Assembly (NCBI RefSeq): GCF_029589435.1 | Contig: NZ_JARRAG010000002.1 | Span: 4,464,001-4,528,000, forward strand | Direction: 5' to 3' | DNA: 64,000 nt | DNA from: Paludisphaera mucosa | GTDB taxonomy: Bacteria > Planctomycetota > Planctomycetia > Isosphaerales > Isosphaeraceae | Shown: positions 1-64,000 of the stretch, piece by piece | How the letters are laid out: each line of letters opens with the position of its first letter | Numbering within the stretch: the stretch's first letter is position 1 | Position numbers and translations under genes: made by a program | The notes under the pieces: generated by a model | What the model saw: the letters and a program-made list of their open reading frames with translations, nothing else | Databases searched by the model: none | Told to the model about the DNA's origin: nothing

Positions 1-735
1 GGCCGCCAGCGGCTCGTCGCCTTCCCAGAAGCCGACGACGGTGACGAACGGGTCGATGAGCCCCTCGTCGGCCTCGCGCGCCCGAGGGTCCTTCGATGCG
101 CTCGTGCGGTCGTGGACGACCGTCCCGTCGGGGCGGACGTAGCGTCGGCTCGACGCCACCCGCTCGGCCTTCGCGCGGCCCACGCCGACGTGCGTCACCC
201 GCCGCGGCGGCTTCGCGACGGCCTTGGCGACGGCCCGCGCGACCCGGCCGACGACCAGCGAGTGGAAGGCCAGGTTGCAGACCCGCCCCGCGCAGCCGTG
301 CCGCTCCAGGATCCGCTCGGCCTCCAGGTCGGCGATGGGGGCGTCGTGCTGATGGACGGCCGAGAGCAGGACGCAGCGCGGATCGGTGCCGGCGGCCTCG
401 GCGATCGCCTCACGCCAGCGATCGTAGGCGTCGTTGCGGATCTCGCACCAGTCGACCGCGACCAGCACGACGGGCTTCTCCAGCGAGCCGCCGCGGAGGA
501 CGAGCCCGATCGCCTCCAGCGGGTCGGCGACGCCCTTGACCGCCGCGATGCCGCCCCCCATGCAAGGGTGCCCGATCGGCGGAGTGACGTCGGCCGAGAA
601 CGTGAAAAGCTCCCAAGGCCGGCCCGCCTCGCGGCCGGCGGACAGGGCCCGCGGGCCACTAATCGCGGCCGCCAGCACGCCGAGGACGTCGCGACGGGAG
701 AAAGGGGCGTCGAGCGCGCGGGTGTGATTGAGCAT
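1..735 (-). CDS. Neutral/alkaline ceramidase N-terminal-like exported protein (3' end outside window)
   Basis: The frame runs open from an ATG at 735 to the window edge (245 codons seen), so the C-terminus is missing. The N-terminus reads SRRDVLGVLAAAISG, a twin-arginine-type signal, so the protein is probably exported folded. After it come TPPIGHPCMGGG, a VAVDWCEIRND segment and SAVHQHDAPI. This order resembles the planctomycete proteins annotated as neutral/alkaline non-lysosomal ceramidase N-terminal domain proteins; HQHDAP would correspond to the metal-binding HTHSGP of true ceramidases. The substrate of these bacterial relatives is generally unknown, so hydrolysis of a ceramide is only a family-level guess. 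It lies 26 nt downstream of the ATPase gene on the same strand and could be co-transcribed with it. Confidence 0.7.
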   Translation of the reverse strand, partial: MLNHTRALDAPFSRRDVLGVLAAAISGPRALSAGREAGRPWELFTFSADVTPPIGHPCMGGGIAAVKGVADPLEAIGLVLRGGSLEKPVVLVAVDWCEIRNDAYDRWREAIAEAAGTDPRCVLLSAVHQHDAPIADLEAERILERHGCAGRVCNLAFHSLVVGRVARAVAKAVAKPPRRVTHVGVGRAKAERVASSRRYVRPDGTVVHDRTSASKDPRAREADEGLIDPFVTVVGFWEGDEPLAA

Positions 736-761
736 GGCGGTCCCGATCGTCTTGATCCTAC

Positions 762-2573
762 CTAGGGCGCGTCCTGATCCAGCATCGTTCGCAGCGAATC
801 CAGGCCGGTCAAGGGGCGGTTGCGCCGGCGCCAGGCTTCGAAGACCGGGGCGGCGCCGCGGCGGTCGCGGAAGGCGGCGAACGCGGCGATGGCGCGCCAG
901 GCGGAATCCTCGACGACGACGCAGCGGCCGCGCTGGGATTCGAACTCGGCGAGGGTCGCAGCGACCTGGGTCTTGCCGTGACGGGGCGGGAAGGGCGTCG
1001 AACGGACCGCGACGGCGCGCCAGCCGAGCGCCGCGGCGCGACCTTCCAGCTCATCGATCTGCTTGCCGAGCCAGCCTCCCTGGGCCGCCCGGTTGCAGAG
1101 GCCGGCGACAAATCGGGCGCGGGGGCCCTCGAACGTCACGAACCGGCCGTCGACCTGGACGCGGACCGCATCGGGGGCGTCGCCGGCCTCGTCGCTCGCG
1201 TCGCGGAGCGCCCACGTCAGGGCCTGGGCCAGCTCGGGCTCCTCGGTCGGCACGGGCTCGACCTGGGCGGAGCGGAAGTCGTTCCAGGCCTGCTCGATCT
1301 CGATCAGGGCCCGCTGAGCCTCGTCGGTCGGGCCCGGGCGGGGTGCCCGCGCCGCGTCGTCACGAGGGTACACGGCCATCTTCCCTTCCTCGACGCAGCG
1401 CTCGCGGTACGCCTGGCACTCCTGGAGCACGTCCCTGGCGCGGAGGCCGACCAGGGCCGAGACGAGCGCCTCGGGGACCGGCGCGGTCGGCTCGTCGGGG
1501 TCGGGATCGACGCCGCCCGACCGGAACAGGGATTCGAGCCGCCGCGCGATCAGGGCGCGGACGTCTTCCGGGCCGCAGGGGGTCTCCAGCACAGCGGGGC
1601 GGGGGTCGTTCTCGACGCGGTCGCGGGTCGAGCGCGTGAGCATCGGCTTCAGCTCGTCGTAGAAGTTCTCCAGGCAGGAGACGACGACGATCGCCGAGGG
1701 GACGCGGCTCAGCAGGTCGCAGAGCGTGGCCATCGCCCGGCGGAACTTCGCCGCCGCCTGGTCCAGGTCGAAGACGTCTTCGAGCTGGTCCAAGCAGATC
1801 ACCAGCGGGGCGCGCTCGACGGCGTGGATCAGCCCGCCGATCCGGGCGATCATCCGCGAAGGGGCGTCGGCGTAGGTGTTCGGGTCGACGTCCCCAAGGT
1901 AGCGACGGTCGCGGTCGTTCAGGTCCTCGCAGCGCAGGTATTTCACCAGCCGCGCGTGGATGGCCGGGTCGCCCGCCTGCAGGTACAGGAGGGCCTGGAT
2001 CAGGTAGACGTCGACCCGGGCCAGACGTTCGTCGCGGATGAGGTCGTCGGCCGTCTCGGCGACGATCACGTCGACGGCGGCCTGGCCGAGCCCCCCCTCG
2101 CGGAGCCGCTCGACGGCCTCGCGGCGGGCGTCGCCCAGCAGGTCGACCAGGCGGTCGGAGAGCCGCCGCAGGGCCGACTCGGGGTCGCGTCCCTCGAAGT
2201 ACGGGCGGTCGAGCGAGTCGATGACGTTGTTGAGCGCATAGCGGGCGTAGTCGCCGGTGTACGAGGTCATCTGCATGTACGCGCAGTAGCCACGGCCCGC
2301 GCCGTGGACCCGGCTGCGGAAGGCGCGCATCAGGTGCGTCTTGCCGCTGCCGGACTCGCCTAGGAGCAGCAGCAGGCGGCCCGTCGAGGGCCCCGAGACG
2401 TCGCGAGCCCGCTCGACCGCGCGGTCGAACCAGGCCCGGACGCGGCCGTGGATGGTCTCGACGTCGAACGGGTCGGGACGCCAGACGTCCGTCGCCGAGG
2501 CGACCGCGTGGAACGGGTCGGGTGCGGTCGGCGAGCAGAAGCCGGCGACGCGGCGGTCGAAATCGGTCGTCAT
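762..2573 (-). CDS. P-loop ATPase of an unassigned two-gene module
   Basis: A 603-aa protein. Walker A GESGSGKT is at residues 72-79 and Walker B LVICLDQLED at about 257-266, followed by a sensor-like strand AIVVVSC, an AAA/STAND-like layout close to Orc/Cdc6 or NACHT ATPases. A helical middle and a distinct C-terminal region (from about residue 440) contain no domain I recognise. The start is the ATG at 2573, overlapping the stop of the upstream gene by four bases (ATGA), which implies translational coupling and a joint function. A longer in-frame reading upstream exists but runs antisense-like through the neighbour and was not used. Cytoplasmic; no signal peptide. The function is not known; a phage-defence or conflict role is inference from the pairing and the IS-rich setting. 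Confidence 0.75.
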   Translation of the reverse strand: MTTDFDRRVAGFCSPTAPDPFHAVASATDVWRPDPFDVETIHGRVRAWFDRAVERARDVSGPSTGRLLLLLGESGSGKTHLMRAFRSRVHGAGRGYCAYMQMTSYTGDYARYALNNVIDSLDRPYFEGRDPESALRRLSDRLVDLLGDARREAVERLREGGLGQAAVDVIVAETADDLIRDERLARVDVYLIQALLYLQAGDPAIHARLVKYLRCEDLNDRDRRYLGDVDPNTYADAPSRMIARIGGLIHAVERAPLVICLDQLEDVFDLDQAAAKFRRAMATLCDLLSRVPSAIVVVSCLENFYDELKPMLTRSTRDRVENDPRPAVLETPCGPEDVRALIARRLESLFRSGGVDPDPDEPTAPVPEALVSALVGLRARDVLQECQAYRERCVEEGKMAVYPRDDAARAPRPGPTDEAQRALIEIEQAWNDFRSAQVEPVPTEEPELAQALTWALRDASDEAGDAPDAVRVQVDGRFVTFEGPRARFVAGLCNRAAQGGWLGKQIDELEGRAAALGWRAVAVRSTPFPPRHGKTQVAATLAEFESQRGRCVVVEDSAWRAIAAFAAFRDRRGAAPVFEAWRRRNRPLTGLDSLRTMLDQDAP

Positions 2574-3640
2574 GGCGGGCCTTCCCGTCCCGGCTCGTCG
2601 CGCACGAAATGGAAGCACGTGCTCATGTAGGGGACCTCCGAGAGCAGGACGTCCTCCGGGTTCATGGCCTGGACGAGGTCGGCGCGGGAGAGGCTCAGCA
2701 GCCGCGCGTTGTTGGCCTCGGCGAGCCGCTTCTTGAACAGCGCGAAGTCGCCGCCGCGGAACGCCTGGTCGCCCTGGAGCGACCTCCAGACGTGGACGAC
2801 GAACACCTTGTCGTCGCCGTGCCGGCCCGTCTTGCACCCTTTCGCCGCCTCGCGGACCCGGCGGGCGAACGCGGCCAGGTCGAGCGCGGGGGCGGGCGGG
2901 GCGTCGGCGGCCTCGGTCGCGGACGAGCCCCCCTCGGCCCAGCGGCGGAGGACCTCGTCGCGAAGGTCCTTGAAGGCCGCGCCGGCCGCGCCCAGGCGCT
3001 CGGCGAGCAGCCGGTCGAGGGCCCCCTTGGAGGGCGGGGGGGGCGTCGGCGGGGCGGTCAGGGCGCGGCGGAAGAGGGCCGCCTGGACCGTCTCCAGAGT
3101 GACCTTCTCCCTCGGGTCCATGCCCAGGTGCTTGCGCGTCCAGGCCTCCCTGGCCTGCTTCAGGGTGGGCGAGCCCCCCAGCCCCAGGCCGGCCTGGCGA
3201 TCCAGCAGCACGGCGCGGAGGACGTCGTCCCTGGCGACGGCCGCGGTCGCGTCCAGCCCCAGCGCCTTCGCCGTCAGGAGCGACTTCTTGACGCCCGCCC
3301 AGGTCGGCTTGGGCCTGTCGGGCAGCCTCGCGACGCCCAGGAACGCCAGCGCGGCGCGGCGGCCCTCGTCGGTCGTCGCGAAGGTCGCCGGCGCGCGCTT
3401 CGTCTTGCCCGGCGTCTGGACGGCCAGGCCGCCGGCGGCGAGCTTGATCAGCGCGCGATCGACGACCGCGGCCAGCTCGATGGCCGGCCATCGACGGCCG
3501 AGGATCGGCTCCAGGTCCTTGCGCAGGTCCGCGGCTTTCGCCCCCTTCGCGCCGGCGAGCAGGAGCCGGGCCAGGATCAGGCCTTCGGTCGGGGCGGGCG
3601 AGGTGGCGTCGGGCGTCGACATGGGCCGGTTTTCCGTCAC
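2570..3640 (-). CDS. Conserved-looking partner of the ATPase, unknown function
   Basis: A 356-aa soluble protein whose stop overlaps the start of the ATPase gene by four bases. The first 100 residues look like a winged-helix segment (LARLLLAGAKGAKAADLRKD, then an AATFATTDEGRRAAL-like stretch), suggesting nucleic-acid binding. The middle is rich in Ala, Pro and Lys. The C-terminal 90 residues are the most structured part, with FVVHVWRSLQGD, then FALFKKRLAEANNARLLSLS, RADLVQAMNP and STCFHFVRDE. I have an unverified impression that similar tails occur beside ATPases in other large-genome bacteria. The start chosen is the GTG at 3640, with a G-rich Shine-Dalgarno just upstream; an ATG at 3622 is the alternative. 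No function is assigned. Confidence 0.7.
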   Translation of the reverse strand: MTENRPMSTPDATSPAPTEGLILARLLLAGAKGAKAADLRKDLEPILGRRWPAIELAAVVDRALIKLAAGGLAVQTPGKTKRAPATFATTDEGRRAALAFLGVARLPDRPKPTWAGVKKSLLTAKALGLDATAAVARDDVLRAVLLDRQAGLGLGGSPTLKQAREAWTRKHLGMDPREKVTLETVQAALFRRALTAPPTPPPPSKGALDRLLAERLGAAGAAFKDLRDEVLRRWAEGGSSATEAADAPPAPALDLAAFARRVREAAKGCKTGRHGDDKVFVVHVWRSLQGDQAFRGGDFALFKKRLAEANNARLLSLSRADLVQAMNPEDVLLSEVPYMSTCFHFVRDEPGREGPP

Positions 3641-3810
3641 ATCCCCCCCCGGGCGTCGCGCGCGGGGCGGGTCATGGCCCCATGATCCCAGCGGCCGGGG
3701 GCCGGGGCAAGCGGGCGGGTTCGGCTCCGCGCGGCGGATGGCGCGGGGCGCGGCGTCGGCGAACCTTCACGACGTTCATATCGGGGAATGATGAATCGAT
3801 CGATTTTAAT

Positions 3811-3823
3811 ACTACTCCGTTAG
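3811..3823. repeat. IS701 left terminal inverted repeat
   Basis: ACTACTCCGTTAG, the exact reverse complement of the sequence at 5246-5258. It marks the edge of the element and lies 105 bp beyond the transposase stop. Confidence 0.85.
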
Positions 3824-3927
3824 GATGGTTTGGAGGGCGTAAAATCGGCCCTTGCAGTAGGGGCAGTCGAGCAGGCACAGCGGCGCCAGCAGTCGTTGCA
3901 ACGCCTGACGGATCGCCGGCAGCGTGA

Positions 3928-5205
3928 TCACCGGGCGGTGCCCCCCTTTTTACCCGGCATCGCCGAGTCACGCTCCTCTCGATCTCGTTCCAGGGCCAGG
4001 AAGCCGAAGGCCGGCATCACCAGGCATACATGGTGGTGGAAGCCCCGCCACGACCGCCCCACATGGTGGTCCAGCCCGAGTTCCTCCTTCATCTGCTGGT
4101 AGCCCTGCTCAACCTTCCAGCGGTTCCTCCATAACCGCACCGCCTTGATCCGGCTCGTCCGAGGCGGCAAGTTCGAGAGGGCGAATTGGATCGACCCGTC
4201 GGCCTGCTCCTCGACCAGAAGCCACACCGGCTTCTTGCCCCGGCGCTCCCCCTTCTCCCAGCCGCCCGCCCGCCAGACTCGCACCCAGGTGAATCGACCC
4301 GTCAGCCGCTCCTTGACCCCCTCCCGCCAACTCACCTTACATCGGGGCAGCTTGGCCGCCAGGGCGGTCGGTGTCACGGGGCGAGCCGATGCCTCGGCGA
4401 GCTTGCTGCGGCTCGGCGGGCGACCGTTGCGACCCGCCCGCCGTGGCGACGGGTCGTCCCACGTCGGCTCATCCTGGAAGGCCGGCATCTCGCCGGTGAC
4501 GCCGACGAGATAGCGCAGGCCCCGCTGGTCCAGGCCGTCTCGGAACACCTCGGCCACGCCGTAACCCGCATCGGCCAGGACCAACCGACCGGCGATGCCT
4601 TCGGACTTCATCTGGTCGAGCAGTTCCAGGGCGATCCGCCCCTTGGTGAGCATCCGCCGCTGGTCCACCGGGACGCCGGCCTTCTCCAGTCGCTCCGAGT
4701 CCTCGGCCCACTTCTTGGGCAGGTCGAGCCGCATGGCCAGCGGGGAGTGCCCCTGAGGGCCGACATAGTGCAGCGAGGCGGCGAGCTGGCAGTCGGCCTT
4801 CTTGCCCAGGGCGCCGCAGTACTGATGCGCCACGCCGACGGAGTGCTCGCCCCGCTTGGGCAGGCCGGTGTCATCGACGACGAAGATGCCGGCGGGCGAG
4901 CCGAAGGCCTCGGTCATGGCCGAGCGGTAAGCCCGCATGACGGCCCTGTCGTCCCAGTGGCTCTGCCCCAGGAACTGCTGGAGGGCCTGGTCGAGGTCGG
5001 CGACCTTGACGCCGTTGGGGAGGTGGACCCGCCGGGTCATGGGCTCGATGCTCTTGCGCTCGCCATCGAGGAGGAGGCCCTGGAGGTAAGCCGAGCAATA
5101 GGTGGCCTGCTTGGGGTGCTTGAAGTGGCGGCGGAAGCGCCCGGCATAGGCGGCCAGGCGGTCGAGGACGGCGGGTGCGAGGTCGGGGGTGTAGGTGCGG
5201 TTCAT
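3928..5205 (-). CDS. IS701 family DDE transposase
   Basis: A 425-aa transposase. The catalytic acidic residues are visible: FVVDDTGLPKRGEHSVG in the N-terminal half, LVLADAGYG in the middle, and the C-terminal signature WKVEQGYQQMKEELGLDHH followed by SWRGFHHH, typical of IS701/IS4-type RNase-H-fold enzymes. The length is normal for the family and there is no frameshift or internal stop, so the element may still be active. The start ATG at 5205 is 41 bp inside the right inverted repeat. The gene is alone in the element, and it separates the two-gene ATPase module from the DUF1559 pair. Confidence 0.93.
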   Translation of the reverse strand: MNRTYTPDLAPAVLDRLAAYAGRFRRHFKHPKQATYCSAYLQGLLLDGERKSIEPMTRRVHLPNGVKVADLDQALQQFLGQSHWDDRAVMRAYRSAMTEAFGSPAGIFVVDDTGLPKRGEHSVGVAHQYCGALGKKADCQLAASLHYVGPQGHSPLAMRLDLPKKWAEDSERLEKAGVPVDQRRMLTKGRIALELLDQMKSEGIAGRLVLADAGYGVAEVFRDGLDQRGLRYLVGVTGEMPAFQDEPTWDDPSPRRAGRNGRPPSRSKLAEASARPVTPTALAAKLPRCKVSWREGVKERLTGRFTWVRVWRAGGWEKGERRGKKPVWLLVEEQADGSIQFALSNLPPRTSRIKAVRLWRNRWKVEQGYQQMKEELGLDHHVGRSWRGFHHHVCLVMPAFGFLALERDREERDSAMPGKKGGTAR

Positions 5206-5245
5206 ACGCCTCTTACGAGCCGCCCGAGCCGATCGTTCGTGCCCT

Positions 5246-5258
5246 CTAACGGAGTAGT
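5246..5258. repeat. IS701 right terminal inverted repeat
   Basis: CTAACGGAGTAGT, the perfect complement of the left end at 3811-3823. The next bases outward (GCTAAG) do not match the left flank as an exact duplication. Confidence 0.85.
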
Positions 5259-5474
5259 GCTAAGCGGGAGGGGCTGGACGACGATACGGTCTTCTTCTCG
5301 TTGCACGTGAGGAACAGCAACAGGCCGGGTGCCCCGCCCCTGGTCAAGATGCGTGCGGTGTGTGGGCCGGGGGACGACCCGAGCCAGGTAATCACTATCC
5401 TTTGCTTGGACGAGGACTGAGTAGGTAGTGGGTCGGCTGGTTACCGACTCCTCTTCGAATCGATCGGTCGCGAC

Positions 5475-5540
5475 GGGGCGTCGGTCAGGGCGCTGGGACA
5501 GGATTTGCGGTTCACCTACCCAACGTGCGACCGACGCCCC
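5475..5540 (-). terminator. Long-loop inverted repeat just after the DUF1559 gene
   Basis: GGGGCGTCGGTC at 5475-5486 pairs perfectly with GACCGACGCCCC at 5529-5540 (12-bp stem, 42-nt loop). It begins 15 bp past the stop of the DUF1559 gene read leftwards. No U-tract follows, so it may be a factor-assisted terminator or an RNA-stabilising 3' structure rather than a classical terminator. Confidence 0.4.
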
Positions 5541-5555
5541 TTGTGAAACAGTCGC

Positions 5556-6632
5556 TCAATAACTGTCGGCGCCGATCACCTCGCCGTTAGCCCTGGTCCC
5601 CAGGGCCCACCAGGTGCCCCAGGAGATCGAATCCTTGGCGAAGCGGACGCTACCGTCGGCCATCAAAATGTTCACCCCGCCGGAGTGGTTGCTCTGGGCG
5701 TTGGTGAAGACCGACGCATCCGGGCTGCAGCCGGCGCAGTCATTCCGGCACGAGGCGAAGGCGTACTGCGTCGAGTTCGGCGGGACGATCGTGTGGAACA
5801 TGGTCATGCCGGTCTCGCCCCAGGCCCAACGCTCTCCCTTGTTATTCTTGACGTTGTTGGCATTCCCAGGGTCCCGGAGACTAGTCACGCAGGACTGAAG
5901 GGCGCTGGAGACCACCGGCCCCGGAGGGGCGCCACCCATCGGCACCAGCGAGTAGACATCCGACTGGAGTCGGATCTGGTCGCCATTGACAGCCGCGACA
6001 TCCACCACGGAGTGGGCCCGAGTCCGCCCCCCGGTGTTGCTCGCGATCAGCCCCTCGGAGAAGGCGATGGTATTCGACGAGCCGTCGGTGATGTCGCGCA
6101 CGCCGTAGCAGTAGTTCCGCCCGAAGACGCCCGTGAAGTCGACATCGTGATACCGGTGGGTGGTCGTGCCGGCACTGGCGTAGTAGCTGTTGGTGTAGCT
6201 GCGGCCGGCGTTGCCGTCGGACGGGCAGAGGAAGCCCGCCAGCCTCGTGTCGACGACCGTCGAGTTCATCTCGCCGGCCGGCGAATGGCCCATGGCCGTG
6301 ACCATGAAGTTGCTGGCGTTGTAGAGGGGCTGTTGCTCCAGGTAGGGTAGGAGCATCGCATGCGCACTCCAGTCGCCCCACCAGGCGTTTTCCCGGGGGT
6401 TGGTCGCGATGGGGGCGCGTGACGAGCCCATCGGGAATGAGTTGGTGGCGCCGTGGTAACTGTGCATCGCCAGCCCAATCTGCTTCAAGTTGTTGATGCA
6501 TTGCGAGCGCCGGGCCGCCTCCCTCGCCGACTGGACGGCGGGCAGGAGCAGGGCGATCAGGACGGCGATGATGGCGATCACCACCAGCAGCTCGATCAGG
6601 GTGAACCCTCGCCGCAAATTCCTCGTTATCAT
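5556..6632 (-). CDS. DUF1559 domain pseudopilin-like protein
   Basis: A 358-aa protein with the type II/IV prepilin signal [16 protein letters not shown] followed by a hydrophobic helix and [21 protein letters not shown] prepilin peptidase would cut before the Phe. The C-terminus carries the usual DUF1559 ending: [20 protein letters not shown], then a [12 protein letters not shown] block. The length is typical for the family. DUF1559 proteins are hugely expanded in planctomycetes; their role is unsettled, with surface pseudopilus or envelope functions proposed. The gene lies 58 bp downstream of a small lipoprotein gene on the same strand, probably one transcript. The same pairing recurs twice more in this window in the opposite gene order. 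Confidence 0.92.
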
Positions 6633-6690
6633 TTCATGATTCCTTGAATAAAGGACCGATCGAAGTCAGATGCTTCCTGCCTCGCCCGCC

Positions 6691-6897
6691 TCACCGGCGC
6701 TTGGCCTGCTCGCCCTTCGACGGGGCGTACATGTTCGGCCGCTCCTGAACCGCCTTTTCGATGGCGGCTCGCGACTTGACCACATCCTCGGTCGGGGTCA
6801 CCAGTTGACCATCCATCTGGTCGGAATTGCCGCAGCCGGCGCCGACCAGGACGATTCCCGAGAGGAGGACCACCAAGACGAATCGCAACATTCTCAT
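6691..6897 (-). CDS. Small putative lipoprotein upstream of DUF1559
   Basis: A 68-aa protein starting MRMLRFVLVVLLSG, a short basic n-region and hydrophobic core, then VLVGAGCGNSDQMDG. The Cys after GAG is a plausible lipidation site, although the -3 position is Gly rather than Leu. The mature part is short and charged, ending EQAKRR. The start ATG at 6897 was chosen because it opens the signal peptide; a frame extension upstream to 7002 has no signal-like features. It is read together with the DUF1559 gene that follows. A TTATAT element lies about 15 nt upstream of the start and may be the -10 box. Unknown function; the family often accompanies DUF1559 genes. Confidence 0.6.
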   Translation of the reverse strand: MRMLRFVLVVLLSGIVLVGAGCGNSDQMDGQLVTPTEDVVKSRAAIEKAVQERPNMYAPSKGEQAKRR

Positions 6898-7496
6898 GTC
6901 TGCATTCTTTCGATATAATTGGCTTCTGGTCACGGCCTGGACGAGAAGCCGCCCGGGGGAAAGCATGAGCCCGATAAACAGCCGCAGTCTTGCGCCTGCC
7001 AATACTCGCCTCGCATGGTGAGAGGACGCGGCGGTATTGTGGTTGTCCCGCGGAACAGTGCCGACTAGTTCAGGTCATCCGCGCATGGTGATCGCCGGGC
7101 TGGTTCGCATGGCGACCGCAGGGCACCACCCAAAGCATGAAGCTTCACCCCTTTTCGGGGCTGTACTTCGGCCAGATCATCACCCTTGGGGTGCGATGAA
7201 GTTGCACGGTCTCGGCGATTGCCGAAGATGAGCACGATTGGCGACCGTCGGCCGCATGTCCGACAGTGTCTAAGAACTTTATACAGCCTCGGGCCGCAGG
7301 ATACAAAGTGCATTTCTGAAATCGGAACATAATTGTCTCGGCAGTTTTGACAATTTGTCGATCCGAGACCTAAATTCCTTAACCCTTTACAGATATGGAC
7401 CGCCACGACTCCTAATAGTCTCGGACGAAACCTCCTGATCGGCATGCGATCTGAAGGATCGAACGGGCGTCGATCCTTCGCTGGAGGGCCCACGCC
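6898..7496. other. Intergenic stretch of about 600 bp without a convincing gene
   Basis: Only short, atypical frames occur, on both strands. The base composition is more AT-rich than the surroundings between 7260 and 7430, with scattered stops in every frame. It probably contains the promoter of the leftward lipoprotein gene near 6910-6930 and flanking debris of the IS5-type remnant that follows. No terminal inverted repeat of that remnant could be identified. Confidence 0.5.
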
Positions 7497-7905
7497 ATGG
7501 TCGCCGCCCGCATGCCCGAGGAATTCTACGACCAGGTCGCCCACCACCTGCCGCCGGAGCAGACGGTCGGTCGCAAGGGGGGCCGGCCTCCGATCCAGCA
7601 TCGCAAGGCCTTGCGGGTCATCTGGTTGGTCCTGGCGACCGGCTGCCGCTGGGAGGACGTCCCCGTCGAGATGGGATGCTCGGGCCGGACGGCGGCCCGA
7701 CGGCTGCGGGCCTGGGAACTTCTCGGCGTCTGGGCCCGGCTGCACGCCGAACTGCTCGGGGCGTTGAAGCGGGCCGGCAAGCTCGACGCCGACACGGTCG
7801 TCGTCGACGGGGTGACCGTCCGGGCCTTCGGCGGCGGCGAGGCGACCGGCCCGAGCCCCGTCGACCGCGGCCGGAAGGGGGACGAAGCACACCCTGGACG
7901 AGGCC
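7497..7905 (+). pseudogene. IS5-family transposase, 5' fragment with frameshift
   Basis: The first 125 residues match the N-terminal half of IS5-type transposases: EEFYDQVAHHLPPEQTVGRK, a WLVLATGCRWEDVPVEMG helix-turn-helix region, and VVDGVTVRAFGGGEATGPSP with the first catalytic Asp. The expected continuation RGTKHTL is in another frame at about 7883, so a frameshift is present. The second half with the remaining catalytic residues is missing altogether. The element is therefore dead. It sits directly upstream of the superoxide dismutase gene and may mark a past rearrangement there. Confidence 0.75.
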
Positions 7906-8072
7906 GGGGAATCGTCGCGATGGGCCCGGACTTTGCTGGCGAGTCGTACCGAGGCATCGGGGTGCGCCCCCTTGAGGGCCGTGGGCCCGGCGGCTACCTT
8001 CGATGATCCCCCGAAGACGCGTCGGCGCGACGTCCGGCCGTCGGATCGAAACAACCCAGGAGAATTGCGACA

Positions 8073-8627
8073 ATGGCGATCCATCGAAGCGCTGCGGCGC
8101 TGGCCCTCTGCGGCCTGATCGGAGCGGGCTCCGCGGCCCGCGCCCAGCATGCGGAGGAGAAGGCGCACAAGGCGCCGCCGATCACGAAGGCCGTGGCGGT
8201 CCTGATCCCGACCAAGAACAGCAAGGTCGAGGGCCGCATCACCTTCACCGAGCACGAGGGCAAGGTCAAGGTCGCCGGCGTCATCACCGGCCTGACGCCC
8301 GGCAAGCACGGCTTCCACGTCCACGAGTACGGCGCGTGGTCCGAGGACGGGATGGCCTCCGGCGGCCACTTCAACCCGACCGAGGAGAAGCACGCCGCGT
8401 TCGAGGCGCCGATGCGGCACGTCGGCGACCTGGGCAACATCACGGCCGACGAGGGCGGCAAGGCGACGATCGACCTGGAGGACGCCCACCTGAAGTTCCA
8501 CGGGCCGACCTCGATCCTGGGCCGCGGCCTGGTCGTCCACGAGAAGGCCGACGACTTCACCACCCAGCCCTCGGGCAACGCGGGCGGCCGGCTCGCCGTC
8601 GGCGTCGTCGGCGTCGCCAAGCCCTGA
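8073..8627 (+). CDS. sodC: Exported Cu/Zn superoxide dismutase lacking the disulfide cysteines
   Basis: A 184-aa protein that would convert superoxide to hydrogen peroxide and oxygen outside the cytoplasm. Residues 1-24 form a Sec signal peptide ending ARAQ. All metal ligands are present: copper His82, His84, His99 (bridging) and His156; zinc His107, His116 and Asp119. The active-site arginine is in GNAGGR (Arg173). Unusually, the mature protein has no cysteine: the loop Cys between FHVHEYG and GGHFNP is absent, and the C-terminal Cys is Val176 in GGRLAVGVVG, so the conserved intrasubunit disulfide cannot form. A good ribosome site AGGAG is at 8058-8062. It stands alone, between an IS5 remnant and a convergent gene. 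Confidence 0.93.
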   Translation: MAIHRSAAALALCGLIGAGSAARAQHAEEKAHKAPPITKAVAVLIPTKNSKVEGRITFTEHEGKVKVAGVITGLTPGKHGFHVHEYGAWSEDGMASGGHFNPTEEKHAAFEAPMRHVGDLGNITADEGGKATIDLEDAHLKFHGPTSILGRGLVVHEKADDFTTQPSGNAGGRLAVGVVGVAKP

Positions 8628-8653
8628 TCGATCGGAAAATGTGATCGACGATC

Positions 8654-8691
8654 GGGCCGCGGGGCCGCCCCATATCGGGCGCCCGCGGCCC
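8654..8691. terminator. Bidirectional hairpin between sodC and the fucosyltransferase gene
   Basis: GGGCCGCGGG pairs with CCCGCGGCCC around an inner CGCCC/GGGCG stem. It lies in the 84-bp gap between two convergent genes, where a shared terminator is expected. There is no strong T-tract. Confidence 0.55.
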
Positions 8692-8711
8692 TTCGCGTCG
8701 ACCGGGGACGC

Positions 8712-9590
8712 TCAGCGCGCCTTCCGGAGTTTCGCCCGGACTCGCTGCATCAGAGCGACCGGGTGGCGGAGTCGCCACACCTGGAAGTGGTCCCAGACCG
8801 GGATGGTCCCCGGGACCTTGATCCAGGATTCGCAGAGGATGTCGCGGATCGGGATCGGGATCCCCGGCCGGTTCCAGTGCGAAGGCGCGACGATCCGGGA
8901 CCCCGGCGCGGCGTTGAGCCAGGCCCCCCACCAGGCGAACGTCGAGTTGGTGATGACGTTCGCCCCGCACTGGGTCATCAAGTAGAGCTGCTCCGGGCCC
9001 CCCAGGCCCTCGACGAAGATCATCTCGCGGCCGCCCGTCGGATAGCCCTTGAGGAACTCGCGGGCGCGGGCGGGGCCGTCGGCGAAGATCAGGAGCGGCG
9101 ACGTCCCGCCCAGCCGGCGGTCGGCCTGCTCGTAATACCGCACCGGGTAGAGCGGCAGGTAGTCGCGGATGTTGTTGTAGTCGTCGTCCAGCCGCAGCGA
9201 GAAGCTCGTGAAGTCCCGCAGGGGCAGATGGCCGTACTTGCGCCGGGCCTCGGCGACGACGGGCTCGCGGAACGTGTACCAGTCGCGGACGGCGGCCGGG
9301 TCGTCGTAGTACTTCTCGGACTGGAAGTAGCCCTGGATCTCGGTCCCGTCGCCGACCTTGAGCGCCTCGGGCGTGTAGCCGGCCTCCGGATGCGGGTCGT
9401 AGGATCGCACGATCCCCGACGGCTCGAGAGCCCGCTCGTCCTCGTCGCGAAGGTCGAAGATGGCGTCGCCGTCCCAGGTCGGGCAGTAGAACTTCGTCCC
9501 CAGCCGCCGGGCCGTCGTCCGCAGGTACGCATACTGGAACAGCTGATTCCCGAGTCGTCCGTAGCGGCCCAGCTTGGAGAACGCGATCAT
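8712..9590 (-). CDS. GT11-like alpha-1,2-fucosyltransferase family protein
   Basis: A 292-aa glycosyltransferase. The N-terminus has GRYGRLGNQLFQYAYLR, the hallmark GNQxFQYA motif of family GT11, and the C-terminal part has ITNSTFAWWGAWLNA, the second family motif. Family members move fucose from GDP-fucose onto a galactose in surface glycans or O-antigen. The GDP-binding HxRRGDY motif is degenerate here: the corresponding stretch reads FSLRLDDDYNNIRDYLPL, keeping one Arg and the DY but losing the His and second Arg. Donor or acceptor use may differ. The start ATG at 9590 overlaps the upstream stop by four bases (ATGA), so it is coupled to the zinc-ribbon gene. Confidence 0.85.
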   Translation of the reverse strand: MIAFSKLGRYGRLGNQLFQYAYLRTTARRLGTKFYCPTWDGDAIFDLRDEDERALEPSGIVRSYDPHPEAGYTPEALKVGDGTEIQGYFQSEKYYDDPAAVRDWYTFREPVVAEARRKYGHLPLRDFTSFSLRLDDDYNNIRDYLPLYPVRYYEQADRRLGGTSPLLIFADGPARAREFLKGYPTGGREMIFVEGLGGPEQLYLMTQCGANVITNSTFAWWGAWLNAAPGSRIVAPSHWNRPGIPIPIRDILCESWIKVPGTIPVWDHFQVWRLRHPVALMQRVRAKLRKAR

Positions 9591-10012
9591 CGATGGCCCT
9601 TGGTTTCGGGGGGTCGGCGACGCGGCGCGCGGGCCGCGAACGTGCGGGCGAGCGTCTCGCCGGGGTTCGCGCCGGGGCGATCCGCGATCCATGCGGGGAC
9701 TTGCCGGAGGCGATGGGGGGGCGAGTAGCCGACGTAGCAGCCACAGCCGTCGAACGTGAACCCGCGGCCCGCGAGGATTTCCAGGATCCTCCAGGCCCTG
9801 AGGTCGGCCTTCGGCGGGGCCTTGAAGTCCAGGCCCACGTCGACCATCGGCCGGCCGCAGTCGGGGCAGGGGACCGCGCGGGCGACGTAAGACCATCGCG
9901 ACCCGGCCGTCCCCGCGCCGTCGGTCCTCGCCCACAGCCGGTGCTTGAACGCCTTGCGGCAGACGAAGCAGGCGAAATGGTCGCGGTAACGATGCCAGGC
10001 GTAGCGGCACAT
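9587..10012 (-). CDS. Small zinc-ribbon-like protein
   Basis: A 141-aa protein. Two CxxC pairs, CFVC at residues 15-18 and CPDC at 49-52, form a likely zinc ribbon, with the intervening part rich in aromatic and basic residues. The middle has FKAPPKADLRAWRILE and a CGCYVGY stretch; the tail is basic and probably disordered. Such proteins are widespread but uncharacterised. The start ATG at 10012 begins directly with MCRYAWHRYRDHF; in-frame extension upstream is arginine-rich and looks non-coding. It is coupled to the fucosyltransferase gene by ATGA and lies 34 bp after the epimerase-like gene, so the three form one leftward transcript. Confidence 0.75.
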   Translation of the reverse strand: MCRYAWHRYRDHFACFVCRKAFKHRLWARTDGAGTAGSRWSYVARAVPCPDCGRPMVDVGLDFKAPPKADLRAWRILEILAGRGFTFDGCGCYVGYSPPHRLRQVPAWIADRPGANPGETLARTFAARAPRRRPPETKGHR

Positions 10013-10046
10013 GCCAGACCCTTTCGGCGGTACGCCGGGCCTCGGC

Positions 10047-10538
10047 TCAGTCCAGGACGAACCGCGGCGGGACGGCCTCTTCGTGGCGGATCTCGTCGAC
10101 GGGTTCCTTCTTGCCCTTGCCCGCATAGAGTCGGTTCGGAGCGTTGAGGACCAGACCGGGGATGTCGCCGACGTTGCGATAGGCGTGCACGACGCCGGGC
10201 GGGATCCAGACGGCGGCCGGCTTGACCTCGCCCAGGACCTCGACGTAGCGACGGCCGTAGGTCGGGCTGTCCTTGCGCGTGTCCCAGAGGTAGAGCTTGA
10301 AGTTGGACGGGCCGATGAACGCGAAGCCGTCGGTCTGGTCGACGTGCTCGTGGGGCCCGCGCGCGACGCCGGGCAGGGTGGACGAGATGTACGTCATCAC
10401 CGGCCAGCGGTCCTCGGCCAGCTCGTCGTTGCGGAAGATCTCGATCAGCCACCCGCGGCTGTCGCTGAAGGTCTTCAAATAGCGGATCTCGACGCCCTCG
10501 ATCGCGCCGTCGACGTACTGGATGGTCTCTTCAGACAT
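10047..10538 (-). CDS. dTDP-4-dehydrorhamnose 3,5-epimerase-like cupin (RmlC family)
   Basis: A 163-aa cupin. The order FSDSRGWLIEIFR, ARGPHEHVDQTDGFAFIG, FKLYLWDTRKDSPTYG, AAVWIPPGVVHAYRNV and APNRLYAGK follows the RmlC fold: conserved catalytic His in the RGPHEH segment, the DxR substrate contacts and the C-terminal PNRLY. RmlC epimerises C3 and C5 of dTDP-4-keto-6-deoxyglucose in rhamnose synthesis. This protein is shorter than true RmlC (about 180 aa) and no rfbA, B or D is nearby, so the substrate could be another nucleotide sugar. It is first gene of a glycan cluster with the zinc-ribbon protein and the fucosyltransferase-like enzyme. Confidence 0.85.
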   Translation of the reverse strand: MSEETIQYVDGAIEGVEIRYLKTFSDSRGWLIEIFRNDELAEDRWPVMTYISSTLPGVARGPHEHVDQTDGFAFIGPSNFKLYLWDTRKDSPTYGRRYVEVLGEVKPAAVWIPPGVVHAYRNVGDIPGLVLNAPNRLYAGKGKKEPVDEIRHEEAVPPRFVLD

Positions 10539-10763
10539 GCGTCTTCCCCGAGCGATCGTCCCTGACCGCCCTCCGTTGAATATGGAAACGAACCACCGTC
10601 CCGGACGCTCCGCTCCCGTCGGCGGGATCCCTTCGCCCGGCCTCACCATGTTTCCCCGATCCCGCCCGACCCGTCAACACCGGGACGGATTTCCGCCGGC
10701 GCCGGGCGGAAGGTCGAGGGTATCATCGATGCCCGAGAAACGACCCTTCGAGGAGGCGGCTTC

Positions 10764-11702
10764 ATGGCGCGGATCGTCCTGGTGCACGGGATCGACAATC
10801 AGCGTGAGACCGAGGACGGCATCCGGGCCGCCTGGATCCCGGCGCTGGCGGGGGGCGTCCGGCTCGCGGGCCGGGGCGACCTGGCGGACCGGCTCCAGTT
10901 CCCGACGAACGACCCGGCGCGGATCGACGTCCGCGTCGCCTACTACGGCCACCTCTTCCGCGCCCCCGACGTGCAGGGGGCCCGCGACGACCTCGACGAC
11001 CTGACCGCCGACCAGGCCGCCCTGGCCGCGGCCTTGCTAACGGAGTGGCTCGAACGCGTCGCCGAGCGCGCCCCCGACGAGAGCGCCTCGGCCGTCCAGG
11101 CGTCCCGAGCCCTCGACCTGGTCCGCGACCCCGAAGCCGTCGGGGCCCAGGGCGTCGGCAACGCGACGCGGACGATCCTCAGGACCCTCGCCCGCCTCCC
11201 CTTGGTCGCCCGGCCGGGCATGGCCTTCGTCGAGCGGTTCCTGATCACGACCCTGAAGCAGGTCACACGCTATCTGACCGAGGAGGACCTCCGCGACCAG
11301 GTCCGGCAGATCGTCCTGGACAGGCTCGACGTCGACACGGCGGTCCTCATCGGCCACTCGCTCGGCTCCGTCGTCGCCTACGAGTGCGCCCACCGCCTGC
11401 CCCGCCCGCTGCCGCTCCTCGTCACCCTCGGCTCCCCCCTCGGCCTCCGCACCATCGTCGCCGACCGCCTCGATCCGCCCCCGTCCTTCCCGCGTGCCGT
11501 CCAGACCTGGCTCAACCACGCCAACCTCGAAGACGTCGTCGCCGCCGACCCCGACCTGCATCCGCTTTCCGGCCGAAGCGTGCCCGAAGGCTCCCGCCTC
11601 GTCTGCTCCCGCTACCAGGAGCCCGGCGGAAACCCCCATGACCCCCGGACCTACCTGGGACGGAAGGCTGTAGGTCGAGCCACCGTCGGGGCTCTGACGT
11701 AA
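10764..11702 (+). CDS. PGAP1-like alpha/beta hydrolase next to the caspase gene
   Basis: A 312-aa serine hydrolase. It begins MARIVLVHGIDNQ, the oxyanion-hole HG motif of GPI-deacylase/lipase-like hydrolases, and has the nucleophile elbow GHSLGS with Ser199. A later TLGSPLG and a His near WLNHANLEDVV complete the layout. There is no signal peptide, so it acts in the cytoplasm or at the inner membrane face. The central part (about residues 60-150) is helical and specific to this subgroup. It ends at 11702 and the caspase-NACHT-TPR gene ends at 11703 on the other strand, with no gap. Hydrolases of this kind recur beside STAND ATPase and caspase genes in bacterial conflict systems. An effector role is inferred, not shown. 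Confidence 0.8.
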   Translation: MARIVLVHGIDNQRETEDGIRAAWIPALAGGVRLAGRGDLADRLQFPTNDPARIDVRVAYYGHLFRAPDVQGARDDLDDLTADQAALAAALLTEWLERVAERAPDESASAVQASRALDLVRDPEAVGAQGVGNATRTILRTLARLPLVARPGMAFVERFLITTLKQVTRYLTEEDLRDQVRQIVLDRLDVDTAVLIGHSLGSVVAYECAHRLPRPLPLLVTLGSPLGLRTIVADRLDPPPSFPRAVQTWLNHANLEDVVAADPDLHPLSGRSVPEGSRLVCSRYQEPGGNPHDPRTYLGRKAVGRATVGALT

Positions 11703-12401
11703 TCAACCGTCAGTCTTTTCACAGCCATGTTCGTCGATCATCTGCTCAAACCGACGAGTTAAGTCGTGATCGGGGCCAAAGCGCCTTCTCGCACGCGCCA
11801 AAGCCTCGCGGAATCGTCGGCATCCTTCAGCGCGACAGCCGACTTGAATCGAGACGTCCCCCATCGAGGCAAGCATCGCGAGCGTATCGGGGTGATCACG
11901 ACCCTGAGCTTGTTCGCGATCAGGTAAAAGGGCCTCATACGCCGTCAAGGCTCCCAGCGGATTTCCGGTCCTGCCTCTCCAGTACGCGATGTTGCTGCGA
12001 GTTCTGAAAACGTAGGGGTGGTCGCTTCCTAAGACACGCGTTTGGTCGCGAAGCAGGGCTTCGAAAGCTGCCAATGCTCCCCACTTATTCCCAGTGAGCC
12101 CTTTCCAGGTTGCAATGTTGCTGCGGATGTTCAAAGTATCTGAATGATCGTCGCCAAAGACTCGTTGGTGGTCGGGCAGCAGGGCTTCGAAAGCCGACAG
12201 GGCACCCATCGCGTCCCCTCTTTCCCCGACAAGGGACGCGATATTATTACGGACGGCGAAAACCTCACGATGGTCGGCTCCTAAAGTATGCACGATGTCA
12301 GGCAGAAGACTCACGAACGCCTCCAACGCGCGATCGCGATCCCCGACCTCGCTCGTGAGAGTGGCGATATTGTGGCGAGTCGCGAGCACATCGGCGGGGT
12401 C

Positions 12402-12411
12402 GACACCTAGT
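12402..12411. repeat. ISAs1 target-site duplication, left copy
   Basis: GACACCTAGT directly abuts the left IS end and is identical to 13711-13720. A perfect 10-bp duplication fits the ISAs1 family and implies a recent insertion. Confidence 0.9.
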
Positions 12412-13710
12412 CAGGGCCAGCGCGCACTTATAGGTAGATTCGGCGGAGTCTGGCGGCTTGCGCCGGATCGAGTCATCGGTTAGACCATCTCCAGGCGGCG
12501 TCACGGCGCGGGGGACGGGGGTCGGTCGATGGCGGATGCGAGCCGGTTCGGTATGGACGAGGTGGCGGCGTTCTTCCAGGACCTGGATGACCCGCGGTCG
12601 GAGATCAATCGCAAGCATCCGCTGGCCTCGGTGGTGGTGATCGCCCTGGTCGCGGTCCTGGCGGGGGCCTCCGGGCCGACGGCGATCGCGCGGTGGGCGG
12701 CGTTCAAGCGGGGTCTGCTCGAGTCGATCCTGCCGCTGCCGAACGGGGTGCCGTGCAAGGACGTCTTCCGGCGCGTGTTGATGGCCCTGCGGCCCGAGGC
12801 GTTCCAGCCGTGCTTCGCCGCCTGGCTGCGGTCGCTGCGCGACGAGGCCGCGGCCGAGACGGGCGTCGAGCGGCCCACGCTGGCGATCGACGGCAAGACC
12901 CTGCGTCGCAGCCACGACCGCAAGAACGGCCTGGGGGCGTTGCACTCGGTGACCGCCTGGGCGAGCGAGTACGGCCTGTCGCTGGGCCAGGTCGCTTGCG
13001 ATGAGAAGTCGAACGAGATCGCTGCGATCCCCGAGTTGCTGAAGCTGATCGACGTCTCCGGCGGCGTCGTGACGATCGACGCGATGGGCTGCCAGAGGGA
13101 GGTCGCCGGGGCGGTCGTCGCCGCCGGCGGCGACTACGTGCTGGCGCTGAAGGGGAACCAGGGGACGCTGCATCGGGCGGCCGTCGCCCACGTCCTGGGG
13201 CGTTGGGACGAAGGGTTCGCGGGGGAGCCGGTCGGCCGCCTCCAGGTCGATGAGGCGGCCCACGGCCGTCGCGAGTCGCGGACGTACATCCAGCTCGAGG
13301 CCCCGAAGGACCTCCCCGGCTTCGAGGCGTGGCGGGGGCTGAGGTCGATCGGCGTGGCGATCTCCGAGGTCGTCCGCGAGGGAAAGACGGCGGAGGACGT
13401 CCGCTACTACATCAGCAGCCTGCCGGTCGAGCCCGACGCTAAGGCGTTCGCCCACGCGGTCCGCTCGCGCTGGGGGATCGAGAACGGCTGCCACTGGACC
13501 CTCGACGTGACCTTCCGCGAGGACGAGTCGCGAATCCGAGAGGAGCACCTGCGCCAGAACATGGCCTGGCTGAATCGCTTCTGCCTGTCCCTGCTCAAGC
13601 GGCACCCCGGGCGGGACAGCGTCGCCATGAAGCGACGCGGATGCGGATGGAGCGACGACTACTTGATGGAAGTCGTTAGAGGATCGACATGTTAGTGAGC
13701 GCTGGCCCTG
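12412..13710 (+). mobile_element. ISAs1-family insertion sequence inside the caspase gene
   Basis: A 1299-bp element with imperfect terminal inverted repeats: the left end CAGGGCCAGCGCGCACTTA and the inverted right end CAGGGCCAGCGCTCACTAA match at 17 of 19 positions. It is flanked by the 10-bp duplication GACACCTAGT. It holds one intact transposase gene on the plus strand, opposite to the interrupted gene. Confidence 0.92.
12529..13695 (+). CDS. ISAs1 family transposase
   Basis: A 388-aa DDE transposase. The N-terminus has the DUF4338/H-repeat-like block LDDPRSEINRKHPLASVVVI, followed by LAIDGKTLRRSHDRKNG with the first catalytic Asp, GGVVTIDAMGCQREVAGA with the second, and RSRWGIENGCHWTLDVTFRE containing the catalytic Glu. 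The final part, LRQNMAWLNRFCLSLLKRHP, is also typical. Length and motifs are complete, so the element is probably functional. The start ATG at 12529 lies 117 bp inside the left end; the stop is 15 bp from the right end. Confidence 0.95.
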   Translation: MADASRFGMDEVAAFFQDLDDPRSEINRKHPLASVVVIALVAVLAGASGPTAIARWAAFKRGLLESILPLPNGVPCKDVFRRVLMALRPEAFQPCFAAWLRSLRDEAAAETGVERPTLAIDGKTLRRSHDRKNGLGALHSVTAWASEYGLSLGQVACDEKSNEIAAIPELLKLIDVSGGVVTIDAMGCQREVAGAVVAAGGDYVLALKGNQGTLHRAAVAHVLGRWDEGFAGEPVGRLQVDEAAHGRRESRTYIQLEAPKDLPGFEAWRGLRSIGVAISEVVREGKTAEDVRYYISSLPVEPDAKAFAHAVRSRWGIENGCHWTLDVTFREDESRIREEHLRQNMAWLNRFCLSLLKRHPGRDSVAMKRRGCGWSDDYLMEVVRGSTC

Positions 13711-13720
13711 GACACCTAGT
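13711..13720. repeat. ISAs1 target-site duplication, right copy
   Basis: GACACCTAGT, identical to 12402-12411. Joining the flanks through a single copy gives the peptide QLGVDPADVLATRHNIA across the repair point, a normal TPR boundary. Confidence 0.9.
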
Positions 13721-16064
13721 TGAACCTCCTCGTCCGCGAGCAATCGCTCGTATGCCTGCAGTGCCTTCCACACATCTCCTGCCTCGCGCATCCAGGATGC
13801 GATGTTGCTGCGGGTTGTGAGCACAAGCGGATGCCCAACGCCCAGGGAATGCTCTTGATCGCGTAAAAGAGCTTCAAAAGCAGCCAGAGCCGCCCGCGCG
13901 TCGCCAGCCCGACCCGTCCATGTCGCGATCTCCGATCTAACTTCAAAAATCCAAGGGTGGGAGTCCTCGTATCGTTCACAAAACGCGGGAAGCCATTCCT
14001 GCCATCTGGCAAGATTCGCACGGGGATCGTCTGCAATTCGCTGACCGGTGCAGGCAATCGTCCGATCAGCGTTCCCGCTCATCCAGTGATGGTGAACCTC
14101 GCGCAGAAACGCATAGCGGTGCAGGGGGCCGTCGAGCAGGCGTTCCGTGCTCGGGGCGAGGGCGTCGATGGCCTCGATCATGGCGCGATGGGCGGCGGTG
14201 GCGTCGATGTCATAGCCCGCATCGGCCGCGGTCGGGCTCAGGAGGTATTCGGGGAGGGTGGCGTGAAAGAGGCCGACGTGTTCGACGGCCGCTCCGGCGT
14301 CGCCGCGGACGACGAGGCCTCCCAGGGAGTCGAGAACGGCGCGGACGGCGGCCTCGTCGGCGGGGCCTTCGAGGGTCGTGGCGGCGTGGACCAGGAGCGG
14401 GAGGGGCAGGACTGGCCCGGGGCCGGCGACGGCCAGGGAGGCGAGGACGGGACCGAAGCGATCGCGCCAGCCGGCGGCCGTCCCGCCGGTCGTCTGCTCC
14501 AGGCGTTTCGCATACGCCTCGGCGAGGGTGCCGGGCAGTCGGGTCAGATCGAGGTCCGGTTGGGCGATCACGGCGTCGGCCAGAAGCGTCGTGACCAGCC
14601 ACTGGCCCTGCGCCCTGGCAAGGATGGCCGAGCGCGTCGCCTTCGGGATGCCGCGGGCCGTCAAATAGGCGTCGAGGGCCGATCCGTCGGTCGACTCCAG
14701 CGCGAGTCGACGCCCCGGCGGGCATCCCGGCGTCTCCGGATGCGCCGTGACGATCAGGCTCAGGGACTTCGGCCTCGCCCCGAACGCCGCCCCTGTCAAG
14801 GTCCGGGTCGCCTCGCCGAGCTGATCGAAGCCGTCGAGGACGATCCGCACGGCCGCGATTTCCGGCAGGTAGGCGAGCGGACGGAGCAATTTCAGGGCGA
14901 GGTGGTCGAGCCGCTTCCGCTCCTCGTCCGTCATGGCGAAGTGAAACGCCCGGACCGCCTCCGCGAAGCCGGGGACGGATCGTTTCAGTTGCGCCTCCAG
15001 GTCGCGGGCGAGGCCGACCTCGGTCGTCTGGGCCGAGAGGATCCCGATCGCCTGGACGAATGCCTCGGGGACGGCCCCGGCGGTCAGCTCGGGCCTCACG
15101 AGGGCCGACGCCAGCGTCGACTTTCCCACTCCCGCAGCGCCGATCACGACCACCACCGGCTCCGCCAGGCTCGCTTCGACAGCCTGGCGAAGTTGCTCGG
15201 TGGGTTGAAAATACCAGGTACGCTGGAGGATCGTGGGGCGTCCCTCGCTCTCTTTCCAGAAGACGTCGCCGGGATCCCTCGCCGGGTTGCGGCCCAGGTC
15301 GAGATCGGCGTTGAAGGCCGCCCGTCGCGCGGGATGATGGGCGGCCCTCAGCCTGCGGAAGACGTCGAGGGACGTGAATCGATCGCCGGCCTTCGGGTCG
15401 CCGTGTTCGAGGACTTCGATCAACGTCCGGAAGAGCGGCGCGCCGGCCGTCTCCAGGTCATCGGTCGCGGTCAGCAGCTCGAAGCCGCTCACGCCCTTCA
15501 CGAACTCGGCCCAGGAGGCCATCGCCTGCTCGACGCCCATGCCGGCATGGCAGGCGTCGATGAGCACGCTCAGCCCGCGAAAGCCCGGGTACTCTTCCAG
15601 GCATTCGCCGATGCACTTCGCGAGATGCACCGCACGCTTGCTGGTGGCCTTCTGGGCGTCGGTCGGCATCAGGAAGAAATGGCTGTTCTGGAAGTCGCCG
15701 TGGCCGACGTAGGCGAGGATCAGCGCCTCCTCGGCCAGCGCCGCGCCTCGGATCGCCTCGTCGATCGCGGCCCTGGCCTGATCGACGCTCGGATCGATCA
15801 GCAGCCCCGCCGGATGACCCTCGGTGACGACGCCCGTGCACTCGCCGGGGCCGTCGGTCATCAGCGCGTGGAGCCGCAGGGCGACGTCGGGCAGGAAACT
15901 CAGCCTGCCCAGGGCCTCGCACTGCGAGCCGATGATGAGGACCCGCCGACCCGCCATGAAGGACCTCTCGCCAAAACGACCTGATGCATGAGGGGAATCG
16001 AACTTTCCACATCATACGAGGACGGGGCGAGAGGGCGACGGAAAACCGGTTGAGCCGTCGGGTC

Positions 16065-16337
16065 TTACTCGCCCGACATGGGGCGATTGCGGAGCGGGGT
16101 GGGCCGGGTGGCGCGGTTGTAGTCGGCGCCGGCGTAGCCGCCGACGAAGAGGGGCTTAGCCTGCGGGGTCTCCAGCACGGGACGCTGGGCGACGCGGCCG
16201 ACGCCGGTTCCGGCTTCGGGGGTGGACGTGTAATAGCGGTCGCGGGCGCAGCCGGAGAGGGCGGCGGCCCAGGCCAGCCCGAGCGCGGCGGCGACCGTCG
16301 CGAACGGGTGGGGACGGCGGGGCTGGGGCTGGTCCAT
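16065..16337 (-). CDS. Small putative lipoprotein
   Basis: A 90-aa protein with a signal peptide ending WAAALSGCARD: a good lipobox (LSGC) with cleavage before the Cys. The mature part is short, with DRYYTSTPEAG, VLETPQAKPLFVGG and a final RPMSGE, and has no known domain. It would be anchored to a membrane facing the periplasm. It lies upstream of and divergent from the metalloprotease gene, and 107 bp before the caspase gene, which reads in the same direction. Unknown function. Confidence 0.6.
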   Translation of the reverse strand: MDQPQPRRPHPFATVAAALGLAWAAALSGCARDRYYTSTPEAGTGVGRVAQRPVLETPQAKPLFVGGYAGADYNRATRPTPLRNRPMSGE

Positions 16338-16635
16338 GACGGCCGGGCCTTTCCTGTCCTGGGGAGCGATCTTACGGCTTCTCCCCCAGGTATCGGCGAT
16401 CCGCGACGATCGACTTGATCCTCATCACCCCACCCGGACTTCGCCCGCCCGAGACCCGCCGATTCCCGCCGAAAAGCTCAAGTCCCTGGGCCTTCGCGAG
16501 AACCGCGGCGGGCCTCGCAAACCATTCAAGCCGCACAAGCGGCGCGACCGATCGAAATGCCTGTCGCGGCCGATCGGAGCGGCGGGGGAACCGCCCGGGT
16601 CGGGTCGGCAAGGTGCACGCGGGGAAGGGGTTGGG

Positions 16636-18522
16636 ATGACGAATCGTTCCGGACGTCGGACCCTGGGGGCCTCGGCCACCGCGCTCCTCGCGCTGGGGCT
16701 GGCGACGTCCGAGACGGGCCTCGCGACGGGGGGCGACGACCGATCGACCGCTCCCGCTCCCGTGCAAGCCGGCTGGCGGCCAGGCGAAGCGGTCCCGATC
16801 GCCGTCCACGAGGGCGTCGCCTCCTTCGCCGCCCCCAACGACGGCGGATCGCACGAATTGCTGGTCGTGGTCTCGTCGCTGTCTCGCGAGGCCGGGCCGT
16901 TCCCGGTTCGACTCTCGGCGCGGGCCGTCGACCGGGCGACGCCCCCCGAGCGCGCCGAGGCCAGCCCCGGCCGCACGCCCACCCTGGCGCCGTTCCGGCC
17001 CGGGTCCGAGCCGCCGAGGCCGAGCGCGGCCCCGGAGCCGCATCGCGACTTCCACATCATGGTCCGCGAGGGCGACGTCGCCGGGGCGAGCAACTACCAG
17101 GACGTCCGCGGCACCCTCCGCGCCGTGGGCGAGCGGGTGCAGGTCTACGTGGCCGAGGAGGACGTGGCGCTCGTCGACGCGGCGACGCTCGCCGACGCCG
17201 TCGAGACGTTCGACGCCCGCGTCCGCCCGGTGGCGGCCCGGACCATCGGCCTGGCGGACGACGCCGACGGCGACGGCCGGTTCACCGTCCTCTTCTCGAG
17301 CTGGCTGACGCGGCTGGGGGGCGGCCGACACGCCGTCGACGGCTACGTCCGCGTCACCGACTTCGATCCGGCCTACACGCCCCCGTTCGGCGACCGTTGC
17401 GACATGATGCACCTGAGCACCGCCCTCCGCGCCGGGCCGCAGCTCCGGACCGTCATGGCCCACGAATATACGCACGCCGTCGTGTTCACGCGCAAGTCCC
17501 TCCATCGCCCGGCCGGCGCCGGCGTCGAGGAGGAGGGCTGGCTCGACGAGGCCCTCGCGCACCTGTGCGAGGATCTCCACGGCTTCACGCGATCGAACCT
17601 GGACTACCGCGTCAGCGCGTTCCTCTCGCGGCCCGAGCGCTACCGGCTGCTCGTGGAGGACTACTACGCGGCCGACCTCTTCCGCAGCCACGGCAACCGC
17701 GGCAGCACGTACCTGTTCCTCCGCTGGTGCGCCGATCGTTACGGACCCGACCTCCTGACGACGCTCGTCGATTCGGACCTGCGAGGCGCGGCGAATTTGG
17801 AGGCGGCGACCGGGCGGCGGTTCGAGGACCTCTTCCGGGAGTGGGCGTTCGGCCTTTACGCGCGGCCCGACGCCGGCCCCTCGGCCGCCTACGCCGGCTT
17901 CCGCGGCGATGCGGCGGACAGCCCCTGGACCCCGGCGGGCCCCCGGCCCTCGCGGTCGGCCGTCGACGGCGAGCCCGACGTCTGGGAGGCGGCCGGGACG
18001 AGCCCGCACTACGCCGTGATCGACTGCGGTGAGGCGAAGGCCGTCGAGATTCGCGTCGAAGGGCCCGACGCCGCGAAGCTCCAGGTCACCGCCGCGATCC
18101 TGCCCCGCACGGCCCGGCTCGCGCTCTCGGCCCGGGCCTACACGGCCGCGAACGGCGAGCTGTTCCTCCGGGCCTCGGCGCGGGAGCGCGGGGGCTCGGC
18201 CGTCCGGCTCCTCGCCCTGGCCTGGGAGCCGCTCACGCCCCCCGCCGACGTCAACCGCTCCCCGCTCCGCCCCGGCCGCCTCGACGGCGACGGCCTGGTT
18301 GCCGCCTTCGGCGCCGCCGCCGTCCCCGCCGACGGCTCCCTCGACTCGCTCCCGATCCGGCTCGAAGGCCAGGCCCATCCCGGCCCGATCGTCCTCAAGC
18401 TCCTCGCCCTCGACGCCGACGGCCGACCCGTCACCGCCTGGACGACCCTGGGCGACGACGCCGACCTTTCGCCCTCGATCGCCCGCCGGCCTGAAGACAA
18501 GCCTTCTCGGGTTCGACGCTGA
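16636..18522 (+). CDS. Secreted zinc metalloprotease (HExxH, M30-like)
   Basis: A 628-aa exported protease. The start ATG at 16636 opens a signal peptide (basic MTNRSGRR, hydrophobic ATALLALGLATS); longer in-frame starts upstream give no signal. A Pro-rich linker precedes the catalytic part. The zinc site is HEYTH at residues 276-280, with the third ligand probably Glu305 in GWLDEALAHL, which resembles hyicolysin-type (M30) and related gluzincin peptidases. DDADGDGRF around residue 215 is a likely Ca-binding loop. The C-terminal 200 residues look like beta-rich domains (YAVIDCGEAKAVEIRVEG and later). It probably degrades proteins outside the cell. It stands alone; the start is preceded by a G-rich ribosome site. 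Confidence 0.8.
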   Translation: MTNRSGRRTLGASATALLALGLATSETGLATGGDDRSTAPAPVQAGWRPGEAVPIAVHEGVASFAAPNDGGSHELLVVVSSLSREAGPFPVRLSARAVDRATPPERAEASPGRTPTLAPFRPGSEPPRPSAAPEPHRDFHIMVREGDVAGASNYQDVRGTLRAVGERVQVYVAEEDVALVDAATLADAVETFDARVRPVAARTIGLADDADGDGRFTVLFSSWLTRLGGGRHAVDGYVRVTDFDPAYTPPFGDRCDMMHLSTALRAGPQLRTVMAHEYTHAVVFTRKSLHRPAGAGVEEEGWLDEALAHLCEDLHGFTRSNLDYRVSAFLSRPERYRLLVEDYYAADLFRSHGNRGSTYLFLRWCADRYGPDLLTTLVDSDLRGAANLEAATGRRFEDLFREWAFGLYARPDAGPSAAYAGFRGDAADSPWTPAGPRPSRSAVDGEPDVWEAAGTSPHYAVIDCGEAKAVEIRVEGPDAAKLQVTAAILPRTARLALSARAYTAANGELFLRASARERGGSAVRLLALAWEPLTPPADVNRSPLRPGRLDGDGLVAAFGAAAVPADGSLDSLPIRLEGQAHPGPIVLKLLALDADGRPVTAWTTLGDDADLSPSIARRPEDKPSRVRR

Positions 18523-18666
18523 ATCCAACTTGAAGCCGCCTCGTCGAGGGTCGGACCTTTTGAGACGAATCCGATGGATGGCGACGACGGGGGAGTGGAT
18601 TCCGCCCTTCGTTCCCATGCGAACATGGACGAAATCGACAATTTTCGCGGAATCACTGTACAGGCG

Positions 18667-18695
18667 TTGACAAAAAGTCGATCTCCGGGTTGAAT
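18667..18695 (+). promoter_or_regulatory. Candidate sigma-70-type promoter for the VOC gene
   Basis: TTGACA at 18667-18672, a 17-nt spacer and TTGAAT at 18690-18695 (perfect -35; -10 matches 4 of 6). It lies about 70 nt upstream of the VOC start, with no other gene between. Confidence 0.5.
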
Positions 18696-18714
18696 CCTCT
18701 GGCCCGACGCACTT

Positions 18715-18732
18715 CCTGTTCGCGTGAACAGG
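18715..18732. promoter_or_regulatory. Palindrome between promoter and VOC start
   Basis: CCTGTTCGCGTGAACAGG, perfect 7-bp arms around GCGT. It lies about 20 nt past the -10 box, a position suited to a repressor operator or a 5'-UTR hairpin. Confidence 0.45.
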
Positions 18733-18766
18733 TGACGACGGAAGGATTCAAACGGGAGGTGGACCG

Positions 18767-19252
18767 ATGCCCGAGGCGATTCCGAGCGGATTCCGGACGA
18801 TCACGCCCTACCTGGCGTTCAATGGGGCGGCCGAGGCGATCGAGTTCTACAAGAAGGCGTTCGGGGCCGAGGAGCTGGTCCGGATGCCCTTCCCGGGCCC
18901 CGACGGCCAGATGGTGGTGGGTCACGCCGAGCTGAAGATCGGCGATTCGATGGTCATGCTGGGCATGGCGTGCCCCGAGCAAGGCTCGGTCGCGCCGGGC
19001 GGCGGCGGGGCGAGCGTCTCGATCCACCTGTACGTCCCGGACGTGGACGCGGTGTTCGCCAGGGCGATCGAGGCGGGGGGGACGGCCGCGATGCCCCCGA
19101 CCGACATGCCCTGGGGCGACCGCTTCGGCAAGCTCGTCGACCCGTTCGGGCACCACTGGTCGGTCGCCACGCACATCGAGGACGTTTCGCCCGAGGAGAT
19201 GCAGAGGCGCATGGCCGAGATGTGCGCGGGGGTGCCGGCCGAGGTCGTCTGA
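18767..19252 (+). CDS. VOC superfamily protein (PhnB/glyoxalase-like)
   Basis: A 161-aa protein. ITPYLAFNGAAEAIEFYKKA is the classic start of PhnB-type vicinal-oxygen-chelate proteins, followed by VGHAELKIGDSMVMLG, VSIHLYVPDVDAVFARAIEA and GDRFGKLVDPFGHHWSVATH. Two beta-alpha-beta-beta-beta units form the fold. Metal ligands typical of glyoxalase I are not all present, so the activity cannot be assigned; many relatives are of unknown function despite the PhnB label. The gene has its own promoter candidate and an adjacent palindrome. It is followed by the YcxB-like gene 123 bp downstream on the same strand. Confidence 0.85.
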   Translation: MPEAIPSGFRTITPYLAFNGAAEAIEFYKKAFGAEELVRMPFPGPDGQMVVGHAELKIGDSMVMLGMACPEQGSVAPGGGGASVSIHLYVPDVDAVFARAIEAGGTAAMPPTDMPWGDRFGKLVDPFGHHWSVATHIEDVSPEEMQRRMAEMCAGVPAEVV

Positions 19253-19375
19253 GCCCGGGATGGGCTCTTCGATCGCCGCGCGGGCCGCTTGCGGACGGCC
19301 CCGCGGCGTGATTCAATCCAGGCCTCGTGGTCGCAAGACGCATCGGCATCGCGGGGTCGGGAGGCTGCACGAGTC

Positions 19376-19996
19376 ATGGATGCGGAAGCCCCGACCCTCG
19401 AAGGCGCGGATGAGGTCGTTGTCCGGGCCTCGTACCAGTACAACGAGGTCGAGTTCATCGCCTCGCGACGAGCCTCGAAGATCGCCCTCAACCGGTCGTT
19501 CGACACCTGGACGGGGCGGATCACGCTCCTCTTGCTGGCCCACGTGATGTTCGCCATCGGGGCCATGTTCATGCTGCAAGGGCTCGGCCCGGGCGCCCGG
19601 CGGCAGGGGCCGAACGCGATCGTCTTCGCCTTCGGCGCGATCCTCGCCGCCTACGGGGCCTGGCTCGCGTACCGCTGGCTGTACGGCTACCGGCGTCGCA
19701 TGCGCAGGCTCTTCCACGCGTTCCCGGCGGCCGGCGACCGGGTCGACCTGGCGTTCACGCCGCGTCGGCTCGTCCGTCATAGCGAGAGGTCGGATTCGAG
19801 CATCGACTGGCTCCTGTTCCCGACCGTGGTGGAGCTGCGCGACGGGTTCGTCCTGGTGATGCGGGCCCGGCTCGACGTCTGGATCCCCAAGCACGCGTTC
19901 CGGCCCCCGTTCGACGCCCGGGCGGCCGCCGCGTTCCTGCGTTCCAGGGCGGCGAAGTACCGGGTGCTCGACCGCTTCGCCCGGCCCGCGGAGTGA
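19376..19996 (+). CDS. YcxB-like membrane protein, intact copy
   Basis: A 206-aa protein with two transmembrane helices (about residues 45-65 and 78-98) and a cytoplasmic C-terminal YcxB-like domain: SSIDWLLFPTVVELRDGFVL, then a WIPKHAFRPPFD block. The domain resembles a PH-like fold and is found in many bacterial membrane proteins of unknown role. The start ATG at 19376 was preferred because the helices and the conserved part follow; an in-frame extension upstream looks like random Arg/Ala-rich sequence. Its stop is followed after 7 bp by a paralogue in the same direction, a tandem duplication. Its ending RVLDRFARPAE shows where the paralogue is broken. Confidence 0.7.
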   Translation: MDAEAPTLEGADEVVVRASYQYNEVEFIASRRASKIALNRSFDTWTGRITLLLLAHVMFAIGAMFMLQGLGPGARRQGPNAIVFAFGAILAAYGAWLAYRWLYGYRRRMRRLFHAFPAAGDRVDLAFTPRRLVRHSERSDSSIDWLLFPTVVELRDGFVLVMRARLDVWIPKHAFRPPFDARAAAAFLRSRAAKYRVLDRFARPAE

Positions 19997-20003
19997 ACCG
20001 CCG

Positions 20004-20662
20004 ATGGACGTCCGAGAGATCCCGTTCGTGGCGGACCCGTCCCGGGTCGTCGGCTGGGCGTCGTTCCGGTTCACGGAAGACGAATTCGTCGCCGCCACGC
20101 GGGCCGTCACGATGGCGCAACTCCGCTGGTACGGCTCGCGGTTCTGGGGGATCCTCTTCTTCGGCTTCTGGCACGTCCTGTTGCTCGGCGGCCTGTACCT
20201 GATCGTCCGCTGGGCCCGAAGCGGAGACGGCCCCGACGGGCCGGTCTCGGGCTGGACGGCGGTCGAGGGCCTCCTCGCGACCCTCGTCGCCGGGCGCATC
20301 CTCTGGGTGGGCTTCTACGGCCTCCATCGCCGCGTCCGGGCGTCGTACGCCCGGTTCCCGTTCGCCGGCGACGAGTACGCCATGGCGCTCACCCCGGATC
20401 GCTACATCACCCACAGCCCGCTGGTCGACTCCAGCGACGACTGGGCCTTCCTTCCGGGCGTGGTCGAGTTCCGCGACGGCTTCGTCCTGCTGAACAAGTC
20501 GGGCGCCGGCGGCCTCTGGCTCCCCGACCACGCCCTCCACGCCCCCTTCAACCACCCGGCCGCTGCGGCCCTCTTCCGATCCAAGGCGCCGCGCTACGCG
20601 TCATCGACCGGGCGGCCCGAATTGGGGCAAATCAGGCGGTCGAGGTGTGGCCGCCTGGCTGA
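20004..20662 (+). pseudogene. YcxB-like paralogue with a frameshift near its 3' end
   Basis: Residues 1-198 parallel the preceding gene: two transmembrane helices (FWGILFFGFWHVLLLGG and the VEGLLATLVAGRILWVG region) and a YcxB-like domain with SSDDWAFLPGVVEFRDGFVL and LWLPDHALHAPF. At about 20597 the frame should continue RVIDRAARIG to a TGA at 20660-20662, as the paralogue does. Here one base is missing and the frame runs on for 88 unrelated residues antisense to the next gene. The loss affects only the last 20 residues, so the protein may still work, or this may be a sequencing error. Confidence 0.65.
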
Positions 20663-21200
20663 GTGCGAACGCCAACAGGCCACCGCCGTGCAGCGTCGCG
20701 ACGAGGATCAGCCCGACGAGGGGCCCGAACCGCCGGGCCGAGGTTCGTGCCTCTCCATTCGCGACGATCGGCAGGAAGGCTCGACGCAGCGCGAAGGCCG
20801 TCGACCCGCCTGCGGCGAGACCGAGCGCCGAAGCCTTGAACAAGATATCAGGAGCCGTGTCTAGCGGGCGGCCTGCCGACCGCCCCTGGATAAGGTCGAT
20901 CCCGAACTCGAATCCCACCACGAAGGCCAGGTTCGAAAGCCCCACGATCATGACCGCGAAGCCCAAGGCCGCCAGGACGAGAGCCGACCATTCCGTCGGG
21001 CCGATCGCCAGCCCTTTTGAGCGGCGGACCTCCACGGCCGCGACGAACCACCGCGCGGCGATCAGGATGAAGCATACGGTCAGGACGGCCAAGGCAGTCC
21101 TGCCGCTGTCGTCGCGACGGACTGCGGCGCATGTCAGGGCCATCAGGCCGACGACAGTGACCGCACGCTGGAGGGTGACGCCGAGGTGGTATCGATTCAT
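20601..21200 (-). CDS. Multi-pass membrane protein of unknown function
   Basis: A 199-aa protein with four or five hydrophobic segments: VTVVGLMALTCAAV, ALAVLTVCFILIAARWFVAA, WSALVLAALGFAVMIVGL, SALGLAAGGSTAFAL and VGLILVATLHGGGLLAFAL. Codon positions follow the GC-rich bias of real genes. No family is recognised. The final 62 bp overlap the restored 3' end of the frameshifted YcxB-like gene on the other strand. No partner genes are on its strand. Confidence 0.6.
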   Translation of the reverse strand: MNRYHLGVTLQRAVTVVGLMALTCAAVRRDDSGRTALAVLTVCFILIAARWFVAAVEVRRSKGLAIGPTEWSALVLAALGFAVMIVGLSNLAFVVGFEFGIDLIQGRSAGRPLDTAPDILFKASALGLAAGGSTAFALRRAFLPIVANGEARTSARRFGPLVGLILVATLHGGGLLAFALSQAATPRPPDLPQFGPPGR

Positions 21201-21564
21201 GCCGCCCCCGGGTGACGTTCGCCGTACGACTCTTCCGTTGCGATCCTTGCGGACGCGGCGTCACGAAACGAGGAAGACGACGACGGCATCGGCCCACCGC
21301 CGCCATACCCTTCAATAAGAACGGGTCTCGACGCAGCCCGTGACAGGTGTCCAAGGAGTAGGAATAGTCCGACGTTGGGCCGTTTGCGAAAGACGACCTT
21401 GAGCCGAGATCGGCAAGCGAATCTAGAGACGAGGCGAACGGCCGGCGGATAGAAGGCTGACCGCAATGCGCGCACGGTGTCGCTTCACCAAGCCGACCAT
21501 CTCTCACGAATCGGGCGACGCGACGAACCTGCGTCTCCCAACCGGCGTCTGGGTCTCCAGATGA
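21201..21564. other. Intergenic stretch upstream of argH
   Basis: About 360 bp with no convincing gene. A leftward 92-codon frame (ending at 21197) overlaps the membrane-protein start by ATGA but is low-complexity (a run of Ser) and lacks any recognisable feature. The argH promoter candidate follows directly at 21565. Confidence 0.4.
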
Positions 21565-21593
21565 TTGAATCCGCTGGGGCGATTGCCTATACT
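21565..21593 (+). promoter_or_regulatory. Candidate promoter of argH-lysA
   Basis: TTGAAT at 21565-21570, a 17-nt spacer and TATACT at 21588-21593. Both boxes are close to the sigma-70 consensus. It precedes the chosen argH start by 75 nt. Confidence 0.55.
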
Positions 21594-21667
21594 TGGGCTC
21601 GCGCTGCTGAAATGGCGCGCATCCGAGAGTGGCGACGCACATCGCGGCGAAGCGAAAGGGGCGGGAC

Positions 21668-23050
21668 GTGACGAGCAAGCCCTGGGGCGGGCGGTTCGAC
21701 GCCGGGACGGACCGGCGTGTGGAGGAGTTCACGGAGTCGATCTCGTTCGACCGCCGGCTCTTCCGGCACGACGTCCTGGGCTCCCAGGCGCACGCCAGGA
21801 TGCTCGCCCACGTCGGCCTGCTGACGCAGCCCGAGTGCGAGGCCATCGTAAGGGGCCTCGGCGAGATCCAGGCCCAGATCGAGGCCGGCGACTTCCCGTT
21901 CGTCCTGGAGCGGGAGGACGTGCACATGCACATCGAGGCCGCCCTCACCGAGAAGCTCGGCGACCTCGGCCGCAAACTCCACACCGGCCGCAGCCGCAAC
22001 GACCAGGTCTCGACCGACGTCAAGCTCTGGACGCGGGATGCGATCGATCGCCTCGCCGCCGGCCTGGTCCACCTGCAGCGGGCCTTCGTCGCGTCGGCCG
22101 GTAGGCACGAGGGCCTGATCCTGCCCGGCTACACCCACATGCAGCGCGCCCAGCCGGTGCTGGCCCCGCACTACTTCCTGGCCTACGTCGAGAAGCTCGA
22201 ACGCGACCGCTCGCGGCTGGCCGACTGCCGCAGGCGGCTGAACGTCTTGCCCCTGGGCGCGGCGGCCCTGGCCGGGACGAGCATCCCGATCGACCGCGAG
22301 TTCACCGCCCGCGAGCTGGGCTTCGACGGCGTCGCGGCCAACAGCCTGGACGTCTCCAGCGACCGCGACTTCGCCATCGAGGCCGTCTTCGCCCTCACCC
22401 TGATCGCCGAGCACCTGGCGGGCTGGGCCGAGGAGTGGATCCTCTGGAGCACCCAGGAGTTCGGCTTCTTGAAGCTGCCCGACGCCATCTGCACCGGCTC
22501 CAGCATCATGCCCCAGAAGAAGAACCCGGACGTCCTGGAGCTGATCCGAGGCCGCTCCGCCCGCGTGATCGGCTCGCTGACGACCCTGCTCGTCCTCATC
22601 AAGGGCCTGCCGCTGGCCTACAACCGCGACCTCCAGGAAGACAAGATCCCCCTGTTCGACGCCTTCGACACCGTCGAGGCCTGCGTCGAGCTGGCCGCCG
22701 TGGTCGTCTCGGGCGCGAGCCTCCGGCCCGAGCGGATCGCCGAGCGCCTCGACGAGGGGTTCCTCGACGCCACGACCCTGATGGAGCACCTGATCCTCAA
22801 CGGCGTCCCCCAGCGCACGGCCCACGAGGTCATCGGCCGGCTCGTCGGCCTCTGCGAGCGCAAAGGGCTGAAACGCCTGGCCGACCTGGCCGACGCCGAC
22901 CTGGCCGAGGCCTCCCCCAAGCTCGGCCCCGAGTCCCGAGGGCTGCTGGGGGTGGAGGCCGCGATCCGGGCGTTCAAGTCGTACGGCTCGACCGCGCCGG
23001 CGGAGGTCGCCGGGCAGGTCGAGCGGTGGAAGACGAAGCTGGAACTGTGA
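21668..23050 (+). CDS. argH: Argininosuccinate lyase
   Basis: A 460-aa enzyme that splits argininosuccinate into arginine and fumarate, the last step of arginine synthesis, in the cytoplasm. It starts TSKPWGGRFDAGTD, as ArgH proteins do; HTGRSRNDQVSTDVKLW and the fumarase/aspartase-superfamily signature GSSIMPQKKNPD (residues 277-288, with the catalytic Ser) are intact. The start chosen is the GTG at 21668, preceded by an AAAGGGG ribosome site, which gives the usual family length; a GTG at 21629 would add 13 residues. lysA follows 49 bp later, so arginine and lysine genes are probably co-transcribed from the promoter at 21565. Confidence 0.97.
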   Translation: MTSKPWGGRFDAGTDRRVEEFTESISFDRRLFRHDVLGSQAHARMLAHVGLLTQPECEAIVRGLGEIQAQIEAGDFPFVLEREDVHMHIEAALTEKLGDLGRKLHTGRSRNDQVSTDVKLWTRDAIDRLAAGLVHLQRAFVASAGRHEGLILPGYTHMQRAQPVLAPHYFLAYVEKLERDRSRLADCRRRLNVLPLGAAALAGTSIPIDREFTARELGFDGVAANSLDVSSDRDFAIEAVFALTLIAEHLAGWAEEWILWSTQEFGFLKLPDAICTGSSIMPQKKNPDVLELIRGRSARVIGSLTTLLVLIKGLPLAYNRDLQEDKIPLFDAFDTVEACVELAAVVVSGASLRPERIAERLDEGFLDATTLMEHLILNGVPQRTAHEVIGRLVGLCERKGLKRLADLADADLAEASPKLGPESRGLLGVEAAIRAFKSYGSTAPAEVAGQVERWKTKLEL

Positions 23051-23099
23051 GACCGCGCGACGGTCGCCGATCGTTTTGAACGAAGCAGGGAAACCGAGA

Positions 23100-24383
23100 A
23101 TGGACGCGTTCCAATACCGCGAGAATCAGCTCTTCTGCGAATCCGTGCCGGTCGCCAGGCTGGCCGAGGAGTACGGGACGCCGCTGTACGTCTACAGCGG
23201 CTCGATGATCCTGGACGCGCTGCGGACCCTGCAGGCGGTCTACGCCGAGGTCGACCCGCTGGTCTGCTACTCGGTGAAGGCGAATTCGAACCTGGGCGTG
23301 CTGAGGCTCCTGAACGGGCACGGCAGCGGGTTCGACGTGGTCTCGGGGGGTGAGCTGTTCCGGGTGCTGAAGGCGGGGGGAGACCCGGGCAAGACGGTGT
23401 TCGCGGGAGTCGGCAAGAGCGACCCCGAGATCGCCCAGGCGATCGACGCCGGCGTCCTGATGTTCAACGTCGAGAGCGAAGCCGAGCTGGATTCGATCGC
23501 CCGGGTCGCCGCCGAGATGGGGCGGATCGCGCCGATCGCCCTGCGGGTCAACCCCGACGTCGACCCCAAGACGCATCGGTACACGTCGACGGGCCAGAAG
23601 CAATCCAAGTTCGGCGTCGACATCGAGCGGGCCGTGCGGATCGCGCAGACGGCGAAGGATAAACCGAGCCTGACGATGATCGGCATGCACATGCACATCG
23701 GCTCGCAGATCACCTCGGTCGACCCCTACGTCAAGGCGGTCGCCAAGGGGGTCGAGCTGATCCGGCAGCTGCGCGAGATGGGCCACCCGATCGCCTGGTA
23801 CAACATGGGGGGCGGCTACGGGATCGCCTACAAGGGCCACGAGGCCCGGCCGATCCGCGAGTTCGCCGAGGCGATCCTGCCCGGGATCAAGGCCGCGGGG
23901 TGCCGGCTGGCGATCGAGCCGGGGCGGGTGATCGCCGGGAACGCCGGCGTGCTGGTCAGCCGTGTGTTATATACCAAGCAGTCGGGCGACAAGCGGTTCC
24001 TGATCCAGGACGCCGCCATGAACGACCTGATCCGGCCGGCGCTCTACGAGTCGTTCCACCGGATCTGGCCGGTGGCGGTCCCCGAAGGGCTGCCCGCGCC
24101 GCCGACCGACTACGAGGCCGAGATCCCCGGCGCCGAGCCCCGGGACGTCGTCGGCCCGATCTGCGAGAGCGGCGACTTCTTCGCCAAGGACCGGCCGCTG
24201 CCTCCCCTCGACCGCGGCGACCTCCTGGCGACGTTCTCGGCCGGCGCCTACGGCATGGTCATGGCCTCCAACTACAACACCCGCCCCCGCGCCGCCGAGG
24301 TCCTGGTCGAGGGCGACCAGGCCAAGCTGGTGCGGCGGCGCGAGACGCTCGACGACCTGGTGGCGCAGGAACTCGACCTGTGA
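23100..24383 (+). CDS. lysA: Diaminopimelate decarboxylase
   Basis: A 427-aa PLP enzyme that decarboxylates meso-diaminopimelate to lysine. The PLP lysine is Lys60 in CYSVKANSN; the glycine loop for the phosphate is MGGGYGIAY, and EPGRVIAGNAG and PICESGDFFAKDR (with the active-site Cys supplied across the dimer) are all present, as is the final AGAYGMVMASNYN. The ATG at 23100 is the natural start; the frame also has a TTG 24 nt earlier. It sits directly after argH. It balances lysine for protein against DAP for peptidoglycan; no DAP-pathway gene is adjacent. Confidence 0.97.
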   Translation: MDAFQYRENQLFCESVPVARLAEEYGTPLYVYSGSMILDALRTLQAVYAEVDPLVCYSVKANSNLGVLRLLNGHGSGFDVVSGGELFRVLKAGGDPGKTVFAGVGKSDPEIAQAIDAGVLMFNVESEAELDSIARVAAEMGRIAPIALRVNPDVDPKTHRYTSTGQKQSKFGVDIERAVRIAQTAKDKPSLTMIGMHMHIGSQITSVDPYVKAVAKGVELIRQLREMGHPIAWYNMGGGYGIAYKGHEARPIREFAEAILPGIKAAGCRLAIEPGRVIAGNAGVLVSRVLYTKQSGDKRFLIQDAAMNDLIRPALYESFHRIWPVAVPEGLPAPPTDYEAEIPGAEPRDVVGPICESGDFFAKDRPLPPLDRGDLLATFSAGAYGMVMASNYNTRPRAAEVLVEGDQAKLVRRRETLDDLVAQELDL

Positions 24384-24446
24384 GCGAAGGCTGAGCCGTG
24401 CGGACGCCCGGAGACGGCGTCCGCGGGTTCGCGCGAGAAGCGGAGC

Positions 24447-24508
24447 GGGGCGGGGCGGGGCGGAGCAAGGGCCGAGGAGTAGGGCGGACCGGAGCAGGGC
24501 GGGGCGGG
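24447..24508 (+). repeat. G-rich tandem tract in the leader of the HEAT/receiver-like gene
   Basis: Repeated GGGGC units: G-runs at 24447-24450, 24452-24455, 24457-24460, then 24469-24471, 24482-24484, 24497-24499, 24501-24504 and 24506-24508. These can form G-quadruplexes in DNA or mRNA. It lies 33-94 nt before the start of the next gene. Confidence 0.55.
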
Positions 24509-24540
24509 CGTCCCGGACATCAACCCATCGGACCACAGTC

Positions 24541-26898
24541 ATGCGTCAAGACATCGTTCGCTCGATCGGCCGATCCGGGAAGGCGGGATCCTCGCGGGGC
24601 CGCCGCGCGCGGGTGCTGGCCGCCGGCGTGATCGCCGCCCTGGGCTGGTCGGCCGCCGGCCCGGCCTGGGCGCAGGCCCCCGGCCCCGAGCTGTTCGCGA
24701 AGCAGCCCAAGACGCCCGAGGAGCTGTGGGGGGCGATCGACTACCTGTCGCGGACCGGCCAGGGCCGCCAGGCGGTCCCCTACCTGGAGACCTTCTCCAA
24801 GGCCCCGATCGACGACGCCGCCCTGCTGAAGCTCCGCGACCAGTTCGGCCCCGGCTCGTTCCTCCGCCTCGACGACGACCCGGCCACCAAGCCCTACGCC
24901 AAGCCCCTGACCGACAAGCTCGTCGCCGCCGCCCGCCGCCTCACCGCCGACCCCGAGCGGATCAAGTCGTACCTCCCCGCGCTCCTGCTCTCGAAGGAAG
25001 AGCAGGACTACGCCGTGGCGCGGCTCCGCGAGTCGGGCCCGTTCGCCGTGCCGGCGATCGTGGGCGAGCTTCGCAAGTACGGCCCGACGACCCCCGAGCG
25101 CGAGCGGCTGACCTACAACTCCGGCCGGCTCGACACCTCGTCGGTCCCCGCCTGGATCGCCGTCCTGGACGCCAGGGACCCGGCGCTGGCGGCCGACGCG
25201 GCCGCGATCCTCGGCGACCTGGGCGACCCCCGCGCCGTCCCCTTCCTGACCTTCCCCGCCGCCTCGGCCGACTCGGCCGCCCCGCTCAAGGCGGCGGCCG
25301 CCCTGGCGGTCGAGAAGCTCACCGGCACGCCGTTCGACGCCCAGCCCCGCTCGCCCGTGCAGACGCTCGACGACGCCGCCGAGGCCCTCGCCCGGCACCA
25401 GTACGAGCTGCCCAGCGAGCAGGTGCTCCTCTGGCAGTGGGACGACGCCAAGGGGGTCCCGGCCCCTTACCTGGCCCGCAAGGTCGACGTCGAGGGGATC
25501 TTCGGCGGCAAGCTCGCCGGCCAGGCCCTCTTGCTGGAGCCGAAGAACCGGCGGGCCCAGGTGGTCCGGCTGGGCTTCCTGCTGGAGCGGGCCGTCGACA
25601 AGGTCGGCTACGCGAACTTCCCGGCGAAGGACCAGGAGACGTACGCCGAGGTCCTGGCCGCCGGGCCCGAGGTCCTGGGCGACCTCCTGCGGGGCGCGAT
25701 CGCGACCCGCCGCGGCAACCTGGCCGCCGCCACGGCCGAGGCGCTGGGCAAGGTCGCCGACCCCAGCCTCCCCTCGCGGCAGGGCCATCCCCACCCGCTG
25801 GTCGAGGCCCTCTCGTCGCCCGGCCGCCGGCTCCAGCTCGCCGCCGCCAAGGCCATCGTCGACATCGACCCGACCCAGCCCTTCCCCGGGTCGAGCCGCG
25901 TCGTCCCCACCCTCGCCCGCTTCCTGCTCAACCAGGAGCGGCCCCGGGCCGTCGTCATCGACGGCAACCCGTCGCGAGGGGCCCAGGTCGCCGGCGCCCT
26001 GCGGGGCCTGGGCTACGAGGCCGACGCCGAGACGACCGGCGAGCGCGGCTTCCGGGCCGCGACCGAGTCGGCCGACGTCGAGCTGATCCTCACCGCCCAC
26101 GACAACGCCGCCGGCTCGTGGGACCTGCTCGACGTCCTCTCGATCCTCCGCAGCGACGCGCGGACGTCGAACCTGCCTCTGTTCGTCTACGGGCCCCAGG
26201 ACCTGGAAGTCCGCCGGCCCAACCTGCCGGTGGAGTACCCCGGCGTCAAGTTCATCGTCTACTCCAACGTCCCCGCCGACCTCGAACGCCAGCTCGGCGG
26301 CCGGCCCTCGCGGTTGAGCGCCGAGGAGCGGACGTCGCAGGCGAAGCAGGCCGCCGAGACCCTCGCCCGGATCTCGGCGCGCCCCCGCAGCCTGTTCGCC
26401 CCCGACCTCGACTCGGCCCGCGAGACCCTCTCGGGCGCGATCGGCCTGCACGGCGTCGAGCTGCCCGTCGCCGAGACCCTGGCCGACGTCCCGTCGCCCG
26501 CGGCCCAGCGCGCCCTGGCCGACGCCCTCCTCGACGCCTCCCGCGACCCCGCCCTGAGGCGCTCGGGGGCCCGCCAGCTCGCCCGCAGCATCCAGCGCTT
26601 CGGCCCCATGGTCGCCGCCGACCAGGAGGTCAAGCTCGACGCCGCCTACAAGTCCGAGGAGGACGCCGAGCTGCACACCGGCCTGGGCATGGTCCTGGGG
26701 GCGCTCCGCCGCTCCACCCGCGACGCCCAGACGCCCGCGAACGCCAACTTCGGCCCCGACCGCGGCCCGACGCCCGTGCCGGTCTCGGCCCCCGTGATCC
26801 TCGCCCCGGCCGGGACGATCGTCGCGCCGGCCGCCCCGGCCCCGGTCGTCGTCGAGCCGGTCGCGCCCCCGGCGACGGAGGTCCCTCCCCCCGGTTGA
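24541..26898 (+). CDS. Exported HEAT-repeat protein with a degenerate receiver-like domain
   Basis: A 785-aa protein. A long basic n-region precedes a signal peptide ending GPAWAQAP, so it should be exported. HEAT-like helical repeats follow (WIAVLDARDPALAADAAAIL, GDPRAVPFLTF and others). At about residues 470-585 a receiver-like domain appears: RAVVIDGNPSRGAQVAGALR, then VELILTAHDNAAGSW and LPLFVYGPQ. The phosphoacceptor Asp of real receivers is not found at the end of the third strand (LTAHD). The last 60 residues are Pro/Ala-rich. The gene is 54 bp upstream of a sigma-54 activator. A scaffold or sensor role is possible but nothing identifies it. Confidence 0.65.
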   Translation: MRQDIVRSIGRSGKAGSSRGRRARVLAAGVIAALGWSAAGPAWAQAPGPELFAKQPKTPEELWGAIDYLSRTGQGRQAVPYLETFSKAPIDDAALLKLRDQFGPGSFLRLDDDPATKPYAKPLTDKLVAAARRLTADPERIKSYLPALLLSKEEQDYAVARLRESGPFAVPAIVGELRKYGPTTPERERLTYNSGRLDTSSVPAWIAVLDARDPALAADAAAILGDLGDPRAVPFLTFPAASADSAAPLKAAAALAVEKLTGTPFDAQPRSPVQTLDDAAEALARHQYELPSEQVLLWQWDDAKGVPAPYLARKVDVEGIFGGKLAGQALLLEPKNRRAQVVRLGFLLERAVDKVGYANFPAKDQETYAEVLAAGPEVLGDLLRGAIATRRGNLAAATAEALGKVADPSLPSRQGHPHPLVEALSSPGRRLQLAAAKAIVDIDPTQPFPGSSRVVPTLARFLLNQERPRAVVIDGNPSRGAQVAGALRGLGYEADAETTGERGFRAATESADVELILTAHDNAAGSWDLLDVLSILRSDARTSNLPLFVYGPQDLEVRRPNLPVEYPGVKFIVYSNVPADLERQLGGRPSRLSAEERTSQAKQAAETLARISARPRSLFAPDLDSARETLSGAIGLHGVELPVAETLADVPSPAAQRALADALLDASRDPALRRSGARQLARSIQRFGPMVAADQEVKLDAAYKSEEDAELHTGLGMVLGALRRSTRDAQTPANANFGPDRGPTPVPVSAPVILAPAGTIVAPAAPAPVVVEPVAPPATEVPPPG

Positions 26899-26952
26899 GA
26901 CCCCGGACGCAGCCCGCACCAGGACGAAGCACCCCCAGGAATCCCGCGATTT

Positions 26953-28155
26953 ATGGCCATCGAGACCCGGCCGAGCTACGGACACCCGTTGAAACCCGCG
27001 TCCCGGGGGCCGGGCTCGGAGTCCGGCCTCGACCCCAACGCGCCGCTGCCCGGGGTCATCGGCGCGGGGCCGGCGATGCGCGAGGTCTACCGGACCACCC
27101 GCCAGGTCGCCCCGTCGCGGGCCTGCGTCCTGATCGTCGGCGAGACCGGCACCGGCAAGGAGCTGATCGCCCGCGCCATCCACGACCTGAGCCCCCGGTC
27201 GACCGGCCCCTACATCCGGGTCAACTGCGGCGCCCTGACCGAGAGCCTGCTGGAGAGCGAGCTGTTCGGCCACGTGAAGGGCTCGTTCACCGGCGCGGTC
27301 GACAACCGCACCGGCCGGTTCGAGGCGGCCCACACCGGCAGCATCTTCCTCGACGAGGTCAACAGCACCTCGCCTAAGCTCCAGGTGAAGCTCCTGCGCG
27401 TCCTGCAGGAAGGGGAGTTCGAGCGGGTCGGCGACAACAACACCAAGAAAGTCGACACCCGGATCGTCGCCGCCACCAACCGCGACCTGCTGGACGAGAT
27501 CGACGTCGGCCGGTTCCGCGAGGACTTGTACTACCGCCTCAACGTCGTGCCGATCTACCTGCCCCCCCTGCGCGAGCGGCGGGACGACGTCGAGCTGCTG
27601 GTCAACTTCTTCCTCAAGCGGTACGCCGAGCAGAACAAGCGCGACATGCGACGCGTCCACCCCGAGGCCATGCGGCGGCTCCGCGAGCACGACTGGCCGG
27701 GGAACGTCCGCGAGCTGCAGAACTACGTCGAGCGCGCCGTGATCCTGGGCGACGGGGCCGAGCTGACGGTCGAGCACCTGCCGCCGCAGCTCCGGGGCGA
27801 GACCACCCCCCGGCCGATCCGCCACCGCGGGACGTCGAGCGCCGACTTCACCGTGCTGACCTCCGAGCTGGTCCGCCAGGGCATCCGCGCCGCCGGGCCC
27901 AACGCCAACGACCTGCACGACCGGGTCGTCGGCCAGGTCGAGCGCGAGCTGATCCAGCAGGTCCTGCAGACGTGCGACCGGGTCCAGATCAAGGCGGCGG
28001 CCCGGCTGGGCATCAACCGCAACACGCTCCACAAGAAGCTCTCGGAATACCGCATCGACGAGAACGCGCCCGCCGCCGGCCCCCCCAACGGCGACGGCGA
28101 GGACGGCCACGACGGCGGACGGACCGGCGACGCCCCCCACCCCTACGACGAGTGA
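26953..28155 (+). CDS. Sigma-54-dependent transcriptional activator without a receiver domain
   Basis: A 400-aa AAA+ activator. It has a short N-terminus and no receiver; Walker A GETGTGKE (residues 63-70), [15 protein letters not shown] with loop 1 GSFTGA (110-115) instead of the usual [47 protein letters not shown] and the closing [21 protein letters not shown] Fis-type helix-turn-helix follows at about 340-375 ([20 protein letters not shown]). It would bind an upstream site and open sigma-54 promoters. The disordered tail is Gly/Asp-rich. Regulation must come from another protein, possibly the receiver-like neighbour. Its start is preceded by a weak ribosome site. Confidence 0.93.
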
Positions 28156-28163
28156 GCGACCCC

Positions 28164-29153
28164 ATGCGGAAAGCGGCCATCACTCCCTCCGGGCCGGACG
28201 GGGCGGCGCCGACCCCCGGCGCGCGGAATTCCAGCGAATCTCCTGCCGGCCCCCTCGACCGCGACCGTTTGTACCCGGGCGACTGCCTGGACCTGTTGCC
28301 CCGGATCGACACCGGCTCGGTCGACCTGATTTTCGCCGACCCCCCCTTCAACATCGGCTATGATTACGACGTCTACGACGACGCCCGCGACAACGACGCC
28401 TACCTCGACTGGACGAGGCGTTGGGGCCGCGAGGTCGTTCGTGCGCTCAAGCCCGACGGGACGTTCTGGCTCGCGATCGGCGACGAATACGCCGCCGAGA
28501 TGAAGGTGATCTTTCATCGCGAGCTGGGGCTGACCATGCGGAGCTGGGTGGTTTGGTACTATACGTTTGGGGTCCACTGTCGACGTAAATTCGCTCGCAG
28601 CCACGCCCACTTGTTCTACTTCTTGAAGGACCCCAAACGTTTCACCTTCAACGACGAGGACGTCCGCGTCCCGTCGGCCCGTCAGCTCGTCTACGCCGAC
28701 GCCCGCGCCAACCCCAAGGGCCGGCTCCCCGACGACACCTGGATCCTCCGCCCCCAGGACATGACCACGGGCTTCGACCCGATGGAGGACACCTGGTACG
28801 TCCCCCGCGTCTGCGGGACGTTCAAGGAGCGCGCCGGCTGGCACGGCTGCCAGATGCCCGAACAGCTTTTGGGCCGGATCGTCCGGGCCTGCTCGAACCC
28901 CGGCGAGACCGTGCTCGACCCCTTCGCCGGCAGCGGCACGACCCTGACCGTCGCCAAGAAGCTCGACCGCCGGTTCCTCGGCTTCGAGCTGTCCCCGGAC
29001 TACGCCTCGGCCGTCGAGAGACGCCTCGCCGCCGCGCACGTCGGCCAGCCCCTGGAAGGGGGGCCCGAGCCCCTCGCCGGGGGCCGAAAGACCCCCACCG
29101 AGCCACCGGCCCGCAGGAAGCGGGCCCCCGCGCCCAAGCGCGCGGGGGCCTGA
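28164..29153 (+). CDS. Orphan beta-type DNA (N4/N6) methyltransferase
   Basis: A 329-aa S-adenosylmethionine-dependent enzyme. Catalytic motif IV is [11 protein letters not shown] (residues 59-69) and the AdoMet motif [16 protein letters not shown] comes later, an order typical of the beta class. [20 protein letters not shown] precedes it. It methylates adenine N6 or cytosine N4; the recognition site cannot be read from the sequence. There is no restriction endonuclease beside it, so it is an orphan, perhaps regulatory. The ATG at 28164 follows the activator stop by 8 bp, so they are probably co-transcribed. The tail is Lys/Arg/Pro-rich and its coding end overlaps a GC hairpin. Confidence 0.9.
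29123..29150. terminator. GC-rich hairpin at the end of the methyltransferase gene
   Basis: GGCCCCCGCGC-type arms (29123-29133 with 29140-29150) form an 11-bp perfect stem with a 6-nt loop. It overlaps the last codons of the methyltransferase gene, in front of the convergent phasin-like gene. No T-tract. Confidence 0.4.
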
Positions 29154-29167
29154 ATCGACTGGGAAAG

Positions 29168-29491
29168 TCAGCCGGCGTGCGTGGCGGACTCGTCGTGCCG
29201 CTTGAGTTCCGCCTCCAGCTCGGCGACCCGCGCCTGGAGCTTGGTCAGCTCGTCCTTGGGGGCGAGGTTCAGGCCGTCGACGGCCTTCTTGACGAGGGCG
29301 TTCACCCGGGTCTCGAACTCGCCGCGGGCGTTCTCCGACTGCTTCATGAGGTTGTCGACGAACTCCCGGCCCTCGCTCTCGCCGAGCTTGGCCTGGTCGG
29401 CCAGGTCGCGGCCCAGCTCCTCCACCTTGTCCTTGGTCATCACGGCGAGGCCCACGCCCGTCAACAGCGTCTTCTTGATGAGGTCGATCAT
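29168..29491 (-). CDS. Phasin-like coiled-coil protein
   Basis: A 107-aa protein, MIDLIKKTLLTGVGLAVMTK, then KVEELGRDLADQAKLG, FVDNLMKQSENARGEFETRV and a C-terminal coiled coil (LTKLQARVAELEAELKR). It resembles phasin/polyhydroxyalkanoate-granule-associated or PhaI-like proteins, which coat storage granules or act as small accessory proteins. No PHA synthase is nearby, so that role is a guess. The ATG at 29491 has a clear AAGGG ribosome site about 9 nt upstream; a GTG at 29500 is weaker. It faces the methyltransferase gene (convergent) and is divergent from the esterase. Confidence 0.7.
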   Translation of the reverse strand: MIDLIKKTLLTGVGLAVMTKDKVEELGRDLADQAKLGESEGREFVDNLMKQSENARGEFETRVNALVKKAVDGLNLAPKDELTKLQARVAELEAELKRHDESATHAG

Positions 29492-29659
29492 CGCTGGCAC
29501 CCTTCGCGTCAGAGGAATGGGGCCGACGGCCCCCCCGTATTATACGCCGGGAGGATGACCCCTCGTCAGTCGCCGCCGACGGCGCGGCGGTCGGTGCGAT
29601 ACTCGAAACGGCGTCCGGGGTTGGATCCGAGGGACGACTTCGCTACCAGAGAGGCCGGG

Positions 29660-30508
29660 ATGAGGACGAGCGTGGGGCGGTTGCTGGGGGCGTTGGGACT
29701 GGTCCTGGGGCTGGTCGCAGGCGCGGCGGCCGGTGAGGAGCCGGCGACCAAGGAGTTCGTCTACAAGACGGCGCCGCAGGGGCCGCTCAAGGTGGTGGTG
29801 ACCTACCCGCCGGGCTGGAAGGCGACGGACGCGCGGCCGGGAATCGTCTTCTTCTTCGGCGGCGGCTGGACGAACGGCGACGTGAAGCAGTTCGCCGAGC
29901 AGGCCGAGCACCTGGCCCGCCGGGGGATGGTGGCGGCGCGGGCCGACTACCGGGTGAAGTCGCGGCAGGGCGTGACGCCCGCGGCGGGCGTCGAGGACGC
30001 CAAGAGCGCCGTCAGGTGGCTCCGGGCCCACGCCCGGGAGCAGGGGGTGGACCCCGACCGGATCGCCGCCGCCGGGGGCTCGGCCGGCGGGCACCTCGCC
30101 GCCTGCACCGCCCTGACGCCGGGCCTGGACGCGGCGGGCGAGGACCTCGCCGTCTCCTCGAGGCCGAACGCGCTGGTGCTGTTCAACCCCGTCCTGCGGT
30201 TCACGGGGGCCCCCGAGCTGATGCGTCGGATCGGCGACGACGCCGCGCTGGGGGAGGCGATCTCGCCCAGCCGCCACGTCGGCAAGGACGCGCCCCCGGC
30301 CCTGATCCTCTTCGGCACGGCCGACCGCCTCGCCCCGATGGGGGACGAGTACGTCGCCAGGGCCAGGGCCGCCGGCGCGCGGGCCGAGCTGTTCACGGCC
30401 GAGGGGGCGGGCCACGGTTTCTTCAACCGGCCCCCCTGGAAGGTGCGGACCACGGACCGGATGGACGAGTTCCTGACCTCCCTCGGCTACCTGCCCAGGC
30501 CCGACTGA
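29660..30508 (+). CDS. Secreted alpha/beta-hydrolase (esterase/BD-FAE-like)
   Basis: A 282-aa hydrolase with a signal peptide ending LVAGAAAGEE. The oxyanion segment is PGIVFFFGGGWTNGD (HGGG-like), the nucleophile elbow AAGGSAGGHLAA carries the Ser, the Asp lies in LILFGTADRLAP and the His in EGAGHGFFNRPPW. These are the marks of the BD-FAE/acetylesterase group that removes acyl groups from polysaccharides or other esters. Planctomycetes often carry them for algal or plant polymers. The ATG at 29660 gives the signal peptide. The CcsA-like gene begins about 90 bp later. Confidence 0.88.
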   Translation: MRTSVGRLLGALGLVLGLVAGAAAGEEPATKEFVYKTAPQGPLKVVVTYPPGWKATDARPGIVFFFGGGWTNGDVKQFAEQAEHLARRGMVAARADYRVKSRQGVTPAAGVEDAKSAVRWLRAHAREQGVDPDRIAAAGGSAGGHLAACTALTPGLDAAGEDLAVSSRPNALVLFNPVLRFTGAPELMRRIGDDAALGEAISPSRHVGKDAPPALILFGTADRLAPMGDEYVARARAAGARAELFTAEGAGHGFFNRPPWKVRTTDRMDEFLTSLGYLPRPD

Positions 30509-30601
30509 CGCCCGACGTGCCTGGGATTCGGCCGGCGATTCCCCTAGAATGGAGCCACGCGCCCGGCGGCGGGGGCGAGAGGCGTCGAGGGTGGCAAGGG
30601 A

Positions 30602-31480
30602 ATGGATCGGCTCAAGATCCTCTGTTTCGCCGGGACGTACGGGCTGGCGCTGGCCGTCGAGCTGGCGAGGGTCTTCGTGCGCGGCGGCGGGGCGTTCCGG
30701 TGGCACCTGGGGGTCGGCCTGACCTTCCTGGGCTGGTGCGTGCAGACGATCTACCTGGCGAACATCGCCTGGAAGGACCAGACGCTCCTGCCGGTGACCT
30801 CGGCGTTCGAGTCGGTGATGGTGCTGTCGTGGGTGGTGGCCCTGATCGGGCTCTACCTGATGATCCAGTGGCCCCGGAACGTGGCCGTGGGGTTCTTCAC
30901 GCTCCCCCTGGTCCTGGGCCTGATCCTGGGCGCGGCCTGGTTCGTGCCGCGGTCGGAAGGGCGGGAGTGGGAGGGGGCGACGGCCTTCTGGGGGACGATC
31001 CACGGCGTCTTCCTGCTGGCGGGGGCCGTCTGCGCCTCGCTGGCGTTCGCGGCCGGGCTGATGTACCTGGCCCAGATGCGGCGGCTGAAGTCCAAGCCGG
31101 CGCACCGGTTCGGCTTCTCGCTGCCGAGCCTGGAGCAGTCCGAGCGGGTGAACCGCGGCGCGGTGGTGGCGGCCTTCCCGCTGCTGACGGCCGGGCTCCT
31201 GATCGGGGCCCTGCTCAGCGCGGTGGAGTTGCGGAAGGGGGGCGTCGAGGCCTCGTCGGGCGTCCCCTGGTACGACCCCAAGGTCCTGAGCGCGGCGGGG
31301 ATGTGGCTGGTGTTCGCGGTGCTCCTGCACGCCCGGTTCCGGCCGTCGATGCGGGGGCGGACGGTGATGATGCTGACGATCGCCGCGTTCGCCTTCCTGG
31401 TCTTCACCTGGGTCGGCGTCGAGGCCCTGCGGCTGCCGACGGCCCACGGCGCGCCCCGGACGGCGGGGAGGCTGCCGTGA
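30602..31480 (+). CDS. CcsA/HemX-like membrane protein upstream of hemA
   Basis: A 292-aa protein with about eight transmembrane helices (WHLGVGLTFLGWCVQTIYL, WVVALIGLYLMIQW, TLPLVLGLILGAAW and others). The layout matches the cytochrome c biogenesis CcsA/HemX family. The WWD-like haem-handling motif of true CcsA is not obvious, and HemX proteins, typically next to hemA, are the better match. It has been linked to regulating HemA abundance or to haem export in other bacteria. The stop overlaps the hemA GTG start by four bases (GTGA), so the two are translationally coupled. This positional link supports the HemX view. Confidence 0.85.
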   Translation: MDRLKILCFAGTYGLALAVELARVFVRGGGAFRWHLGVGLTFLGWCVQTIYLANIAWKDQTLLPVTSAFESVMVLSWVVALIGLYLMIQWPRNVAVGFFTLPLVLGLILGAAWFVPRSEGREWEGATAFWGTIHGVFLLAGAVCASLAFAAGLMYLAQMRRLKSKPAHRFGFSLPSLEQSERVNRGAVVAAFPLLTAGLLIGALLSAVELRKGGVEASSGVPWYDPKVLSAAGMWLVFAVLLHARFRPSMRGRTVMMLTIAAFAFLVFTWVGVEALRLPTAHGAPRTAGRLP

Positions 31481-32787
31481 GGCTGCTGGCCCTCGGGGTC
31501 GACCACCGCTCCGCCCCCGCGACGGTCCGCGAGGCCCTGGCCTTCGGCGACGACCGCCTCGCCGAGGGGCTGGAAGCCCTCCAGGGGGCCTTCCCCGGCA
31601 ACGAGTTCGTGGTCCTCTCGACCTGCAACCGGGTGGAGGTCTACGCCGCCGGCCCGGCCGACGCCGCGCCCGGGGTCGACGCCCTCTCGGCCTTCCTGTC
31701 CGACTTCCACGCCCTCCGCCCCGAGACGTTCGCCGGCCACCTGGTCGGCTACCACGACGAGGCGGTGGTCGGCCACCTGTTCCGGGTCGCGGCCAGCCTG
31801 GAGAGCCTCGTCCTGGGCGAGGGCCAGATCCTGGGCCAGGTCCGCGAGGCGTACCGCTCGGCCGTCGACCGCAAGGCCGCCGGGCCGATCTTCCACGCGG
31901 TCTTCCAGAACGCCCTGCGCGTCGGCAAGCTCGTCCGCGAGAAGACCGGCATGGACCAGGGGAAGCTCTCCGTCGCCAGCGTCGCCGTCGACCTCGCCCG
32001 CGAGGTCTTCGACACCTTCACCGACAAGGCCGTCCTGGTGATCGGCGCGGGCAAGATGGCGGACCTGACCCTCCAGCACCTCAAGGCCCTGAACCCCGGC
32101 CGGATCCTGATCGTCAACCGCAACCCCGACCGCGCCCGGGAGGTCGCCGAGCGCTGGCGGGGCCAGGCCGTCGCCTTCGATCGCCTGGGCCAGGCCCTGA
32201 TCGACGCCGACCTCGTCATCAGCACCACCGCCGCCGCCGAGCCCATCGTCTCGCTGGAGCAGTACGTCCGGGTCCAGCGGGCCCGCCGCAACCGGCTCTC
32301 GCTGATCCTCGACATCGCCATCCCCCGCGACTTCGACCCCCGCATCGGCGAGCTGGACCAGGTGACGCTCTACCACGTCGACGACCTGCGGGCCCAGGCC
32401 GAGCAGAACCTCTCGCGGCGCCGCAAGGGGGTCGACCCCGCGCTCCTGATCATCGAGCGCGAGACCGCCGCCTGCTACGCGGCCGTCCGCCGGCAGCAGG
32501 ACGCCGGCGCGCTCCTGCGGCAGCTCGGCGACCGGGCCGACCAGATCCGCCTGCGGGAGCTGGAGCACCTGTTCCACAACCTGCCCGCGCTCTCCGACGC
32601 CGACCGCGAGGCCATCGCCCACATGGCCGCCCGGCTCCAGAACCAGTTCCTCCACCACCCCCGCGCCGCCGTCCGCTCCGCCGCCGCCGAGCCCGCCGCC
32701 GCGCCCGACGCCCCCCACCCCATCCTCACCGCCGTCCGCCACCTCTTCGGCCTCGCCGACGCCCCCGCCCGCAACGGCCTCAAGTAG
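31477..32787 (+). CDS. hemA: Glutamyl-tRNA reductase
   Basis: A 436-aa enzyme that reduces glutamyl-tRNA to glutamate-1-semialdehyde with NADPH, the first committed step of C5 haem synthesis. The catalytic Cys50 is in VVLSTCNRVEVYAAG; LFRVAASLESLVLGEGQILG and VLVIGAGKMADLTLQHLK (NADPH site) are conserved. RVQRARRNRLSLILDIAIPR precedes the helical dimerisation region, and the C-terminus carries a Pro/Ala-rich extension. The GTG at 31477 is the start, coupled to the HemX-like gene; it lies in a frame that also stays open far upstream, but no family-like sequence is there. hemB, C and D are not within the window. Confidence 0.96.
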   Translation: MRLLALGVDHRSAPATVREALAFGDDRLAEGLEALQGAFPGNEFVVLSTCNRVEVYAAGPADAAPGVDALSAFLSDFHALRPETFAGHLVGYHDEAVVGHLFRVAASLESLVLGEGQILGQVREAYRSAVDRKAAGPIFHAVFQNALRVGKLVREKTGMDQGKLSVASVAVDLAREVFDTFTDKAVLVIGAGKMADLTLQHLKALNPGRILIVNRNPDRAREVAERWRGQAVAFDRLGQALIDADLVISTTAAAEPIVSLEQYVRVQRARRNRLSLILDIAIPRDFDPRIGELDQVTLYHVDDLRAQAEQNLSRRRKGVDPALLIIERETAACYAAVRRQQDAGALLRQLGDRADQIRLRELEHLFHNLPALSDADREAIAHMAARLQNQFLHHPRAAVRSAAAEPAAAPDAPHPILTAVRHLFGLADAPARNGLK

Positions 32788-33032
32788 GCCGGGCGAACCA
32801 ACCCGCCGGATCGGCTTCGATCTGGGTTCGTCTGATCCCGCGGCCTCGGACGTCGTTCGATATAAATCCTTGTTCGGCAATATTTTGAGACCCAAATCGT
32901 CCCCCGCCGATTGGGTTCGGTCGTCGAAATCCGCATGGATTTCCGCTCCGACTTCCGGCCTCTCTGATATCCTGCGCAGGGGACGGCGGCCACCGGCTCG
33001 ACGGTCTGCGGTGCGATGAGGGGAGCCCGAAC

Positions 33033-33398
33033 GTGCAAGCCATCGGGGCCGTCGCGATCCTGGGGGCGGTCGAGGTCTTCTGGATCCTCTCGTTCCGGAA
33101 GCGCCGCGCCATCTGGCGGCGGGTCCGCCGCCTGGCCGAGGAGCGACAGGGCGGCATGGTCCCGCTCGACATCCGGACCCTCGTCGCGATCCACGAGCCG
33201 CAACGATCCGTCCCCGACGAACTCTGGTTCGACGCCTTCCTGGCGTACCACCTCCCGGCCGCCGCCGTGGTGCGACTCGCCCGGGGCCGTTTCCACGTCC
33301 TCGACGACGGGGGATGGAAGCCGTTCGCGATGATCGTCGTCCTCACCCTCGCGTCCTATTCGGCCCTGGCCGCCCGGCTCCTCGCCCCGAGACCTTGA
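33033..33398 (+). CDS. Hypothetical small membrane protein
   Basis: A 121-aa protein with a hydrophobic N-terminal helix (AIGAVAILGAVEVFWIL) and a C-terminal one (FAMIVVLTLASYSALAARLL), with a basic, soluble middle. No domain is recognised. The GTG start follows a GAGGGGAG ribosome site. Codon positions are strongly GC-biased, as in real genes. It stands alone in a 245-bp upstream gap that is AT-rich. Confidence 0.5.
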   Translation: MQAIGAVAILGAVEVFWILSFRKRRAIWRRVRRLAEERQGGMVPLDIRTLVAIHEPQRSVPDELWFDAFLAYHLPAAAVVRLARGRFHVLDDGGWKPFAMIVVLTLASYSALAARLLAPRP

Positions 33399-33640
33399 TC
33401 CGACGCCGGAGCCGTCGCCCCCGGACCTGCCGACGAGACTTCGGTCGACGCCCGAGCGGCAAATCGGCGAAGGCCCGGCGCTCGCCGCCGTAGAGACTGT
33501 GGGCCACGATCGCGCGATTCCGACGGGCGGGGCGTTTCCGTTTCGACGAAAGATGGCTTATCCTGACCGAGAGCCCGGACGGGTCGAGCCGACGAGTCGC
33601 GGCCGGCGGAGGCCGAGGGCGCATCGGACGGGGGTTCGAG

Positions 33641-35257
33641 ATGGTGGAGACGATCGGGGGTCGGGCCGCGCCGATGCGGACGTTGGACGAGGCCGTCGCT
33701 CAGGGACGGCTCTGCCCGTCGCCGACGCCCCGGCCGGAGGGCCGGCGGCTGGTCGTCGTGGTCCACGGCTGGAGGCGGACGCCCGAAGCCTACAAGGGGC
33801 TGCTGCGGTCCTTCCGCGACGATCCCCGGCTCGCCGACTGCGACCTGCTCCCCTGGGCCTACCGGGCCGGGCGGCTGTCGAACACCAACCCGACCGGCGT
33901 GGCCCAGGGGCTGGCGACCGAGATCGATCGGCTGGATCGCGAGAACGACTATCGGGAGATCTTCCTGGTGGGCCACAGCATGGGGGGCGTGATCGTCCGG
34001 GCCGCCCTGCTGGACGGGATCGAGCGGGACCTCGCCTGGGCCGCCCCCGGGAAGCGGAAGGTCCGGCGGCTGGTCCTGCTGGCGTCGACGAATCGCGGGT
34101 TCGACGTGCCGAGGTTCCTCGGGCCGGCGGTCTTCGTCATCCGCCACCTGCCGTTCCCCGTGGCTTCGTTCGCCCTGAGCATGCTGCGCGGGAGCTGGTT
34201 CGTCACGGGGGTCCGGCTCCGCTGGCTCCGCCGGTTCTGCGGGACCGAGCCGCCCGAGACCGTGCAGATCCTGGGCACCCGCGACCCGGTCGTCGGCCCC
34301 GACGACAGCGCCGACGTGTTCCGGTACGCCAACTCCGCGCTGGTCCCGGTCGACGCCGACCACATCTCGATCCTCCCGTCCGGGCCCGACGACCCGACGT
34401 ACCCTTACGTCGTGGACGCCCTGCTGGGGCCGATGTCCGCCAAGCACCGCCCGCGGCAGCCGGCCCCGCGGAGCCGGGTCGTCTTCCTCATCCACGGGAT
34501 CCGCGACTACGGCCCCTGGCTCGACGACCTCCGCGAGGCCGTGCTGCGGCTCGACCCCGAGGCCGAGGTCCTGCCGATCCGCTACGGCTATTTCAAGCTC
34601 ATCAACTTCCTCGCGCCGTCGCTGCGGGCCGGCAAGGTGCGGGACTTCGTCGACCGCTACGTCCAGGAGCTGGCCAAGCGGCCCGACGTGCCGTTCGCGG
34701 CGGCCGGCCACAGCAACGGCACGTTCATCATCGCGACGGCCGTGAAGGACGTGCCCGGCGTCGAGTTCGAGCGCGTCTACCTCGCCGGCAGCGTCCTGCC
34801 CGACGACTTCGCCTGGGACGCCCTGATCGGCGGCAAGGTCGCGCAGGTCCGCAACGACACCGCCCGCTCCGACTGGGTGGTCGCCCTGATCTGCGGCACC
34901 CTGAGCTGGCTGGCCCCCTACCGCGACCTCGGCATCGGCGGGTTCGCCGGCTTCCAGCGCCTCCCCCCCGGATCCGAGAGCCGCTACCTGCCAGGCGACC
35001 ACGGCGCGGCCCTGACCAAGGACAACCTCTCCTCGATCGCCGCGTTCCTCGTGCACGGCCGCCCCGGCGCCCTGACGGGCCTGCCGACCAGCCTGCCGAC
35101 CTGGCTCGACCGGGGCTCGCGCGGCCTCTTCTGGATCCTGCTCGTCGCCCTCGTCGCGATCGTCGGCCTCCTCTTCGTGGTCGGCCTCACGCCCGCCATC
35201 CTCTGGACCGGCGCGATCCTGGCCGTCGTCGCCGTCGTTTTCCTGATCGCATATTGA
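33641..35257 (+). CDS. Tandem alpha/beta-hydrolase fusion with C-terminal membrane helices
   Basis: A 538-aa protein holding two hydrolase domains. The first (about 1-260) has VVVVHGWRRTPEAYKG and the elbow LVGHSMGGVIVRAAL. The second (about 280-480) starts VVFLIHGIRDYGPWLDDLRE and has AAGHSNGTFIIATAVKD. The C-terminus has two hydrophobic helices (FWILLVALVAIVGLLFVVGL and TPAILWTGAILAVVAVVF), so the protein is membrane-anchored. The second domain resembles the PGAP1-like hydrolase at 10764. Both serine nucleophiles are present, but catalytic His and Asp are hard to place. A lipase-like or acyltransferase role is inferred. The downstream gene begins 58 bp later on the same strand. Confidence 0.75.
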   Translation: MVETIGGRAAPMRTLDEAVAQGRLCPSPTPRPEGRRLVVVVHGWRRTPEAYKGLLRSFRDDPRLADCDLLPWAYRAGRLSNTNPTGVAQGLATEIDRLDRENDYREIFLVGHSMGGVIVRAALLDGIERDLAWAAPGKRKVRRLVLLASTNRGFDVPRFLGPAVFVIRHLPFPVASFALSMLRGSWFVTGVRLRWLRRFCGTEPPETVQILGTRDPVVGPDDSADVFRYANSALVPVDADHISILPSGPDDPTYPYVVDALLGPMSAKHRPRQPAPRSRVVFLIHGIRDYGPWLDDLREAVLRLDPEAEVLPIRYGYFKLINFLAPSLRAGKVRDFVDRYVQELAKRPDVPFAAAGHSNGTFIIATAVKDVPGVEFERVYLAGSVLPDDFAWDALIGGKVAQVRNDTARSDWVVALICGTLSWLAPYRDLGIGGFAGFQRLPPGSESRYLPGDHGAALTKDNLSSIAAFLVHGRPGALTGLPTSLPTWLDRGSRGLFWILLVALVAIVGLLFVVGLTPAILWTGAILAVVAVVFLIAY

Positions 35258-35315
35258 AGGTGACGGGCGGGCGGGATGCCGCTCCGTGCCTCATCCTTCT
35301 TTTCGAGGGACCACG

Positions 35316-35897
35316 ATGTCCGACCCGATCGAGGCGGTCCTTTCCAACTGGATCGAACAGGCCCTGTCGCCGGTCGGCCGCCTGCCGGAGGGGACGACCC
35401 CGGCGGCCTGGGTGGCGGCCCGGTTCACGGCGTGGTGGCGGGGGCGGGCTGATGAAGCCTTATGCGACGCCCTCGCCGCGACGACCGCGACTCGCGCGGA
35501 GCTGATGCGCCTCGGCGGTTGGGACGCGTTCGGCGAGGCGCTCCACAGACTGACCCACGTGGAAGACGCCCTGGGAGACGTCGAAGCGACCTTCGGCCCT
35601 CCCGGACCGACCAGAGACGAGCGGGATCGTGCGATGAGGGCGCTGGCCCGGTCCGTGGTCGAAGCTGCGGCGTTCCTGGAACTCGCGGACGACGACATGG
35701 TGCACCCCGACGCCGCGGTCGGAGCCCTGGAAGGAATCGGTCGCGAGTTGAGCGACGCCGGCCCGGTGGCGAAGGCCGCGCTGCGCGAGGCCGTCGACGC
35801 CCTGCTGGCGGACGAGCGAAGCGACGGCCGGCCCCGGAGCGAGTACGTCGAGTTCCTCGAAAGCTTCATGACCTCGTTCGGGCTCCACGAGGATTGA
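35316..35897 (+). CDS. Hypothetical soluble helical protein
   Basis: A 193-aa, almost entirely helical, acidic protein with no signal peptide: IEAVLSNWIEQALSPVGRL, DEALCDALAATTATRAELM, then EFLESFMTSFGLHED. The start ATG at 35316 follows a CGAGGGA ribosome site and gives a natural start; a longer in-frame start would add MPHPSFRGTT. It follows the hydrolase fusion by 58 bp on the same strand and may be co-transcribed. Size and helicity would fit an accessory or immunity protein for the hydrolase, but nothing shows that. Confidence 0.5.
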   Translation: MSDPIEAVLSNWIEQALSPVGRLPEGTTPAAWVAARFTAWWRGRADEALCDALAATTATRAELMRLGGWDAFGEALHRLTHVEDALGDVEATFGPPGPTRDERDRAMRALARSVVEAAAFLELADDDMVHPDAAVGALEGIGRELSDAGPVAKAALREAVDALLADERSDGRPRSEYVEFLESFMTSFGLHED

Positions 35898-36053
35898 GGG
35901 CGGGGGTTCCCCGACCTTCCCGCATCCCACCCCCTCGACCGCGACATGAAGATTTTTTATGATTGGGCGGGGGGGGTGAAACGCGCGGACGCAGACCGCC
36001 GCGACGACGGGCGACGCGTGCGAGGTGCGGCGGCTGACGGGAAGGATGGACCC

Positions 36054-36278
36054 ATGGATCGACCGGCGCGACGGGGGCGGGGTTTCACGCTGATGGAGCT
36101 GCTGGTGGTGATCGCGCTGCCGACCTACGGCGCCGTCACCGCCCGCAGCTTCCACGCCGGCGGCCTGAACGCCCTGCTGCTCGACGGCTCCGTCCGGTTC
36201 ATCAAGAACACCATCGCCCTGCCGACCTGGCGCGCGCTCGGCACCCGCGCCGGCGGCGAGGTCGTGAGCGACTATTGA
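36054..36278 (+). pseudogene. DUF1559 gene reduced by an internal deletion
   Basis: A 74-aa reading frame joins the DUF1559 prepilin start (RGRGFTLMELLVVIA) directly to the DUF1559 end (SFHAGGLNALLLDGSVRFIK, then [19 protein letters not shown]). Family members are 320-360 aa, so about 280 residues are missing, with the frame kept. It could still make a short pseudopilin-like peptide, but the full core is lost. It is followed by a lipoprotein gene, the same pairing as at 59029-60609. Confidence 0.75.
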
Positions 36279-36303
36279 CGGACGATCGCATCCCAGGACG
36301 AAG

Positions 36304-36746
36304 ATGAAGAGGTCGAGCGATGTTCCATCTCCCCCCGCCCGCGGCGCCCGGCCCTCCATGCGGCCCTGGTCGCGCTCGGGCTGACGGCGACGCTGGCCTG
36401 GACGGGCTGCGGCGCGAGCGCGACGCCCGACCCCGACGCCAGCCGGACGACCGCGGCGAAGTTCCTCGAAGAGGTCCGCGTCGGCAAGCCCGAGCAGGCG
36501 TGGGAAGGGACCTCCACCGAGTTCAAGTCGATGCTCGGCCGCGACGGCCTGGTCGGCTACGTCAAGGCCCATAAATCGCTCAAGGAGAAGGCCCCGGCCG
36601 AGTTCGTCTCGTTCAACGTCGCCGAGCGCGAGGGCCTGCCGCTGGCCGAATGCCTCTTCCGCACGGCCGATCAGCGAGCCGCCGTGAAGGTCCTGCTCGC
36701 CCGCGAGGGCGGCGCCTGGAAGGTCGAACGCCTCACCGCCGACTGA
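36304..36746 (+). pseudogene. Lipoprotein gene with a frameshift in a C-run near its start
   Basis: The body (ALVALGLTATLAWTGCG with a TGC lipobox, then FLEEVRVGKPEQAWEGTS, EFVSFNVAERE, LLAREGGAWKVERLTAD) is a normal lipoprotein of about 140 aa. No start codon lies upstream in this frame. The natural start MKRSSDVPSP at 36304 is in another frame and reaches the body only if one base is added in the six-C run at 36331-36336. This is either a real phase change or a sequencing error. A translation from the internal ATG at 36531 would lose the signal peptide. It pairs with the deleted DUF1559 gene. Confidence 0.6.
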
Positions 36747-36998
36747 CCCCCGCCCCCCCCCGCACGCCCCCGAGCCGGGCCTATGCGTTTCCGCGCGCGC
36801 CGTCCCCGCCACCCACTTCTCAACGCGTGGCTGCAAGCGTATGATCGTCGCCGGCGTCCGAGAAGCTTAGGGGACCCGCGCCGGCCGAGGCCGCCCCGGC
36901 GTCCCCGACCTCCTCGGGTCGCGACGGGGAGGGTCGTCCCGCGACGGATGCGGACGCGCCCGGTCGCTCGCCGAGCACACCCAGGATGGAGTCGCAGC

Positions 36999-38390
36999 AT
37001 GATGCTCACGCATGGACGACAGCGCCGCCCCGTCGCCCGGACGTGGAGCCTGGAGGCGCTGGAAGATCGAAGACTGATGTCCGTGACCGACCCGGCGCCT
37101 TCGGAAATCGCCTTCCCGCCGAATTCCTACCACGAGGTCTCCGAGGCCGCCGGCTCGGCGCCCTTAACCGTCGTCCGCACGGGCGACCTCTCGGGGCCGG
37201 CGAGCGTCCATGTTCAGACGCGGTCGGCCAGCGCTCAAGTAGGATACGACTACGTCGGCCTCGACTTCGTCCTGGGCTTCGCCCCCGGCCAGTCCGAGGC
37301 GACGTTCGACCTCGTCATCCTCGACGACGACCTCTCGGAGCCGCTCTATAAGGGTATAGAGATTCTCCTGGACCGTCCCGAGGGCGTCGACGGCCTGGGC
37401 TTCTCGTCGACCGCACTGGTCGGCCTCGTCGACGACGAACCGGGGAGCGCCCAGCCCTTGACGTTCCTCGACTTCGGCGACGCCGGGCTCTGGACCTACA
37501 ACGACGCCGAGGGCTACCGCAAGATCAACGACGCCTCCCCCGAGGCAATCTTGACCACGTCGCAGCGCGGGGCGCTCCTCGACTTCGGCCCGGCGGGGCT
37601 CTGGGCCTGGGACGCCCTCCGGGGCTACCGGCAGCTCAGCGACGTCGACCCCGAGGCCATGCTGAGCCTCCCCCAGGGCAATCCCCCGATTCCCCAGGTC
37701 TGGGGGCCGGGCCCCACGGGGTCGTACACGGACACGACGCTCATCGACTTCGGCCACGGGGGTCTCTGGACCTGGAGCGAGGCCGACGGCTATCGCAAGA
37801 TCAACGACGCCAGCCCCGAGGCGATGGCGGGCTCCGGCTACTCAGCCTTCCTCGACTTCGGCCCCGCCGGGCTCTGGGCCTGGGACAGGCCCTTCGGCCG
37901 CTACGAGAAGATCAACGACGCCAGCCCCGAGGCGATGGCGGGCCTGGACACCCCGTCTCCGTCCGGCTCCTTCGATTTCGGCGCGAGCGGCCTCTGGCAA
38001 TGGAACGCATCCGGCGCCTGGCGGAAGCTTAGCGATTCCGACCCCGTCGCGATGACAGCCGGCACCCCCGGCCACACCTACATCAACTTCGGTCCCGGCG
38101 GCCTGTGGGATCATCAGTGGGACGGCACCTGGCTGAAGCTGGGCGACGCCGCGCCCGAGACGATCCTCGCCTCGCAGGACGACCTCTACCTCGGCTACGG
38201 CGCGGGCGGCCTCTGGCGAAGGGCGGGGGACGGGACCTGGACCCGGCTCAACGACGCCTCGCCCGAGGCGAGCGTCATGGGAGACGACCTCCTGCTCGAC
38301 TACGGCCGCTTCGGCCTCTGGCGCTGGAAGACGACGGACGGCTTCCGGAAGCTCAACGACGCCGACGTCGCCGCCATCGCGATCGCCTGA
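36999..38390 (+). CDS. Surface repeat protein A: Calx-beta plus eight GLWxW repeats
   Basis: A 463-aa protein opening with the planctomycete extracellular N-terminal motif LEALEDRRLMS (residues about 17-27), thought to mark secreted proteins. A Calx-beta-like domain follows (about 30-148: EVSEAAGSAPLTVVRTGDLS, ATFDLVILDDDLSEP), probably Ca-binding. From about residue 153 to the end come eight repeats of roughly 37 residues of the type DFGxxGLWxW, a GYRKIND turn and xSPEAM. The start pair ATGATG at 36999 follows a conserved GGATGGAGTC leader shared with the next paralogues. It is first of the tandem array. Function unknown; a beta-propeller surface adhesin or glycan binder is an inference. Confidence 0.88.
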   Translation: MMLTHGRQRRPVARTWSLEALEDRRLMSVTDPAPSEIAFPPNSYHEVSEAAGSAPLTVVRTGDLSGPASVHVQTRSASAQVGYDYVGLDFVLGFAPGQSEATFDLVILDDDLSEPLYKGIEILLDRPEGVDGLGFSSTALVGLVDDEPGSAQPLTFLDFGDAGLWTYNDAEGYRKINDASPEAILTTSQRGALLDFGPAGLWAWDALRGYRQLSDVDPEAMLSLPQGNPPIPQVWGPGPTGSYTDTTLIDFGHGGLWTWSEADGYRKINDASPEAMAGSGYSAFLDFGPAGLWAWDRPFGRYEKINDASPEAMAGLDTPSPSGSFDFGASGLWQWNASGAWRKLSDSDPVAMTAGTPGHTYINFGPGGLWDHQWDGTWLKLGDAAPETILASQDDLYLGYGAGGLWRRAGDGTWTRLNDASPEASVMGDDLLLDYGRFGLWRWKTTDGFRKLNDADVAAIAIA

Positions 38391-38405
38391 ATCGATCGCG
38401 CCACC

Positions 38406-38433
38406 CGGCGGCCGGGGAGGAATCCGGCCGCCG
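38406..38433. terminator. Hairpin between repeat genes A and B
   Basis: CGGCGGCCGG and CCGGCCGCCG form a perfect 10-bp stem around GGAGGAAT, right after the stop of gene A. Similar hairpins follow genes B and C. Confidence 0.45.
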
Positions 38434-38458
38434 CTCCCACCCTGAATGGAGCCGCAGA

Positions 38459-39829
38459 ATGATGCTCACCCATGGACGCGCGCGCCGCCGTTCCCCACGC
38501 CGATGGAACCTGGAGGCGCTGGAAGACCGCCGTCTGATGTCCGTCGGCGATCCGACGCCCTCGGAGATCGCCTTCCCGCCGTACGCCTACCACGAGGTCT
38601 CCGAGGCCGCGGGGGCGGAGCCGTTCACCGTCGTCCGCACGGGGGACCTCTCGGGCCCGGCGAGCGTTCGCGTCCGGACGAGGGGGGACTTCGCCCTGGA
38701 CGGGTACGATTACGTGGGACTCGATTTCGTGCTGACGTTCGCCCCCGGCCAGTCCGAGGCCGACTTCGCCGTCGCCATCCTCGACGACGCCGTCGCCGAA
38801 CCGTATTACCCCAAGGGGTTCTGGGTCGAGCTTTCGGAGCCGACGGGGGTGGACGGCCTGGGGGTCTGGTCGGTCGCGTCGGTGCACCTCATCGACGACG
38901 AGCCGGCCAGCACGCCCGCGCTGGCCTTCATGGACTTCGGCGACGCCGGGCTCTGGACCTACAACGACGCCTCGGGCTATCGCAAGATCAACGACGCGTC
39001 CCCCGAGGCCATCGTCGCCGCGCCCACGGTGGCGGCGTACGGGGCCTACCTCGACTTCGGCGAGTCCGGGCTCTGGGCGTACGACGAGGTGCGGGGCTAT
39101 CGCCGGCTCAGCGACGTCGATCCCGAGGCGATGGCGATCGCCCCCGGGTCGTCGTTCCTCGCCATCGACTTCGGCCGGGGCGGGCTCTGGACCTGGAGCG
39201 AGTCCTCGGGCTGGGCCCACCTCAACGACGTCAGCCCCGACGCTATGGTCGCGGAGACGGGCGGCGTCTTCCTCGACTACGGCGACCAGGGCCTCTGGGA
39301 GTGGAACGAGATCGCCGGCTGGGCGAAGCTCAACGACGCCGCCCCCGAGACGATCCTGGGCGGCGGCTACTTCGACTACGGCGCGGCCGGCCTCTGGTCG
39401 TGGAGCCGCGACCCCTTCTCGCAGTCGAACGTCTGGACCAAGCTCGGCGACGGCCGCGCCGAGGGGGTGGCCGTCTACGACGACCGGACCTACTTCGACT
39501 TCGGGCCGAAGGGCGTCTGGAGCCTGGACGCCGACTCGGCCTGGCGGAAGGTCAGCGACTCCGACCCCGCGTCGATGACCGCCTCGTTCGACGCCCTCTA
39601 CATCGACTTCGGGCCCGGCGGCGTCTGGCGGTGGGGGCGATATGACCTGAGGCCCGACCTGCCGGATTTCTGGACCCGTCTCAGCGACGCCCCGGCGCAG
39701 GCGGTCGTCCTCGTGAGCATGAACGACCTCCTCATCGACTTCGGCCCCGGCGGCCTCTGGCGATGGTCGGTGAAGGACGGCTACGCCAAGCTCAACGCCG
39801 CCGACCCCTCCGCCGTCGCGGTCGTCTGA
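38459..39829 (+). CDS. Surface repeat protein B
   Basis: A 456-aa paralogue of A, nearly identical in its start (NLEALEDRRLMSVGD, then PSEIAFPPYAYHEVSEAAGA). The Calx-beta-like domain spans about residues 30-148 and eight GLWxW repeats run from about 150 to the end, for instance LYIDFGPGGVWRWG, LLIDFGPGGLWRWS and a final GYAKLNAADPSAVAVV. The fifth and seventh repeats have insertions. The leader before ATGATG repeats that of A. The closeness of A and B in DNA points to a recent duplication. Role as for A. Confidence 0.88.
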   Translation: MMLTHGRARRRSPRRWNLEALEDRRLMSVGDPTPSEIAFPPYAYHEVSEAAGAEPFTVVRTGDLSGPASVRVRTRGDFALDGYDYVGLDFVLTFAPGQSEADFAVAILDDAVAEPYYPKGFWVELSEPTGVDGLGVWSVASVHLIDDEPASTPALAFMDFGDAGLWTYNDASGYRKINDASPEAIVAAPTVAAYGAYLDFGESGLWAYDEVRGYRRLSDVDPEAMAIAPGSSFLAIDFGRGGLWTWSESSGWAHLNDVSPDAMVAETGGVFLDYGDQGLWEWNEIAGWAKLNDAAPETILGGGYFDYGAAGLWSWSRDPFSQSNVWTKLGDGRAEGVAVYDDRTYFDFGPKGVWSLDADSAWRKVSDSDPASMTASFDALYIDFGPGGVWRWGRYDLRPDLPDFWTRLSDAPAQAVVLVSMNDLLIDFGPGGLWRWSVKDGYAKLNAADPSAVAVV

Positions 39830-39846
39830 GCCGGGCGGAGCCCGGC
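39830..39846. terminator. Short hairpin between repeat genes B and C
   Basis: GCCGGGC and GCCCGGC around a GGA loop, starting at the last base of the stop codon of gene B. Possible terminator; no T-tract. Confidence 0.35.
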
Positions 39847-39920
39847 GACGCATCAGGATCGACCTCATGGGCGGTCGGGCCCCGCGCCCGGTCGCCCTTC
39901 ACCCGGGATGGAGTCCCCAC

Positions 39921-41270
39921 ATGATGATCTCGCATGGACGATCGAGTCGTTCCCGCGGCCGGAGGCCGGTCCTTGAATCGCTGGAGGGGCGTCGGCTGAT
40001 GGCCGGCGGCTCGGATATCGTGTCGCTGATCGAGTTCGGGACGAATTCGAGCCGGTCGGTCTCCGAGGCGGCGGGGCGGCAGACGTTCACGGTGACCCGC
40101 ACCGGCGACCTTTCGGGGCTCGCGACCGTGAAGGTGCGGACCGTGGCGGGGACGGCCCTGGAGGGGTACGACTACGTCACGTTCCAGACGACGCTGACGT
40201 TCGCCCCCGGGCAGTCCACGGCCACGTTCGGCGTCGACCTCGTCGACGACAAGGTCTCGGAGTCGCCTTACAAGCTGTTCAACGTGATCCTGTTCGACCC
40301 CGCCGGCGGCGCGGGGCTGGCCGCCGCGTCGACCGCCGGGGTGTTCATCATGGACGACGAGCCGGCGAGCACCCAGCCGCTGAGCTTCTTCGACTACGGG
40401 GCCTACGGCGTCTGGACCTACGACGCGATCGAGGGGTTCCGCAAGATCGGCGCCGCCGACCCCCAGGCCGTCGTCGGCTCGTCCAACCGCTCGGGCTACC
40501 TCGACCTGGGCGCGGGCGGCCTCTGGGCTTGGGACGCCCTGCGGGGCGTGCGGAAGCTCAGCGACGCCGACCCGCAGCAGATGGTCGTGGTGAACAACGA
40601 CTGGACCCGGGCCGAGGACGTCCTGCTCGTCGACTACGGGGCGGGGGGCCTCTGGCGGTACAGCGATTCGCGGGGCTGGCTGCAGCTCAGCGACGTCGAC
40701 CCGCGGGCGATCACGGTCGACCGCCAGACGGTCTTCATCGACTTCGGATACGGCGGCCTCTGGCGCTGGGGCGACGCCCTGCCGTGGCTCAAGCTCAACG
40801 ACGTCGCCCCCGAGGGCATGACCGCCGACGTCGGCGTGCTGTTCCTCGACTACGGGTCGAGCGGGCTCTGGAGCTGGTCGACGGCCCAGGGCTGGGCGAA
40901 GGTCGGCGACGGCGACCCCCAGGCCATCGCCTCCGAGGGCGACGTCCTCTACGCCGACTACGGCGCGGCCGGCCTCTGGAGCTGGACCGACGCCGCCGGC
41001 TGGGCCCGCCTGAACGCGGCCGACCCGCGCTCGATGCTGAGCGTCGGCGGCGTCCTCTACCTGGACTTCGCCGCGTTCGGCGCCTGGACCTGGACCGCCG
41101 CCGCCGGCTTCCATCAGGAGACGGGGGCCGCCGTCGACGGCCTCCTCGACAGCCCCGGAGCTGGCCGGGTCTTCGTCGACCAGGGGGCCGGCGGGCTCTG
41201 GGGCTGGACCGCCACCGGCTACAAGCGGCTGAACGTCGCCGACCCCGACTCGACGGGCCGCACGGCCTGA
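39921..41270 (+). CDS. Surface repeat protein C
   Basis: A 449-aa paralogue. The N-terminal motif is VLESLEGRRLMAGG; the Calx-beta-like region (about 30-148) has RSVSEAAGRQTFTVTRTGDL and FAPGQSTATFGVDLVDDKVS. Eight repeats follow from about 151 (FFDYGAYGVWTYD, IDFGYGGLWRWG, LDYGSSGLWSWS and others). The seventh repeat is degraded (LDFAAFGAWTWTAAAGFHQE), losing the KLND turn. Start at the ATGATGATG run at 39921 with the GGGATGGAGTC leader. Predicted secreted; function unknown. Confidence 0.87.
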   Translation: MMISHGRSSRSRGRRPVLESLEGRRLMAGGSDIVSLIEFGTNSSRSVSEAAGRQTFTVTRTGDLSGLATVKVRTVAGTALEGYDYVTFQTTLTFAPGQSTATFGVDLVDDKVSESPYKLFNVILFDPAGGAGLAAASTAGVFIMDDEPASTQPLSFFDYGAYGVWTYDAIEGFRKIGAADPQAVVGSSNRSGYLDLGAGGLWAWDALRGVRKLSDADPQQMVVVNNDWTRAEDVLLVDYGAGGLWRYSDSRGWLQLSDVDPRAITVDRQTVFIDFGYGGLWRWGDALPWLKLNDVAPEGMTADVGVLFLDYGSSGLWSWSTAQGWAKVGDGDPQAIASEGDVLYADYGAAGLWSWTDAAGWARLNAADPRSMLSVGGVLYLDFAAFGAWTWTAAAGFHQETGAAVDGLLDSPGAGRVFVDQGAGGLWGWTATGYKRLNVADPDSTGRTA

Positions 41271-41280
41271 CGAGGCCGGT

Positions 41281-41301
41281 CCCCGCCCGCGGCCTGCGGG
41301 G
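41281..41301. terminator. Hairpin between repeat genes C and D
   Basis: CCCCGC and GCGGGG with a 9-nt loop, followed by TGAAAAAGGG. A weak terminator candidate 10 bp after gene C. Confidence 0.3.
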
Positions 41302-41438
41302 TGAAAAAGGGGGTCAACCCATGGCGTGAAGCCGCCGCCGGGGGTACGTTTCCCAATGGACGGGAAACTCCCGCCCCCCCGGGGGCTGTGCACGCACTAG
41401 CCCCCCCGGCCCGCCCCCGTTGCCGCAGGGCCCCCCCG

Positions 41439-43925
41439 ATGCCGCGTCGACGTCCCCGCCCGCGGGCCTTCGCGCCCGAGATCCTCGAAGCCCGTCGCCT
41501 GCTCGCCTACGTCCCCGGGCCGGTCTTCGCCATCGACCAGGCCACGGCCGGCGACCAGTCCGGGGCCCGCACGGCCGTCGACCTGCGAGGTCGCGTGATC
41601 GTCGCCTGGGAGGCCGGCGACGGCTCGGGGCGGGGGGTCTACGCGCGACGGTTCGAGTCGGGCGGGGCCCCGCTGGGCGACGCCTTCCGGCTCAACGACG
41701 CGACCGCGGGCGACCAGGTCTCGCCCCGGATCGCCGTCGACCGTTCCGGCGCGATCGTGGTCGCCTGGTGGTCCGACTCGCAACTCGACTTCCGCCGCTA
41801 CGACCGCGACGGGACGCCGATCGGCGGCGTGCAGGCCCTGCCCGGCACCGAGGGGTTCTCGCCCCGGTTCGAGCTGGCCGGCGTCGACGCCGACGGCTTC
41901 CTGATCTACGCCGAGGGCTTCCAGTTCCGCTGGTACACGCTCGACGGGACGCTCGAAAGCGCCCGGACGCTCGACCCGACCTCGGAGGGTTGGACGGCCG
42001 TGGAATCCACCGCCCCCGACCGCGTAAAGTGGTCCAATCTCGCCTTCTACGCGACGGTGACCTGGACCGACGTCCGCGCACGCCAGGAAGGGGCGACGAC
42101 CGTCTACGACGTCCAGATCATGCAGGCCTCGATCCACGCCCGAGAGCTGTCCGGCGGCGCGCCGAGCGTCGTGGCGACGGAATCCGGGCTGGCGGACGCC
42201 GACCTCGCCAACGGGCTGAACCCTTGGATCCTCACCGACTCGGGCGCGAAGTTCATCGCCTGGCGCGACAGGGCCTCGTTCGGCCCGGTGATCCGGCTGA
42301 AGGAGCCCGCCTATCCCGACTGGCCGGTGCAGGAGTTCGGCGACGCGACCGACGGCACGCCGACGACGATCGCGCCGGGCCTCTTCCCGAACGCGTTCAT
42401 GGTCCATTTCGTCCGCCCGGGCGAGGCGGGCCCCGACGCGAGCTACTACCGCCTCTGGACGACCTACCACTTCAAGCAAACGCACACCTACTGGGTCCCC
42501 TACGGGAGCCCGACCCCGACGCCCGACGTCCCCCCGGGATCGTTCGACTCCCTGTCGATCATCGCGACCAGCGGGAGCGACTTCTGGTTCCTCCACCGCT
42601 CCCCGGCCGGCGAGCTCCTCGCCCAGCGCTACTACGCCGACGAGATCGCATCGAAGATCGGGTTCGTCGCCTACACGCCGGACGTCGGCGAGTCCGACGG
42701 CGAGGCCGTCGTCTGGCTGCACCGCGGCGGCGACCTGTCGCAGCCGGCGACCATCGCCTACGCGGCCGTGGAGGACCGCTACCAAACCTTCTACAGGGTC
42801 GGCCTGGCCGGCTACGACTTCACGCCGGTGACGGGCGAGGTCGTCTTCGAGCCCGGCCGCTCCGAGGCGAGCTTCGTCGTCCCGATCCTCGACGACGACG
42901 TCCCCGACGGCGACAAGACCGTGCGCCTTCTGATCGGCGCGCCGGGCACGTCGCCGGACGGCTGGACGACCTACAACCTCCTGAAGATCCTCGACAAGGA
43001 CGACCCCGCCCGCCGCGACCTGGCCTTCTTCGACTACGGCGCGGCCGGCCTCTGGACCTGGAACCAGGTCGAGGGCTGGCGGAAGATCAACGACGTCGAT
43101 CCCGTGCAGGTCCTCGCCACGTCCGACCGCGAGGCGTTCGTCGACTTCGGCGCCGCCGGGCTCTGGCGCTGGGACGCCCTGAGAAGCTGGGTGAAGCTCA
43201 ACGACCTCGCCCCCGAGCACATGGCCGACGGGGTGGACTCGACCTCCTCCTCGCCCAGCATCCCGCGACACTCGCTCTTCCTCGACTACGGCCCCCAGGG
43301 CCTCTGGTCCTGGAGCGAGCTTCGAGGTTGGGCGAAGCTCAACGACGCCGACCCCGTGCGGATGATCGCCGACGAGCAGGCCCTCTTCCTCGACTTCGGC
43401 CCCGCGGGTCTCTGGGCCTGGCAGGAGACGAACCGCTACACGTTCATCAGCCCCGACGTCCCCCAGGCGATGACCAGCCTCGACGGCCGGCTCTACCTCG
43501 ATTACGGGCCGGCCGGGCTCTGGCGCTGGCAGGCCGGCGCGCCGAACTGGATCAAGATCAACGGCGCCGACCCCGAGGCGATGGCCGTCGGCGCCGACGG
43601 CCTGTTCGTCGATTACGGCCCCTACGGCCTCTGGCGCTGGGACGCGACGAACGGCATGGCCCCCCTGAGCGGCGACGACCCCTCGACGCTCGCCGTCGCG
43701 CAGGGGGGTCTCTTCGCGGCCTTCGCCCGCGGCGGCCTGCGGCTCTGGACGCCGGCCGGCGGCTGGGCCCCGCTCAACGACGTCGCCCCGGCCGCGATCG
43801 CGACGAGCCCGAACGTCGACGACGCCATCCTCGATTACGGCCCCGCCGGCCTCTGGCGCTGGAGCCCGGCGTCGGGCTGGAGGAAGATCAACGACGTCTC
43901 CCCCCGCGCCGTCGCCCGGATGTAG
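41439..43925 (+). CDS. Surface repeat protein D (long form)
   Basis: An 828-aa protein with the N-terminal motif APEILEARRLLAY, then a 380-residue region absent from A-C: GPVFAIDQATAGDQSGARTA, RVIVAWEAGDGSGRGVYARR, then DQVSPRIAVDRSGAIVVAWW, a repeat-rich beta structure like bacterial beta-propeller/hemolysin proteins. A Calx-beta-like domain at about 405-522 (AYTPDVGESDGEAVVWLHRG) leads to eight GLWxW repeats from 526. The second repeat has a Ser-rich insertion. The start ATG at 41439 was chosen by analogy with gene E; a GTG at 41301 lies in frame but upstream sequence is not protein-like. Secreted, function unknown. Confidence 0.85.
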   Translation: MPRRRPRPRAFAPEILEARRLLAYVPGPVFAIDQATAGDQSGARTAVDLRGRVIVAWEAGDGSGRGVYARRFESGGAPLGDAFRLNDATAGDQVSPRIAVDRSGAIVVAWWSDSQLDFRRYDRDGTPIGGVQALPGTEGFSPRFELAGVDADGFLIYAEGFQFRWYTLDGTLESARTLDPTSEGWTAVESTAPDRVKWSNLAFYATVTWTDVRARQEGATTVYDVQIMQASIHARELSGGAPSVVATESGLADADLANGLNPWILTDSGAKFIAWRDRASFGPVIRLKEPAYPDWPVQEFGDATDGTPTTIAPGLFPNAFMVHFVRPGEAGPDASYYRLWTTYHFKQTHTYWVPYGSPTPTPDVPPGSFDSLSIIATSGSDFWFLHRSPAGELLAQRYYADEIASKIGFVAYTPDVGESDGEAVVWLHRGGDLSQPATIAYAAVEDRYQTFYRVGLAGYDFTPVTGEVVFEPGRSEASFVVPILDDDVPDGDKTVRLLIGAPGTSPDGWTTYNLLKILDKDDPARRDLAFFDYGAAGLWTWNQVEGWRKINDVDPVQVLATSDREAFVDFGAAGLWRWDALRSWVKLNDLAPEHMADGVDSTSSSPSIPRHSLFLDYGPQGLWSWSELRGWAKLNDADPVRMIADEQALFLDFGPAGLWAWQETNRYTFISPDVPQAMTSLDGRLYLDYGPAGLWRWQAGAPNWIKINGADPEAMAVGADGLFVDYGPYGLWRWDATNGMAPLSGDDPSTLAVAQGGLFAAFARGGLRLWTPAGGWAPLNDVAPAAIATSPNVDDAILDYGPAGLWRWSPASGWRKINDVSPRAVARM

Positions 43926-44095
43926 CGGCCGCAGGACGGGCCAATCGTGAACAATATTTCATATTTCGTAAGAACGCCGCGGGCCTCGCGTTCATCCCTT
44001 GGGGGTGGCTCTCGTCCGGATTGCGGGGTTGAGCTGCGTCCCGGCTCCGGCGGGAACGACCGGGAGTCGATCCTGCATCCGGGTGGAGCCCCGCC

Positions 44096-46618
44096 ATGCG
44101 ACGAATCGACCGACGGCCCCGCAGGCGGGCCTTGACCCTCGAACCGCTCGAAGACCGCCGGCTCCTCGCCGACGCCGCGCCGGGGCCGGTGTTCGACGTC
44201 GCCGCGGGCCTGACCGGGGCCGACCACGCCTTCCGCTCGGCCTACGACGGGAGGGGCGTCGTCACCGTGGTCTGGGAGGGCTACGGGGCGGGCGAGGGCT
44301 TCGACGTCTACGGCCGGCGATTCAACCTCGCGGGGAGCCCGCTGGGCGACGCCTTCCTGCTCAACGTCGAGACGGCCGGGGACCAGGTCGCGCCCCGGGT
44401 CGCGATCTCCGGGGAAGGCGAGGCCGTCGTCACCTGGTGGAGCGACTCCCGCCTGTATTTCCGCCGTTACGACGCCGAGGGCGCGGCGATCGCCGGCCCG
44501 CAGGTCCTGGACGGGACGGCGGGGCTCGCCCGCGGATACGAGCTGCTTCGCCCCCGCGACGACGGCTTCGCGGACCACGCCGACGGCTTCGCGGACCACG
44601 CCGACGGCTTCGCGATCTACGCCGACGGCTTCCAGCTCCGCTGGTACGGCCCCGACGGCTCGCCGAGGCGTTCGGCCGACCTCGGCCCGGTCGTGGCCGA
44701 GGGGGGCTGGACGCTCCGCGAGTCCGACGACCCGGCCCGCGCGGAGGAGTTGAGCGACGGATCCGTCCTGCTGACGTGGACGGCGATCCTCGGCCGCGAG
44801 GAGGGGGGCGCGACGGTCTACGACGCCCACATCCGCAGCCTCGTCGTCTCCGCGGACGGCAGCCCCGCGGCCGCCTATCTGGTCGCCGCGCCGACCGGCC
44901 TGGCCGCCGACGTCGCGGCCGCGATCCAACCCTCGCTCCTCGACACCCCGCACGGGACGCTCGTCGTCTGGCGCGAACTTCAGCCCTACGGCCCGGTGCT
45001 CACGGCGAAGTCGTACGAGGCGGATCCGGCGTCGGGCGCCTTCGACTTCTCCGATTCGTGGCCCGACGGGTCGGACGGCGAGCCGACGGCCGTGTCAGTG
45101 CTCGCCTCGGGCGACGTCGCGGTGCATTACGTGCGCCCGGGGGCGACCGGCGCCGACGCGAGCTACTTTCGCACCTGGACGGCCATAAAGCTCCTCCCCT
45201 GGGAGCCCAACTCCTGGTACTGGTATCCGGACGGCGACCCGGTCGCCACGCCCGACATCCCCCCGGGCTCGTTCGGCGACCTGACGATCGTGCCGACCAT
45301 CGACGCCGAGTTCTGGCTGCTGAGGGACGACCCCGGCGCCCGCCCCGGCCTGCACGCCCAGCGCGTCGCTCCGGCGGAGACGAGCGTCGGGTTCGCCCCG
45401 GGCGTGAATCGGGTCGGCGAGGCGGACGGGCAGGTCGTCGTGCGGTTCGTCCGCTCGGGCGACGTCTCGCAGCCGACCTCCATCCGGGTCGCGACCGGGG
45501 TCCCCACCTTCAGCCCCGACGCCGCCATCGCGGGCTATCACTTCACGCCGGTCGACGTCGTGCTGACCTTCGCGGCCGGCTCGACCGAGGCGTCGGTCGT
45601 CGTCCCGATCCTCGACAACGACGCCCCCGACGGGGACCGGCGCCTCTTCGTCACCTTCTCGTACCTCGACGGGGGGGCCCATCCCACCATCTTCACGTAC
45701 TTTCCGATCACGATCGTCGACGACGACGACCCCGCCCGGCGCAACCTGGCTTTCTTCGACTACGACGCGGCCGGCCTGTGGAGCTGGAACGAGGCCGAGG
45801 GCTGGCGGCAGCTCAGCGCCGCCGACCCCGGGGCGATCCTCGCCGCGCCCGGACGCTCGGCGTTCGTCGACTTCGGCCCCCAGGGCCTCTGGACCTGGGA
45901 CGGCGTCCGGAGTTGGCGGAAGCTCAACGACGTGGCGCCCGAATCCATGACCTACGGCGACGGCAGGCTGTTCCTCGACTACGGCCCCCGGGGCCTCTGG
46001 TCTTGGAGCGAGAACCAGGGCTGGGCGCGGCTCAACGAGGTCGACCCCGTGCGGATGATCGCGGGCGGCCAGTCCCTCTACGTCGACTTCGGCCACGGCG
46101 GTCTCTGGAGCTGGACCGCGAACGACGGCTACACCCTCGTGAGCCGCGACATCCCCGAGGCGATGGCGGCCGACTCCTACTACGACCTCTACCTGGATTA
46201 TGGGTCGGCGGGCGTCTGGAGGTGGCGTCCCTTCGAGACGAACTGGCTGAAGATCGACGACCGCGACCCCCAGGCGATCGTCGGCGGCCCCGACGGCCTG
46301 TCCTTCGACCTCGGCCCCGCCGGCCTCTGGCGCTGGGACGAGTCCTTGGGGACCTCGTGGCTGAGCGCCTACGACCCCTCGGCGATCGCCCCTGAGCAGG
46401 GCGGAGCTTTCGTGAGCTTCGGCGCGGGCGGCCTGTGGCGCTGGACCCAGGCCGAGGGCTTCGCGAAGCTCAACGACCTCGCCCCGGAGACGATCGCCGG
46501 GTTCGGCCTGACCGACGCCATCCTCGACTTCGGCCCCTCCGGCCTCTGGCGATGGACCCTCGCGTCGGGCTGGCTCAAGCTCAACGACCTCTCCCCCCGC
46601 GCCGTCGCCCGGCCGTAG
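44096..46618 (+). CDS. Surface repeat protein E (long form)
   Basis: An 840-aa close relative of D. The motif is LEPLEDRRLLADAA; the extra N-terminal region (about 25-430) has DQVAPRVAISGEGEAVVTWW. The Calx-beta-like domain lies at about 431-545 and the eight repeats from about 549 (FFDYDAAGLWSWN, VDFGPQGLWTWD, LDYGPRGLWSWS, and a final WLKLNDLSPRAVARP). A threefold 21-bp duplication at 44561-44623 gives GFADHADGFADHADGFAIY where D has one copy. The start ATG at 44096 follows GGGTGGAGCC. Secreted. Confidence 0.88.
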   Translation: MRRIDRRPRRRALTLEPLEDRRLLADAAPGPVFDVAAGLTGADHAFRSAYDGRGVVTVVWEGYGAGEGFDVYGRRFNLAGSPLGDAFLLNVETAGDQVAPRVAISGEGEAVVTWWSDSRLYFRRYDAEGAAIAGPQVLDGTAGLARGYELLRPRDDGFADHADGFADHADGFAIYADGFQLRWYGPDGSPRRSADLGPVVAEGGWTLRESDDPARAEELSDGSVLLTWTAILGREEGGATVYDAHIRSLVVSADGSPAAAYLVAAPTGLAADVAAAIQPSLLDTPHGTLVVWRELQPYGPVLTAKSYEADPASGAFDFSDSWPDGSDGEPTAVSVLASGDVAVHYVRPGATGADASYFRTWTAIKLLPWEPNSWYWYPDGDPVATPDIPPGSFGDLTIVPTIDAEFWLLRDDPGARPGLHAQRVAPAETSVGFAPGVNRVGEADGQVVVRFVRSGDVSQPTSIRVATGVPTFSPDAAIAGYHFTPVDVVLTFAAGSTEASVVVPILDNDAPDGDRRLFVTFSYLDGGAHPTIFTYFPITIVDDDDPARRNLAFFDYDAAGLWSWNEAEGWRQLSAADPGAILAAPGRSAFVDFGPQGLWTWDGVRSWRKLNDVAPESMTYGDGRLFLDYGPRGLWSWSENQGWARLNEVDPVRMIAGGQSLYVDFGHGGLWSWTANDGYTLVSRDIPEAMAADSYYDLYLDYGSAGVWRWRPFETNWLKIDDRDPQAIVGGPDGLSFDLGPAGLWRWDESLGTSWLSAYDPSAIAPEQGGAFVSFGAGGLWRWTQAEGFAKLNDLAPETIAGFGLTDAILDFGPSGLWRWTLASGWLKLNDLSPRAVARP
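44561..44623 (+). repeat. Three tandem 21-bp units inside gene E
   Basis: GACGGCTTCGCGGACCACGCC twice (44561-44581, 44582-44602) and a variant with GATCTAC (44603-44623). In-frame, each adds seven residues. The paralogue D has a single unit here. Confidence 0.85.
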
Positions 46619-46666
46619 CGCGCCAGCGGCGCAGCGTCGCGGCTTCCCGGAGGCGCCTCGAGAAAG

Positions 46667-46901
46667 TCTCCGACGGACGACCGCGTCGACCCCGGCGGCG
46701 GGCCCTCTCGCCCGAACTCCTCGAAGCCCGGCGGTTGCTCGGCCACGCGCCGCCCGGGCCGGGGTTCCATCGACGGTCGACGCGGCGGATCTCGCGACCG
46801 TCGTCCGCGAGGTCCTCGACGCCGGCTTCTGGCGCCGGTCGTCGACCGAGGGTTGGACGAAGCTCAACGACGTCGCCCCCCAGGCCGTCGTCGCGGCGTA
46901 A
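46667..46901 (+). pseudogene. Eroded seventh copy of the surface repeat gene
   Basis: The frame starting at about 46667 reads VSDGRPRRPRRRALSPELLE, then ARRLLGHAPPGPGF, as in the N-termini of D and E. The C-terminal end of a repeat (GFWRRSSTEGWTKLNDVAPQ, then AVVAA and a stop at 46899-46901) occurs in another frame. Everything between, over 700 residues, is deleted and no start codon is left. It sits between intact genes E and F, so the array once had at least seven members. Confidence 0.75.
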
Positions 46902-47365
46902 GTCCTCGGCTCGGGCCGACCGCCCGCCATTTCCTGGAGGCCCCTGGCGGGAGCCCGACGGCCGTGCTATCTTGCCGGCGACGGCTCGACGCCCGAGACG
47001 TCGGAACGCAGCGAAGCGCCTTCCCGTTTGCAAGCTGGAGCGACCGCGCAGGTCCCCGGAACGCGAGCCTCTCCGCGAGAGCCCCTCACCCCGCGTCGAC
47101 CCTTGGTCGAGATCGACGAAGTCGTCGAACGCCGAGGCGAACCCGAATCCCGGCGACGAAGCCGAAGCCGTCGGTCCCCCCTTGCCGTCGCCCGAGCCCG
47201 GGGCGATCCGGACCTTCCTTTACCATAAAAATGGTTTCATGTCAGTAAGATCGTGCGAGCCCGCACGTCTGGGTGAGCGCAAGCTTTCCCCTGATACCAT
47301 TCGCCGCACGTCGGCGTCGGCCTTCGATCGAGTTCAACGACGCCGTTGCATCTTGGAGCACACCC
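46902..47365. other. Intergenic region before repeat gene F
   Basis: No gene is seen in about 460 bp. The only notable part is AT-rich: ACCATAAAAATGGT at 47222-47235, a perfect 5-bp palindrome around AAAA, surrounded by TTTACC and GTCAGTAAG. It may be a promoter or operator for gene F, 130 bp upstream of its start. Confidence 0.45.
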
Positions 47366-49870
47366 ATGAGGCGGACAAAAGGACGATCGCGTCGGGCCCT
47401 CAGGCCGGTCCTGAGCCTGGAATCGCTGGAGTGGCGGCAGATGCTCTCCTACGGCGCGCCCGCGCCGGCGTTCCTGGTGAACGAGACGATCGCGGGGGGC
47501 CAGTCGGCGCCCCGGTCGGTCGTGGACGACCAGGGCCGGGTCAATGTCGTCTGGCAGGATTACGGCGGCGACGGCTCGGGTTACGGCGTCTACGCCCGGA
47601 GTTTCGACGTCGGCGGCAATCCCGTCGGGACCCAGTTTCGGGTCAACGCCGAAACGGCGGGCGACCAGACCGACCCCCGGATCGCCGTGCGGAGCATCAC
47701 CTATCAGGACGACGGCCTGATCGTCACCTGGCGCGACGGCGGCCAGGTCGACTTCCAGCTCTACGACGCCCAGGGCCTGAAGGTCGGCGAGCCCACGCCG
47801 CTCGCCGGCGTCGCGGGGGTTCCCGCCGACTACGAGCTGGTCGGCCTGCCGTCCGGGGGGTTCCTGATCGTCACCGACGACCAGATCTACACCTTCGGCG
47901 CCGACGGGACGCCCGCCGGCTCGACGACGCTGGATCGGGCGCACGCCGGCTGGACCGTCCAGGATTCGGACGCCCCCGGCCGCGTCGGCATCCTCTATTA
48001 CGACACGGCGGTCGTGACGTGGGCGGAGACCCGCTCGCGCCAGAACGCCGCCGACGAGACGGTGTACGACGCCCGGATCTGGGCCGCGCCGCTGAACAGC
48101 TACGACCCGATGTTGCAAGGTCCGATCCTCGTGGCCGAGATCGACGACGCGACGAGCGCGGCCGAACTGGCGGCCCTGGATCCGACCGTCGTCCGGCCCG
48201 CGGGCTACTACGGCACGTCGCTGATCGCCTGGCGTCAGGCCGAGGCCGCCGGGACGACCTTCCACGCCCGACAGATCGACTACGACGGGACCCCGATCGG
48301 GGAGGGCTTCACGCTCGCCACGGCGGCCCCCGGCGACTCCGAGGCCGCCGCCATCGGCTGGCTCGGCGACGACGCCCTGGCGGTCTTCTTCGTCGATCAG
48401 GATCCGGCCGGGCCGGACGGCGGCTACATCCAGATCTTCGGCGCCGACGGGACCCCGATCGACGGGCCGATCGCCGCGCCCGACGTCGCGGCCGATTCGC
48501 TGGCGAGCCTGACCGTGGTCCCGACCGCCGGCAGCGACTTCCTGCTGATCTGGGGCGACCCGCAGGCCGATCCGACGGCCGGCGAGGTCTCGGCCCAGCG
48601 ATTCGCGTCGACCCGCAAGGGCCTGGGGATCTCGAACGACGGCCTCGACGTCTCCGAGTCGGTCGGGCAGGCCGTCTTCACGGTGATCCGCAGCGGCGAC
48701 CTCTCGCAGGCGGCGAGCGTCCGGTATGCGACCCGGGACGGGTCGGCCCTCGCCGGCTACGACTACACGCCGACCTCGGGCGTCCTGAACTTCGCCCCCG
48801 GCCAGGCCCTGGGCACGATCGCCCTCTCCGTCGTCGACGACCACGTCGCCGAGAATTACAAGTATTTCTACGTGAGCCTCTCCGACCCCGTCGGCGTCGA
48901 CGATCTCGGCAATGTCGAGGGCTACGTCTCGATCGAGGACGACGAGCCCGCCGCCGAGCACCCGCTCGTCTTCGTCGACTACGACGCCTACGGCCTCTGG
49001 ACCTACAACCAAGTCGAGGGCTGGGCCCAGATCAACACCGTCGACCCCCAGTCGGTCCTCACCACCTGGAGGCGCGACGCCTACATCGACTTCGGCCCCG
49101 GCGGGCTCTGGCACTGGGACCAGCTCCGCGGCTACAGCCAGATCAGCGCCGTCGACCCCCAGTCGGTCATGCTCGATGAGAACGGCGACAGCGTCTACAT
49201 CGACTTCGGATACGGCGGCCTCTGGAAGTGGAGCGAGTCCGCGGGATATACGCCGATCAACAGCGTCGATCCCCAGCAGGTCATCGTCCAGTTCGACCAC
49301 CTCGACATCGACTTCGGCCCCGGCGGGCTCTGGCGGTGGAGCGAGGCCGCGGGCTACACGCAGATCAGCCCCTTCGACCCCGAGGCCGTCGCGAGCAACT
49401 ACAACGAGCTCTACATCGACTTCGGCGCCGGCGGACTCTGGCGGTGGAGCGGGACGGCGGGCTTCGCGCAGCTCCACACCGTCAGCCCCGAGACGATGAC
49501 GCTGGGTTACACCTACGACGTCGCGTCCGGCTACGGCGACGTGCTCTATCTCGACTACGGCGCGGGCGGCCTCTGGCAGTGGAGCGAGGGCGCGGGCTTC
49601 TCGCAGATCAACGCCGCCAACCCCGAGTCGGTCGTCTACGACGGCTACCAGACCCTGTACATCGACTTCGGCACCGGCGGCCTCTGGAAGTGGGGCCAGA
49701 CCGCGGGCTACCAGCAGGTCAACGGCGCCAACCCCGAGCTGGTCGCCTTCAGCTCGTTCGACCAGGCCCTCTACATCGGCTTCGGCGCCGGCGGCTTCTG
49801 GCGATGGTCCGCGACGGACGGCTTCCGGAAGCTCAACGACGCCGCTCCCCCCGCCTTCAGCGTGGCGTGA
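47366..49870 (+). CDS. Surface repeat protein F (long form)
   Basis: An 834-aa member. The N-terminal motif is SLESLEWRQMLS, the most divergent of the set, with an extra region of about 390 residues (VNETIAGGQSAPRSVVDDQG, RVNVVWQDYGGDGSGYGVYA). The Calx-beta-like domain lies at about 421-532 and the eight repeats from 532 (IDFGPGGLWHWD, IDFGYGGLWKWS, IDFGAGGLWRWS and others), with Q-rich turns (YSQIS, FAQLH) where others have RKIND. ATG at 47366 follows TTGGAGC. A longer in-frame start upstream is not supported. Secreted; last of the array. Confidence 0.88.
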   Translation: MRRTKGRSRRALRPVLSLESLEWRQMLSYGAPAPAFLVNETIAGGQSAPRSVVDDQGRVNVVWQDYGGDGSGYGVYARSFDVGGNPVGTQFRVNAETAGDQTDPRIAVRSITYQDDGLIVTWRDGGQVDFQLYDAQGLKVGEPTPLAGVAGVPADYELVGLPSGGFLIVTDDQIYTFGADGTPAGSTTLDRAHAGWTVQDSDAPGRVGILYYDTAVVTWAETRSRQNAADETVYDARIWAAPLNSYDPMLQGPILVAEIDDATSAAELAALDPTVVRPAGYYGTSLIAWRQAEAAGTTFHARQIDYDGTPIGEGFTLATAAPGDSEAAAIGWLGDDALAVFFVDQDPAGPDGGYIQIFGADGTPIDGPIAAPDVAADSLASLTVVPTAGSDFLLIWGDPQADPTAGEVSAQRFASTRKGLGISNDGLDVSESVGQAVFTVIRSGDLSQAASVRYATRDGSALAGYDYTPTSGVLNFAPGQALGTIALSVVDDHVAENYKYFYVSLSDPVGVDDLGNVEGYVSIEDDEPAAEHPLVFVDYDAYGLWTYNQVEGWAQINTVDPQSVLTTWRRDAYIDFGPGGLWHWDQLRGYSQISAVDPQSVMLDENGDSVYIDFGYGGLWKWSESAGYTPINSVDPQQVIVQFDHLDIDFGPGGLWRWSEAAGYTQISPFDPEAVASNYNELYIDFGAGGLWRWSGTAGFAQLHTVSPETMTLGYTYDVASGYGDVLYLDYGAGGLWQWSEGAGFSQINAANPESVVYDGYQTLYIDFGTGGLWKWGQTAGYQQVNGANPELVAFSSFDQALYIGFGAGGFWRWSATDGFRKLNDAAPPAFSVA

Positions 49871-50024
49871 CGCCCCCCGACGATCGGGCCGACCCGGCCC
49901 GGACGCGACCGCCGCGAGGCGGCCCGCCCGGGCCGGTCGCGTTTCGAGGCCGACGCACGGCCGCGTCGCCTCGCCCCGTAGCCGCCGAGACAGGGATCCG
50001 CGAGGCGTCCAGGAGGACGAACCG
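49871..50024. other. Spacer after repeat gene F
   Basis: Only GC-rich sequence without a convincing gene; codon-like bias is absent. It is followed by a truncated DUF4058 start and then, at 50180-50260, an AT-rich island. Confidence 0.35.
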
Positions 50025-50198
50025 ATGCCGCCACCGTTCCCCGGCGTGAACCCGTTTCGGGAACAGCCGGCGCTCCGGCCGGTCGGGAGATCGCCCGCCC
50101 GCGAGGAAGGCGGGGTCGCGGCGGTGGAGCGCCCAGGCCGACTCGCTCGCGCCGGGGGGCCCGGCTTCTCATGCGGATTCAACTTTTATTCTGATTGA
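50025..50198 (+). pseudogene. N-terminal remnant of a DUF4058 gene
   Basis: A strong ribosome site AGGAGG (50011-50016) precedes ATG and MPPPFPGVNPFREQP, the typical opening of DUF4058 proteins (MPxPFPGMxPxLE). The homology ends after about 15 residues, and the frame stops after 57 codons. DUF4058 proteins are about 250 aa, so this is a fossil start with an intact translation signal. Confidence 0.5.
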
Positions 50199-50245
50199 TT
50201 TTTTATTCCACTCCGTTGTTTATTTCGAGGCATGTTTTATTCTGA
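50184..50245. promoter_or_regulatory. AT-rich region with an 11-bp direct repeat upstream of the FkbM gene
   Basis: TTTTATTCTGA at 50184-50194 and again at 50235-50245, 40 bp apart, in a strongly AT-rich segment of an otherwise GC-rich region, 120-180 bp before the methyltransferase start. It may hold a promoter and paired binding sites, or mark foreign DNA. Confidence 0.4.
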
Positions 50246-50367
50246 CGTGGGTATGGGCATGACCCACGAGATCGACGCCTGGCGTCGCTCCCCCGGAACT
50301 GCGGGTCCGGCGCCGCGTCGGCCCTTCGGCGCCCGATCGCGCCTGCGAAGAGGCAGAGGAACCGACC

Positions 50368-51135
50368 ATGTGGCTCGCTGAGAAGATACGAACGCAGAAG
50401 CTCCGTTTGGAGAAGCTCGGTCCGGGCGGATACATCGCGATGCTGGGCGTCAAGTACCGGCCCGGGCCCGTCGGAGGGGCGCCTCGCAAGTTCCGCGTGC
50501 CGAAGGCCGAGCACCCGATCTACTGCCGCCCCCGGACCAGCGACCCCGGCGTCCTGCACCAGATCTTCATCGACGAGGAGTATCGCTGCCTGGACCAGGT
50601 GCAGGGCTCGGGCCTGATCCTCGACCTCGGCGCCAACGTGGGCCACAGCGCCTCCTACCTGCTCACGCGCTTCCCCGAGGCCGAGCTGATCGCCGTCGAG
50701 CCGGATCCGGGCAACTTCCAGATGGTCCGGCGGACGCTGGCGCCGTACGGCTCGCGAGCCCGCGCGATCCATTCCGCCGTCTGGTCGCAGTCCTGCGGGC
50801 TGGTCATGTCCGCAGCGGGCCAGGGCCTCGGCCGCGAGTGGTCGCGCAAGGTCCGCCCCGCCGACGAGGGCGAGACGCCCGAGATGCAGGCGGTCGACGT
50901 CCTCTCCCTCCTCGAAGGGTCGGGCCACGACCGGATCTTCCTGCTGAAGGTCGACGTCGAGGGGGCCGAGGAAGAGGTCTTCGGGCCCACGGCCGCGGCC
51001 TGGATCGACCGCGTCGACAACATCGTCATCGAGCTCCACGGCCGCGAGCGGGAGCGGATCTTCCACGAGGCGATCGCCGGGCGGGACTTCGAAGTCTCGA
51101 CCTGCGACGAGCTGACCGTCTGCCGGCGGCGTTGA
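50368..51135 (+). CDS. FkbM family methyltransferase
   Basis: A 255-aa AdoMet-dependent O-methyltransferase. The motifs are GLILDLGANVGHSASYLLT (AdoMet site), ELIAVEPDPGNFQMVRRTL, then VDVLSLLEG and IFLLKVDVEGAEEEVFG, the FkbM signature. FkbM-type enzymes methylate sugars or polyketides; in bacteria without polyketide genes they usually modify surface glycans. The ATG at 50368 follows an AGAGGAAC-like ribosome site. A strong terminator follows. It is a single-gene unit between the surface-protein array and secDF, on the opposite strand from the latter. Confidence 0.92.
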   Translation: MWLAEKIRTQKLRLEKLGPGGYIAMLGVKYRPGPVGGAPRKFRVPKAEHPIYCRPRTSDPGVLHQIFIDEEYRCLDQVQGSGLILDLGANVGHSASYLLTRFPEAELIAVEPDPGNFQMVRRTLAPYGSRARAIHSAVWSQSCGLVMSAAGQGLGREWSRKVRPADEGETPEMQAVDVLSLLEGSGHDRIFLLKVDVEGAEEEVFGPTAAAWIDRVDNIVIELHGRERERIFHEAIAGRDFEVSTCDELTVCRRR

Positions 51136-51177
51136 GGGGACGGATCGGGGCGCGAACCCGCGACGTTTCGAACGCAA

Positions 51178-51211
51178 AAGGCCCTCCCCCGGTCGATCGG
51201 GGGAGGGCCTT
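51178..51211. terminator. Strong bidirectional terminator between FkbM and secDF
   Basis: AAGGCCCTCCCCCG and CGGGGGAGGGCCTT form a perfect 14-bp stem with a 6-nt loop, with A- and T-ended arms on both sides. It lies between two convergent genes, 42 bp after the FkbM stop and 27 bp after the secDF stop. Confidence 0.85.
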
Positions 51212-51238
51212 CGCGTTCGTGCCGCGGTCGACCGCGCC

Positions 51239-54200
51239 TCAGCGCGAGGCGACGCCCTTGAGCTTGTCGCCGGGCTTGATCGAGGCGTCGAGGTGGTCGC
51301 CCTCGTGGCCGATCCAGTCGATGAGGATCGGGGTGGCGATGTAGACCGTGCTGTAAGTGCCGCTGAGGAAGCCGACGACCAGGGCGAAGGCGAAGCCGTG
51401 CAACCCCTCGCCGCCCAGCACGTACAGGACGAGCACGACGAGCCAGGCGGTGAGCGACGTCAGGACCGTGCGGCTCAGGGTCTGGTTGATGGCGTCGTTG
51501 ACCAGCTTGGGGGTCAGGTGGGGCGTCTTCCCCTTGATCTCCCGGATGCGGTCGAAGATGACGATGGTGTCGTTCACCGAGAAGCCGATGAGCGTCAGGA
51601 AGGCCGCGACGATCGGCAGGTCGATCTTGAACTGGTCGATCATCAGCAGCGTGTTCAGACCCGGCACGAGGGCCAGCCAGTAGCTGACGGCGATGGCGCC
51701 CAGGGTGATGAGCACGTCGTGGACGACCGCGAGGACGGCGGCCAGGCCGTACGTGAACGAGTGGAACCGCCACCAGAGGTAGACGATGATGATGATCCAG
51801 CTCGCCACGGTGGCGATCAGGGCCAGCGTCCGCGTCTCCGAGGCGACCGTGCTGCCGAAGTTGGCGATCCGCTCGAAGAGCATGTCGCGGTTGTTGGCCA
51901 GCGAAGTCTTGAGGGCTTCGAGCTGGGCCTTGGCGACGTCGGGCTCCAGGTCGGTCTTGAGGAGCAGCCTCGTCCCCTCGGCGGCCGGCTTGTCGGCCGA
52001 GCCGGCGGGCGTGATCTCGAACCGCGAGTTCGGGGTGGCGATGCCGGCGGCGGCGAGCACCCGGGCGAACTCGGACGAGACCACCTGGGCCGGCGGCTGG
52101 GGGCTGTTGAACGCCGTCGTGTTGAACGCCAGGTCGTACTCCCGCCCGCCGGCGAACCGGGCGGCGATCGTCGTCGGGGCGGCCTTGGCGGCGGCGGGGG
52201 CGGCCGGCGCGGGGGTCCCGGGGATCGGCCTCTCGGCCCCGACGGTCATGTCGATCTTGGCGAGCGACGGGCCGAACGCGGCGATGATCGCCTCCTGCAC
52301 CCGCTTGGGGTCGAGGTCGGTGGTCCGGATGTTGAACCGGGCCGCCCGATCCTTCTGGTTCTGGGAGACGCGGAGGCTCTCGATGGTCACGTCGGGGAGC
52401 ACGCCGGCCTTCTCGCGGACGAACTCGGTGCGCTGGCTGTCGGTCAGGCTGCGGACCGTCGTGTCGGCCTCGTTGAGCCGGATGGTCACCAGGGTGCCGC
52501 CGGTGAAGTCGATGTTGTACATCGTCCGGCCGCGGGCGAAGAACGCCCCCAGGCCCAGCAGGATCAAGACCAGCGACGCCGCCATGCAGTAGTAGCGGGG
52601 GCCGACGAAGTCGATGTTCGTCTTGTCCCAGAGCTTGCGGAACCGCAGCTCGCGGAGCCAGCCCTGGGCGTAGGCCGTCTCGAAGATGAACCGCGACATG
52701 AAGACGGCGGTGAACAGGTTCCAGAGCATGCCCAGGATCATCGTCAGGGCGAAGCCCTTCACTTCCTCGGTGCCGACGGCGTAGAGCACGATCGCGGCCA
52801 GCAGGTTGGTGACGTGGGAGTCGAAGATCGTCACCCAGGCCCGGTTGAAGCCGTTGCGGATCTGCTGGGCCAGGCCCGCGCCCCGCTCCTTCTCCTCGCG
52901 CATGCGCTCGAACACCAGCACGTTGGCGTCGACCGCCATGCCGATCGTCAGCGCCAGGCCGGCCAGGCCGGGCAGCGAGAACGTGGCCTGGATGAAGGCC
53001 ATCGAGCCCACCAGCAGGATCATGTTGACCACCAGCGCGACGACCGCCACCACGCCGGCGAAGCGGTAGTAGAAGATCATGAAGATCGGCACGACGAGCA
53101 TCGAGACCCAGATGGCCTGCCAGCCCTTGGCGATCGAGTCCTCGCCCAGGGTCGGGCCGACGTTCTCCTCCTGGAGCGGCACCGGGTTGAGGCTCGCCGG
53201 CAGGCTGCCGGCCTGGAGGATGTTGATGAGGTGCTGGACCTCCTTGAGCTTGAAGCCCTGGCCGCCGCCCTCGATGATGCCCGAGTCGCGGATCTCGGAG
53301 TTGATCGACGGGGCCGACATCACCAGGTTGTCCAGCAGGATCGCCAGCTGATACCGGAAGGCGTCGCCCTCCTCGGGCAGGTGCTCGCGGGTGAGCTGGC
53401 CGAAGCGGCGGGCCCCCATGCGGTTGAACTGGAAGCCGACGGCCGGCTGGAGCTTCTCGTCGGTCTGCTGGTAGGCGCGCGACAGGTAGACGCCGGTGAC
53501 GTCCTGGCGGTCCTGCACGCAGAGGATGTAGACCTCGGTGCGGCCGTCGGCGACCTTCTCCTCGCGGATGATCGGGTCGCCGGGGAGCGGGCTCGCCGGG
53601 TTGCCGGCGCGGATGCCGCTGGGGTTGTACGAGACCTCGTACGAGGCGATCGACTTGAGGTTGTGGGGCTCGGTCAGGGTCAGGGTGTCGGCCGTGTTGG
53701 TCTTGACCGGGATCGCCAGCCGCTTCTCGGCGCCGCCCGCGTCCTTGCCGGTCAGCAGGACGTCCACGCCGGCGTAGAGGTCGCGCTTCCAGTGCTGCTT
53801 GGGGTCGGTGATCGTGACGTCGGTGAACTGGGGGTCGACGCCGGTGGAGATCTCGCCCAGCCGCGCCCACTTGTACCGCGCGGGGGGCTTGGCCAGGCCG
53901 CCGGGGCCCATGGCGCGGGCGATCGCCTCGGAGTCGTGCTTGCGGTTGGCGAGGATCCGGAACTCGAGCGAGCCGACGTCCGTCAGCATGCTCTTGATCT
54001 CCTCGACCTCCTCCGGACCCGCCTTGGGCAGGATGATCTCGAGCCGGTTGTTGCCGATGTTGCGGATCGGCGTCTCTTTCACCCCCTGAGGGTCGGCCCG
54101 CTGCTTGAGCGCGGCGATCAGCTCGTTCATGTTGAAGTTGGGGGCCGCCTGGCTCTCCTTGGCGACCTCGTAGACGAGGATCGTCCCCCCGGAGAGGTCG

Positions 54201-54301
54201 ATGCCCAGCTTCAACTTCTTCTCGGGGGGATACATGGCGATCAGGCCCAAAAGGGTCGACCCCACGATCAAGGCGCTCTTCCAGTTCAGCATGTTCTTCA
54301 T
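51239..54301 (-). CDS. secDF: SecD-SecF fusion, protein translocase accessory subunits
   Basis: A 1020-aa fusion of SecD (about 1-560) and SecF (about 570-1020), which uses the proton gradient to pull exported proteins through SecYEG. SecD part: KLGIDLSGGTILVYEV, a large periplasmic P1 head (GSLEFRILANRKHDSEAIAR, then INILQAGSLPASLNPVPL) and six helices with TIGMAVDANVLVFERMREE. SecF part: YNIDFTGGTLVTIRL, then LTLIGFSVNDTIVIFDRIRE. Fused SecDF is common in planctomycetes, and the SecF periplasmic loop is unusually long here (about 250 residues). Last gene of the tgt-yajC-secDF operon; a 265-bp gap separates it from yajC. Confidence 0.95.
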   Translation of the reverse strand: MKNMLNWKSALIVGSTLLGLIAMYPPEKKLKLGIDLSGGTILVYEVAKESQAAPNFNMNELIAALKQRADPQGVKETPIRNIGNNRLEIILPKAGPEEVEEIKSMLTDVGSLEFRILANRKHDSEAIARAMGPGGLAKPPARYKWARLGEISTGVDPQFTDVTITDPKQHWKRDLYAGVDVLLTGKDAGGAEKRLAIPVKTNTADTLTLTEPHNLKSIASYEVSYNPSGIRAGNPASPLPGDPIIREEKVADGRTEVYILCVQDRQDVTGVYLSRAYQQTDEKLQPAVGFQFNRMGARRFGQLTREHLPEEGDAFRYQLAILLDNLVMSAPSINSEIRDSGIIEGGGQGFKLKEVQHLINILQAGSLPASLNPVPLQEENVGPTLGEDSIAKGWQAIWVSMLVVPIFMIFYYRFAGVVAVVALVVNMILLVGSMAFIQATFSLPGLAGLALTIGMAVDANVLVFERMREEKERGAGLAQQIRNGFNRAWVTIFDSHVTNLLAAIVLYAVGTEEVKGFALTMILGMLWNLFTAVFMSRFIFETAYAQGWLRELRFRKLWDKTNIDFVGPRYYCMAASLVLILLGLGAFFARGRTMYNIDFTGGTLVTIRLNEADTTVRSLTDSQRTEFVREKAGVLPDVTIESLRVSQNQKDRAARFNIRTTDLDPKRVQEAIIAAFGPSLAKIDMTVGAERPIPGTPAPAAPAAAKAAPTTIAARFAGGREYDLAFNTTAFNSPQPPAQVVSSEFARVLAAAGIATPNSRFEITPAGSADKPAAEGTRLLLKTDLEPDVAKAQLEALKTSLANNRDMLFERIANFGSTVASETRTLALIATVASWIIIIVYLWWRFHSFTYGLAAVLAVVHDVLITLGAIAVSYWLALVPGLNTLLMIDQFKIDLPIVAAFLTLIGFSVNDTIVIFDRIREIKGKTPHLTPKLVNDAINQTLSRTVLTSLTAWLVVLVLYVLGGEGLHGFAFALVVGFLSGTYSTVYIATPILIDWIGHEGDHLDASIKPGDKLKGVASR

Positions 54302-54566
54302 CGGCGTTCCTCAAGCCCCGCAGGCGGCGGCCGACCGCGGTCCCTGGTCGGCGAAAAATCGGGATTGGTCGGAGTAAACGGTGTCTCAAACGCGCGTCGG
54401 CGTCCGGCCCTCGGGGCCGGACGAAGGGGAGATGGGCGAGCCGGCCGTCGAATCGCGACGCTCCGCGAGAGCCGGCCGCCTCGCGTCCCGGCGCGGCCGC
54501 CGGACTCCGACGACCCCCGGGAAGCCCTCGGGTCGGCGACGTCCCCGCCGACGCCCTCCGGTTCGC

Positions 54567-54908
54567 TCACTCCGACGTCGATCCCTCCAGCACCCGCACG
54601 ACGCTGGAGCGGGTCAGGCTCATCTTGACCCCCTTGTCGTCGTCGATCCGCAGCACCACCCGGTCCGACGCGGGGTCGACCGAGATCACGGTGCCGTAGA
54701 TGCCCCCGGCCGTGACCACCTTGTCGTTCTTCTTCAGGGCGTCGATCATCACCCGCCGCTTCTTCTCCTGCTCCTTCTGCGGCATGTAGATCATGAAGTA
54801 GAAGAGCAGGGGGATCGGCAGCAGGAACAGGAGCGTCGTCCAGTTGCTGGGCGCCGCGCCCGCGTCCTGGGCGAGGAGGGGGCCGATCGCGTCGAACAGT
54901 CCTGGCAT
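54567..54908 (-). CDS. yajC: Preprotein translocase subunit YajC
   Basis: A 113-aa membrane protein. One transmembrane helix (LLFLLPIPLLFYFMIYMP), then QKEQEKKRRVMIDALKKNDK and VVTAGGIYGTVISVD, the YajC core. It associates with SecDF during export. The ATG at 54908 gives MPGLFDAIGPLLAQDAG; an in-frame longer start is not supported. Between tgt and secDF, as in many bacteria. Confidence 0.93.
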   Translation of the reverse strand: MPGLFDAIGPLLAQDAGAAPSNWTTLLFLLPIPLLFYFMIYMPQKEQEKKRRVMIDALKKNDKVVTAGGIYGTVISVDPASDRVVLRIDDDKGVKMSLTRSSVVRVLEGSTSE

Positions 54909-55009
54909 CGTGAGGGGTCCGTTAGGGCTCGGTGCGATTCGCAAAGGGTCGCGGCGCGCGGCCGGGGCTCGGGGCCCGACGGCGGCCGGAATTTCCTGCA
55001 CTCTAACGC

Positions 55010-56161
55010 CTAGGGTCCCAAGGCTTCAAGCACGTCCAACCGCAACTGGACGAATCGACCGGCCCGTATCGCTTCGCGCATCCGACGCGTGAGGCGGTGG
55101 AGGTAGGCCAGGTTGTGGATCGACGCCAGGATCGGCCCCAGCATTTCCCGGGCGAGGAACAGGTGCCGCAGGTATCCCCGCGAGAACCGCGAGCAGGCCA
55201 GGCAGTCGCAGCCCTCCTCCAGCGGCCGGGGGTCGCGGGCGTGGGCCGCGTTTCGGAGCTTGACCGGGCCGGCGTCGGTGAAGCACGTCGCGTTGCGGCC
55301 GTTGCGGGTCGGCATCACGCAGTCGAACATGTCGATCCCCGCGTGCACCGCGTCGAGCAGGTCCTGGGGCCGGCCGACCCCCATCAGGTAGCGCGGGCGA
55401 TCCTCGGGCAGGAGGTGCACCGAGACGTCCAGGGCCCGCCGGACCTCCTCGCGGCTCTCGCCGACGCTCACGCCGCCGACCGCGTAGCCGTCGAAGTCCA
55501 TGGCGATCAGGGCCTCGGCGCAGCGGCCGCGGAGGTCCTCGTGGGCCCCCCCCTGGACGATGCCGAAGAGGGCCTGGTCGGGGCGGCGGCGGGCGTCCTG
55601 GCAGCGGGCGGCCCAGGCGATCGTGCGGTCGACGGCCCGGGCGATCTCGGCCTTCTCGGCCGGCAGGGCGGGGCACTGGTCGAGGCACATGGCGACGTCG
55701 GCCCCGAGCGCCTCCTGGATCGCCACGGCGCGCTCGGGGGTCAGCTCCAGCAGGCGGCCGTCGAGGTGCGAGCGGAAGGTCGCGCCGTGGTCGGTGATCT
55801 TGGCCCGCTGGGCGAGGCTGAAGACCTGGAAGCCGCCCGAGTCGGTCAGGATCGGGCCGTCCCAGGCCATGAAGCGGTGCAGGCCGCCCAGGGCCGCGAC
55901 CGTCTCCTCGCCGGGGCGGAGGGCCAGGTGGTAGGTGTTGGCGAGGAGCATCCGCGAGCCGGCCTCGCGGAGCTGGTCCGGGGTCAGGCCCTTGACGGTC
56001 GCCTGGGTGCCGACCGGCATGAACGCCGGGGTCTCGACGGGCCCGTGGGGGGTGTCGAGCCTCCCCGCGCGGGCGGCCGAGCCGGCGTCGCGCGCCGTCG
56101 CGGTGAAGCGTACGGGGCGGACGCCGCGCGGGGGGGCTTCGAGGGTGGGTTCCGGGCTCAA
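55010..56161 (-). CDS. tgt: tRNA-guanine transglycosylase (queuine tRNA-ribosyltransferase)
   Basis: A 383-aa enzyme that exchanges guanine-34 of GUN-anticodon tRNAs for preQ1, leading to queuosine. The first catalytic Asp is Asp107 in [11 protein letters not shown], the nucleophile lies in [17 protein letters not shown], and the zinc site is CDCLACSRF with the His of the later [21 protein letters not shown] and [14 protein letters not shown] are typical. The start is a TTG at 56161 with a slightly extended N-terminus, and it lies 7 bp after the stop of the TPR/alpha-CTD gene, so it is read from that promoter. yajC is about 100 bp downstream. Confidence 0.95.
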
Positions 56162-56168
56162 GGGACGG

Positions 56169-57560
56169 TCAGTCGTTCTTGAGCTTCAGGCCGAGCGCCG
56201 AGAGCTTGTCGCGGACCTCGTTGAGCGAGGTGACGCCGAAGTTCTTGCACTCCAGCAGGTCGTCGCCGGACCGCTTGGTGAGGTCGCCGACGGTCTGCAG
56301 GTTGAGCTTGCTCATGCACTTGCGGGCCCGGACCGAGAGGCTCAGCTCGCTGATCGGCTTGCCCAGCATCGCCTGCAGCTCGGGCGAGACCTCCTGCGGG
56401 GGCTCGGCGCGATGGTCGACGCCGCCGGGGCCGCCGCGCTCGGCGCCTTCGAGGGCCATGCCCAGGCGGACGCCCTTGGACCGCATCATCTCCTTGATCT
56501 CGGCGAGCGAGGTCTCGCCGAAGTTCTTGGAGGCGAGCAGGGCCGCCTCGGTCGTCCGCGTCAGGTCGCCGAGCGTCCGGATGTTCATCTTCCGCAGGCA
56601 GTTGCGGCTGCGGACCGAGAGCTCGAAGTCGGTGACGGGGATCTCGAGCAGCTGCTTGAGGACCGTGTAGCCCTTCTCGGCCTCCTCGTCGTAGTACATC
56701 CCCTTGCTGGCCTGGCAGTCCTTGACGAACAGCCGGGCGCGGGGGTGGTTGGGCTCGTACTCGAGGACGTGGCGATAGCACTGCTCGGCGTCGCGGAACT
56801 TCATCTCGTCCTCGTACAGCACGCCCAGGTTGATCCAGGCGGCGAGCGGGACGGGGGGGCGCTCGGTGCAGCGCTTGTAGAAGTCGACGGCGGCCTCGTC
56901 GTTGCCGTAGAGGTCGTTGATGTAGGCCAGCTCGAAGAGCGCGCCGTTGTGGTCGCGGTCGAGGTTCAGCGCCTTCTCCAGCTCGCCGGCGGCCAGCTCC
57001 AGCTCGCCCTCGGCGGCGAGGATGGCGCCCTGCTGGAAGTGGAACTCGGCCGACGAGCCGACCGACTTCTCCAGGCCGTGGAGGATCTTCTTGGCCTCTT
57101 CGAGCTTGCCGGCGGCCTCTTCGGACTTGCCGTTGGCCACGTCCATCTGGCCCAGCCGACGCAGCGAGCCGGCGCGGCGGAGTTCCGAGTTCTTGGCGTC
57201 GTAGCCCAGCTTGGCCGACTTCGCGAAGGCTTCGGCGGCCTCCCGGTACTTCTGGAGGTTCTCGAACGCGAGGCCCTGGAAGTAGAGCGCCATGCCCAGG
57301 TCGCCGGCGCGCTTGAGGTTGTCCAGGCCGGCGGCGTAGCGGCCCAACAGGACCTCGCCGACGCCCAGCCGGAGGTGGGCCTCCGGGGTGTTGCTGGCCT
57401 GCTTCTTCTCGCGGTCGCGGATCGTCGCCACGGCGTCGCGGAGGGTCCGGTAGCGGGACGGGTCGCGGTTGAGCACCTCGCGCAGGTCGGCGACGGCCGA
57501 AACATCGAAGGGCGTGCGATCCATGATCGCGCGGACGTCCGTGGTCATCATCTCAGTCAT
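56169..57560 (-). CDS. TPR protein with two RNA-polymerase-alpha C-terminal-type domains
   Basis: A 463-aa protein. About residues 60-310 are tetratricopeptide-like repeats ([40 protein letters not shown]-like units, [20 protein letters not shown]). Two helix-hairpin-helix alpha-CTD domains follow: the first has [15 protein letters not shown] and [14 protein letters not shown], closely matching the DNA-binding surface of RNA polymerase alpha (R, N, C; G, S); the second has [14 protein letters not shown] and [13 protein letters not shown], with Lys at the usual Asn position. The true polymerase alpha subunit is elsewhere, so this is a likely DNA- or polymerase-binding regulator. The start ATG at 57560 has a GGGAGA site. 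First gene of the operon with tgt, yajC and secDF. Confidence 0.85.
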
Positions 57561-57653
57561 CGCCGAATCATCTCCCTGTTCCGCCCGCTTTCCGAGCCTT
57601 CCCCGCCGCGCGTCGGGCCGCGACGCCTGCGACGTCGCCGGGGTGAATCCCAT

Positions 57654-57681
57654 ATCGTAACGAATTCCCTTGACTTGTCAA
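57654..57681 (-). promoter_or_regulatory. Promoter of the TPR/alpha-CTD - tgt - yajC - secDF operon
   Basis: Read leftwards: TTGACA (57681-57676, perfect), a 16-nt spacer, TACGAT (57659-57654). The start codon is about 95 nt downstream. The palindrome TTGACTTGTCAA (57670-57681) covers the -35 box, so a repressor could act there. Confidence 0.6.
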
Positions 57682-57717
57682 AGACCGGCGTCACGCGGCC
57701 CGGCCCCGGCGCCCGGT

Positions 57718-58851
57718 TCACCCTTCGACGTCCGGGCCCAGGGCCGAGCGGAGCCGGTCGAGGATGTCGACGCCCTTCAGCGCCTGCAGGCGGGGGAGGG
57801 CCCGGCGCGCGTGGCGGAGCGCGGCGTCGACGTCGCCGGCCGCCGCGAGGGCCAGGGCGAGGTCGGCGTCCAGATAGTCGACGGCGCCCCCGACCAGCGG
57901 CGACGCGTGGCGGAGGGCCGAGAGCCGGCGACGGGCGTCCACCAGCAGGGGGATCGCCTCGCGAGGCCTCCCCTCGTCGCGGAGGATCTTCCCCTCCAGG
58001 GCGAGGGCGAAGGGGGTCAGGACGTCGCTCAGGGCGTGCTCGCGGGCGCGGGCCGGCAGCTCGCGGGCCCGGCGGGGATTGCGGCCGTGGCGGATCTCGA
58101 ACCCGCCCAGGTCGAGGAGGATGCTCGGGTTGCCCGGGGCCAGCTCCGCGGCGCGCTCCAGGGCGGTGCGGGAGTCGTCCGGGCGCTTCGCGGCGTTGTA
58201 GATCTCGGGAAGGCGGCCGTTATAGAGCCAGCCGGCCATCGCCTCGCCGTCGCCGTAGGTGGCGATGACGGCCAGGGCCTCGTCCAGCCGGCCGAGCCCG
58301 GCGAGGGCCTGGGCGCGGCGGAAGGCCAGCTCCTCGGGCGGGACCCGCGAGCCCTTCAACCCGTCGGCGGCCCTCAAGGCATCCTCCCTGCGGCCCCATG
58401 CGACGGCCTCGATCAGCTTACCGTATCTCCCCGCCCGCTCCCGGAGAAGCTGGGCGGCCGCCGCGAAGATCATCGGCCAGATGACGACGAACGCCTGGAG
58501 CCAGTCGATCGCGGTCCAGGGCCATCCCCGCCAGCGTCGATAGGCGAGCACGGCCGCGGCGAGGAGGATCAGACCGCGACTGCGGCGGTAGATCGCCTTC
58601 GAGACCACCAGGAACCCCGCGATCGGCGCGGGGAGGTCGCGGAACCGGAGGTAGTCGCGCGGCGAGACGACCTCGGCGACGGCCGCCTGCCGCGAGTAGA
58701 GGGCGCCCACGTCGTCGGTGTGCAGGACGACCTCGTCGAGCCCCCTCGCCTCGCGGGCGATCCGGACGGCGTCGTCGGCCGACCCGGCCTCGATGCGCTC
58801 GGTCGCCGACCTGCCCGCGGAGTCGCGGCCGGTCACCAGGTACTCGGCCAT
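57718..58851 (-). CDS. TPR-containing membrane protein
   Basis: A 377-aa protein. The N-terminal 60 residues (LVTGRDSAGRSATERIEAGS, then AVRIAREARGLDEVVL) resemble the N-terminal domain of type II secretion GspF. Two hydrophobic helices (RGLILLAAAVLAYRRW and AFVVIWPMIFAAAAQLL) anchor it, followed by a TPR-like helical region facing the cytoplasm (AGLGRLDEALAVIATYGDGE, RRARELPARAREHAL). The start ATG at 58851 was chosen because the conserved part begins there; a longer reading frame upstream is non-coding in character. It lies beyond the operon promoter, on the same strand, separately transcribed. Confidence 0.65.
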   Translation of the reverse strand: MAEYLVTGRDSAGRSATERIEAGSADDAVRIAREARGLDEVVLHTDDVGALYSRQAAVAEVVSPRDYLRFRDLPAPIAGFLVVSKAIYRRSRGLILLAAAVLAYRRWRGWPWTAIDWLQAFVVIWPMIFAAAAQLLRERAGRYGKLIEAVAWGRREDALRAADGLKGSRVPPEELAFRRAQALAGLGRLDEALAVIATYGDGEAMAGWLYNGRLPEIYNAAKRPDDSRTALERAAELAPGNPSILLDLGGFEIRHGRNPRRARELPARAREHALSDVLTPFALALEGKILRDEGRPREAIPLLVDARRRLSALRHASPLVGGAVDYLDADLALALAAAGDVDAALRHARRALPRLQALKGVDILDRLRSALGPDVEG

Positions 58852-58963
58852 GGCTGGAAGCCTCCGGACGGCTCGACCGCCCCACGATCGCCGAGGCGCG
58901 ACGAGGGCGTCGCAGGATATCCCGCCGCGAGGGCCTTCCGCCCCTCGCCGGCGGGGCATGAAA

Positions 58964-58998
58964 GGGGGCGGGCGGGGATCTCGACCCCGCCCGCCCCC
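58964..58998 (-). terminator. Strong terminator after the DUF1559-lipoprotein pair
   Basis: GGGGGCGGGCGGGG and CCCCGCCCGCCCCC make a perfect 14-bp stem with loop ATCTCGA. It starts 30 bp past the lipoprotein stop; read leftwards it is followed by TTTCATG, a short T-run. Confidence 0.75.
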
Positions 58999-59028
58999 TC
59001 GATCGACCGCGACCTCGCGGGGCCCGGC

Positions 59029-59499
59029 TCACCCCGCCCTGGCGTTCTTGGCGGCCTTGGATCTGCCTGGGTCTTCGAGCTTGCCGGGCGACTTGGCCGC
59101 GGCCTGGAACTCGGCCGGGGTCATCGCCTTGACGGTCAGGCCGTCGCGGAGCAGGACGGCGCCGCCGGATTCGGGCGCCTTCGCCTCATAGGCCAGGACC
59201 TCGGTCGACTCGGCCTGGAGGTCGGCGCCCCAGAGGACGACGACCCGCTTCTCCTGCAGGGCCATAGAGCCGAAATTGAACGCGGGCGCGTATTTCAGCA
59301 CGTCCTTGACGGCGCGCGGAGGACGCTTGTTGTCGTCGATGTAGATGCGGTACATCTCGCCGACTTCCAGCAGGTCGGCCTGCTCGGGGGAATCCTCGGC
59401 GGCGGAGGGCGACGTCCCCCCGCCGCAGCCGGCGAGTCCCAAACCCGCGACGATCAGGAGCGGCGCGAGGCGCCGCGAGAGGGGGTTGCGAAGCGGCAT
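59029..59499 (-). CDS. Small lipoprotein paired with DUF1559
   Basis: A 156-aa protein with a clear lipoprotein signal, LAPLLIVAGLGLAGCGGG: the Cys after LAG is the lipidation site. The mature part includes LLEVGEMYRIYIDDNKRPPR, then VVVLWGADLQAESTEVLAYE, and no known domain. The start ATG at 59499 is chosen for the signal; a longer frame begins at 59538 without one. It follows the DUF1559 gene on the same transcript, 39 bp downstream, and ends in a strong terminator. Function unknown; probably an envelope partner of the pseudopilin-like protein. Confidence 0.75.
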   Translation of the reverse strand: MPLRNPLSRRLAPLLIVAGLGLAGCGGGTSPSAAEDSPEQADLLEVGEMYRIYIDDNKRPPRAVKDVLKYAPAFNFGSMALQEKRVVVLWGADLQAESTEVLAYEAKAPESGGAVLLRDGLTVKAMTPAEFQAAAKSPGKLEDPGRSKAAKNARAG

Positions 59500-59538
59500 T
59501 CTCTGTCCTTCCACACGGCGGGCACGCCGGTCCATCAA

Positions 59539-60609
59539 TCAATATTGATCCGAGCTGACGACCTCGCCGGCGGCCCGGGTGCCGAGGGCTCGCCAGACCG
59601 TGGGGTTGATCGCATCCTTGATGAAGTGGACCGATCCGTCGCCGAAGAGGACGTTCACGCCCCCCGAGTGGTAGCTTCGCGCGGCGATGTGGGCGGCGAA
59701 GAAGTTCGACGACCCGCAGTCCCATCCCCGGTAATTGGGCGGGACCGTGTGGGTGTAGGTCGTGGTGATCGGGAGCTGGCGGTAGTACTGCATCCCCCGG
59801 TAGGCCAGGCTGGACCCCGGCCCGTTGCACTCGGGCAGCTTCACGGCGCCGTTGTCGAACCCGGTCCCGAAGTAGAAGACGCGGTCCGGGTGGTCGGCGG
59901 CCTGGCCGGTCCCGCTGCCGTTGGGGAGCCTCGACCGCTTGATCTCGGCGAACATCGCCGTGTTCGAGGTGCCGTCGGTGATGTCGGCCAGCCGGACCCC
60001 GGCCATGATCTTCTGCCAATCGGGGTTCCCGCGGGGCGCGGTGGCGTTGAGCCGGATGTTGAAGAGGCCGGCCCGCGTGGAGTCGGTCTCCTCGCCGACG
60101 GTCGTGTCCGCCCCCAGCCGCTGGCTGGCCGTCGCCCCCAGGCTGGCGAAGTAGTTGTTGTTCCCGGTCCCGCCGATCCGCTCCAGCGAGGGATCCGACG
60201 GGCAGAGATAGGCCGAGACCTGCTGGAGGCGGGCGGTGCCGTTGCCGGCCTGGGCGTTGACGTCGAGCTGGAAGTTGAACGCCCCGTACAGGTTCGCCTG
60301 CTCCATGTAGCCCAGGATCAGCGCCTGGACGTTGGGCCGGCTGTTCCCCTGGTTCCCCTCCTGGCCCGGGACGCCGCCGTTCGGCGCCGGCCCCCAGCCG
60401 TCGGGGAGCTTGCCGTTGGACGACTCGAAGTTGTAGACCGCCAGTCCGATCTGCTTGAGGTTGTTGGTGCACTGGATCCGCCGGGCCGCCTCGCGGGCGG
60501 ACTGCACGGCGGGGAGCAAGAGCGCGATGAGCACCGCGATGATCGCGATGACCACCAGCAGCTCGATCAGCGTGAATCCCGACCTCGACTGACTCGCGGA
60601 CGCGGGCAT
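59539..60609 (-). CDS. DUF1559 domain pseudopilin-like protein
   Basis: A 356-aa protein with [19 protein letters not shown] at residues 9-27, then [20 protein letters not shown] and the C-terminal block [20 protein letters not shown] with [19 protein letters not shown]. The N-terminal peptide (MPASASQSR) is removed by prepilin peptidase. The middle domain ([37 protein letters not shown]) is beta-rich. It is followed by a lipoprotein gene 39 bp away. Of the four copies in this window, it and the one at 62641 are most alike. Confidence 0.93.
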
Positions 60610-60930
60610 ACCAGGTAATCCTTCTGCATTCTCATGCCGGAGAGACGATTCCTCGATGCCGGGCCGATGCGACGCCGGCTCGCCGATCGTAGCGACCGTC
60701 CGTGAAGGCGCGATTCAGGCCCGAAGATGATTTCCTTAGGACCTAGGAGACGCCGCCGCCAGGCTCGCTTCCCCGGGAACGACCGCCGGCTTCGCCGTCG
60801 TGGCGCCGGATTCCCCGGAAAAAAGCGAATCCACGCCGGCCCGCGGCGACGCCGAACTATAAGATGAAGGTGGCGTGGGCGATCGCGTCCCGGCCGACCG
60901 ACCCGGATGAACACCTTCGGGAGCCTGGAT

Positions 60931-62571
60931 ATGCGACTCGTACCTGGGTTGATCGTCGCGACGGCGGGGTTGTGGGCGACGACGGCCGTCGCGGGGACGC
61001 ACGTCCTGACGTTCGGCGGCGGGCCGCCCTCGCACAACCAGATCTCGCTGGAGCGGAACGTCGCCTATCTCCAGCGGGTGCTCGCCGGCGTGGGGCTGGG
61101 GGGCGTCCGCCACGACATCTACTTCGGCGACGGCGGCGCGCGGAACTCGGTGCAGTACCGCCTGGCCGAGGGCGACGACCAGCGGCTGACCAAGGCCCTG
61201 GGCCTGATCCTGGCCGACAGCCCCGACGCCGACATGCGGTACGCCAAGGTGCAGATCCCCGGCCTCGTCGGCCCGTCGAGCGTCGCCAACCTCGACGCCT
61301 GGTTCGAGGGCGTGGGCCGGTCGCTGCCGCCGGGCCAGGAGCTGCTCTTCTACTTCACCGGCCACGGCGGGCCCGACGCCGAAAAGCCCGACCAGCCCCG
61401 CAACACGTCGCTGGTGATGCCCGGATATCCCGGCGCCTGCACGGTCAAGCAGTTCGCGGCGCAGCTCGACAAGCTGAGCCCGGACGTCGACGTGACCCTG
61501 GTGATGGTGCAGTGCTACTCGGGCGGGTTCGCGAACGTGATCTACAACGACGGCGACCCGGCCAGGGGGTTCGCCCGCCACCCCCGCGCCGGGTTCTTCT
61601 CGACGGTCGCCTCGCGGACCGCCGCCGGCTGCACGCCCGACATCGACGAGGAGGACTACCACGAGTTCTCGACGTCGTTCTTCGAGGCCCTCGCCGGCGA
61701 GACCCGCACCGGCAAGGCCGTCGCCAGGCCCGACTTCGACGGCGACGGCCGGACCTCGTACGCCGAGGCGTTCGCCCACGTCCTGCTGACCTCCGACACG
61801 ATCGACGTCCCCACCACGACCTCGGACCGGCTGCTCCGCGACAAGAGCCGGTTCGCCAAACCCGAGGACGACCCGTCGCTCGGCCTGCTCGCGCAGGACG
61901 CCCCGTGGTCGACGGTCCTGGCCGCCGCGTCGCCCTCCCAGCGCGCGGCGCTCGAAGGGCTCTCGCAGGTCCTCGGCCTCGACGGCGAGGACCGCCTGGC
62001 CCGGGCCCGCGCCAAAACCAAGGAGGCCGCCCCCCGACGCGGCAACCGCCGCGGCCGCGGCCAAAACCGCCCCGGCAACCCGCCCGCCGCCCCCGCGCCC
62101 GAGCACGCCGAGCACGGCCCGACCGCCCAGGCGCCCCCGGCGCCGGACGGCCAGCGACCCCAGCCCAACGCCGCGGCGGGCCGCCTCCGCGCCGCCCTGG
62201 CCGAGCGCTGGCCCGAATTGACCGTGCCGCTCCACCCCGACGCCCCGCGGATCCTGGCCGAGGAACGCGACGAGATCCGCCGCTTCCTCGAAGCCCAGCC
62301 CGACTACAAGGCGTTCGCCCAGCGCATCCCCCGCCGCGAACGGGCCCAGCTGACGACGCTGGACCCCGAACGCCAGGCCGTCAAGTACCAGCGCCTGCTG
62401 GAACGGGCCGACAGCGTGATCCTGGCCGCGAACCTGCCGAGGATCGCCGACGCCGAGGCCCTGGGCGTCTACCGCCGCCTCCTCGATTTGGAGGGCCGCA
62501 CCCTCGGCCCCGCCCGCGCCCCCGTCGCCGGCGGCCAGCCCGCCCCGGCCGCGTCGCCCACGGGGTCCTGA
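60931..62571 (+). CDS. Secreted caspase-like cysteine peptidase (clan CD) with an EF-hand loop
   Basis: A 546-aa secreted protein. The signal peptide is MRLVPGLIVATAGLWATTAV with a cut after AVAG. The clan CD core has the catalytic His145 in FYFTGHGG and Cys195 in LVMVQCYSGG, as in caspase/gingipain/legumain-type peptidases. A perfect EF-hand loop DFDGDGRTSYAE follows at residues 268-279. A Pro/Arg-rich linker (about 365-410) leads to a helical tail of about 130 residues. The start ATG at 60931 has GGAG 7 nt upstream and opens the signal; an ATG at 60907 is in frame but less suitable. It lies between two DUF1559 genes read the other way. Confidence 0.8.
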   Translation: MRLVPGLIVATAGLWATTAVAGTHVLTFGGGPPSHNQISLERNVAYLQRVLAGVGLGGVRHDIYFGDGGARNSVQYRLAEGDDQRLTKALGLILADSPDADMRYAKVQIPGLVGPSSVANLDAWFEGVGRSLPPGQELLFYFTGHGGPDAEKPDQPRNTSLVMPGYPGACTVKQFAAQLDKLSPDVDVTLVMVQCYSGGFANVIYNDGDPARGFARHPRAGFFSTVASRTAAGCTPDIDEEDYHEFSTSFFEALAGETRTGKAVARPDFDGDGRTSYAEAFAHVLLTSDTIDVPTTTSDRLLRDKSRFAKPEDDPSLGLLAQDAPWSTVLAAASPSQRAALEGLSQVLGLDGEDRLARARAKTKEAAPRRGNRRGRGQNRPGNPPAAPAPEHAEHGPTAQAPPAPDGQRPQPNAAAGRLRAALAERWPELTVPLHPDAPRILAEERDEIRRFLEAQPDYKAFAQRIPRRERAQLTTLDPERQAVKYQRLLERADSVILAANLPRIADAEALGVYRRLLDLEGRTLGPARAPVAGGQPAPAASPTGS

Positions 62572-62589
62572 TCGAGCCGAGGTGGAGGT

Positions 62590-62617
62590 GGGCCGTCCCC
62601 GAAGAGGGCGACGGCCC
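62590..62617. terminator. Hairpin between the caspase-like gene and a DUF1559 gene
   Basis: GGGCCGTC and GACGGCCC form an 8-bp stem with an inner CCC/GGG pairing, in the 69-bp gap between two convergent genes. It may terminate both. Confidence 0.5.
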
Positions 62618-62640
62618 CGCGTCCGCGTGCGGCGTCGCGC

Positions 62641-63654
62641 TCAGAAGGAGTCGGAGGAGATCACCTCGCCGCCGGCCACGCTGCCCAGGGACCGCCAGGT
62701 GTTGCCGTCGATGCTGCTCTTGATGAACCGGACGGAGCCGTCGCCGAACAGCGAGTTGACGCCGCCCGCGTGGTAGCTCCGCGACGTGATCGCCGCGTAG
62801 GTCGGCCCGCCGGACTTCTCGCCCACGCCCACGATGTCGACGTCGACCATCGTCGGCCCGCCCAGGATCACCTTGTTGGGCGGCCAGGCCGTCGTGAACC
62901 CCGTCTCCAGCGCCGCGCCGTCGACCCACTCGCCGTGGCCGTGGTCGTTGAGCGTGCACGCGCCCGACTTGTACTCGGGGACCGCCGAATAAGGATCCGC
63001 CACCGGCGACGGGATCGAGCCCGGCTCGAGCACCGTGGACAGGGTGCACTTCGTGAGCATGTTCTGGTACGTCTTGACCTCCGAGGTCCAGACCGTATTG
63101 CTCAGGCCGTCGGTGAACTCCGCGAACCGTCGACTCCGGTTCGCGCCGAACGCCCCCCGCCCCTGCGCCGAGGCCGACAGCCCGCCGAAGACGTACCAGT
63201 CGCCCACGTTCCAGTTGTAGCTGGCCACCCCGTACCGGCCGGTCGCCGTGGGCCTCGGCTCGGGCCGACGCTCGCTCGGGCAGATGTACCCGGCGATCAC
63301 CAGCTGCGAGACCGTCGCGTTGTCCGCCGCCGAATAGTTGAGCGTGAAGTTGACCGAGTTGAACGCCGCGTTCTGCTCCAGGTACGGCAGCAGGCGGCCG
63401 TTGATGCTCCAACCGTTCGACCAGAAGCCCGCGCCGTTCTTCGCCACCACCACCGACGGCGGCAGGACGCCCTGGCTCCCCTCGTAGTTCGCCACCGCCA
63501 GGCCGAGCTGCTTCAGGTTGTTGACGCATTGGATGCGTCGGGCCGCCTCCCGCGCCGACTGCACGGCCGGCAGGAGCAGGGCGATCAGGACGGCGATGAT
63601 CGCGATGACGACCAACAACTCGATCAGCGTGAAGCCGGCGCGGGGTCGACGCAT
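62641..63654 (-). CDS. DUF1559 domain pseudopilin-like protein
   Basis: A 337-aa protein with [19 protein letters not shown] and ARRIQCVNNLKQLGLAVANY at the N-terminus, a middle part with YICPSERRPEPRPTATGRYG and FTDGLSNTVWTSEVKTYQNM, and the family ending SYHAGGVNSLFGDGSVRFIK, then TWRSLGSVAGGEVISSD. The start ATG at 63654 gives a 6-residue basic leader before the prepilin cut. No lipoprotein gene follows, unlike the other copies. Upstream is a short palindrome (63720-63736) in a locally AT-rich region. Confidence 0.93.
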   Translation of the reverse strand: MRRPRAGFTLIELLVVIAIIAVLIALLLPAVQSAREAARRIQCVNNLKQLGLAVANYEGSQGVLPPSVVVAKNGAGFWSNGWSINGRLLPYLEQNAAFNSVNFTLNYSAADNATVSQLVIAGYICPSERRPEPRPTATGRYGVASYNWNVGDWYVFGGLSASAQGRGAFGANRSRRFAEFTDGLSNTVWTSEVKTYQNMLTKCTLSTVLEPGSIPSPVADPYSAVPEYKSGACTLNDHGHGEWVDGAALETGFTTAWPPNKVILGGPTMVDVDIVGVGEKSGGPTYAAITSRSYHAGGVNSLFGDGSVRFIKSSIDGNTWRSLGSVAGGEVISSDSF

Positions 63655-63719
63655 GGTGTGCTTGCTCTCGCATTCGAGGGAGGACGACGAGCTTCGCTCG
63701 CCAAGAATCGCTGCAGATG

Positions 63720-63736
63720 AGACTGAATCTCAGTCT
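63720..63736. promoter_or_regulatory. Palindrome upstream of the last DUF1559 gene
   Basis: AGACTGA and TCAGTCT around ATC, perfect 7-bp arms, in an AT-rich segment (AAAAGTTTTACAGG follows) about 66 bp upstream of the DUF1559 start. Possible operator or transcription start region. Confidence 0.4.
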
Positions 63737-63928
63737 TAAAAGTTTTACAGGCTGCGAATGAATCCGTCAAGCAGTTGGATCTGAGCCATCGGGAGCCATC
63801 GATCCGGGACGGGCGGGCTCGCCGCGAACGGTCGCCGCGGCCGGGCCAGTCCCTTGCGACCGGCGCCCGGGACCGTGAGAATCCAGGATCGGATCGTTCC
63901 ATCCTCGTGGCGACGAAAGAGGGCTTCC

Positions 63929-64000
63929 ATGCGGGCCTGGACCTGGGCGATCGTCGCGGCGGCGGGGTTCGGGCTGATGGCGACGACGCATCAGCGGCGG
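63929..64000 (+). CDS. Start of an exported protein, cut by the window end
   Basis: An ATG at 63929 opens 24 codons reading MRAWTWAIVAAAGFGLMATT, a basic-then-hydrophobic start like a signal peptide or first membrane helix. The rest lies outside. The opposite strand here holds only short frames. Confidence 0.4.
   Translation, partial: MRAWTWAIVAAAGFGLMATTHQRR

Follow-up and report, generated by a model that had tools for sequence, protein, structure and literature searches.

The stretch of DNA analysed here, a 64-kb window of the Paludisphaera mucosa genome, contains a gene for a protein in which TPRs are joined to alpha-CTD domains like those of RNA polymerase, placed ahead of genes for protein export. 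The question that this locus raises is what such a protein does, and whether its position and a palindrome at its promoter mark it as a regulator of the export genes or of itself, as the original prediction suggested.

A TPR protein with two alpha-CTD domains heads the operon

We place the coding sequence of the TPR/alpha-CTD protein at positions 56169-57560 of the minus strand (463 aa), where it covers the Pfam domains described below. The ATG at 57653 had been proposed as the start, but this is wrong, since that codon abuts the -10 hexamer and lies 5' of any start point. The ATG at 57560 is the true start, because it has a ribosome-binding-site-like GGGAGA (57571-57576, minus strand) 10 nt upstream and opens a conserved N-terminus, M-x-E-x-M-T-T-D-V-R, that is common to most relatives in the order; the 5' leader is therefore about 90 nt long. 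That the gene heads the operon holds: tgt, encoding queuine tRNA-ribosyltransferase (55010-56161, minus strand; PF01702, E-value 1.6e-154), starts 7 nt past its stop codon, and is followed on the same strand by yajC (54567-55001; PF02699; true start probably further in) and a secDF fusion (51239-54301; PF02355 and SecDF_P1_head). A gene for a second TPR protein (57718-58959, minus strand) shares this orientation, ends just 5' of the promoter, and was not found beside the alpha-CTD gene in the relatives examined. Farther upstream the window encodes two prepilin-like proteins (59539-60609 and 62641-63654, minus strand), whose N-termini are typical of large planctomycete pseudopilin families.

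The TPR array spans residues ~60-275 (56736-57383, minus strand), with matches to TPR_2, TPR_8, TPR_1 and TPR_16 as well as to consensus TPR proteins and the TPRs of O-GlcNAc transferase; the scores of TPR_2 (51.5 versus 27 bits), TPR_8 (44.7 versus 25.7) and TPR_1 (40.9 versus 27.8) exceed the Pfam cut-offs. It is followed, as the original prediction had it, by two alpha-CTDs of family PF03118, namely CTD1 at residues ~302-367 (56460-56657, minus strand) and CTD2, which begins with LSVRARKC, at residues ~397-461 (56178-56372, minus strand). The Pfam search gave PF03118 an E-value of 2.7e-40 and 136.3 bits over the two stretches, and 74.3 and 71.9 bits for them singly, against a gathering score of 23.8 bits. 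Among solved structures, CTD1 comes closest to alpha-CTDs of E. coli, one of them in the CAP-alpha-CTD-DNA complex 1lb2 (E-value 1e-14), and CTD2 is likewise supported by structure matches and by its conservation. A single-sequence AlphaFold model of the full-length protein was poor (mean pLDDT 49); in a structure search, one portion of the model resembled alpha-CTD chains (target TM-scores as high as 0.88), at weak overall E-values, none below 0.001. A hydrophobic segment resembling a membrane helix was not found in the protein, the top 19-residue Kyte-Doolittle mean being 0.75.

Only three PF03118 domains occur in the whole genome, one in a separate, complete rpoA and two in the TPR/alpha-CTD protein. 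The latter does not reach the NCBIfam cut-off for whole RpoA (136 of the 302 bits needed), as its match is confined to the CTD part. It is thus like the alpha-CTD of RpoA in fold and residues, both domains lying well above the Pfam cut-off and CTD1 sharing its DNA-contact residues with the host RpoA, but it differs from RpoA in having no alpha-NTD and two CTDs per chain, with a TPR array replacing the assembly domain. AfsR of Streptomyces (SARP-NOD-TPR) is similar in being a transcription-linked protein with a TPR array that activates at promoters, but its SARP and NOD domains set it apart, as do the lack of an alpha-CTD and an unrelated DNA-binding part (PMC10936776). An alpha-CTD on another protein is also seen, in weak matches, in PglW of BREX, in an extension of the beta' subunit and in PRK07758 (NCBIfam), though the partner domains are different and near-universality in a phylum is not known for them. 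The paper searches that we made found no described function for this architecture, in agreement with the original prediction, and the keyword matches in the main text of a study of essential genes in Planctopirus limnophila mention no such TPR protein (PMC10632474).

The protein is nearly universal in Planctomycetota

Of 246 genomes sampled from the whole of Planctomycetota, 232 encode a full-length relative; four genomes had no match, and a further ten, left out of the 232, had a best match of RpoA strength only. Among genomes at least 90% complete, the protein is present in 132 of 134, and in 41 of 45 from the order. Three Planctomycetota genomes (G019, G058 and G063) have five to six alpha-CTD domains instead of the usual three, suggesting extra paralogs. 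The same query at an E-value of at most 1e-17 found no relative in the phyla of a Verrucomicrobia genome (0 of 240), a Hydrogenedentes genome (0 of 68), a Pelotomaculum genome (0 of 199) or a Leptolinea genome (0 of 201), that is, in none of 708 genomes from these four phyla. Among 16 named genomes, a relative was present only in that of Brocadiaceae, a planctomycete. The protein is thus near-universal in Planctomycetota and, judging by the phyla sampled, apparently restricted to them. In a tree of the domains, the CTD1s form one phylum-wide clade and the CTD2s another, with supports held to a moderate level (0.76-0.85) by the shortness of the domain; the tandem architecture is therefore ancestral to the phylum.

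The export genes are neighbors only in some lineages

The gene lies directly 5' of tgt-yajC-secDF in the family of the window and in some other families. Two further families have the order TPR-alphaCTD, (ruvC), ruvA, ruvB, queH, SpoIID, tgt, yajC, secDF (L101:11375-11863; L071/L072), and a SpoIID gene separates the gene from tgt in other loci; at these loci SpoIID, RuvC and RuvA were named from Pfam, and QueH by eye from its sequence. Overall, 20 of 39 loci have tgt no farther than 10 kb away, either immediately adjacent or beyond ruvAB-queH-SpoIID, and the rest lack it there. Outside Isosphaerales, about half of the loci examined have ruvA, or ruvC and then ruvA, immediately after the gene; in others the gene adjoins neither, and in some it is followed by unrelated genes. 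The position before tgt-yajC-secDF is best read as what erosion has left of an ancient ruvCAB-queH-tgt-yajC-secDF cluster, and this erosion argues against an export-specific role. As nearly all genomes of the phylum encode the protein but only some lineages have its gene directly adjacent to tgt-yajC-secDF, the proposed regulation of the export genes is not supported, and we rejected an export-specific function for this lineage-dependent linkage.

The same neighbors raise the possibility of a recombination or repair factor, in which the alpha-CTDs, being tandem folds of the helix-hairpin-helix type, could tether complexes of the RuvCAB type to DNA. The cluster context, with ruvA or ruvC-ruvA directly 3' at so many loci, lends weak support to a role in DNA repair. 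However, ruvAB-que-tgt-yajC-secDF is a generic bacterial cluster, e.g., ruvAB-queA-tgt-yrbF in B. subtilis, so the adjacency says little; moreover, the CTDs match RpoA (1e-40) and not RuvA, and CTD1 retains D259 and E261, the presumed sigma contacts. We consider such a function unlikely.

The DNA-contact residues of CTD1 are strictly conserved

In the E. coli alpha-CTD, R265 and N294 insert into the minor groove, K291 and K298 form backbone salt bridges, and the two alpha-CTDs of a polymerase sit side by side on the UP element (PMC7822876); R265 and N268 are critically needed for DNA binding (PMC11434276). In the numbering of E. coli RpoA, which we use throughout, CTD1 has R265, N268, C269, N294, G296, S299 and E302, and is changed only at K298, which is replaced by T, bearing out the near-complete DNA-contact set originally noticed in one of the domains. 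Since T298 is also the residue of the host RpoA and of 26 of 29 Planctomycetota RpoA sequences, the set in CTD1 is complete for this phylum. Across 81 distinct orthologs, R265, N294, G296, S299 and E302 of CTD1 are invariant (81 of 81 each), and N268, T298, D259 and E261 are each found in 79, so that these contact positions together with 259 and 261, which we take to be contacts with sigma region 4 in E. coli RpoA, are 98-100% conserved. Position 291, a lysine in E. coli, is A or S in CTD1. CTD2 has K or R at position 268, and Arg267 is present in 77 of the 81 orthologs in CTD1 and likewise in CTD2, where RpoA mostly has S, A or T. Both features set the protein apart from RpoA, and Arg267 is, at the level of sequence, an addition in both of its CTDs. 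Mean pairwise identity in diverse sets was 68% for CTD1, 55% for the CTD of RpoA and 48% for CTD2, a comparison that is approximate because the orthologs and the RpoA sequences were sampled from different genomes. Among the sequences compared, the DNA-contact residues of CTD1 are retained at least as strictly as those of the polymerase itself.

It could be argued that the alpha-CTDs serve purely as protein-binding modules, e.g., to hold a NusA-like protein during elongation or coupling, and that their DNA face is conserved for structural reasons or has been reused for protein. Alpha-CTDs do bind proteins such as Spx (1z3e), yet the invariant residues are exactly those of the DNA-contact set, whereas positions 287-288, presumably the activator contacts of E. 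coli RpoA, vary among the 81 orthologs, which makes this explanation distinctly improbable.

Phages carry a stand-alone relative of CTD2

A search of viral contigs revealed two phage lineages that encode a stand-alone protein of 111-143 aa with one alpha-CTD (IMG/VR contigs, L246:2800-3231 and L248:2971-3306; also L247 and L249). It groups with CTD2 and not with RpoA, being nested within the CTD2 clade, and its gene lies near that of the large terminase, which we recognized by eye. None of the PHROG families covers this CTD2-like protein. Its occurrence suggests that CTD2 may be functional by itself and of importance to phages.

The stand-alone phage domain also speaks for a negative factor, in which unattached alpha-CTDs would vie with RNA polymerase for activators or upstream DNA, as does the complete DNA face with its extra Arg267. 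On the other hand, a decoy would need no TPR array, and near-universality together with conservation beyond that of the CTD of RpoA suggests a positive, housekeeping role; we therefore regard a negative factor as very doubtful.

The palindrome at the promoter is confined to one genus

The only sigma-70-like promoter found at the 5' side of the gene is TTGACA-16-TACGAT (57654-57681, minus strand), which matches at 10 of 12 positions, against 0.0 expected in shuffles; five of the six genus members have a promoter that matches equally well. Its -35 box does lie within the element originally described as a palindrome, TTGAC-TT-GTCAA (57670-57681), but the palindrome is imperfect: it has the form TTGAC-N2-GTCAA with a non-palindromic center, the first arm being nothing other than the -35 box. 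The sequence TTGACTTGTCAA occurs once in the window, and TTGACWWGTCAA once in the 8.2-Mb genome. The palindrome is intact in five of six members of the genus, these being five species, and is absent from the other 24 relatives in the order examined, many of which keep only the core promoter, so that it accompanies the gene in five of 30 order members, all of one genus. We accordingly rejected it as a phylum-wide operator. In addition, the promoter offers no UP-element-like target, because A and T make up just 17% of the 41 bases that precede the -35 box. Autoregulation in the genus of the window is possible. As for the dedicated regulator originally envisaged, which would bind the palindrome and control both itself and tgt-yajC-secDF, its place at the head of the operon and a palindrome unique in 8.2 Mb and kept in most of the genus speak for it, but we hold it to be very unlikely, given that the palindrome is missing from the other 24 relatives examined in the order, that the neighbors vary across the phylum while the protein persists, and that alpha-CTDs prefer an A/T-rich minor groove over palindromes (established knowledge; PMC7822876).

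A general transcription-associated function is proposed

A DNA- or polymerase-linked function of the predicted protein is well supported by the conservation of its residues. TPR-alphaCTD is probably an undescribed, general, transcription-associated factor and not a regulator of the adjoining export genes. As its mode of action we propose, with a rough probability of 0.45, that it is a cytoplasmic adaptor acting in trans, with its CTDs on upstream DNA and perhaps on sigma region 4 and a partner bound to its TPRs, and that it serves as a housekeeping factor throughout the phylum. In such an adaptor, the TPR superhelix would form a protein-docking surface that carries the two tandem alpha-CTDs in the cytoplasm; CTD1, and CTD2 with its modified surface, would grip the minor groove of DNA as the two CTDs of the polymerase do; and CTD1 retains the acidic patch that touches sigma region 4 in E. 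coli RpoA. The protein would thereby act in trans at or near promoters, adding to or replacing the upstream contacts of the polymerase's alpha-CTDs, and the partner bound by the TPRs would be tied to the transcription machinery. DNA binding and the contact with sigma or polymerase we infer from the residues, and the docked partner and any influence on transcription are likewise inferences. Against the adaptor count the replacement of K291 and K298 in CTD1, the lack of AT-rich, UP-like DNA at its own promoter, and the ruvA/ruvC neighbors in deep lineages, which also fit DNA recombination. More tentatively, and with some doubt on our part, the protein might be a general transcription factor derived from detached alpha tails, in which a TPR-borne pair of CTDs provides contacts with upstream DNA and sigma region 4 in trans, and which is important enough for phages to carry CTD2.

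The domains of the protein are known ones in an arrangement that is near-universal in one phylum and apparently limited to it. The alpha-CTD is a central contact of bacterial RNA polymerase with DNA and activators, and a near-universal, phylum-specific protein with two such domains, more tightly conserved than the copy in the polymerase, suggests that Planctomycetota may possess a component of transcription that is missing from model bacteria.
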